Positions 1 through 26,027 of a stretch of DNA of 26,027 nucleotides are shown here, one piece after another. The DNA comes from a virus. Every line of letters begins with the position of its first letter. The stretch's first letter is position 1. The notes beneath the pieces are model-generated. The model saw nothing but the letters and a program-made list of their open reading frames with translations. It was not told where the DNA came from and did no database searches. Made by a program: the position numbers and the translations under genes. Location: positions 1 through 26,027 of the IMG/VR virus record IMGVR_UViG_3300042566_000175, one strand, 5' to 3'.

Positions 1-240
1 TTAAATAGTTTCATTTCTCAAATATTTAATACAAACCTCGTCTACATATTTAGCAGCTATAATTACTAACTCGTTATAGCTAAACTTCTCCAGGATATGC
101 TCTACTATCTCTGTCTTATATTCTACCTGCATAGCTCTAAAAACAGCCTCATTAAACTTATCGTCTAGGTCATCCATAAACTTAGAGTCTAGTCCTAAGT
201 TCTCCCATAAAGACTCTCCTTTGTTATTGTTTATATTCAT
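1..240 (-). CDS. Hypothetical phage protein, 79 aa
   Basis: I do not recognise a family. The product is acidic and Asn-rich at the N-terminus, then probably helical, with alternating charged and hydrophobic residues. No signal peptide or membrane segment is visible. The ATG at 238-240 overlaps the stop of the upstream nuclease gene in an ATGA arrangement, which indicates translational coupling within the leftward replication/recombination operon. The stop codon is the first triplet of the window, so the gene is complete. Start, stop and coupling are seen in the sequence. Any role in recombination is only suggested by position. Confidence 0.75.
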   Translation of the reverse strand: MNINNNKGESLWENLGLDSKFMDDLDDKFNEAVFRAMQVEYKTEIVEHILEKFSYNELVIIAAKYVDEVCIKYLRNETI

Positions 241-1007
241 AGTGTACCTCGTATTATATAATCGTTTAAATCCGTTCCCTCTGTTTCAAAGTAAGTCTTA
301 TATATACTTAAAGATCTCTCTAGCATCTCCTCTCCCTGAAAGTAAAAATCCTGTGAGCATTGGAATATACCTAAATCTAAATTAGACTTATCTACGCAAA
401 GGAAAGTAAAGTCTTTATACTCGATATTAAATAGCTGACAGTAGATAAAAACCTGTAAAGCATATCTATACTTCTTAGCCGATAGGTTAAAGTTATTTAC
501 GTCTGTAGTTGTTTTTAAATCTATTATCGCTCCTGGCTTTAATATATCAGCCTTAGCTCTGAAAGGATACCCATATAACATACCTACCTCCGGTATCTCA
601 AACTCAGATTTTACTAATAAACTCCTTGCGTCTTCATTCTTATAGATCGCATCTGCTAATCTCTCAGCATCTCTTAGCTCTTTCTTAGTGAATACTATTT
701 TATGCTCCTTAACAGCATCTTTATACGTCTTTGTATTCTTACTATCTACGTCAACAAAATGTATCTCCTCTAATTTATTCGGCTCCAGGATCAAAGTATG
801 AAATAGTTTTCCATCTCTTAACGCCTGACTCTCTGAGTTTCCATATTGAGTTACAAATTTATACGTCTTAGGACTATCTAATAATAACTTTAAAGCTGAG
901 CTACTAAAAGCATTCTTTCCTAAATATCCATAATAGAAGTCATCCTCATACATATTATCGAGTAACTCCTGCTTATCCCATTCTTTCCCGTCTAGTGTTC
1001 TAATCAT
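237..1007 (-). CDS. PD-(D/E)XK exonuclease, RecE/Cas4-like (DUF3799-type)
   Basis: Probable phage recombination exonuclease of 256 aa that degrades double-stranded DNA ends to prepare them for annealing. The nuclease core is visible: His70 in GKLFHTLILEP, Asp154 in FRAKADIL, the Asp163-x-Lys165 pair in IIDLKTT, and the QxxxYCQ helix at 185-191 that follows the active site in RecE-type enzymes. The N-terminal 60 residues include FSSSALKLLLDSP, the usual opening of this family. The length fits a stand-alone phage exonuclease and not the long E. coli RecE. It starts at an ATG five bases after the upstream gene ends and overlaps the downstream gene by four bases. The family is well supported; activity and polarity are inferred. 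Confidence 0.85.
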   Translation of the reverse strand: MIRTLDGKEWDKQELLDNMYEDDFYYGYLGKNAFSSSALKLLLDSPKTYKFVTQYGNSESQALRDGKLFHTLILEPNKLEEIHFVDVDSKNTKTYKDAVKEHKIVFTKKELRDAERLADAIYKNEDARSLLVKSEFEIPEVGMLYGYPFRAKADILKPGAIIDLKTTTDVNNFNLSAKKYRYALQVFIYCQLFNIEYKDFTFLCVDKSNLDLGIFQCSQDFYFQGEEMLERSLSIYKTYFETEGTDLNDYIIRGTL

Positions 1008-1011
1008 AGTT

Positions 1012-1245
1012 TTATTTTTTAAATGTTTCTTTATAGTATTGTTCGCTTGTTTCTCTTGGGAATATATTTTTATTTAATGATATATCAAAACACCCTTGAC
1101 AATAGCTTTCAATTATCTGTTGTCTTTCCATTTCTTTGGCTTGGTTAATTACACCAACTAAAACCTGAGGAATTGTTTTGTCATCTATTATAATTCCTTT
1201 AAATTTTAAATAGTCCTCTATAAATTCTACTGCTGTCTTAGTCAT
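1012..1245 (-). CDS. Small phage protein with AKEMERQQIIESY motif, 77 aa
   Basis: This resembles a frequent small phage protein marked by a central motif of the type QAKEMERQQIIESYCQG (about residues 35-51). The family has no known function. The product is probably helical and soluble. It overlaps the upstream 54-aa gene by eight bases. Its glutamate codons are nearly all GAA (seven GAA, one GAG by eye), whereas most neighbours prefer GAG, so it may have been acquired separately. Family recognition is from the motif only. Confidence 0.8.
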   Translation of the reverse strand: MTKTAVEFIEDYLKFKGIIIDDKTIPQVLVGVINQAKEMERQQIIESYCQGCFDISLNKNIFPRETSEQYYKETFKK

Positions 1246-1402
1246 CTGTAGTTAAATTTAGTTTTACTGTACTTATTTTTTTGTGGTTATAGTAACTCTT
1301 TCTAATCTTAATCTCTAGATTAATGTGAGTTAACTCTTTGTCTGTTTTGGCAAACTCCCTGATCTCATTTAGGACGTAATACCACGTATCCTTAGTTAGC
1401 AT
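1238..1402 (-). CDS. Hypothetical small protein, 54 aa
   Basis: A 54-codon frame starting ATG at 1400-1402 (MLTKDTWYYVLNEIREFAK) and ending in TTDD with a TAA. It is basic and rich in Tyr, Lys and Ile, with no membrane segment. It overlaps the upstream membrane-protein gene by 11 bases and the downstream gene by eight, the tight coupling typical of this operon. I do not recognise the family. Support comes from the overlaps and from filling an otherwise empty stretch. Confidence 0.65.
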   Translation of the reverse strand: MLTKDTWYYVLNEIREFAKTDKELTHINLEIKIRKSYYNHKKISTVKLNLTTDD

Positions 1403-1517
1403 TTCTTACCTCTTTAAATAAAAAATAAACTACTACTGATCCAAACCCTATACCGACAAATAAGTTATCCGTACTCATTACGATACTAGCCGATAATACT
1501 GCAAATAATGTTCTCAT
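1392..1517 (-). CDS. Small membrane protein, 41 aa
   Basis: First gene downstream of the promoter at 1547-1577. The 41-aa product begins MRTLFAVLSASIVMS and has a second hydrophobic stretch, LFVGIGFGSVVVYFLF (about residues 19-34), followed by a charged tail. This predicts an inner-membrane miniprotein with one or two passes. The ATG at 1515-1517 lies about 30 bases after the promoter -7 box, a sensible leader length. The function is unknown; a role in membrane modification or superinfection exclusion would be a guess. Confidence 0.65.
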   Translation of the reverse strand: MRTLFAVLSASIVMSTDNLFVGIGFGSVVVYFLFKEVRNAN

Positions 1518-1546
1518 TTTTCTTTGTTTTAATTGTTATACAGGTA

Positions 1547-1577
1547 CAAAGATACTAAAACATTTTTAATAACCAAA
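1547..1577 (-). promoter_or_regulatory. Bacteroidetes-type promoter P1
   Basis: On the minus strand the -33 box TTTG (1574-1577) is followed after exactly 19 bases by TATCTTTG (1547-1554), a perfect TAnnTTTG -7 box. The first 15 bases, TTTGGTTATTAAAAA, are identical to those of the promoter at 25160-25190. It lies in an AT-rich gap between the 133-aa gene and the 41-aa membrane gene, about 30 bases before that ATG. It should drive the leftward genes from 1517 to the window end. Confidence 0.85.
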
Positions 1578-1613
1578 TAAAATATAAAAAAATATCAAAA
1601 AAAAATAGGTACG

Positions 1614-2015
1614 TTAATACCTATTAATTATAGTTGCTTTATTTTCGTGCAGCATATAAACGTTTTTGCTTACGTTTTTGTTATTCCACATCGTAGTCTT
1701 AGGAGCTTTTATCCAACTAGGCTCAGGCATCTCTAAGCTATCTAGCCAATACATATAATTGCCCTTAGCATCGTTTACAAAATAGATTTTTACACAATCC
1801 GGAATAGCCATTAATCGATTATACTTATCCACTTCTAGCATCTTAGTTTCGTAGTAGTCGTTCCTGAATTTCATTTCTATTACGCAATTTACTCCCTTAG
1901 GTGTCTTTCCTATCGCATCGTAGCAATCAAACTCCTTACTCGGCTCTAACTCCCATCCATCTAAATTTAATATTCTAATAGTAGCTAACTCCCAATCTTT
2001 TATTTTTTGTATCAT
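1614..2015 (-). CDS. Putative PD-(D/E)XK-like nuclease, 133 aa
   Basis: The core has the look of a small restriction-endonuclease-fold enzyme: Asp33 in FDCYDAIGKTPKG, then a strand with Glu47-x-Lys49 (VIEMKFR), then Lys64-Tyr65 in EVDKYNRLM and a further strand CVKIYFVND. This D...ExK...KY pattern is found in small resolvase-like or VRR-NUC-like phage nucleases. The order fits, but sequence-level similarity is not certain. It may process replication or recombination intermediates. The ATG overlaps the upstream stop as ATGA. It ends just before the promoter P1 region and is the last gene of its transcript segment. Confidence 0.6.
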   Translation of the reverse strand: MIQKIKDWELATIRILNLDGWELEPSKEFDCYDAIGKTPKGVNCVIEMKFRNDYYETKMLEVDKYNRLMAIPDCVKIYFVNDAKGNYMYWLDSLEMPEPSWIKAPKTTMWNNKNVSKNVYMLHENKATIINRY

Positions 2016-2227
2016 CTAATTTTTGGCTTTGGGCTTTTCTCAAATACCTCGTTTATATCGTCTATATATTTCTGTACTGCTGATCCCTTGCACTTACATA
2101 GCTTTTTTAGCTTATGATTAAAATACTTTGCGTGTAATTCCATCACTAGCATATACTCGCTATGGTCTATCGTATTGCCTTTCTTATTTATAAAATCGTA
2201 CCAGGCTAAGTAGTCATTTCTTTCCAT
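2012..2227 (-). CDS. Hypothetical protein, 71 aa
   Basis: A 71-aa basic protein, MERNDYLAWYDFINKKGN..., with the cluster KLKKLCKCKG in the middle and a C-terminus ending PKPKIR. No domain is recognised. Two close Cys residues (CKCKG) are not enough to claim a zinc site. It overlaps the upstream CGC-motif gene by 14 bases and the downstream nuclease gene by four bases, so it belongs to the same coupled cluster. Function unknown. Confidence 0.7.
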   Translation of the reverse strand: MERNDYLAWYDFINKKGNTIDHSEYMLVMELHAKYFNHKLKKLCKCKGSAVQKYIDDINEVFEKSPKPKIR

Positions 2228-2363
2228 TTCTAGATATGTTATTTAAACGCTGTTTTCGTCCATCACAGCCACAATCTACCTCGAATAACTTACTCATCCA
2301 CTTAACTAAATAATGTACCCCTGTGAGCTTTAAAATCAGCTCTACCTTATCTCCTAGTCTCAT
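2214..2363 (-). CDS. Small CGCxxRKxxLN-motif protein, 49 aa
   Basis: A 49-codon frame with an ATG at 2361-2363. The product begins MRLGDKVELILKLTGVHYL and contains DCGCDGRKQRLN (residues 30-41). This closely follows a short conserved signature (helix, then DCGCxxRKxxLN) seen in small proteins or protein termini of Bacteroidetes phages; the function of that family is unknown to me. It overlaps the upstream gene by 17 bases and the downstream gene by 14. The clear motif makes this a real gene despite its size. Confidence 0.75.
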   Translation of the reverse strand: MRLGDKVELILKLTGVHYLVKWMSKLFEVDCGCDGRKQRLNNISRNGKK

Positions 2364-2508
2364 ATATAATAGTTCTAATTTCCTCTCCGTATCTTACAGC
2401 TATAACCTTAGTATCTACTCCATTATGATAGATACATTGCAAATAAGGCTCGTCTGCGTAATCTCTTCTAACTTTCTTTAAATAAAATAAATCTACTACC
2501 TCTTTCAT
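2347..2508 (-). CDS. Hypothetical small protein, 53 aa
   Basis: A 53-aa frame: MKEVVDLFYLKKVRRDYA..., then probable beta strands (PYLQCIYHNG, TKVIAVRYGEEIRTIIY) that suggest a tiny beta-rich fold. The ATG overlaps the TGA of the 46-aa gene in an ATGA arrangement, and its 3' end overlaps the CGC-motif gene by 17 bases. No family recognised. Confidence rests on the coupled architecture and the balanced, protein-like composition. Confidence 0.65.
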   Translation of the reverse strand: MKEVVDLFYLKKVRRDYADEPYLQCIYHNGVDTKVIAVRYGEEIRTIIYETRR

Positions 2509-2645
2509 TTTTTATCGAATTGAGTTAAACATATAGAGTACCTCTGGTCCTTATCCGGATACTCTCTGATCATTACTTCGTCACTCATACATCGCTGTAT
2601 AAATTCTTTTTGTGTTTCTGTTTGTTGTGGTGTTGGTATTGGCAT
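2505..2645 (-). CDS. Small conserved phage protein with CMSDEVM...YPDKDQRYSIC motif, 46 aa
   Basis: The product has the signature PIPTPQQTETQKEFIQRCM followed by SDEV, YPDKDQRYSICL and a short basic end. I recognise this Pro-rich start, CMSDxxM and YPDxxQRxAxC series as a conserved phage motif that occurs alone or at the start of larger head-associated proteins. Its molecular role is not established. The two conserved Cys residues (19 and 39) may pair or bind metal. It starts two bases after the DUF3310 gene ends and couples to the next gene through ATGA. Here it is stand-alone and sits in the replication region. Confidence 0.8.
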   Translation of the reverse strand: MPIPTPQQTETQKEFIQRCMSDEVMIREYPDKDQRYSICLTQFDKK

Positions 2646-2647
2646 AG

Positions 2648-2878
2648 TTATTTATTGTTATTGATCCATTCCTCCTGTTGTTTCTCAAAGTACTCTATCT
2701 CTCTTGTTAGATAGTTTAAAGCCTTTCTTAAATCGTCTAGCTCGTTGTCTTTCTTTCCTGCTCTAGCTAAGTACTTTACTATATTCCCTCTATTGAAGTT
2801 CATTTCGTACATTTTGCAGAAGTCTATCACATCGATCCTGGAATCTGTTTGATAGTGAATAGGTGTTATCTTACTCAT
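2648..2878 (-). CDS. DUF3310 protein (SaV-like), 76 aa
   Basis: Matches the DUF3310 signature closely: HYQTDSRIDVIDFCKMYE at the N-terminus, then GNIVKYLARAGKKDNE (about residues 31-46) and DLRKALNYLTREIEYFE. The family is common in phages and was named after a staphylococcal phage protein; a nucleotide-metabolism role has been suggested but is not firmly established. The length is normal. The ATG overlaps the upstream stop as ATGA. Glutamate codons are mostly GAG, like the main body of this genome and unlike the gene just upstream. Confidence 0.9.
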   Translation of the reverse strand: MSKITPIHYQTDSRIDVIDFCKMYEMNFNRGNIVKYLARAGKKDNELDDLRKALNYLTREIEYFEKQQEEWINNNK

Positions 2879-3087
2879 AATCCTTTTTCTTTTTTGAATG
2901 TTTCTAATTCTCCATTGTTTAACTTAAAAGAATCTAATCCCATAGCTCTTGCTACAGACCATTCTGCAAACTCAATAGCGTATTCGTCTGCTATTTGTTC
3001 TAATTGTTCTGCATCATCAGTAATTGGCAATACATAATATTGATTTAGTTTATTTCTACATTTTATAAATTTTTCTTTTAGTGTCAT
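2875..3087 (-). CDS. Hypothetical protein, 70 aa
   Basis: A soluble, acidic, helical protein. It has a basic start (MTLKEKFIKCRNKLNQYY) and a central helix ADEYAIEFAEWSVARA that resembles short EFAEW-containing phage proteins of unknown function. It sits between the sigma-like factor gene and the DUF3310 gene, with ATGA overlaps on both sides. Its glutamate codons are almost all GAA (eight GAA to one GAG by eye), while both neighbours prefer GAG. This points to a separate origin. Confidence 0.75.
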   Translation of the reverse strand: MTLKEKFIKCRNKLNQYYVLPITDDAEQLEQIADEYAIEFAEWSVARAMGLDSFKLNNGELETFKKEKGL

Positions 3088-3578
3088 ATTAAATCCTGTA
3101 TTTGTTTTCTAATAATTTTTACTGCGTTTCTTAAACTCCAATACGTTATTTTGCTTTCTCTACTCAGCTCCGACACAGATTTTTTTTCTATAAAGACCTC
3201 CTCAAATATCTTTCTGTAGTATTCATTCTCGCTAACGTTATCCCCTGAGCTATTATACCATCTTAGAATAGCATCGACCTCCTTAGTAATATCCTGCTCA
3301 TAGTACTCCTCGTCTATTAACTCGATATCGTCTAACTCCTCAAAGGTTACTTTCTTTTTTCTAAGGCTATCGTAATATAAGTTCTGTAATGTAATGTAAA
3401 AAAAGTAATGGTTAATCTCGTCTTTGTTATACATCAAATTCCTATCATACTTTTGCAGATAGTCATAAACTTTTAGATACATATCCTGTACCAAATCCTC
3501 ACAGTTGTACTCAGCACAGCCTAACGATCTTAGGTAGCTTATCCAGGTGTTATGATATTCTGCTATTTTTGCTAACAT
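3084..3578 (-). CDS. Phage sigma-70-like (ECF-type) transcription factor
   Basis: A 164-aa protein with the two-domain plan of an ECF sigma factor. Residues about 12-75 look like region 2: YLRSLGC, then EDLVQDMYLKVYDYLQKY, then FFYITLQNLYYDSLRKKK, matching the polymerase-binding and -10 recognition helices. After an acidic linker (about 78-105), residues 130-160 (EKKSVSELSRESKITYWSLR) form a region-4-like helix-turn-helix. Expected role: redirect host RNA polymerase to phage promoters. It overlaps the upstream 48-aa gene by seven bases. The similarity is clear in arrangement but moderate in sequence. An alternative is a non-sigma HTH regulator. Confidence 0.75.
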   Translation of the reverse strand: MLAKIAEYHNTWISYLRSLGCAEYNCEDLVQDMYLKVYDYLQKYDRNLMYNKDEINHYFFYITLQNLYYDSLRKKKVTFEELDDIELIDEEYYEQDITKEVDAILRWYNSSGDNVSENEYYRKIFEEVFIEKKSVSELSRESKITYWSLRNAVKIIRKQIQDLI

Positions 3579-3718
3579 ATAATCTTTATACTAACAAACC
3601 CAAAGATAATATCTATCTCTGTAACGTTATCCTCCGGATCTACATCGTACTCCATAGAGGTTTGATAGACTATAACTCCAAACGCAAACCCATTTACTAA
3701 ATTAAAATATACATTCAT
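3572..3718 (-). CDS. Hypothetical small protein, 48 aa
   Basis: A 48-aa frame beginning MNVYFNLVNGFAFGVIVYQT and ending IDIIFGFVSIKIIC. It has two hydrophobic, probably beta-rich stretches around an acidic centre (YDVDPEDNVTEID). Short beta proteins with this start-acidic-end layout are common in Bacteroidetes phages, function unknown. It overlaps the 67-aa gene upstream by four bases and the sigma-like gene downstream by seven. A TATCTTTG box lies inside it (3601-3608) but has no -33 partner. Confidence 0.65.
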   Translation of the reverse strand: MNVYFNLVNGFAFGVIVYQTSMEYDVDPEDNVTEIDIIFGFVSIKIIC

Positions 3719-3918
3719 ATGTAAAACTTATAATATTTCTTAGCTAATTTCTCTAAAATAAACTTTCTATAATAACTATTAGCTGCTTTCTTATCGGTGC
3801 TAATATAGTGATCTATAATGTAATATCCAAATATCGACCTGTAAGCCATCCAATACGTGTTATTGTATTCGATAGTCTTATACTTACTCCTGTAACTTCT
3901 TAAGATATTCGCTCTCAT
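3715..3918 (-). CDS. Hypothetical basic protein, 67 aa
   Basis: Very rich in Tyr, Lys and Arg (MRANILRSYRSKYKTIEYNN, C-terminus KLAKKYYKFYI), strongly basic, with no membrane segment. The charge would suit nucleic-acid binding, but no known motif is present. It overlaps the upstream 128-aa gene by 35 bases, the longest overlap in this cluster, and couples to the downstream 48-aa gene by ATGA. The start at 3916-3918 is the only ATG that preserves most of the frame, but a shorter protein from Met24 is possible. Confidence 0.6.
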   Translation of the reverse strand: MRANILRSYRSKYKTIEYNNTYWMAYRSIFGYYIIDHYISTDKKAANSYYRKFILEKLAKKYYKFYI

Positions 3919-4270
3919 AGTTATCGTTAATAAGATCCTGTAGTTTTTTAGGCGTATCCTTGTATAATTTATATAACATCATTACGACAGACGCATCGTA
4001 AATAGGTACATTAGAAATCGTTTGAATAAACTTCTCGTAAAAATCGTATACCTCACTAGTCTCCTCTTCTTTTTTATCATAGAATTTATCATAATATTTA
4101 ACCTCGATACTCTCCAGGACCTTAATAGCATTCTTTATGTGCTGCTTATCTTTCTGTTGGAATATCTTTCCTACTACTAGCTCGTGTAATTGATTCTGCA
4201 ATATCTGAGCTGTCATTACGCTAGTTACTAACTTATGCGTATAATGTTCTTTTTTTTCTTGTTCTGTCAT
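3884..4270 (-). CDS. Hypothetical alpha-helical protein, 128 aa
   Basis: Predicted almost wholly helical, with heptad-like stretches (MTAQILQNQLHELV, KDKQHIKNAIKVLESIEV, MMLYKLYKDTPKKLQDLIND). The centre is acidic-basic (KFYDKKEEETSEVYDFYEKF). It starts one base after the helicase gene ends. A helicase partner (loader or primase-interacting protein) is plausible from this position and the small helical build, but no homologous motif is visible. Function therefore unknown. Confidence 0.7.
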   Translation of the reverse strand: MTEQEKKEHYTHKLVTSVMTAQILQNQLHELVVGKIFQQKDKQHIKNAIKVLESIEVKYYDKFYDKKEEETSEVYDFYEKFIQTISNVPIYDASVVMMLYKLYKDTPKKLQDLINDNYESEYLKKLQE

Positions 4271-4271
4271 T

Positions 4272-5186
4272 TTAAAACGGACTATTTGTTTGTTCTATCA
4301 TTTTCAATAAACTTACTCCTCCAATACCGTAACCTACATTATTTTTTAAGCTACTTAACTCTATTGGGTTATCTATACTGTTAGGTCTTCCTCCGGTCTC
4401 GATCTCCTTTACTTTTCTTAAATACATATGCGACTTCATATAATCAGTCGGATGGAATATATATCTATGTATTACGATAAAGTCATCGCATCGGTTTACA
4501 TACTTTCCTCCTCCCTCAATATCCGAACTACTCGGAGGCGTTGGGTGTCCGGCATAATAGTGACCGTCTCTATGCACCTTTCTAGTAGCCTCTGTACTCG
4601 GGTGAGCACATATCCACATCGTAATCTTATTAGCCTTGCAAAAGATACGCATCTCGCTCATAGCAAAATAGTCGTAATCGTGAGTATTACCTCCTATCTC
4701 CTTTAGTAACTTACCATCTTTAGCTATCGAGTTATAAGGATCTAAAAGTATTCCGTCAAACTCCCATTGGTCCCTAACTGCTTTACATAAATCTAACAGC
4801 TCTCTATAGCTATACGTTCTATCTATGCTTATGAATTTAAAATGGTCATTGATCCATCCGACCTGTGCATTAAACTCAAACTCATCGATATGCTGTATAG
4901 GCTGCTCTGTTAAATACTCTACTAGCTTTCTTATCGTTCCGTATGTTTCATTCTCTGAAGTATAAACTAACCATTTAAGATCATACTTTTTAGAGTAACA
5001 TAACATTAAATAAAGTATTAAGCTAGTCTTACCTACGTTGGCGTGTCCTAAAATAACATTTATATTTGTAGGCTTAAATCTAAAATACTCATCTATCTCC
5101 GGTATATCTAATTTTAAACCCTCTCTAATATTCCCCTTTCGGATCTGTTTTAGAGTCTCTAGTTCTTTCTCTATATCTACTATCAT
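4272..5186 (-). CDS. Replicative DnaB-like helicase, RecA-fold ATPase domain only
   Basis: A 304-aa ATPase expected to unwind the phage replication fork as a hexamer. Walker A is GHANVGKTS (47-55). After LVYTSENE, which supplies the catalytic acidic residue near 78-80, Walker B is FDGILLDPYNS (143-153). The sensor region is ITMWICAHPSTEATR (188-202), followed by SSSDIEGGGKYVNRCDD (219-235), typical of gp4/DnaB-type motors. There is no N-terminal DnaB domain or primase domain, so this is the motor alone with a short lead (1-40). The start is an ATG 22 bases after a GAAA-loop hairpin at 5209-5230. A RadA/KaiC-like recombinase is a less likely alternative. Confidence 0.85.
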   Translation of the reverse strand: MIVDIEKELETLKQIRKGNIREGLKLDIPEIDEYFRFKPTNINVILGHANVGKTSLILYLMLCYSKKYDLKWLVYTSENETYGTIRKLVEYLTEQPIQHIDEFEFNAQVGWINDHFKFISIDRTYSYRELLDLCKAVRDQWEFDGILLDPYNSIAKDGKLLKEIGGNTHDYDYFAMSEMRIFCKANKITMWICAHPSTEATRKVHRDGHYYAGHPTPPSSSDIEGGGKYVNRCDDFIVIHRYIFHPTDYMKSHMYLRKVKEIETGGRPNSIDNPIELSSLKNNVGYGIGGVSLLKMIEQTNSPF

Positions 5187-5208
5187 TCTTTCTTTAGTGT
5201 AAAAATAT

Positions 5209-5230
5209 AGGGCAACCTTTCGGCTACCCT
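5209..5230 (-). terminator. GAAA-loop hairpin before the helicase gene (weak terminator or attenuator)
   Basis: In the minus-strand RNA, AGGGUAGCC and GGUUGCCCU form a nine-pair stem with two G-U wobbles around a GAAA tetraloop, followed by AUAUUUUUACAC. On the plus strand the same bases would leave two mismatches, so the element acts in the direction of transcription. It lies between the SSB-tip gene and the helicase gene. It probably lowers helicase expression relative to the ssDNA-binding genes. The U-run is short, so termination may be partial. Confidence 0.6.
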
Positions 5231-5236
5231 GTTATA

Positions 5237-5527
5237 TTAAAATGGCAAATCGCTTTCCTCTTGTTTAACTACTTCTCTATCTGGCATATGGTTAGAGCTA
5301 GATACTTCTGCTCTTCTCTCCATCTTAGTAAACTTAGCATAAATCTTATCCTGATCTTTCTTAGACTTCATAACATCAACTGTTAACCATCCGTTATTAG
5401 ACTCGATATAGTCTCTATGCTCAATTAAAAATTCGCTAAATTCCTTAACATTAAAATGTAAGTTAGTTACGATAAAATCAAATTTCGACTTCTTAGGTAC
5501 TAGACCTTTTATAAATACTGTTTCCAT
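5237..5527 (-). CDS. Phage ssDNA-associated protein with SSB-type C-terminal tip
   Basis: A 96-aa protein. The N-terminal two thirds (FIKGLVPKKSKFDFIVTNLH, GWLTVDVMKSKKD, KIYAKFTKMERR) resembles a small beta-rich, OB-like phage domain. A flexible polar stretch follows, and the C-terminus is EESDLPF. This closely matches the acidic-hydrophobic tip of bacterial SSB (DDDIPF), which docks replication and repair proteins. The protein may coat ssDNA or imitate the host SSB tail to recruit host enzymes. It follows the OB-like 118-aa gene by one base and precedes the helicase gene. The tip is seen directly; DNA binding is inferred. Confidence 0.6.
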   Translation of the reverse strand: METVFIKGLVPKKSKFDFIVTNLHFNVKEFSEFLIEHRDYIESNNGWLTVDVMKSKKDQDKIYAKFTKMERRAEVSSSNHMPDREVVKQEESDLPF

Positions 5528-5528
5528 A

Positions 5529-5885
5529 CTAACTAATTATCCAATTTAACATTATCTCTGCATCACTAATTACATCCTCAATACCTACTGATCTCTGAGC
5601 ATTAAACTCAGCAGACGCTTTAATACAGGTTTGTCTCATAATCGAAAGCTGTACATCCGAATTACCTGCCGGTTTCTGTCCTGGTACATCAGCTTTACCT
5701 AACAACTTAGCTGTAGAGTATTGTGCGTTAGTAATTTCGTAGTTGATATTATCTCCTATCGCTGCTTTAAAATCTCCTTTAGATAAAAAGGTTAATTCCT
5801 TTCCGTTTGCTAAAGTTACTTTCTGTTTGTTCATTCCATTCCATTCGCCGACCTGTGCGACGTTTTTTACAATACTAGTTTCCAT
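5529..5885 (-). CDS. Putative OB-like DNA-binding protein, 118 aa
   Basis: The N-terminal half alternates strands and turns (GEWNGMNKQKVTLANGKELTF, GDNINYEITNAQY) in the manner of a small OB-fold or beta-barrel. The C-terminal half is helical and contains SIMRQTCIKASAEFNAQRSV, then an acidic helix ISDAEIMLNWI. I recognise the RQxxxKAxxEF-type helix as recurring in phage replication-region proteins, often next to ssDNA-binding proteins. No enzymatic motif is present. It overlaps the upstream coiled-coil gene by 11 bases and lies one base before the SSB-tip gene, so the two probably act together on DNA. Confidence 0.6.
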   Translation of the reverse strand: METSIVKNVAQVGEWNGMNKQKVTLANGKELTFLSKGDFKAAIGDNINYEITNAQYSTAKLLGKADVPGQKPAGNSDVQLSIMRQTCIKASAEFNAQRSVGIEDVISDAEIMLNWIIS

Positions 5886-6048
5886 AGTTTAATTGATTAA
5901 ATTTCTCTGTTAATACTTCGTTTAATGTAGCTTTAAATTCATACTTCTGTACGAGCTTTAAGTTTTCTAGCTTTAGTCTTTCGACTTCGTTCTGTAGAGC
6001 CTCTATTCTAAATAGCAAATACTCTAAATGTTCGTTTCTTGTTTCCAT
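5875..6048 (-). CDS. Small coiled-coil protein, 57 aa
   Basis: Starts at the ATG at 6046-6048 (METRNEHLEYLLFRIEALQN). Heptads of Leu/Ile/Val run through residues 7-30 (LLFRIEALQNEVERLKLEN), giving a confident short coiled coil, followed by a helical end NEVLTEKFNQLNYGN. An in-frame upstream ATG at 6175-6177 exists, but its extension would read through a terminator and a promoter, so I reject it. This is the first gene after promoter P2, ahead of the OB-like and SSB-tip genes. Probably a dimeric adaptor; function unknown. Confidence 0.7.
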   Translation of the reverse strand: METRNEHLEYLLFRIEALQNEVERLKLENLKLVQKYEFKATLNEVLTEKFNQLNYGN

Positions 6049-6066
6049 TGTTTTAATTATATGGTA

Positions 6067-6097
6067 CAAATATATAAACATATTTTTAATAAAAAAA
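6067..6097 (-). promoter_or_regulatory. Bacteroidetes-type promoter P2
   Basis: The minus strand has TATATTTG (6067-6074), a TAnnTTTG -7 box, preceded by a spacer containing TTATTAAAAA, the same ten bases as in promoters P1 and P4. The -33 position reads TTTT and not TTTG, so this is a weaker version. The -7 box lies 18 bases upstream of the 57-aa gene ATG and just after the terminator at 6130-6156. It restarts transcription for the replication genes. Confidence 0.7.
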
Positions 6098-6129
6098 TAA
6101 AATGTAAACTTTTTTACAAAATTATATAT

Positions 6130-6156
6130 AAAAAAAGGGCTGCCTTTCGACAACCC
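6130..6156 (-). terminator. Rho-independent terminator with GAAA loop
   Basis: In the minus-strand RNA, GGGUUGUC and GGCAGCCC pair perfectly over eight pairs (two G-U) around a GAAA tetraloop, followed at once by seven U. This is a textbook intrinsic terminator. It lies about 75 bases downstream of promoter P5 and upstream of promoter P2, separating the ninG-like transcript from the replication transcript. Confidence 0.9.
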
Positions 6157-6199
6157 CTCTAAAACTAAAGAAAACATCTATTACTAGATATGAAAGAAC
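6130..6199 (-). ncRNA. Candidate ~70-nt RNA B between promoter P5 and its terminator
   Basis: The interval from the expected P5 start point (a few bases after 6205) to the U-run at 6130 holds no self-contained open frame. It contains a five-pair stem AUCUA/UAGAU with a GUAA loop (6176-6189), then the eight-pair GAAA-loop terminator hairpin. Promoter, structured body and strong terminator make an independent small RNA or a short attenuated leader likely. The only ATG inside would read straight through the terminator. Existence and length are inferred; the start site is approximate. Confidence 0.5.
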
Positions 6200-6204
6200 T
6201 TACA

Positions 6205-6234
6205 CAAAGATAGTTAAATATATTTAAAAACAAA
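6205..6234 (-). promoter_or_regulatory. Bacteroidetes-type promoter P5
   Basis: The minus strand has TTTG (6231-6234), 18 bases, then a perfect TATCTTTG -7 box (6205-6212). It sits just after the ninG-like gene ends, so it is not that gene's promoter. The only thing directly downstream is the hairpin interval ending in the terminator at 6130-6156. It could drive a small RNA or, on read-through, the replication genes. Confidence 0.75.
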
Positions 6235-6251
6235 ATCTAAACGTTTATTTT

Positions 6252-6647
6252 TTATTTAATATCCAAATCTATAAGTTTATTTTTATACGTTTCTATCATT
6301 ATTTCTAAATCTGCATCCGATAGCTTTACCATTTGCTTAGATTTTATCAATAAGTCCTCAGCAAATCCATCTCCGTATTGCATATTAAGTCTATTACCAA
6401 ACTCATACTGCATACCTTGCATACCGATATTACAACCGTAGCATTGAACTTGTACGTTATACTCATCCCATCTAGTAGAGTAGTGTCTCCTGGACGCAAA
6501 ATGACCGGCTTGTAGTTTCTTATAGTTATCTGTTTTTCCGCAGGTATAACATTCTGCGATCTCGTTTTTAGCATATCGTAATCTAACGTATTGGCTAAAT
6601 ACCGAATCTAGTTTACTTACTAAAGTACTTCTTTTCGTTTTTTTCAT
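6252..6647 (-). CDS. ninG: NinG/Rap-like HNH-type recombination nuclease
   Basis: A 131-aa protein of the lambda NinG (Rap) type, a structure-specific endonuclease that cleaves branched recombination intermediates. The metal-binding layout is visible: CYTCG (Cys33, Cys36), then QAGHF (His49) in a patch LQAGHFASRRHYSTRWDEYN, then VQCYGCN (Cys69, Cys72), followed by GMQYEFGNRLNMQYG. This is the NinG order CxxC, AGH, QCxxCN. I chose the ATG at 6645-6647 (MKKTKRSTLVSKLDSVFSQY) because the extension upstream would begin at a TTG inside the terminator hairpin at 6674-6702. Expression needs passage through that hairpin from promoter P3. Confidence 0.85.
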   Translation of the reverse strand: MKKTKRSTLVSKLDSVFSQYVRLRYAKNEIAECYTCGKTDNYKKLQAGHFASRRHYSTRWDEYNVQVQCYGCNIGMQGMQYEFGNRLNMQYGDGFAEDLLIKSKQMVKLSDADLEIMIETYKNKLIDLDIK

Positions 6648-6665
6648 ATTCTGTAATATAAGTTT

Positions 6666-6702
6666 AAAAAATAACCGAAGCAATTATAGTAACTACTTCG
6701 GT
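6666..6702 (-). terminator. Wobble-paired terminator-like hairpin upstream of ninG
   Basis: In minus-strand RNA, ACCGAAGUAGUUA and UAAUUGCUUCGGU form a continuous 13-pair stem (two G-U) with a CUA loop, followed by UAUUUUUU. On the plus strand the wobbles become mismatches, so it works only leftward. It may end late transcripts coming through the lysis genes and also attenuate transcripts started at P3. It lies between P3 and the ninG start. Confidence 0.75.
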
Positions 6703-6736
6703 CGGATAAAAATTATTTTTGCACAGATAATTATTT
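6666..6736 (-). ncRNA. Candidate ~70-nt RNA A or attenuated leader between promoter P3 and its terminator
   Basis: From the expected P3 start (a few bases after 6742) to the U-run at 6666-6671 the RNA has an A/U-rich 5' part and then a 13-pair hairpin. It has no open frame of its own. The distance from -7 box to end of the U-run is 76 bases, almost the same as in the P5 unit (75). It may be a stable small RNA or a conditional leader for the ninG-like gene that starts 18 bases further on. Inferred from structure only. Confidence 0.5.
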
Positions 6737-6741
6737 CTCTA

Positions 6742-6772
6742 CAAATATAATAAATTTAGATTAAAACCCAAA
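6742..6772 (-). promoter_or_regulatory. Bacteroidetes-type promoter P3
   Basis: The minus strand carries TTTG (6769-6772), exactly 19 bases, then TATATTTG (6742-6749). Both boxes match the Bacteroidetes consensus. The spacer differs from P1 and P4. It sits between the A+T repeat tract and the ninG leader, with a terminator-like hairpin about 40 to 70 bases downstream. Confidence 0.8.
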
Positions 6773-6780
6773 AAAATAAT

Positions 6781-6960
6781 ATACTTTTTTTTGTATATAG
6801 TTAGTATATAGTTAGAAAACTATAGTTAGTATTATATATATATATATTATTAATTATATATTATAGCTAATTATATATATTTATATTATATATTTATATC
6901 TAAGATATAATTTATATATTATATAGCTAATTATAATTAGTATTATAAAATACATATAGC
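6781..6960. repeat. Near-pure A+T tract with short direct repeats (origin or insulator candidate)
   Basis: About 180 bases of almost only A and T. Three copies of TATAGTTAG lie at 6796-6804, 6807-6815 and 6821-6829. Two copies of TATAGCTAATTATA lie at 6862-6875 and 6922-6935, 60 bases apart. TATAGCTA is itself palindromic. The last 80 bases also encode the C-terminus of the spanin-like protein, whose membrane helix uses A/T-only codons there. The tract separates the lysis genes from the ninG/replication region. Such easily melted, repeated DNA is a typical origin candidate, but no initiator site is recognised. Confidence 0.55.
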
Positions 6961-7315
6961 TATTATCTTTTCTAGTTATATATTTAGTTTTAGTTATATA
7001 TCTAGTCTGTACTTTATTATCTTCTTTGTAAGCGATTTTATTTTCCTTTCTATATAAACTCTTATCTTTTATATTATCTTGCCTTAAAACCGCATTAAAA
7101 TAAGTTTTACCGGCATATGTGAAAGGTTTTAGATTATCCTTTGCCTCTATAGTGAAAGTATTTCTCTCTATATCGAATTTAACTTCTACGTTTGAACTGT
7201 CTACTATCTCTATTTTGGTTTCTGTTTTAGTCTCTAGATCCGACTTATTTAACTCTACCTTTCTAGATCCACAACTACTTAGTAGGATACTTAATATAAC
7301 GAGTCTGTAAATCAT
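6881..7315 (-). CDS. Candidate u-spanin (lipoprotein with C-terminal membrane anchor)
   Basis: A 144-aa protein from the ATG at 7313-7315 (an upstream extension would need a TTG). Residues 1-14 form a short lipoprotein signal ending in the lipobox LSSC with Cys15. The mature part is soluble and charged, with beta-like segments (IEIVDSSNVEVKFDIERNTF, YITKTKYITRK). A single hydrophobic helix (YFIILIIISYIIYKLYL, about 121-137) lies near the C-terminus, followed by basic residues. Lipid anchor in the outer membrane plus C-terminal helix in the inner membrane is the layout of a unimolecular spanin such as T1 gp11. It follows holin and endolysin directly, which supports lysis of the outer membrane. 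Confidence 0.75.
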   Translation of the reverse strand: MIYRLVILSILLSSCGSRKVELNKSDLETKTETKIEIVDSSNVEVKFDIERNTFTIEAKDNLKPFTYAGKTYFNAVLRQDNIKDKSLYRKENKIAYKEDNKVQTRYITKTKYITRKDNSYMYFIILIIISYIIYKLYLRYKYII

Positions 7316-7325
7316 ATTTAAATAT

Positions 7326-7799
7326 TTACTCAAAATCTTTCTCTGTTTTATATGGTCTATAAACAGTTATACCGGATTCTTTTTTAGCTACTAAGACCTG
7401 CTTTCTATTTTTCTTAGCTAAGGAAACGTGTACCCATTCGATACGTCCTTTTTTAGGAAACTCTGCGATTAGCTGATCAAAAACTAAGTTATCCTTAATG
7501 AAATTAAATATCTCTAAATTACTTATCTCTGTGTTATCGTTGTCTATATCTACAGCATTACCGGTTAAGTGCTGAGAAGTTTTAGCTCCTCCTACTTTCT
7601 TATTCAAACCTGCAGATCTATAACCAGATATAACGTGTATAGGTGCATCGAAATGATCTCTTATTGGCTGTAAGATATTCTTAGCTATAAGCTCTAAGTT
7701 TTTTATCTCTTCCTTTCCTGGAGTATTGTCTATTCCGAATCTCTTAGCTGCTGCACTATTGCACAACTCTGCTAACGTAAAATTATTGCTTAACTTCAT
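7326..7799 (-). CDS. Endolysin, peptidase M15 family (DD-carboxypeptidase/endopeptidase type)
   Basis: A 157-aa zinc peptidase that cuts peptide cross-links of the cell wall. The M15 core is clear: VISGYRSAGLNKKVGGAKTS (57-75) leading into QHLTG with the zinc ligand His77, Asp84 in NAVDID, and His124 in EWVHVSL. The N-terminal FTLAELCNSAAAKRFGIDN is the usual opening of phage M15_3-type proteins. There is no signal peptide, so export depends on the holin. It sits between holin and spanin-like gene, overlapping the holin end by 17 bases. Confidence 0.9.
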   Translation of the reverse strand: MKLSNNFTLAELCNSAAAKRFGIDNTPGKEEIKNLELIAKNILQPIRDHFDAPIHVISGYRSAGLNKKVGGAKTSQHLTGNAVDIDNDNTEISNLEIFNFIKDNLVFDQLIAEFPKKGRIEWVHVSLAKKNRKQVLVAKKESGITVYRPYKTEKDFE

Positions 7800-8220
7800 T
7801 TATATCAGATTTTAATTCCTTGGCTCTTTTAAGTAGGTTTTTAATCATTTTCCATAGGTCCACGTTCATAGCCTCCTCTATGTTTTCTTTTATACTCGTT
7901 AACTCTATAAACAAAAGTAATATAGCAGCTAACTTAGTAAACATAAATTGTATATTGAAATGCGGATGGATCAACTCGTTTAATAAATACTTATCGATTA
8001 TATACAATAAGATCAACGTAACCTGATACAGCAACATTTTAGATATAACGTTAGATAATTTACGACTACGGATAGACTTCAACCCGTTTAATTTTATGCT
8101 CTTAAAAACGCCTGTAAACGTGTCTAATGCTATACCTATACCTACTGCTATTAATAACCCCTGGATAGGAGCTAAAAATAATATAAATCCTGTTATGATA
8201 TAATTAAGAAAGGTCTTCAT
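7783..8220 (-). CDS. Holin
   Basis: A 145-aa membrane protein from the ATG at 8218-8220, chosen because upstream alternatives would overlap the previous gene by 47 bases or more. The first half has long hydrophobic segments (FLNYIITGFILFLAPIQGLL and VGIGIALDTFTG), then the motif FKSIKLNGLKSIRSRKLSNV, a helix LLYQVTLILLYIIDKYLL, a third segment LAAILLLFIELTSIKEN, and a basic amphipathic C-terminus with KRAKELKSD. The DTFTGVFKS and SRKL parts are typical of toxin-secretion/phage holin families of Bacteroidetes phages. Position next to the endolysin gene supports the role. At least three membrane passes are expected. Confidence 0.85.
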   Translation of the reverse strand: MKTFLNYIITGFILFLAPIQGLLIAVGIGIALDTFTGVFKSIKLNGLKSIRSRKLSNVISKMLLYQVTLILLYIIDKYLLNELIHPHFNIQFMFTKLAAILLLFIELTSIKENIEEAMNVDLWKMIKNLLKRAKELKSDINEVKQ

Positions 8221-8563
8221 TAAATAAGAAATTAACAGGTCCGTCTGCATTAGTATTATAACCTGCAAAAGCGTGAATACAATTTACAGGGAATATCTCG
8301 TTTTCAAAATCTATCTTTTGCTCACTCATTACATCGTAAAAATAACCATCGTAATATATCGGCTCTGTAATTACGTTGAAATCTGAATCATAAGTTCCCT
8401 CAACTTCTACGATTAAACCTATTTCAACTACTGCCTGAATACCATCGCCATAAGCTAAAGTAATTTCTTTGTCAAGGTTTTCTACTTCTTTGTAAACTCC
8501 TTTAGCGATTAAATCAGCTATTGCAGTTTCTTTGTCTTTGTATTGTAATTTATATATTTCCAT
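8204..8563 (-). CDS. Conserved virion-region protein after the tail fibre gene, 119 aa
   Basis: Beta-rich, acidic 119-aa protein: MEIYKLQYKDKETAIADLIA, then VVEIGLIVEVEGTYD, YDGYFYDVMSEQKIDFENE, and FPVNCIHAFAG. I recognise this IVxxxG...VDVMSE...H.FAG layout from small proteins placed after tail fibres in Bacteroidetes phages, role unknown. It may be a fibre chaperone or attachment factor. It overlaps the tail fibre gene by one base (TAATG). Glutamate codons favour GAA (nine GAA, four GAG), as in the fibre gene and unlike most of the window, so both may have moved together. Confidence 0.75.
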   Translation of the reverse strand: MEIYKLQYKDKETAIADLIAKGVYKEVENLDKEITLAYGDGIQAVVEIGLIVEVEGTYDSDFNVITEPIYYDGYFYDVMSEQKIDFENEIFPVNCIHAFAGYNTNADGPVNFLFNEDLS

Positions 8564-10266
8564 TAGATAGTTGTTAATTGTTCAAGTTGAGCAGTGCTTA
8601 TTGTAGTATTAAATAAAACACATTCTTTAATTTTTACACCTAACATTTCATTATTTGAAAAACGATGTCCTAAATCTAATTTTGTCGGAGAACTATTTCC
8701 GTATGTAACCGCAGTTTTAGCAACACCATTTATAATTATTTGTATTTGAGTTGAAGTCCAACGAACAGCAATTTTTTTAGTTGTTGCAAAATTAACGCTG
8801 TGTGATTGCGATGAATATGTTCCACCATAACCATAGAACAATACCAAGTTATTATCGCTACTCCAATAAACCGCAATTCTGTTACTATCAAAATTTATAT
8901 TGTCTGACAAATCAAATAAATAATTACCACCACCACCATTTATTCCAATTGCATCAAAATTTAAATAAATAGAACCTTGATTTACTCCTATTAAACTACT
9001 TATTCCTGTTTTAGAAATAACATCTGCGTTTCTTGTTACACTCGCTGAAGTTGTAGGAATGTATGAAGTAGGATAAGCACCCGCCTCAACTTGTCCACCC
9101 CAAAAATAAATACCGTCAACGCCATTGCCTACAAAATTACCACCATTTCTACCATATACCGCAACAAAACTTGTTGAAGTAGTATCATAAACGGTGCATC
9201 TATACCAACCATTACCCACATTAGTAATCGTAGAATTAGTTACATTTGAAGACGTTATAGTACCCGAACTTAAATCAAATATTGCTCTTTTTGAAAAGTC
9301 ATTAACCCACATTGAAAATGTAGTTTCACCACCCGCTTTTGCATAAATAGAAAACGAATAAACTCCCGTTGGTACTGATTCATAAAAAGCGTGAAATGTA
9401 TTATTTGAATTTGGTATAATCTTACTACCATTTAATATTCCACTTGGTGAAATTATAGAATTAGCAGTAATCGTCACATCGCTTTTTGCCCACGCAGAAT
9501 TAGTAAAATCTTGACTATAAGTTAATACATTCGTTCTCTGTGGCTCAACTAATATACTCGGACAACTTCCGTTTGTATAGTCTAATCTTGGAATGTTTAA
9601 TCTTGTTGTTGTTTTTTGGTAGTCTTTGAGCGTACCCTCGTTTAGTTGTGCGCCCCAAATGTAAACTGAACCAGTAGTGATTGATAATTCATAAAAATAA
9701 GAGTCAGATATATTTATTGTTCCGCTTATTGAACATCTATACCAACCATCGCCCTCATTTGTAATAGTCGCAGTAAATCCACTAACACCACCATAAATTG
9801 TTATTGTGCCAGCAGTTCCGTTTGATAAGTCAAATATACAAGCAGCCCCTCTACCAAATGAGCCAGTCACTAATTCTAATCTAATAGAAGAAGTTGCGTT
9901 AGCTTTCGCATAAACACTTTGTGTAAATTGACCTACGGGTAAAGTGAATCCGCCTTTATATACATATCCAGTCAATAAATTTCGAGTGAATGTATCTGCA
10001 GTCAAAGTTCCATTTGGTGCTTTTGTAGTGTTTGCAGTAATTGAAGCACTATCTGTTGACCAATACGCATTATCGAATGCTTCACTATATTCAACAAGGT
10101 TATAAGGCACTACTTCAACCAATCCCGCAGAATTAACCCTTGTTGCAGTTGTTGCTCTTGTAACAGATAAATCGCCACTTCCGTCGCTTGGTTTTATGCT
10201 ATATAGTTTTCCCTCTTTTACTCCGTTTGGCGTAATGACTATTGACGCACTATCAAATAAACTCAT
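8563..10266 (-). CDS. Receptor-binding tail fibre with two carbohydrate-binding-like repeats and a lectin-like end
   Basis: A 567-aa virion protein. Residues 1-55 form a conserved lead (ITPNGVKEGKLYSIKPSDG, VTRATTATRVNSAGLVEVV). Two homologous beta-sandwich modules follow: about 57-220 (EYSEAFDNAYW ... GWYRCSI ... YIWGAQLNEGTLKDYQ) and 248-405 (TYSQDFTNSAW ... NGWYRCTV ... YFWGGQVEAGAYPTSYIPT). Residues 424-567 resemble a concanavalin/LamG-type domain (IYLNFDA, IAVRWTSTQIQIIINGV, LDLGHR, IKECVLFNTTIS). Ser/Thr/Gly/Asn-rich throughout. Expected role: binding surface glycans of the host. Its codon choice (almost only CAA for Gln, more GAA) differs from neighbours, as expected for a swapped host-range gene. 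Confidence 0.85.
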   Translation of the reverse strand: MSLFDSASIVITPNGVKEGKLYSIKPSDGSGDLSVTRATTATRVNSAGLVEVVPYNLVEYSEAFDNAYWSTDSASITANTTKAPNGTLTADTFTRNLLTGYVYKGGFTLPVGQFTQSVYAKANATSSIRLELVTGSFGRGAACIFDLSNGTAGTITIYGGVSGFTATITNEGDGWYRCSISGTINISDSYFYELSITTGSVYIWGAQLNEGTLKDYQKTTTRLNIPRLDYTNGSCPSILVEPQRTNVLTYSQDFTNSAWAKSDVTITANSIISPSGILNGSKIIPNSNNTFHAFYESVPTGVYSFSIYAKAGGETTFSMWVNDFSKRAIFDLSSGTITSSNVTNSTITNVGNGWYRCTVYDTTSTSFVAVYGRNGGNFVGNGVDGIYFWGGQVEAGAYPTSYIPTTSASVTRNADVISKTGISSLIGVNQGSIYLNFDAIGINGGGGNYLFDLSDNINFDSNRIAVYWSSDNNLVLFYGYGGTYSSQSHSVNFATTKKIAVRWTSTQIQIIINGVAKTAVTYGNSSPTKLDLGHRFSNNEMLGVKIKECVLFNTTISTAQLEQLTTI

Positions 10267-10269
10267 ATC

Positions 10270-10497
10270 TTAAAAATTAATCGTTTCTATTAAACATCCT
10301 AAAGCCTCAAAAACTCCACCATCTGCAATTACTCTAGCTCTGAAATCTAAAGCATCCTTAGCCTCATCTCCTAAAAGCTCAGTCTCTCCGGAATAAGAAT
10401 CTATATAGATACTACCCCAACTTATCGTATTGTTTACCGCTCCCTGTCCCCACCCTATCGTGTTGTTTACAGCTTGACCCCATCCTATTGTGTTCAT
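10270..10497 (-). CDS. NTIGWGQ-repeat virion protein, 75 aa
   Basis: Starts MNTIGWGQAVNNTIGWGQGAVNNTISWGSI: three tandem NTI(G/S)WG(Q) units of 9-10 residues. Then follows DSYSGETELLGDEAKDALD and the motif FRARVIADGGVFEALGC near the C-terminus. The Trp/Gly repeats and the SYSGET part recur in tail-region proteins of Bacteroidetes phages. The RVIADGGVFEA motif is shared with the 773-aa tail protein at 19111-21432. It lies four bases upstream of the fibre gene and may help attach the fibre. Role inferred from position and shared motif. Confidence 0.75.
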   Translation of the reverse strand: MNTIGWGQAVNNTIGWGQGAVNNTISWGSIYIDSYSGETELLGDEAKDALDFRARVIADGGVFEALGCLIETINF

Positions 10498-10558
10498 TTT
10501 TGCTCTTTAAGTATTTTTCTAATTTAACTAAATTCTCTCTTTTAACTTTGTATTCCAT
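10412..10558 (-). CDS. Possible small basic protein overlapping the NTIGWGQ gene, 48 aa
   Basis: An ATG at 10556-10558 opens a 48-codon frame: MEYKVKRENLVKLEKYLKSK, then residues read from the repeat DNA in another frame, ending in TAG. The first 21 codons lie in otherwise noncoding sequence and look like a normal basic helical protein; the rest overlaps the NTIGWGQ repeats. It may be a real overlapping gene or a chance frame created by the repeats. I keep it as uncertain. Confidence 0.35.
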   Translation of the reverse strand: MEYKVKRENLVKLEKYLKSKNEHNRMGSSCKQHDRVGTGSGKQYDKLG

Positions 10559-10561
10559 ATT

Positions 10562-11071
10562 CTATAGTTTCCATCCAACAAAATTAGCTGTCGTATCTGG
10601 GAACATATCCGCATTAGCATTTAAATAATACTCCGGAAAGTTCTGACTAGCATAAATCCCCATATAATCAATAAATCGTCTAGAGTAAAACTCTGCAAAC
10701 GTTCTATATTTTTGAGTTAAAGCATCTACCTCATCCGAACTAGGTATATCTGCTGTCTCAGATCTATGCTTAAAGATACCTCCGTTTTTAATAGTTACTC
10801 CTGCAAATGGTACATAGTCTACCATAGAGTAGTTAATTAGCATAGGCTGTATATACTCCGTTAATAATTCTTTATAACTAGCATACTCCGGCTCCTCTAT
10901 ATCTCCGTTAGCTATTATCTCCGTATACTTCTCATACAACTTAGTACCGATATAATTTTGTATATGGATCTGCTGAGCTATTTTAATGAATTGTACGAAC
11001 TCGTTTACGTCGAGGTTACCATTTATAATAGTATTTCTTTTTATATCCTCAGGTGTTACAAATAATACCAT
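10562..11071 (-). CDS. Head-tail connector/neck protein (DUF6712-like), 169 aa
   Basis: The start MVLFVTPEDIKRNTIINGNL and the helical body (FIKIAQQIHIQNYIGTKLYE, YKELLTEYIQPMLINYSMVD) with the C-terminal part FAEFYSRRFIDYMGIYASQN match a family of connector-like proteins widespread in Bacteroidetes phages. Helical bundles of this size next to portal genes usually form the head completion ring. The gene starts three bases after the portal gene ends. DUF6712 is my recollection of the family and should be treated as tentative; the structural role follows from the position. Confidence 0.65.
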   Translation of the reverse strand: MVLFVTPEDIKRNTIINGNLDVNEFVQFIKIAQQIHIQNYIGTKLYEKYTEIIANGDIEEPEYASYKELLTEYIQPMLINYSMVDYVPFAGVTIKNGGIFKHRSETADIPSSDEVDALTQKYRTFAEFYSRRFIDYMGIYASQNFPEYYLNANADMFPDTTANFVGWKL

Positions 11072-11074
11072 CTT

Positions 11075-12901
11075 TTATCTAGGGTTTAAATATCCGTTAT
11101 TTGGCATATCATAAGGGATCTTAGCCACTTTCGGATCGTTAATAGGTAATCTATACTTTGCTCTGTCTTTTGGATCCATATCGTTAATCATTTTAATAGC
11201 TTGGTTAACGCTTATTTTTCCGTTGTCCTTTCTTAAGAAAATATTTCTCATCCAATAGTGTTTGCAGTTAGCTCCTCCTTTGTATAGCCAAATATTGTAA
11301 TCTGCTGCACCTCTAGGACCGAATCCAGGGTTAACTGTTAAATCTCTATCTAGGTCCTCATATCTGTAATATAAGTTATTACCTAACATCAATTTACAAA
11401 ACTCTCTCTCCGGACTAGGATTCCCTGCATACGAATATCTGATTTTCCATAAATCATTATCCTGCCAACTCTCTGAGCCTGTAGGTTGTATCTGAGCTGC
11501 AAACTTAAACAAGTTATTAAAATAATGCTCCTCTTCTCCTGCCGGTATACTAGCAATTAATTCCCACTCATCCCCGATCTCTTCTCCTTGTAACTGAGCC
11601 ATAACCTCATTAACCAAATCCTCGTTTGAACTTAACTCCGTAAAAGCAGCTACGTCTATTTCTGTACCCTCTTCTTTAGGAGGTAACTGAATCAAAGATC
11701 TAATCTCGTTAGGAGTCATAGAGTCTAGTACTTTAGTAGCAACTAACGGACTCATAGTATTTAAAGCTCCGATAACAGCATCTGTACCTGTAACCTCTTC
11801 TCCTGGTAACGCATTTGTAAACTCTAAAGGCTGTAACGTTTTGAAGTATAGCTCTAAGTTCATTTTATTAAAATGTAGTACTTTCTCTATAGCATCGATA
11901 ATCATATCCTGAAATGGACGTATAACGATATTATCCATTAAGATACTAGCTGTCTTCAACTCATCTGCATTATTACCTAACCCTGTTTGGTCCTTAATAC
12001 CTAAAAGCATAGGACTAACTACTCTGTGAGATAACATAATTTTTCTTACCGACTCGTCACTTAAAAACTGATACTGATTATGTGCATCAGATAATTGAAC
12101 AGCCTCTAACGTAGCAGCCTGATCCGCTTTATCATTAAACGCTAAAATGAATCTACCTGCATTAGTAGTCCCCTGATATTTACGTTTGATATCGTCTTCT
12201 ATAGTTTGCTGCATATCCTCATCCGGTACTCCATTGTTAAAGTTGATTAACATACTAGGAGCCAATCCGTTTAAGATATTATTCAAATGGTAGTTAGAAA
12301 TCTCTTCCTCTAACTCTGCATATTGTACTCCTCCCTGATAAGCCGGAGGCGAATAGTAGTAAAAGCCTGACTTATAAGGTTTTATATAAAGTATCTCGTT
12401 TCCATTTGTGCTAGTACCAAAAGCAGGTATAGGCTCTGGCTTGTCCGATCTTTTAATCTGTGACCAATCATAGAAATAATAGTAGAAATCTACCTCTCCC
12501 TCTTCGTTTGCTTTCCCACTTCTCAAAGTCTGTACCGGAAAATGCTCTACCTCTAGGATCTCTGTATGGTCTATATTATAAATAATCTGTAACGCTCCCT
12601 GTCCTAACAAATAGAAATCATTAATTAACTTTTGTACGCAATCCTGTTTTATTAAAGTTAGGAATTTAGCATAATCGTTTAAGTCTCCCTTATTAATAAC
12701 CTCTAACCCTCTACCGTAGATCATTTGGCTAATACCATTTATACAGGCGTTGTTTGTAGGACTACCATTATAACGATCAATTAGATACTGAAAATAATTA
12801 TTATCCTCTCCGTATTCTACCCAATCCTTACCTCTAATCTCTTTAACTACAGGCGAGGTATAATTACTCATCTGTACAAATCTTAAATTCTCTTTTTTCA
12901 T
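11075..12901 (-). CDS. Portal protein with C-terminal extension
   Basis: A 608-aa protein that forms the DNA-entry vertex of the capsid. Residues 1-430 have portal features: NACINGISQMIYGRGLEV (51-68), DFYLLGQGALQIIY (95-108), long helices around DDIKRKYQGTTNAGRFILAF, and the clip/crown part VRKIMLSHRVVSPMLLGIKD (285-304) with TGLGNNADELKTA. Residues about 485-555 carry a separate conserved block: YAGNPSPEREFCKLML, then NPGFGPRGAADYNIWLYKGG and NCKHYWMR. It resembles domains found alone or fused in other head proteins, function not known to me. The ATG overlaps the upstream stop by four bases. Confidence 0.85.
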   Translation of the reverse strand: MKKENLRFVQMSNYTSPVVKEIRGKDWVEYGEDNNYFQYLIDRYNGSPTNNACINGISQMIYGRGLEVINKGDLNDYAKFLTLIKQDCVQKLINDFYLLGQGALQIIYNIDHTEILEVEHFPVQTLRSGKANEEGEVDFYYYFYDWSQIKRSDKPEPIPAFGTSTNGNEILYIKPYKSGFYYYSPPAYQGGVQYAELEEEISNYHLNNILNGLAPSMLINFNNGVPDEDMQQTIEDDIKRKYQGTTNAGRFILAFNDKADQAATLEAVQLSDAHNQYQFLSDESVRKIMLSHRVVSPMLLGIKDQTGLGNNADELKTASILMDNIVIRPFQDMIIDAIEKVLHFNKMNLELYFKTLQPLEFTNALPGEEVTGTDAVIGALNTMSPLVATKVLDSMTPNEIRSLIQLPPKEEGTEIDVAAFTELSSNEDLVNEVMAQLQGEEIGDEWELIASIPAGEEEHYFNNLFKFAAQIQPTGSESWQDNDLWKIRYSYAGNPSPEREFCKLMLGNNLYYRYEDLDRDLTVNPGFGPRGAADYNIWLYKGGANCKHYWMRNIFLRKDNGKISVNQAIKMINDMDPKDRAKYRLPINDPKVAKIPYDMPNNGYLNPR

Positions 12902-13230
12902 ATTACAATATATGTATTATCTGCATCCGGCTCAGCTGTATAAACCCCTGCATTAATGCTATAATTCTCTACCTCTTGGTTAGTACAAAATACGGTATCT
13001 TTAAATATTTCAGTCTCTCCGTAAATAAGCGATATAACGTACCAATTATTCTGCTTTAAACTAAATACTCCACTCACATAGTAATAGTCTCCAGAAAGCT
13101 CTATAACAGGCTCTATTTCGGCTGTAGTGTTTCTAGTCTGATCGTAAAGTTTTAAAGTAACCTCTTCCTCATATGCTCTAGGTATGCATACGAAAGTCTG
13201 CTCTTCTGTTGTTTCTCTTAATACTATCAT
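12898..13230 (-). CDS. Conserved beta-sandwich protein between tail tube and portal genes, 110 aa
   Basis: Beta-rich small protein: TFVCIPRAYEEEVTLKLYDQ, DYYYVSGVFSLKQNNWYVIS, then EIFKDTVFCTNQEVENYSIN and an end of the type YxxxxxDNTYIVI. The FKDxxFCTNQ block is one I associate with Bacteroidetes phage head-tail region proteins. An Ig-like fold is plausible. It starts immediately after an ACGTTATATAAATATG element that contains its ATG, behind the terminator at 13266-13295. It couples to the portal gene by a four-base overlap. Possibly an adaptor or capsid decoration protein. Confidence 0.7.
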   Translation of the reverse strand: MIVLRETTEEQTFVCIPRAYEEEVTLKLYDQTRNTTAEIEPVIELSGDYYYVSGVFSLKQNNWYVISLIYGETEIFKDTVFCTNQEVENYSINAGVYTAEPDADNTYIVI

Positions 13231-13243
13231 ATTTATATAACGT
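13228..13243 (-). promoter_or_regulatory. ACGTTATAT element before the 110-aa gene
   Basis: The minus strand reads ACGTTATATAAATATG, ending in the start codon. The same 16 bases, at the same spacing, occur before the prohead protease gene. It follows a strong terminator, so a new transcription start is needed here. It could be a late promoter -10-like box or an A/U-rich translation enhancer. Confidence 0.45.
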
Positions 13244-13265
13244 TAAATTATTTTTTTTGCTATAT

Positions 13266-13295
13266 AAAAAAAGGGCAGCAATTACGCCACCCTTT
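13266..13295 (-). terminator. Rho-independent terminator after the tail tube gene
   Basis: In minus-strand RNA, AAAGGGUGGC and GCUGCCCUUU form a ten-pair stem (two G-U) with a GUAAUU loop, followed by further U to give a seven-base run. It lies 22 bases after the major tail tube stop codon. It would keep capsid and tube transcripts from running at full level into the portal. Confidence 0.9.
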
Positions 13296-13316
13296 AATTA
13301 GATTATAAAGATCCGA

Positions 13317-13841
13317 TTATGCAGGATTGATATTTACGTTCTCCAAATTAGCACTAATAACTGAACCAGCTACTAAATACGGATAGAAAGGCTCAGACGC
13401 TGTTAACGCTAAGGTGTACCCTGATAGGTCACCAAATGCAGTTCCGGTTGCGAAAGATCCTCCTGTAGTATCACATCCTCTAGTCACTCCTACTGAGTAA
13501 AACTTACCGTTGTTATCCTCTACAAATGCGTGAGGACGTCCGATAATAAGATTATGTAACGCTACCGTAGTATCATTATCTAACTTCTGTAAAGTAACAT
13601 TTAAGGCTTGTTCGTAGAAAGTAGTTCCATTATCAGCAGACTGAGTTACAGTTACCTCTAAATTGTTAGATCCTCTTACTTCGTACTTAAATATTTCAGG
13701 AGTTCCTGCAATAGCTGTAATCTCTCCGTCTACGATAGTCAAAGCTCCTAAAGTACCATAGTCAGCGAAGTATACATTTTTAATACCTCCGACGTTGTCT
13801 TTACACGCCAATAATCTACCTGTTGAAATTCCACATTGCAT
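13317..13841 (-). CDS. Major tail tube protein
   Basis: A 174-aa beta-rich protein expected to polymerise into the tail tube. It starts MQCGISTGRLLACKDNVGGI and continues with KNVYFADYG, FKYEVRGSNNLEVTVTQSA, TTFYEQALNVTLQKLDN, LIIGRPHAFVEDNNGKFYSV and GCDTTGG. I recognise this series, especially the ELRG/EVRG strand and the LIIGRPHAFVED loop, as the tube protein of many Bacteroidetes siphophages. It is directly downstream of the major capsid gene and followed by a strong terminator, consistent with very high expression. Confidence 0.8.
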   Translation of the reverse strand: MQCGISTGRLLACKDNVGGIKNVYFADYGTLGALTIVDGEITAIAGTPEIFKYEVRGSNNLEVTVTQSADNGTTFYEQALNVTLQKLDNDTTVALHNLIIGRPHAFVEDNNGKFYSVGVTRGCDTTGGSFATGTAFGDLSGYTLALTASEPFYPYLVAGSVISANLENVNINPA

Positions 13842-13868
13842 AGTTATATATTTTTAAAAGTTAATATT

Positions 13869-13886
13869 GGGGCAGTTTCCCACCCC
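13869..13886 (-). terminator. GAAA-loop hairpin between capsid and tail tube genes
   Basis: In minus-strand RNA, GGGGUGG and CUGCCCC form seven pairs (two adjacent wobbles) around GAAA. The downstream sequence AAUAUUAACUUUU is only partly U-rich, so this is more likely a partial terminator or an mRNA-stabilising 3' hairpin for the capsid message. It sits just past the capsid stop codon. Confidence 0.55.
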
Positions 13887-13892
13887 TTTAAA

Positions 13893-14807
13893 TTATGCGT
13901 TTACGATAACAATCTCGTTACCAAAACCTACTTGAGTACCTTGAGACCATCTCATTACGAAACGTACATTTTTGCTGCCGTCCAAAGAAGACATATCCAA
14001 AACTCGTACCTCATTTAGGTTATCAAGTAAACCGATTCCAAAGAATAAGTTAGATTTTCTAGCGATAACGATTTTGTCTCCTAACTCTCCAGAAACGAAG
14101 ATTTTGATACCGTCGAAAGTAACAGCTTGGATACCATCGTACCACATTGTACCCATACCGTTGATACCATTAGCACCAATACCACTTGCAAATCCACCTA
14201 AAGCTCTAACGTATGCTTTGAAAGTTTCAAATCCCATATAGATAGTTAAGTCTTCTTTACCGTATACGTTGTTAGGTAACAAATCTACAGCATCTCCTAA
14301 AGTATCGATAACGTTAGCAGCAGTTACAACTACAGTTAAAGAATCGTCTGCACCATCAGCTACAGCTTGAGATACTAAGCTATTCCATACAGCAGTCTCA
14401 GTAGCAGATGCTACTTTCTCTAACATATTAGCGATAAAGAAATCTGAAAACGTAGCAGGTAGGTTATCAAATGCAGAGTAACCCATTTGTACAGCTTCCC
14501 AATCTGACTCAAATGGAGTCTTACATAAAGTTAAGTTAACTTGTTTCTCAGTTACTGTTAATACTTTCTCAGCTAAAGCTACGTCTGCTGTATCTGTATA
14601 ATCACAAGTTGCGTTTGCGATAGTAATGTTATTTGTTAAAGTTTTAAGTACTGCTTTGTACTTAACGTTAGGCATAATAGTAATACCCTCTTTTTTCAAA
14701 GTTGGTGCCTCTAATACACCAGCAGCGATATATTTCCCTGCAAACTCACCTGCATAAGTAGTCGTAATGCTAGGCTCAGTAAATTCTACTCTTCTTAAAT
14801 TGCTCAT
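13893..14807 (-). CDS. Major capsid protein, HK97 fold
   Basis: A 304-aa protein without a cleaved delta domain of its own, preceded by a separate scaffold gene. Recognisable parts are FAGKYIAAGVLEAPTLKKEG (near 23-42), NVKYKAVLKTLTNNITIANA, the axial-domain stretch LTVTEKQVNLTLCKTPFESDW, and YGKEDLTIYMGFETFKAYVRA followed by a Gly-rich loop (GGFASGIGANGINGMGTMWY). The C-terminal P-domain strand is RFVMRWSQGTQVGFGNEIVI. Codon use looks adapted for high expression (GTT, GCA, AAA). Position between scaffold and tube genes supports the call. Confidence 0.85.
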   Translation of the reverse strand: MSNLRRVEFTEPSITTTYAGEFAGKYIAAGVLEAPTLKKEGITIMPNVKYKAVLKTLTNNITIANATCDYTDTADVALAEKVLTVTEKQVNLTLCKTPFESDWEAVQMGYSAFDNLPATFSDFFIANMLEKVASATETAVWNSLVSQAVADGADDSLTVVVTAANVIDTLGDAVDLLPNNVYGKEDLTIYMGFETFKAYVRALGGFASGIGANGINGMGTMWYDGIQAVTFDGIKIFVSGELGDKIVIARKSNLFFGIGLLDNLNEVRVLDMSSLDGSKNVRFVMRWSQGTQVGFGNEIVIVNA

Positions 14808-14812
14808 AATAA

Positions 14813-15370
14813 TTAATTGATTTTAGAAAAAATTGACTCTAACGCTGAGTTAGATGGTCTTTTTGTTGTTTTTAAAAATTCTTGTTTTTGGTTTCCCTCT
14901 GGGTTGTGTACTACCTTAGACATTTTAGTCTGTTTGTAATCTCCCATCTCTGTTTTAAACTGCTCAATTTGTGCTTTCATTTCCTCTAACATAGGAACGA
15001 TAGCATCGATAACAGCTTTAACGATCTCCTCTTGGCTAACAATTTCAGCAGGCTCCTCTACTTTGATCTCCTCTTCAACAGCTACCTCTTCGGCTGCCTC
15101 TACTTCGATCTCTGTTTCCTCTTCTGCCTCTACTACTGCCTCGATAATTCCGTCCTCTACAACTACTAAAGTTTTTCCATCCTCTAGTTTGTACTCGCCT
15201 TTAGGTAACGGTTGGTTACCCTCTTCTAAAACTTCAAACACAGGTAAACCTGGCTCAAAGCTCTCTGCCTCTAAAACTACTCCGTCTGCTGTATTCATTT
15301 TAGCTAATTCGATTTTAGCCTCTGCTGATAGCAACGTGGTAATTTGTTTTAACAATTCGCTTGGTTTCAT
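14813..15370 (-). CDS. Capsid scaffold protein
   Basis: A 185-aa, strongly acidic protein. It begins MKPSELLKQITTLLSAEAKIELA, has a beta part with Gly/Pro (PLPKGEYKLEDGKTLVVVED), then a long Glu/Val/Ala tract (about 75-110). A coiled coil (IVKAVIDAIVPMLEEMKAQI, then EQFKTEMGDYK) and a basic C-terminus (KTTKRPSNSALESIFSKIN) follow. Acidic middle, coiled coil and basic capsid-binding tail are the layout of phage scaffolds. It lies just upstream of the capsid gene. An ACGTTATAT element precedes it. Confidence 0.75.
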   Translation of the reverse strand: MKPSELLKQITTLLSAEAKIELAKMNTADGVVLEAESFEPGLPVFEVLEEGNQPLPKGEYKLEDGKTLVVVEDGIIEAVVEAEEETEIEVEAAEEVAVEEEIKVEEPAEIVSQEEIVKAVIDAIVPMLEEMKAQIEQFKTEMGDYKQTKMSKVVHNPEGNQKQEFLKTTKRPSNSALESIFSKIN

Positions 15371-15382
15371 ATAAACATTTTT

Positions 15383-15394
15383 AAATATAACGTT
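15383..15394 (-). promoter_or_regulatory. ACGTTATAT element before the scaffold gene
   Basis: The minus strand reads ACGTTATATTTAA about 12 bases before the scaffold ATG. It is in the short gap after the head-fibre gene. The core nine bases match the elements at 13228, 17126 and 24171. It could be the start of the scaffold-capsid-tube transcript. Confidence 0.4.
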
Positions 15395-15415
15395 ATTAGT
15401 AATTATTTTGTATTT

Positions 15416-15976
15416 TTAATATTTCAAAGTACGCTGTATAAAATATATTACATCGTGTATATTCCCTGAGTGAGACGCATCCATCTTAACGGTTAACCCA
15501 TTTGTAATTACGTCCTCATCTGCATAGAATTGAAACGTCTTAGCAAAGCTATGCTCTTGGTTAGCTCCTTTAGGGAAAGTAATAGTATCTCTAATTCTAT
15601 CATAAGGCGTCCCGTTTCCTCCCTCTAAGTATATATCTAAGTATCCGTTTGAATTGCTTATCTGTGCCTTAAAAGCTATTGTAATTACGTATACGTCGTT
15701 TTCGTTTTCTGCTCTTAGTTTGTTAGTAGCATAGAAATCAAACTCTGTATTATCTACTACGTTGCCTCTGTTGTTTGGTACGGTAAACGCTGCACTAGTG
15801 AAAGCATACGGACTAGCATCTGTGTACTGAGTATCGTCGTATCTACCCCATCCAAAGTTAGCTCCGGATATAGTGTTAATAGCTATCTTTTTTGTTACTC
15901 CTCCTTGTACTATAGGTAGCACTTCTGATCCTGTTATCGTACTAGCTAAAGGTAATTCGCTTATTCTCTTACTCAT
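15416..15976 (-). CDS. Head decoration/head-fibre protein, 186 aa
   Basis: The N-terminus MSKRISELPLASTITGSEVL, then PIVQGGVTKKIAINTI, is an anchor motif common at the base of phage fibres. The rest is a beta-sandwich: WGRYDDTQYTDASPYAFTSA, FTVPNNRGN, a Gly/Asn-rich centre (ISNSNGYLDIYLEGGNGTPY) and KTFQFYADEDVITNG. Since it lies between protease and scaffold genes and not with the tail fibre, a capsid-surface fibre or decoration role is likely. It couples by ATGA to the Cys-rich gene upstream. Fibre anchor is seen; location on the head is inferred. Confidence 0.65.
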   Translation of the reverse strand: MSKRISELPLASTITGSEVLPIVQGGVTKKIAINTISGANFGWGRYDDTQYTDASPYAFTSAAFTVPNNRGNVVDNTEFDFYATNKLRAENENDVYVITIAFKAQISNSNGYLDIYLEGGNGTPYDRIRDTITFPKGANQEHSFAKTFQFYADEDVITNGLTVKMDASHSGNIHDVIYFIQRTLKY

Positions 15977-16185
15977 AATGTTAGGTTGTTATAGTCTTCT
16001 GTTAAAATACTCTCTCTGTTCTCTGTTAAAATATATGTAGCCTGTCTTTGTATTGGTCCGATACCTTGCTCTCTTAAATCCCCGTTACAGCACTTTCTAT
16101 CGTATACATCTCTATCGATACACAAACAGCCTCTCTTTCCTCCTTTTGGACTACTTAGTCCAGGAATATATTCTCTATTTTTCAT
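15973..16185 (-). CDS. Cys-rich conserved phage protein, 70 aa
   Basis: Contains GKRGCLCIDRDVYDRKCCNG then DLREQGIGPIQ (residues 16-46), a GCLCxD...CCxG...QGIG signature that recurs in small proteins of Bacteroidetes phage structural operons. The four Cys could bind zinc or form disulfides. The C-terminal part (ATYILTENRESILTEDYNN) is polar. It overlaps the protease gene by 11 bases and the head-fibre gene by four bases. Function unknown; probably a head component. Confidence 0.75.
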   Translation of the reverse strand: MKNREYIPGLSSPKGGKRGCLCIDRDVYDRKCCNGDLREQGIGPIQRQATYILTENRESILTEDYNNLTL

Positions 16186-17125
16186 TCTCGAATTCTTTTA
16201 ATTTAGACTCTGCCCATCTCTTACCGGCTAACCCTCCCCAAAGTAAGTAACTGATAGTACCACACGCCTCAGTATCTTTCTCATCATAAAACTCCTCTGC
16301 TCTACTTAAATACGAATACATACGTTTTATAGTCTCTCTACTTAAAGGCTCTCCGTTAGCTAATTGCTGAGCTCTAACCTTACCAACTTGAGTAGCACAT
16401 TTATTGTTTGCTTTCTCATTTAACTCGATACCTCTCTTAGCATTATTCTTAACCGCATCCGGATAATCTGTATAGCTTTCAAACTCTAAACGCTCTCCGG
16501 TTTTTAGTCTATTATCTTTTTTTTTTCGTACTATAGTTTTTAATAAAGCAGATTTTACCTTTAACAATTCTAGTCCGGCTTTTATCTCTTGCTCTACGTC
16601 TTCTTTATCATTAACCTTATCCATAAAGTATCCCTCTATACTGAATCCTTTAACCTGTCCTGTCTTAACAAAGTTTTCCCATATAACAGGGTTATTAACT
16701 TTGATAGCTCCTAACCACGTCCCTACAGGTAGATCCATTCCGTACAAATTAGACTTATCGTTTTCTTTGCTTTCTAGTATCCAACTCTCTACTAAGGTCA
16801 AACCGTTAACGTCTTCTCTGTGTTCATAGGTTGCATTATTTTGGTATCCTCTCTGAGCATATAACTCCATAGCTTTACGAATAGTCTCTTTAGAGAAATA
16901 AACGTAATACTCCTTATTACCATCTCGTCTATAAATCTGTTTATCCGGAATCAATAACGGACCTACTAAGATACGCTTTTCAGCATCTATAGTCTCAAAC
17001 TTATACTCTTTTTGGTGCGATAAAGCTACAAAGTTCTCCTCTATTGCAGGATGCTCTACTATACTGATCGCCTCTACTCCGGACAATTCCTTATCCTCGT
17101 CTATAATTAACTCTATAATATCCAT
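16175..17125 (-). CDS. Prohead protease (XkdF-like, S78 type) with conserved C-terminal domain
   Basis: A 316-aa protein. The protease part (about 10-195) starts VEAISIVEHPAIEENFVALS, then RILVGPLLIPDKQIYR, YEHREDVNGLTLVESWILES with likely catalytic His102, GTWLGAIKV, and GFSIEGYF with likely catalytic Ser162 (compare GLSIGF of HK97 protease). After a Lys-rich linker (199-206, encoded by a run of ten A) comes a helical domain (about 218-312): YPDAVKNNAKRGIELNEKAN, then KCATQVGKVRAQQLANGEPL and YLLWGGLAGKRWAESKL. The combination is known from other phages, but the job of the second domain is not clear to me. It follows the tape measure gene, an unusual place. Confidence 0.8.
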   Translation of the reverse strand: MDIIELIIDEDKELSGVEAISIVEHPAIEENFVALSHQKEYKFETIDAEKRILVGPLLIPDKQIYRRDGNKEYYVYFSKETIRKAMELYAQRGYQNNATYEHREDVNGLTLVESWILESKENDKSNLYGMDLPVGTWLGAIKVNNPVIWENFVKTGQVKGFSIEGYFMDKVNDKEDVEQEIKAGLELLKVKSALLKTIVRKKKDNRLKTGERLEFESYTDYPDAVKNNAKRGIELNEKANNKCATQVGKVRAQQLANGEPLSRETIKRMYSYLSRAEEFYDEKDTEACGTISYLLWGGLAGKRWAESKLKEFENEK

Positions 17126-17138
17126 ATTTATATAACGT
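17123..17138 (-). promoter_or_regulatory. ACGTTATAT element before the protease gene
   Basis: The minus strand reads ACGTTATATAAATATG, identical in all 16 bases, start codon included, to the element at 13228-13243. It lies in the 26-base gap after the tape measure gene. Exact identity before two unrelated genes argues against chance. Promoter or translation-initiation element. Confidence 0.45.
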
Positions 17139-17151
17139 ATTTATTTTAAAT

Positions 17152-18975
17152 TTAACCTATACTAGCATTTCTAATTATGTTTCTATTCAAACTCTGAGCA
17201 GTTGTAACGTTATTAGCAACTACGTAAGCCTGTACCGGTGGCTGTTGTACTAAGGTCTGAGCTAACTGATTAACTCCGGTATTTCCTATTACATTGAATT
17301 GAGGTGCTGCTGCCGGTGCTGATCCTCCGCCTCCTGCTCCTCCTACACTAGGCACTGTACCTGCCGATCCTTTCGACTTAGGAGTTTTTACAGATAAGAT
17401 TTTTTTAACTTGTAATAAACCAAACGCTCCTGTAACAACAGCCTGAGCAATAGCATATCCTGGAATAGCTTTCCCTGAGAATGCTGCCAACTGACCGGCA
17501 ATAGCTGTATAGGTAGATATAGTTGCTGCTGCAACCGCTGCCGCTTTACCTGCTGCTGTACTCTCTCCTAACTCATCAGCTGCCATATTTAGTCCGCTAG
17601 ATACTGCATTTAACAAAGCTAACTTAGCCTCTGTCTTTTGTTTCTCTATTTCTATCTCAGCTGCTGACGCTGCTTTATTAGCTGCTATTTGGTCATCGTT
17701 TATCTTTTGGTTTTCAGCTAGTTTTTTTGCTCCCCATTCTTTTAGATCATTTAAAGACTGATCTTGCATTTTAAGATTTTCCTCTCTACCTGCTTTTAGT
17801 ATCTCGCTCTGTTTTAGTAAAGCATCTGCCTCGTCTTGGTTTTTCTTATTGGCTATTTCTTTGCTCTTATCTGCAGTCTGTTTATCCATATTGTTAATAG
17901 ATATCTGAGCCGCTGCCTTATCGTTTTTAAGTTTTTCTATACTTTTTAAAGCTATGTCTTTTACCTGATCAGCTTTTCTTTGTTCTTCTTCTGGATCAAA
18001 GATTAAACTAGCTCCTTTATCTAATAACTTATTAAATCCTGCTGCTAGTCCGAAATTCTTACCTACAGCTGTACCTATCATATCGATAGTTTTAAGTACA
18101 GCCTGAAAAGGAATAGAAAGGAAATCTAACGTACCCTTTAATATATCTTTGTTTCTTTGTGCTGCTGCTATTTGACCTTTATATGTTATTTCGTCTTTTT
18201 TTATCTGAGCCTCTGTAGCTTTTATAACTGCATCTATCTGAGCCATTTTTAGTTTAAGGATATCTTTCTCAGACTTACCTTGTAATCTTAAAACGTTATC
18301 CTGGCTACCGATACTATCTAATTTTTCCTGCTCCATTTTTAAGTTAGCATCTACCTTAGCATTTAATTGCTCCTGCTCTGCACTAACTCCATTTACAGCT
18401 CCTTTGATATCGTCCCAATAAGCTACTACTGTACCTAAAGCAATAACTAGCAATCCAATACCTGTCGCTCCGATAGCTGTCTTAATACCATTTAAAGCAT
18501 TTACCGCTACGGTCTTTAACTGAGCGAAAGATCTACCTACGTCCTCTAGTCCTTGTAACCCTTGAGCCAAAGCCATAGCACCCTGTAGTCTTATCATAGT
18601 TTTCTCAAACTCTTCCGACTGAGCACCGGCTAAAGCTAAAGCTCCCTGTACTGCACTAAAACCACTAGCAACTGCACCGACTGCCTTTGCTGTAGCATTA
18701 AACGCTCCCTCTCCTTTAAAGGCTGCAATAGCATCGTTACTATCCTCTATCCTGTCTTTTAGTTCTGCTGCTCTCTTTGCTGCCTCAGTTACTTCCTTAG
18801 ACGTAGCACCAAACTCATCAGCTAACTTTTGTACTTCTAAAGCCGCCTCTTTGTATTGTTGTTTTAAAGACTTAACCGCCTGATCGTTCTGATCAATAGC
18901 TGTAGTTAAATTATCTATACTTTGAGCAGCCTGTGACGAGTTAACCTCTATCTCTATGGTTTTTGTAATTGCCAT
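17152..18975 (-). CDS. Tail tape measure protein
   Basis: A 607-aa, Ala/Lys/Gln-rich protein that sets tail length and passes DNA. The first 90 residues form a coiled coil (NLTTAIDQNDQAVKSLKQQY, KRAAELKDRIEDSND). Hydrophobic segments follow (AVGAVASGFSAVQGALALAG; IGATGIGLLVIALGTVVAYW at about 168-187), then a long Lys/Gln/Asp-rich helical middle and a second Ala-rich hydrophobic block near the C-terminus (AAAVAAATISTYTAIAGQLA). It ends with a Gly/Pro/Ala-rich part. At about 1.5 angstrom per residue the tail would be near 90 nm. The start overlaps the 47-aa gene stop as TAATG. No peptidase domain is visible. Confidence 0.85.
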   Translation of the reverse strand: MAITKTIEIEVNSSQAAQSIDNLTTAIDQNDQAVKSLKQQYKEAALEVQKLADEFGATSKEVTEAAKRAAELKDRIEDSNDAIAAFKGEGAFNATAKAVGAVASGFSAVQGALALAGAQSEEFEKTMIRLQGAMALAQGLQGLEDVGRSFAQLKTVAVNALNGIKTAIGATGIGLLVIALGTVVAYWDDIKGAVNGVSAEQEQLNAKVDANLKMEQEKLDSIGSQDNVLRLQGKSEKDILKLKMAQIDAVIKATEAQIKKDEITYKGQIAAAQRNKDILKGTLDFLSIPFQAVLKTIDMIGTAVGKNFGLAAGFNKLLDKGASLIFDPEEEQRKADQVKDIALKSIEKLKNDKAAAQISINNMDKQTADKSKEIANKKNQDEADALLKQSEILKAGREENLKMQDQSLNDLKEWGAKKLAENQKINDDQIAANKAASAAEIEIEKQKTEAKLALLNAVSSGLNMAADELGESTAAGKAAAVAAATISTYTAIAGQLAAFSGKAIPGYAIAQAVVTGAFGLLQVKKILSVKTPKSKGSAGTVPSVGGAGGGGSAPAAAPQFNVIGNTGVNQLAQTLVQQPPVQAYVVANNVTTAQSLNRNIIRNASIG

Positions 18976-19118
18976 TATCTGTTATTTAAAATTTCTTTAA
19001 CGTCTCTTTTTAACTCTTTCCACGTTGTAGCCTTTCGGTATTTTCCCTTAGCTATATCTATCAACTCGTTTTCTCCGTACTCTACTAACTCTAGAGCATT
19101 CAATATGTGTTTAAGCAT
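18975..19118 (-). CDS. Hypothetical small protein before the tape measure gene, 47 aa
   Basis: A 47-aa frame beginning MLKHILNALELVEYGENELI and continuing TWKELKRDVKEIL. It is helical and charged. It overlaps the end of the 773-aa tail gene by eight bases and ends in TAATG, sharing one base with the tape measure start. Such tight packing on both sides makes it a likely real gene. Function unknown. Confidence 0.65.
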   Translation of the reverse strand: MLKHILNALELVEYGENELIDIAKGKYRKATTWKELKRDVKEILNNR

Positions 19119-21432
19119 TTTGTATAATTATAATTAAATCTCCTAAATTACTTCTTATTCCGCAGTTTCTTTCCGGTCCTACGTTATTTATAAGTTCTAC
19201 GTCTAAATATGTATCTCCCTCTATTAGTTGCTTTATCATTCCGTCCGGATCATATTCTATACTCCAGGTTAAAGGCTCTGCTGATACCGTATTAAATCTA
19301 ATAATCTTAATAGTATTGTCTGTTATTCTTACTGTACTATTATCGTAGTCTATAGTTCTAAAATCCTGTATCAACTCGAAGTCACTCTCAAAGGTAGTTA
19401 GGTCTGTAGTGTACTGATTAATAACGTATCTCTTATCTCGTATTACTATCCTATCATTTAGCTGTAGGTTTAATAATTCCGAATATGGTAAACGCATTTT
19501 GATTTTTAACATTCTAGACTTAATCGAATACAAGTTATTTAAATACTCTAAATAGTAATTAGCGAATAACGTATTATCTATTATACCTCCATATACCGTA
19601 CTATACTCTAGTCCAAAGTTTAAAGTATTTTTCTCAAAGTCTTGGTTTCTATCCTGCATATCATTAGAGAATAGATTAGCAGTTACTAGACTAGCTGTAC
19701 TAGATCCATCGTTTAAATAGATACTCGTATTAAAATTCCCTGAGTAATACAAAATAATAGGCTTTGGCTTATAAGGTACAAAGTCTGGCTTTAAAGCATA
19801 ACCTACATTCAAAGGAGCCGTTACCATTTGTAAAGTCTCAAAAGGTAGTTTTATGTTATAGTCAGATCCGTCATTATTAAACTGATATGTTAAATTACCA
19901 TACTCTCTAGCATTTGTATTCCAAAAATTACGATTAATAAACGATTCACTTTTTTCGTACTCAAAGTTAACTTTCTTATATGGTTTGATTCTCTCAAAAT
20001 CTAAGCTATCAAAAACGCAATACTGACTAAAGTCTTTTATCTGTCCCTCATAATACCAATCCTCTAGCTGCTGTAAAGTAAAGTTTACTCCGTCCTCTGA
20101 GTATGCTGTTAGATTAAACATTTTTAAAATACCCGTAAAGAAATCTGTAACTTTTATATCCGGTGCATTATTAGTCAAATCTATATTTGAGGATGCTGTA
20201 CTTCCTGCTGATCCCGATAAGATAGTAAATTCAGTTGTACCTCCACTAGAGCTATACTGATAGTATTTAGCATTATAAGTATAGGTATATGTAGTAGCTA
20301 CTCCTGTTTGAATCTCAAAGTAATAAACTCCTAACCCCATACTTTGGTTAATCTGAAATGTAACGTTTGTCCCGATAGCAGATAAGCTAGTAAATAAATC
20401 ATTATCCTTATAGACTCTCAAAGTATAAGTATTGGAAGTAGCGAAAGTAATATTTAAATTGAATACTCCATTATATCTCGAATTGGCACCATCAAAGAAA
20501 CGGACTACGTTTATCCTATTATCTATAAGATTAAACCATCCGTTCATATTGTTAGCATACGTTATAAGGGTAGGGATAGACGCAAAGTTTAAACTCCTTG
20601 CCTCGTTGTTTTTCATCCATACATAAGCCTTATCAAATCTCTCATCACTTAAGAAACTCCCTGTAAAAGTTATATTATACTTAGACTCTAACGCCTCAAA
20701 TACTTTAGAAACTTTTAAAGCAGGGAATAGGTCTGTATATATTACAGCTCCAGCAGGACTTAGAATATTGTTAGTAGTTACTCCTGTACTAGTCCATACT
20801 CTATCCGAAGTAATCAAAGGAAACATAACGTCATCTAAAAGAGTATCTTTTACTTTAGTCTTAACACTAGCACCCGAATAGCTAAAGGTATAATCGTTTA
20901 ATGTTTCTACGTCTTTTAAACGGTCCTCTTTGAACTTATCCGTTAACGATAATAGGTTACCATAGAAAGTAATTTTATAGTCCTCTACTCTATTATTTCT
21001 AATTGTAGCAGATTCTAGTTGCCACTTTCCTTTTCTGAAATTCTGAGTATCTATCTCTATGTATCCATCGTATCTTAGATTCTGATCGTATCCGTCCTCT
21101 AAGCTGTTTTCATACCAATGCCTAAATATCTCATTATTGTTATCACTTGCCGGAATAGTAAACGTCTGAGAATAATCTGTAAATACTTTCGATATATCGT
21201 TAATATTTTGGATCGAACTTGTTACGCTAATTTTCTCGTCATTAAATAACTCAATACGATTAAAGGTATCAAAGTATCCTGCTGTACCTCCTAAGTCATT
21301 TAGAATATCCTCACAGCAATTAAAAGCCTCAAAGACTCCTCCGTCTGCTATAACCCTATCTCTAAATACGATAGCACTAGCATTGGTTAGATCCTGATAT
21401 TTAAACGTTTTTATATATAAAGATACTATCAT
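19111..21432 (-). CDS. Tail-tip/baseplate protein, 773 aa
   Basis: Large beta-rich protein. After a short lead it has FRDRVIADGGVFEAFNCCED (about 23-42), a motif shared with the NTIGWGQ protein. Then IQNINDISKVFTDYSQTFTI and PASDNNNEIFRHWYENSLED, then DGYIEIDTQNFRKGKWQLES, a block I recognise from central tail proteins of Bacteroidetes phages. The middle has jelly-roll-like strands and the C-terminus reads KIKMRLPYSELLNLQLNDRI. It probably forms the hub of the tail tip that connects tube and fibres. It overlaps the upstream 331-aa tail gene by ATGA and lies upstream of the tape measure gene. Confidence 0.75.
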   Translation of the reverse strand: MIVSLYIKTFKYQDLTNASAIVFRDRVIADGGVFEAFNCCEDILNDLGGTAGYFDTFNRIELFNDEKISVTSSIQNINDISKVFTDYSQTFTIPASDNNNEIFRHWYENSLEDGYDQNLRYDGYIEIDTQNFRKGKWQLESATIRNNRVEDYKITFYGNLLSLTDKFKEDRLKDVETLNDYTFSYSGASVKTKVKDTLLDDVMFPLITSDRVWTSTGVTTNNILSPAGAVIYTDLFPALKVSKVFEALESKYNITFTGSFLSDERFDKAYVWMKNNEARSLNFASIPTLITYANNMNGWFNLIDNRINVVRFFDGANSRYNGVFNLNITFATSNTYTLRVYKDNDLFTSLSAIGTNVTFQINQSMGLGVYYFEIQTGVATTYTYTYNAKYYQYSSSGGTTEFTILSGSAGSTASSNIDLTNNAPDIKVTDFFTGILKMFNLTAYSEDGVNFTLQQLEDWYYEGQIKDFSQYCVFDSLDFERIKPYKKVNFEYEKSESFINRNFWNTNAREYGNLTYQFNNDGSDYNIKLPFETLQMVTAPLNVGYALKPDFVPYKPKPIILYYSGNFNTSIYLNDGSSTASLVTANLFSNDMQDRNQDFEKNTLNFGLEYSTVYGGIIDNTLFANYYLEYLNNLYSIKSRMLKIKMRLPYSELLNLQLNDRIVIRDKRYVINQYTTDLTTFESDFELIQDFRTIDYDNSTVRITDNTIKIIRFNTVSAEPLTWSIEYDPDGMIKQLIEGDTYLDVELINNVGPERNCGIRSNLGDLIIIIQNA

Positions 21433-22424
21433 ATTACATCGTTAATCAGTCCGTAGTTATATTCAAATTCTATTGTATAGTTTATGTTCTTATCTTTAAT
21501 ATATGTTTTCACGTCTGACGTTTGACTCTTAACTATAGCAGGTTGACCACCTAATAAAACAGTCTCGCTCAATAATAGATCCTGGATAAGTTCGAAATAG
21601 TCCTCATCTACCCATCCGGTATTACAAATTACTTTCTGTTTACCTTGAAAATTAAATCTTTGTTTTTGGCCCTGTAAGACGTTATAATCTATAGACGACG
21701 GCATAAGATTAAAGTCTTTAGAAGTTACCTCTATTGAACTGCTAGACGCCTTAAAAAAGGTAAGGTACTGCCAACCTCCGTAACGATTAACATAAGTACA
21801 AGTTATAGGCGTATATTTAGGCTCACATAACTCCTCACTATAAAATACAAAGTCATCCGGACTGCCATCTATTCCAAAAGTATATGTATCAAAATCGTAT
21901 GGTAGTTTCCACAGTCCATCAGTTGTGGCATAAATATAATTATCTACGTCTCCCGACCAATTATAATCATTTGAATCTAGGAATACATTTATATAAGGCA
22001 CGTCTGTATATCTATACGCTTTTATACCTACATTTACTAAAGGCACTATATCGTCTGTAGTTGAGTAATTATAACCGGTAGGGTACAAAACATAACCATT
22101 TAAACAAACAAACGTCTCATCTGATACCTCTACGTCATCTGAGTAGCTGATCACTTTCATATAGCACCAGGTATTCGGATCTTCTTCTGTAGGTACTGAT
22201 ACCGTAACAGGAGCAATAGGCTTAATAAATTCCTTTGCTAAGTTTGCTACATTCCAACTGATAGAATTTTGAACTACGTTAGGCACATCCTTACTCAAAG
22301 TATATAGCGGAGTAGTAGGCTCTGTATCTCCTTTATTCCACAAAAATACCTCTATCTTTGCATTGGATTGTCCTGGCTCATCTATCTCTATAAAGTACGG
22401 ACTTCTTATAAATATTTTTTTCAT
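21429..22424 (-). CDS. Distal tail protein-like, 331 aa
   Basis: Begins MKKIFIRSPYFIEIDEPGQS, then AKIEVFLWNKGD and ISWNVANLAKEFIKP. These blocks recur in tail-tip proteins of Bacteroidetes siphophages. The rest is beta-rich with many aromatic residues (WQYLTFFKASSSSIEVTSKD, YNVLQGQKQRFNFQGKQKVI, and ELIQDLLLSETVLLGGQPAI near the C-terminus). No enzymatic motif. It is coupled to tail genes on both sides (one-base overlap upstream, ATGA downstream). I infer a distal tail or baseplate ring component. Confidence 0.7.
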   Translation of the reverse strand: MKKIFIRSPYFIEIDEPGQSNAKIEVFLWNKGDTEPTTPLYTLSKDVPNVVQNSISWNVANLAKEFIKPIAPVTVSVPTEEDPNTWCYMKVISYSDDVEVSDETFVCLNGYVLYPTGYNYSTTDDIVPLVNVGIKAYRYTDVPYINVFLDSNDYNWSGDVDNYIYATTDGLWKLPYDFDTYTFGIDGSPDDFVFYSEELCEPKYTPITCTYVNRYGGWQYLTFFKASSSSIEVTSKDFNLMPSSIDYNVLQGQKQRFNFQGKQKVICNTGWVDEDYFELIQDLLLSETVLLGGQPAIVKSQTSDVKTYIKDKNINYTIEFEYNYGLINDVI

Positions 22425-22933
22425 TACTTATTCTGTTTTGCTATAAATTGTATCATATCCTCTGCGTCTTTAAATAAGACGTTATCTAATTGGCTCTCTA
22501 GTTTTTTGTATTCCTCTTCAAATGGCTTAGTAAAAAATAACGTAGGTTTAAATCCGTTTTGAAATATACTTCTCGCTATTAAAAACTTTAAACTCTTTCT
22601 ATCTATAAATTTTCCATCCTTGTCTCTCGGTGCTATTCCTTTCTTTACTATCCACTTATCTAACGCACTAGGAGGAGGCATTTTAGTTTTATACGAGTAT
22701 GGAGTAGTATAGGCAGATTTTACTCCGTTAACTCCCTTGTCTACATAATCTCCGTAGTCCTCCATCTCAATACTGAAACTGATAGAGTTTTTAGAGACCT
22801 TAACCTCTCCTCCTCTAATAGAGTTATATAAAGCTCCTGAGCTAATTTTCTTAGCACCCTGTAAGTTTTTCTTTGACTGATTAACTACGTTGTCTCTAAG
22901 CTGCTCTAAAGCCTTTTGTAAATTCTCTAGCAT
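22424..22933 (-). CDS. Tail completion/neck protein, HK97 gp10-like
   Basis: A 169-aa protein with the gp10-type centre: SGALYNSIRGGEVKVSKNSI, DYGDYVDKGVNGVKSAYTTP, and PPPSALDKWIVKKGI, followed by SLKFLIARSIFQNGFKPTLF. YVDKGVxG...PY...PP...LxxWIxxKG...LAxxIxxxIxxxG is a well-known pattern of head-tail joining proteins. N-terminal helix and C-terminal amphipathic helix are present. It overlaps its upstream neighbour by seven bases. Confidence 0.8.
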   Translation of the reverse strand: MLENLQKALEQLRDNVVNQSKKNLQGAKKISSGALYNSIRGGEVKVSKNSISFSIEMEDYGDYVDKGVNGVKSAYTTPYSYKTKMPPPSALDKWIVKKGIAPRDKDGKFIDRKSLKFLIARSIFQNGFKPTLFFTKPFEEEYKKLESQLDNVLFKDAEDMIQFIAKQNK

Positions 22934-23403
22934 ACCGATATATTATTGGCTACGTCTATCTGTAAAGTTGTAACCCATCCGGCTAGTAAGTTCTCGAATC
23001 GGTCCATAAACGCCTCACTCGTAGGCTGTCCATTTAATTGGAATCCATCTCTACCTATAAACCCTCTATTAACCTGCTGAACAAATTTATTTATTACTGA
23101 TAGCTGCGTATTATAGACGTTATGTAAATTATCGTTTCCGTAATATATATCCGTAGTATTATCCTTTGAAATATCTACTATATCCATATTCATAATCGTA
23201 ATAGAATATGTTATAACGTTCTCGTTATGGGTAGCATTATTAATCTGTACGTGAGTCAAAGGGAATATAGTTTGCTTATTTAAGTCTATATCGAATATAT
23301 TACCATAGGTTACAGTATTTACAAACGGACTATCTATGAAGTTATCTCTGATCATATCCGTTATCTTATAAAAGTTCTGTACTCCGAATTCGTTTGTTAT
23401 CAT
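22927..23403 (-). CDS. Probable tail terminator protein, 158 aa
   Basis: Starts MITNEFGVQNFYKITDMIRD, then VNTVTYGNIFDIDLNKQTIF and PLTHVQINNA, alternating strands (ITYSITIMNMDIVDIS), NVYNTQLSVINKFVQQVNRG and RFENLLAGWVTTLQIDV. The NTVTxG..xxIDLxKQTxxPLxH pattern is typical of a tail-terminator-like family in Bacteroidetes phages. Its place between the tail chaperone and gp10-like genes fits. The ATG overlaps the stop of the frameshifted chaperone extension (23400-23402). Confidence 0.7.
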   Translation of the reverse strand: MITNEFGVQNFYKITDMIRDNFIDSPFVNTVTYGNIFDIDLNKQTIFPLTHVQINNATHNENVITYSITIMNMDIVDISKDNTTDIYYGNDNLHNVYNTQLSVINKFVQQVNRGFIGRDGFQLNGQPTSEAFMDRFENLLAGWVTTLQIDVANNISVC

Positions 23404-23660
23404 TTTTTAAATTGTTTTTTTAGTTCCTGATTTTCTAGCTCATCTAACTCCGACTTATACGCCAGGAAGTAAAGGCATTCGTGAATATTTAATTTAGCTA
23501 TATTTCCGTACTTTGTAATATCTCCTCCACTAAGTCTGTAAATTGAGTTATACCAACCCCATTTTGTACTAAATTGAGCTCGTGCTGAAAATTCATTTTG
23601 ACCTCCTCTGTCTGCAAATATTTCAGGGTAGCTTTTGATAACTCGATCCCTAAACGATAA
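23400..23660 (-). CDS. Tail assembly chaperone: -1 frameshift extension (gpGT-like part)
   Basis: An 86-codon stretch in the -1 frame relative to the 220-aa chaperone, with no ATG, GTG or TTG anywhere in it, so it cannot be a separate gene. It reads LSFRDRVIKSYPEIFADRGG, then EFSARAQFSTKWGWYNSIYR, LSGGDITKYGNIAKLNIHEC and LYFLAYKSELDELE before a basic end. The KWGWYxSIY...GDI...LNxHECLxFL...E series is typical of the C-terminal part of tail chaperones in related phages. It joins the upstream frame at the T-run 23659-23667, giving a fusion of about 253 aa. It ends overlapping the tail terminator start. Confidence 0.75.
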   Translation of the reverse strand, partial: LSFRDRVIKSYPEIFADRGGQNEFSARAQFSTKWGWYNSIYRLSGGDITKYGNIAKLNIHECLYFLAYKSELDELENQELKKQFKK

Positions 23661-24160
23661 AAAAAAACCATAGCACTAAAAGCAGCATCTAAAGGCATAT
23701 GTTTCATTACGTCCCAATACCTTTTTATTTGATAGTCTTCTATTAGATATTTGCTCTTATAACTTCCGGATGCAATAGGTCTATATAATACCGCCATCGC
23801 AATATGTAACGTCTCTATACTTCCGATATTAGTATCTATCGTAGTGTACTCGTCGTAGCTTAATTCGTCTAAATTAGTAACAAATCCGAACTTAGTTTCT
23901 AGTATATCAAATCCCTTGACTAGATCCGGCTTTCTATTTAGTAAAGTTGTAAGGTGTCCTACTATACTTTTGACGTCTTTATACTTAATATTAATAGCCT
24001 CTGCATATGGAATATAGCAAAATATCTCTATCATTTTCAACTCTAGAAACGTCTCTATATTCTCTATATTTTTGTTCTGTTCTACTATCTTAATATACTT
24101 CTGGTATTGCTCTAAAGTAATTTCTGATAGATCGTTAGGAATTTTAATATTTACTTTCAT
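23498..24160 (-). CDS. Tail assembly chaperone (gpG-like)
   Basis: A 220-aa protein from the ATG at 24158-24160 (MKVNIKIPNDLSEITLEQYQ); an upstream extension would need a TTG inside the terminator region. The body is helical (YIKIVEQNKNIENIETFLEL), with RKPDLVKGFDILETKFGFVT and ending FFYRLGIELSKATLKYLQTE. Proteins of this place and type bind the tape measure and tube proteins during tail assembly. Codons 166-167 lie on a run of nine T (T TTT TTT slippery heptamer at 23660-23666), where a -1 shift adds the extension described separately. The unshifted form ends in EEILQSTEI. Confidence 0.8.
   Translation of the reverse strand: MKVNIKIPNDLSEITLEQYQKYIKIVEQNKNIENIETFLELKMIEIFCYIPYAEAINIKYKDVKSIVGHLTTLLNRKPDLVKGFDILETKFGFVTNLDELSYDEYTTIDTNIGSIETLHIAMAVLYRPIASGSYKSKYLIEDYQIKRYWDVMKHMPLDAAFSAMVFFYRLGIELSKATLKYLQTEEVKMNFQHELNLVQNGVGITQFTDLVEEILQSTEI
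23659..23667 (-). promoter_or_regulatory. Translational slippery site (T9) for -1 frameshift
   Basis: Nine consecutive T on the coding strand give the zero-frame codons GTT TTT TTT TAT, containing the classic heptamer T TTT TTT. The -1 frame is closed by TAG a few codons upstream and is then open for about 90 codons to 23400. This places the switch at or after this site. Confidence 0.7.
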
Positions 24161-24170
24161 AGGTATTTTA

Positions 24171-24181
24171 TTATATAACGT
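24171..24181 (-). promoter_or_regulatory. ACGTTATAT element before the tail chaperone gene
   Basis: The minus strand reads AACGTTATATAA, ten bases before the chaperone ATG region and 22 bases after the terminator U-run. It matches the core found before three other structural genes. Because a strong terminator lies directly upstream, a promoter is expected here. A TTTG lies further upstream in the terminator tail. Confidence 0.45.
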
Positions 24182-24203
24182 TTCGGCTCTCTGCTTTGTG
24201 AAC

Positions 24204-24232
24204 AAAAAAAAAGGAGCAGCCTAAGCTACCCC
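24204..24232 (-). terminator. Rho-independent terminator before the tail operon
   Basis: In minus-strand RNA, GGGGUAGC and GCUGCUCC pair over all eight positions (two G-U) around a UUAG loop, followed by nine U. This is a strong intrinsic terminator that ends the small-gene transcript started at promoter P4. Confidence 0.9.
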
Positions 24233-24267
24233 TCTCTCCAATCTAACCAATTTTAAACTAACTCTAT

Positions 24268-24366
24268 TTATTCCTCTTCCTCTGAAAAATGCTCTAAACA
24301 ATCTGAGCAAAGGTCTGACCATATATGGTGTCTCTCTGCACCACAGCAACTACTGTACTCTTCCAT
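24268..24366 (-). CDS. Mini zinc-ribbon-like protein, 32 aa
   Basis: A 32-codon frame, MEEYSSCCGAERHHIWSDLC then SDCLEHFSEEEE. Two Cys pairs (CC at 7-8 and CSDC at 20-23) with two His between them make a tiny metal-binding site likely, followed by an acidic tail. I recognise this CCGA...LCxDCxEHF pattern from very small phage proteins. It overlaps the 80-aa gene by 17 bases and is the last gene before the terminator. Function unknown. Confidence 0.7.
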   Translation of the reverse strand: MEEYSSCCGAERHHIWSDLCSDCLEHFSEEEE

Positions 24367-24592
24367 CGTAATAATATTTATAGTATTCGATTATCTTATC
24401 TGTTACCTCTTCCTGTGTGTACCATTTTTTATCTAAGCTAATCTTTCCTCTATTGTTAATCTCTATGTTTACTTTATGTACTTTGATCTTACCTCCGAAA
24501 TAAGTAGGAGCTTTAGGATCTGTTACCGGATATATTTTTATGTTATTATCTAAGCACCACTTCATAGCATTAAACCTCTCGTCTCTACTCAT
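24350..24592 (-). CDS. Hypothetical protein with MKWCLDNNIKIYPV motif, 80 aa
   Basis: The N-terminal segment NAMKWCLDNNIKIYPVTDPK followed by a beta part (GKIKVHKVNIEINNRGKISL) and a C-terminal helix (KIIEYYKYYYDGR) resembles small conserved proteins of flavobacterial phages without known function. Basic, soluble. It overlaps the upstream gene by eight bases. It belongs to the small-gene transcript that starts at P4. Confidence 0.7.
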   Translation of the reverse strand: MSRDERFNAMKWCLDNNIKIYPVTDPKAPTYFGGKIKVHKVNIEINNRGKISLDKKWYTQEEVTDKIIEYYKYYYDGRVQ

Positions 24593-24791
24593 ACAACTGA
24601 TATATAATAATTTCTTTGATCTCTTCTATATCCTCTATTATTAAAATCGGCATTATATTACAATCTCCGAAATAAATAGCATCTATCTCTATCTCTGGAT
24701 ACTCTCCAACCGAAGTACAGCTACTAGGTATATACTCGCCTATTAAGTTGTACTCTATCTCTAGCTCTTCGTCTCTGAATGTAATTAGCAT
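24585..24791 (-). CDS. Hypothetical acidic protein, 68 aa
   Basis: Starts at the ATG at 24789-24791 (MLITFRDEELEIEYNLIGEY); the few codons upstream begin with TTG and are not needed. It is strongly acidic and beta-rich (PEIEIDAIYFGDCNIMPILI, then EDIEEIKEIIIYQL). The charge pattern would suit a DNA mimic or inhibitor of a host protein, but no family is recognised. It overlaps the 51-aa gene by seven bases. Confidence 0.7.
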   Translation of the reverse strand: MLITFRDEELEIEYNLIGEYIPSSCTSVGEYPEIEIDAIYFGDCNIMPILIIEDIEEIKEIIIYQLYE

Positions 24792-24940
24792 AACTCCCAA
24801 TTTAAAACGTAATCCTTAATACTTTGTAATTTGTTCATATCGTAGGTATTACTTCTAGCCTCTGCTAAGCTAATCAATAAATCTAACTGAGCTACTACTA
24901 CGTCTCTCTCTAATTCTGCAATCTGTTCTTTACTTATCAT
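24785..24940 (-). CDS. Small coiled-coil-like protein, 51 aa
   Basis: A 51-codon frame, MISKEQIAELERDVVVAQLD then LLISLAEARSNTYDMNKLQS. Regular spacing of Ile/Leu/Val suggests a helical hairpin. It starts 11 bases after the 59-aa gene ends and overlaps the 68-aa gene by seven bases. Function unknown. Confidence 0.65.
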   Translation of the reverse strand: MISKEQIAELERDVVVAQLDLLISLAEARSNTYDMNKLQSIKDYVLNWELC

Positions 24941-24951
24941 ATCTTTATGTT

Positions 24952-25131
24952 TTAAATAGTTTCGTAATATAATGTAGAGTTTCTTAAAGGCTTAACCATA
25001 GATACAATACCTTTAGATAACCATCTCTGAGCAGATAAACCTGCTTTTAATTCTTGAGGCTCTGGAGTTACTATTTGTTTAACTTCAAATCCTGCGTTAT
25101 CTTCTTTTAAAATGTAAAATTGAATAGTCAT
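24952..25131 (-). CDS. Hypothetical small protein, 59 aa, first gene after promoter P4
   Basis: MTIQFYILKEDNAGFEVKQI, then TPEPQELKAGLSAQRWLSK and a short basic-polar end. It is probably a small alpha/beta protein. Its ATG lies about 28 bases after the P4 -7 box, so it would be the first and most strongly expressed product of this transcript. Glutamate codons favour GAA. First-gene position in an AT-rich promoter island is typical for host-takeover genes, but nothing in the sequence shows a function. Confidence 0.65.
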   Translation of the reverse strand: MTIQFYILKEDNAGFEVKQIVTPEPQELKAGLSAQRWLSKGIVSMVKPLRNSTLYYETI

Positions 25132-25159
25132 ATTTTCTAGTTGTTTTATTATTACCCTA

Positions 25160-25190
25160 CAAAGATATAAACAATTTTTTAATAACCAAA
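25160..25190 (-). promoter_or_regulatory. Bacteroidetes-type promoter P4
   Basis: The minus strand has TTTG (25187-25190), 19 bases, then TATCTTTG (25160-25167). The first 15 bases TTTGGTTATTAAAAA are identical to promoter P1. It lies in a T-rich gap after the 80-aa gene that follows terL and drives the five small genes down to the terminator at 24204-24232. Confidence 0.85.
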
Positions 25191-25219
25191 CATTTTTTAA
25201 ACTTTTTTTTATTTTTTTT

Positions 25220-25462
25220 TTATAATATTATTTTGACTAGGTTTCCATCCTTATCAAATACCTTATCCAAACCGAATACCTTATCTAGATGCTCCAGGAT
25301 ATCGTGTAGACTTCCTAACCTAAATACGTTATTGAAATTACTAAAATCTAGATCTCCTCCTTTATAGGTGTAATACTTATAAAAATAGGTAGCAGTAAAC
25401 TGAGTTGATTTTCTCATCTCTATATACTCCTGTTTTAATTTATCGAATTGCGTATCGTCCAT
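25220..25462 (-). CDS. Hypothetical protein following terL, 80 aa
   Basis: An 80-aa soluble protein: MDDTQFDKLKQEYIEMRKST, aromatic centre TATYFYKYYTYKGGDLDFSN, and C-terminal helix then strand (DILEHLDKVFGLDKVFDKDG, NLVKIIL). It overlaps the end of the terminase gene by 23 bases, so it is translated with it. No family recognised. A packaging accessory role is possible from position only. The downstream gap is very A/T-rich and carries promoter P4. Confidence 0.7.
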   Translation of the reverse strand: MDDTQFDKLKQEYIEMRKSTQFTATYFYKYYTYKGGDLDFSNFNNVFRLGSLHDILEHLDKVFGLDKVFDKDGNLVKIIL

Positions 25463-26027
25463 AATTTGGTCTACTCATTTTATTATAACAAACATATCTA
25501 ATAGCATCTATCGAGTGATTAAACATATCGACAGGCTTATTTAATACGTTTCCGTTCTTGTCTTCTATCCATTTATAATTCTTAAACTCTTTTATCATAT
25601 TGACTGAGTTCGTAGTACAATGCAGCTTATATCGTTTCATTATATCGATACCTAAGTTTACCTCTTTCTTTTTAGCCTCTTTTATATTCCATCCCATACG
25701 GTAAAGCTCCTCTATACTTTTAGGCTCTGCATCGTCTGCATATATCTCATCTCTCTTATCGAATCCTAACTCTCGAAATTTATTTGATATATCGCTATTG
25801 GTTAGTCCTGTTTCATATAACAGCTCATCAAAATATAAATTATCTCCGGACTGATATACAGCCACTAGAGTAGTAGGATCATTTGTAAACCCAAAATCCA
25901 TACCCTTAGCTAGTAACTTAGCATCCTTAGGTATATCCTGGACCTCGTTTATTCTAAAGATTAAAGACTTACTCTGACCTGTTTGTCCTAATCCGTAAAC
26001 CTGCCAATAGTTCTCGTCTGTATCTCT
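25440..26027 (-). CDS. terL: Terminase large subunit, C-terminal nuclease part (5' end outside window)
   Basis: Open to the window edge, 195 codons visible. It begins within DTDENYWQVYGLGQTGQSKS, the stretch that follows the ATPase domain in TerL proteins. The RNase H-like nuclease then follows with its acidic residues in place: GMDFGFTNDPTTLVAVY (first Asp), EIYADDAEPKSIEELYRMGW (second), and FNHSIDAIRYVCYNKM (third, in HSIDAIRY). This nuclease cuts concatemeric DNA during packaging. The ATPase half with Walker motifs lies beyond 26027. Met43 of this fragment is internal and is not the start. Confidence 0.9.
   Translation of the reverse strand, partial: RDTDENYWQVYGLGQTGQSKSLIFRINEVQDIPKDAKLLAKGMDFGFTNDPTTLVAVYQSGDNLYFDELLYETGLTNSDISNKFRELGFDKRDEIYADDAEPKSIEELYRMGWNIKEAKKKEVNLGIDIMKRYKLHCTTNSVNMIKEFKNYKWIEDKNGNVLNKPVDMFNHSIDAIRYVCYNKMSRPNYGRYAIR

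Follow-up and report, generated by a model that had tools for sequence, protein, structure and literature searches.

Described Base-Pairing RNAs and the Unit Following ninG

ColE1 RNA I is a cis-antisense RNA that acts on a primer RNA. As is generally known of plasmid copy-control antisense RNAs such as this one (cf. PMC11012335), a small RNA can act as a brake on replication functions. The model proposed here for a short phage RNA, the P5 RNA, is similar, except that its predicted targets are the translation starts of two operons rather than a primer RNA. The OOP RNA of phage lambda (PMC12197685) is likewise a short, terminated RNA; it is encoded near replication genes, and its target gene belongs to the same phage. 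However, OOP is a cis-antisense RNA encoded on the strand opposite its target, whereas the P5 RNA is encoded in trans, on the same strand as its predicted target and 1 kb away from it, and pairs imperfectly. An OOP-type cis-antisense RNA was rejected, since the P5 RNA and the helicase gene share the minus strand without overlapping. Trans-acting, base-pairing sRNAs are also encoded by phages lambda (PreS) and VP882 (VpdS), and PreS concerns DNA replication (PMC12197685). PreS acts on host dnaN in an Hfq-dependent manner and VpdS binds Hfq (PMC12197685), whereas the targets predicted for the P5 RNA are phage genes.

The FopS and GibS sRNAs of Bacteroides thetaiotaomicron (RF04319 for FopS; PMC11697453) share with the P5 RNA a length of about 70 nt, their own Bacteroidota-type promoter, a 5′ pairing region with an intrinsic terminator downstream, and pairing around the start codons of their targets. 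Translational repression is the reported effect of Bacteroides sRNAs with pairing sites close to start codons (PMC11697453). Unlike the P5 RNA, FopS and GibS are host-encoded, comprise 14 paralogues, act on host susC-like mRNAs and have a single-stranded 5′ part (PMC11697453); the P5 RNA is phage-encoded and present in one copy, has a hairpin between two pairing segments, is predicted to target phage early genes and remains below threshold in Rfam. One alternative makes the P5 RNA a member or descendant of the FopS/GibS families, with host glycan transporter mRNAs as its targets. In its favor are a full-length but weak match to RF04319 (25.3 bits, E 0.02–0.05) and the report of FopS in one Caudovirales phage (PMC11697453). 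Nevertheless, the gathering score of 56 bits was missed, relatives gave no above-threshold FopS match, the matching seed-type segment GUAAUAGAU is not kept in the related loci L085, L384 and L381, and the target found is the phage’s own helicase. Identity with FopS was thus rejected, and we regard a FopS/GibS origin as very improbable. Neither the window nor seven relatives gave an Rfam match at the thresholds of that database.

Post-transcriptional control within Bacteroidota phages is almost unexplored, and a literature search covering open-licence papers returned no description of the P5 RNA. With its conserved position and coevolving predicted targets, this RNA would provide a readily testable example of a phage that times or limits its replication genes by means of its own trans-acting RNA.

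A Free-Standing Promoter-Terminator Unit

The window analyzed here, from a Bacteroidota phage, is the whole of a 26,027-nt virus record (IMG/VR IMGVR_UViG_3300042566_000175), the main genes of which lie on the minus strand. No close phage DNA was found in INPHARED and no relatives in a species-level bacterial genome collection. Bacteroidota-type promoters follow the consensus TTTG at −33 and TAnnTTTG at −7. Six full sites (TTTG-N17-21-TAnnTTTG) occur in the window, compared with 0.64 expected from shuffles (maximum 3), and four of them are intergenic and on the minus strand. The P5 unit follows ninG (6252–6647, minus strand; Pfam NinG, E 3e-10). As the preliminary description had noted, the promoter TTTG-N18-TATCTTTG is present after the ninG stop at 6252, spanning 6234–6205 on the minus strand, with the −33 element at 6231–6234 and the −7 element at 6205–6212. 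Judging from promoter spacing, transcription would start at about 6200–6198, and the U-run (6136–6130) of an intrinsic terminator (stem 6160–6133, minus strand) ends exactly 75 nt past the −7 box, so that the predicted small RNA of about 70 nt occupies 6130–6200 (minus strand). The spacing and the GAAA loop of this terminator agree with the earlier account; the stem has 12 pairs and can be called perfect only if its G-U pairs are counted.

Within the interval, a GUAA-loop hairpin (6191–6174, minus strand) contains the five Watson-Crick pairs described previously, or seven with G-U pairs included. Folding of the interval yields this hairpin and the terminator at −22.1 kcal/mol (z −4.8 versus shuffles). 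There is no self-contained frame, as the one beginning with the ATG at 6177 continues through the terminator, and in the corresponding L085 RNA no ATG precedes the terminator. The unit accordingly shows the hallmarks of an sRNA gene, namely its own promoter, an intrinsic terminator and the absence of a conserved reading frame.

Directly 3′ of the sRNA terminator lies the promoter of the early operon (6067–6104, minus strand; TATATTTG box at 6074–6067), followed by the first gene of that operon (METRNEHL..., 5875–6048, minus strand). Given this second promoter, the early operon needs no P5 transcription, and the P5 unit is free-standing rather than a leader. The same layout in relatives speaks against the attenuator that had originally been considered. 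A variant of that idea, in which P5 transcripts escape termination in certain circumstances and the unit serves as an early-operon leader, could draw on its location directly upstream of the operon and on the frame from 6177 that is open into the first gene. It is at odds, however, with the ATG-free L085 RNA and with the promoter that the early operon itself has, in the window as in relatives, between the terminator and the first gene, and it leaves unexplained why the RNA is complementary to a gene lying 1 kb away; we give it very little credence.

A second unit, P3 (6664–6772, minus strand), lies upstream of ninG and consists of TTTG-N19-TATATTTG (box 6749–6742) and a terminator at 6703–6673. 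P3 and P5 had been proposed to be like-sized units flanking ninG. While the P3 unit is present in the sequence, the notion of a matched pair did not hold: in L381 and L384 the P3 unit is absent and the ninG promoter is located immediately at the ninG start, without an intervening terminator, so that the symmetry looks like chance. The search for P3 targets was likewise unconvincing, as the best genome-wide window (−20.2 kcal/mol), which spans the start of the gene at 5527, reached only z −1.4 in a focused test. P3 is possibly a ninG leader or attenuator peculiar to this phage.

Conservation of the Unit in Related Phages

Relatives were collected as IMG/VR ninG loci retrieved with three NinG queries, giving 127 distinct loci, which an 85% identity cut grouped into 50 clusters. 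Scanning viral contigs for exact copies of the promoter motif gave mostly chance matches and was abandoned. In 26 of the 50 clusters, the motif TAnnTTTG occurs between −3 and +39 relative to the ninG stop (shuffles 3.2 on average, maximum 7), and the full TTTG-N17-21-TAnnTTTG site follows ninG in 16 (shuffles 0.26, maximum 3), often with the −33 TTTG inside the 3′ end of ninG. At other gene ends with terminators, the full promoter was never found (0/72). Downstream of this post-ninG promoter, relatives have a terminator and then another early promoter.

Across five relatives, three pairs of the GUAA-loop hairpin are altered on both sides, and the terminator stem shows two compensatory pairs in relatives. 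The −7 element TATCTTTG and the segment GUUUUCUUU(U)AGU are invariant in the window and the nearer relatives L085, L381, L383 and L384, and RNAs of marine phages commonly start with GUUCUGUUU.

One group of freshwater phages has the ninG terminator with no TAnnTTTG promoter. In two freshwater loci that have no recognizable TAnnTTTG (L007 and L015), the post-ninG region shows weak to moderate complementarity to the start of their own ATPase gene. The promoter may therefore not be the sole route to the RNA, which in these phages might be cut from the 3′ end of ninG or made from a different type of promoter. In Flavobacterium phage 11b, Olleya phage Harreka_1 and Polaribacter phage P12002L, which have related ATPase or ninG genes, the annotated surrounding gene orders differ.

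The Helicase Translation Start as Predicted Target

To predict targets, duplex energies were computed between the part of the RNA before the terminator and gene start regions, a calculation that ignores kinetics and proteins. These energies revealed that the RNA is complementary to the beginning of the gene that follows ssb, which in the window encodes a replicative helicase-type ATPase (4272–5186, minus strand; PHROG 18375 DNA primase/helicase, E 1e-36; PHROG 19 DnaB-like, E 2e-14). The predicted site (5160–5199, minus strand) spans −13 to +26 of the helicase ATG at 5186, with a duplex energy of −28.6 kcal/mol (z −4.4), and the cofolding of the two RNAs retains a net gain of −18.3 kcal/mol after their own structures are accounted for. 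The helicase start is the best complementary site for the RNA in the 26 kb, both strands included. The gene (5186–4272) lies about 1 kb downstream of the RNA locus (6200–6130) on the same minus strand, without overlap.

Two segments flanking the small hairpin account for the pairing. The 5′ segment AGUUCUUUC (6192–6200, minus strand; GUUCUGUU in most relatives) pairs with GAAAGAACU within the helicase reading frame, and the 3′ segment GUUUUCUUUAGU (6164–6175, minus strand) is complementary to ACUAAAGAAA in the helicase leader. In L085, RNA and mRNA carry a matched one-base insertion: CUUUAG in the window RNA faces CTAAAG in the mRNA, and CUUUUAG in the L085 RNA faces CTAAAAG. Here the own pairs reach −10.6 and −11.2 kcal/mol, compared with −8.4 and −6.8 kcal/mol for the crossed pairs. 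Contiguous matches between RNA and helicase extend to 13 nt in L121 and 12 nt in L036, L054, L344, L379 and L384.

In the window, a terminator (5209–5230, minus strand) lies just upstream of the helicase start, a layout common to many relatives. In L379 and L384, a TATATTTG promoter is situated only 25–37 nt before the helicase start at 4001, and the leader of the helicase message may consequently be very short and fall almost wholly within the sRNA pairing site. In marine phages, the gene after ssb encodes a different type of ATPase, whose only match is phrog_5482, a family with no function assigned. The ATPase after ssb differs in family between phages (DnaB-like in the window, another type in marine loci such as L357) while still being a predicted sRNA target.

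Coevolution of the RNA With Two Translation Starts

Whether an RNA fits the target of its own phage better than those of others was assessed by comparing own with swapped RNA-target pairs. The discovery set comprised 26 clusters, for which RNA ends were set by rule, with several ends and start codons corrected by hand. At the helicase/ATPase start, own pairs averaged −16.0 and swapped pairs −11.5 kcal/mol (0/20,000 permutations); relative to shuffled RNAs, the mean z was −2.7, and 81% of clusters fell below −2. The first early gene gave a similar result (own −13.6, swapped −10.4 kcal/mol; 0/5,000 permutations). A weaker signal was obtained for the genes between g2 and ssb (Z −3.6), and none for the starts of ninG, ssb, g2 and the upstream and next genes.

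For a hold-out, 79 new loci were fetched with the helicase protein, giving 29 clusters that have ninG and the helicase. With automatic RNA ends, the 11 clusters with TAnnTTTG showed −19.2 kcal/mol for own pairs against −12.4 for swapped pairs (0/20,000). After the addition of one cluster and the correction of two truncated RNAs, the resulting 12 clusters gave −19.6 versus about −13.4 for the helicase (Z −5.0; 0/20,000) and −19.3 versus −13.4 for the first early gene (Z −5.2; 0/20,000), with no own-pair signal at g2, ssb and next gene starts. Among hold-out loci outside the TAnnTTTG set (L413, L421, L428, L430 and L431), pairing was weak or absent (z −1.5 to 0.3). When all 38 clusters were pooled, own pairs stood at −17.3 and swapped pairs at −11.6 kcal/mol (Z −10.7). 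A few clusters failed (L339 and L089), and some marine RNAs pair about equally well with the targets of other marine phages because the seed is shared there.

Coevolving complementarity is thus concentrated at the starts of the helicase and the first early gene. In the window itself, the helicase is the only clear predicted target, the first early gene being unconvincing (z −0.4). The P5 RNA also shows a further mark of a trans-acting, base-pairing sRNA, namely imperfect complementarity, kept by covariation, to the translation starts of mRNAs encoded elsewhere. A skeptical reading would take the unit for the ordinary terminator of the ninG operon beside a sequence that resembles a promoter by chance, with U-rich 3′ ends facing A-rich translation starts as the source of the complementarity. 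The many freshwater relatives with a ninG terminator alone and no TAnnTTTG are compatible with this reading; the enrichment and position of the promoter, together with the swaps, the shuffles and several control classes of gene starts, make it hardly credible. More generally, own-versus-swapped complementarity provides a genomic test for phage sRNA-target pairs that can be applied without expression data.

Proposed Mode of Action

On the basis of these comparisons, we consider it likely that P5 encodes a free-standing, trans-acting sRNA of about 70 nt that pairs with the start of the phage’s helicase message and represses translation of early and replication genes. In dozens of related phages, the RNA matches the helicase start, and usually that of the first early gene too, with changes that track those in the target, so that it probably serves as an inbuilt switch for the early and replication genes of the phage. 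Of the roles initially suggested for the unit, that of a regulatory RNA is favored by its retention in relatives and by its coevolution with two phage mRNAs, whereas a decoy is neither supported nor needed.

In the proposed mechanism, the segments flanking the hairpin would base-pair with the translation start of the helicase/ATPase mRNA and, in most relatives, with that of the first early gene as well. Blocking of the start codons would lower translation of both early/replication operons, and the outcome may be a dosage brake on replication or an early-to-late shut-off as infection proceeds. Given the similarity of the P5 promoter to the phage’s other promoters, synthesis of the RNA probably begins early and the RNA may accumulate, with read-through of ninG transcripts as a possible further source.

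Coevolving complementarity is silent on the sign of regulation, and the RNA could instead activate or protect the same mRNAs, or be titrated by them away from another (host) target. We regard this alternative as unlikely, although less so than the others discussed here: the pairing spans the start codon, the target regions hold little inhibitory structure that could be opened (E_B −1.4 to −9.4 kcal/mol, the exception being L355 at −14.9, which stems partly from an upstream terminator), and Bacteroides sRNAs with comparable pairing sites are repressors (PMC11697453). With such little-structured leaders, blocking of ribosome entry would be likelier than unmasking.

The P5 RNA may exemplify a wider arrangement. 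Many Bacteroidota tailed phages could carry, at a constant position between ninG and the early operon, a fast-evolving, trans-acting RNA that switches off the translation of early genes and so acts as an early-to-late timer, its pairing segments being rewritten along with the first-gene starts of both early operons, including those of unrelated helicase/ATPase types; we put this forward tentatively, at slightly less than even chances.

Further possible elements of transcriptional control were observed in the window. A sigma-factor-like gene (3084–3578, minus strand; Pfam Sigma70_r2 just under the cut-off, PHROG 1740 sigma factor) lies two genes after the helicase and might direct transcription late in infection. 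The early-operon promoter is one of a three-copy repeat: diverged copies of an early-promoter segment with a TATATTTG or TATCTTTG box lie on the minus strand at 1528–1595, 6048–6115 and 25141–25208, and they probably represent co-regulated operon starts.
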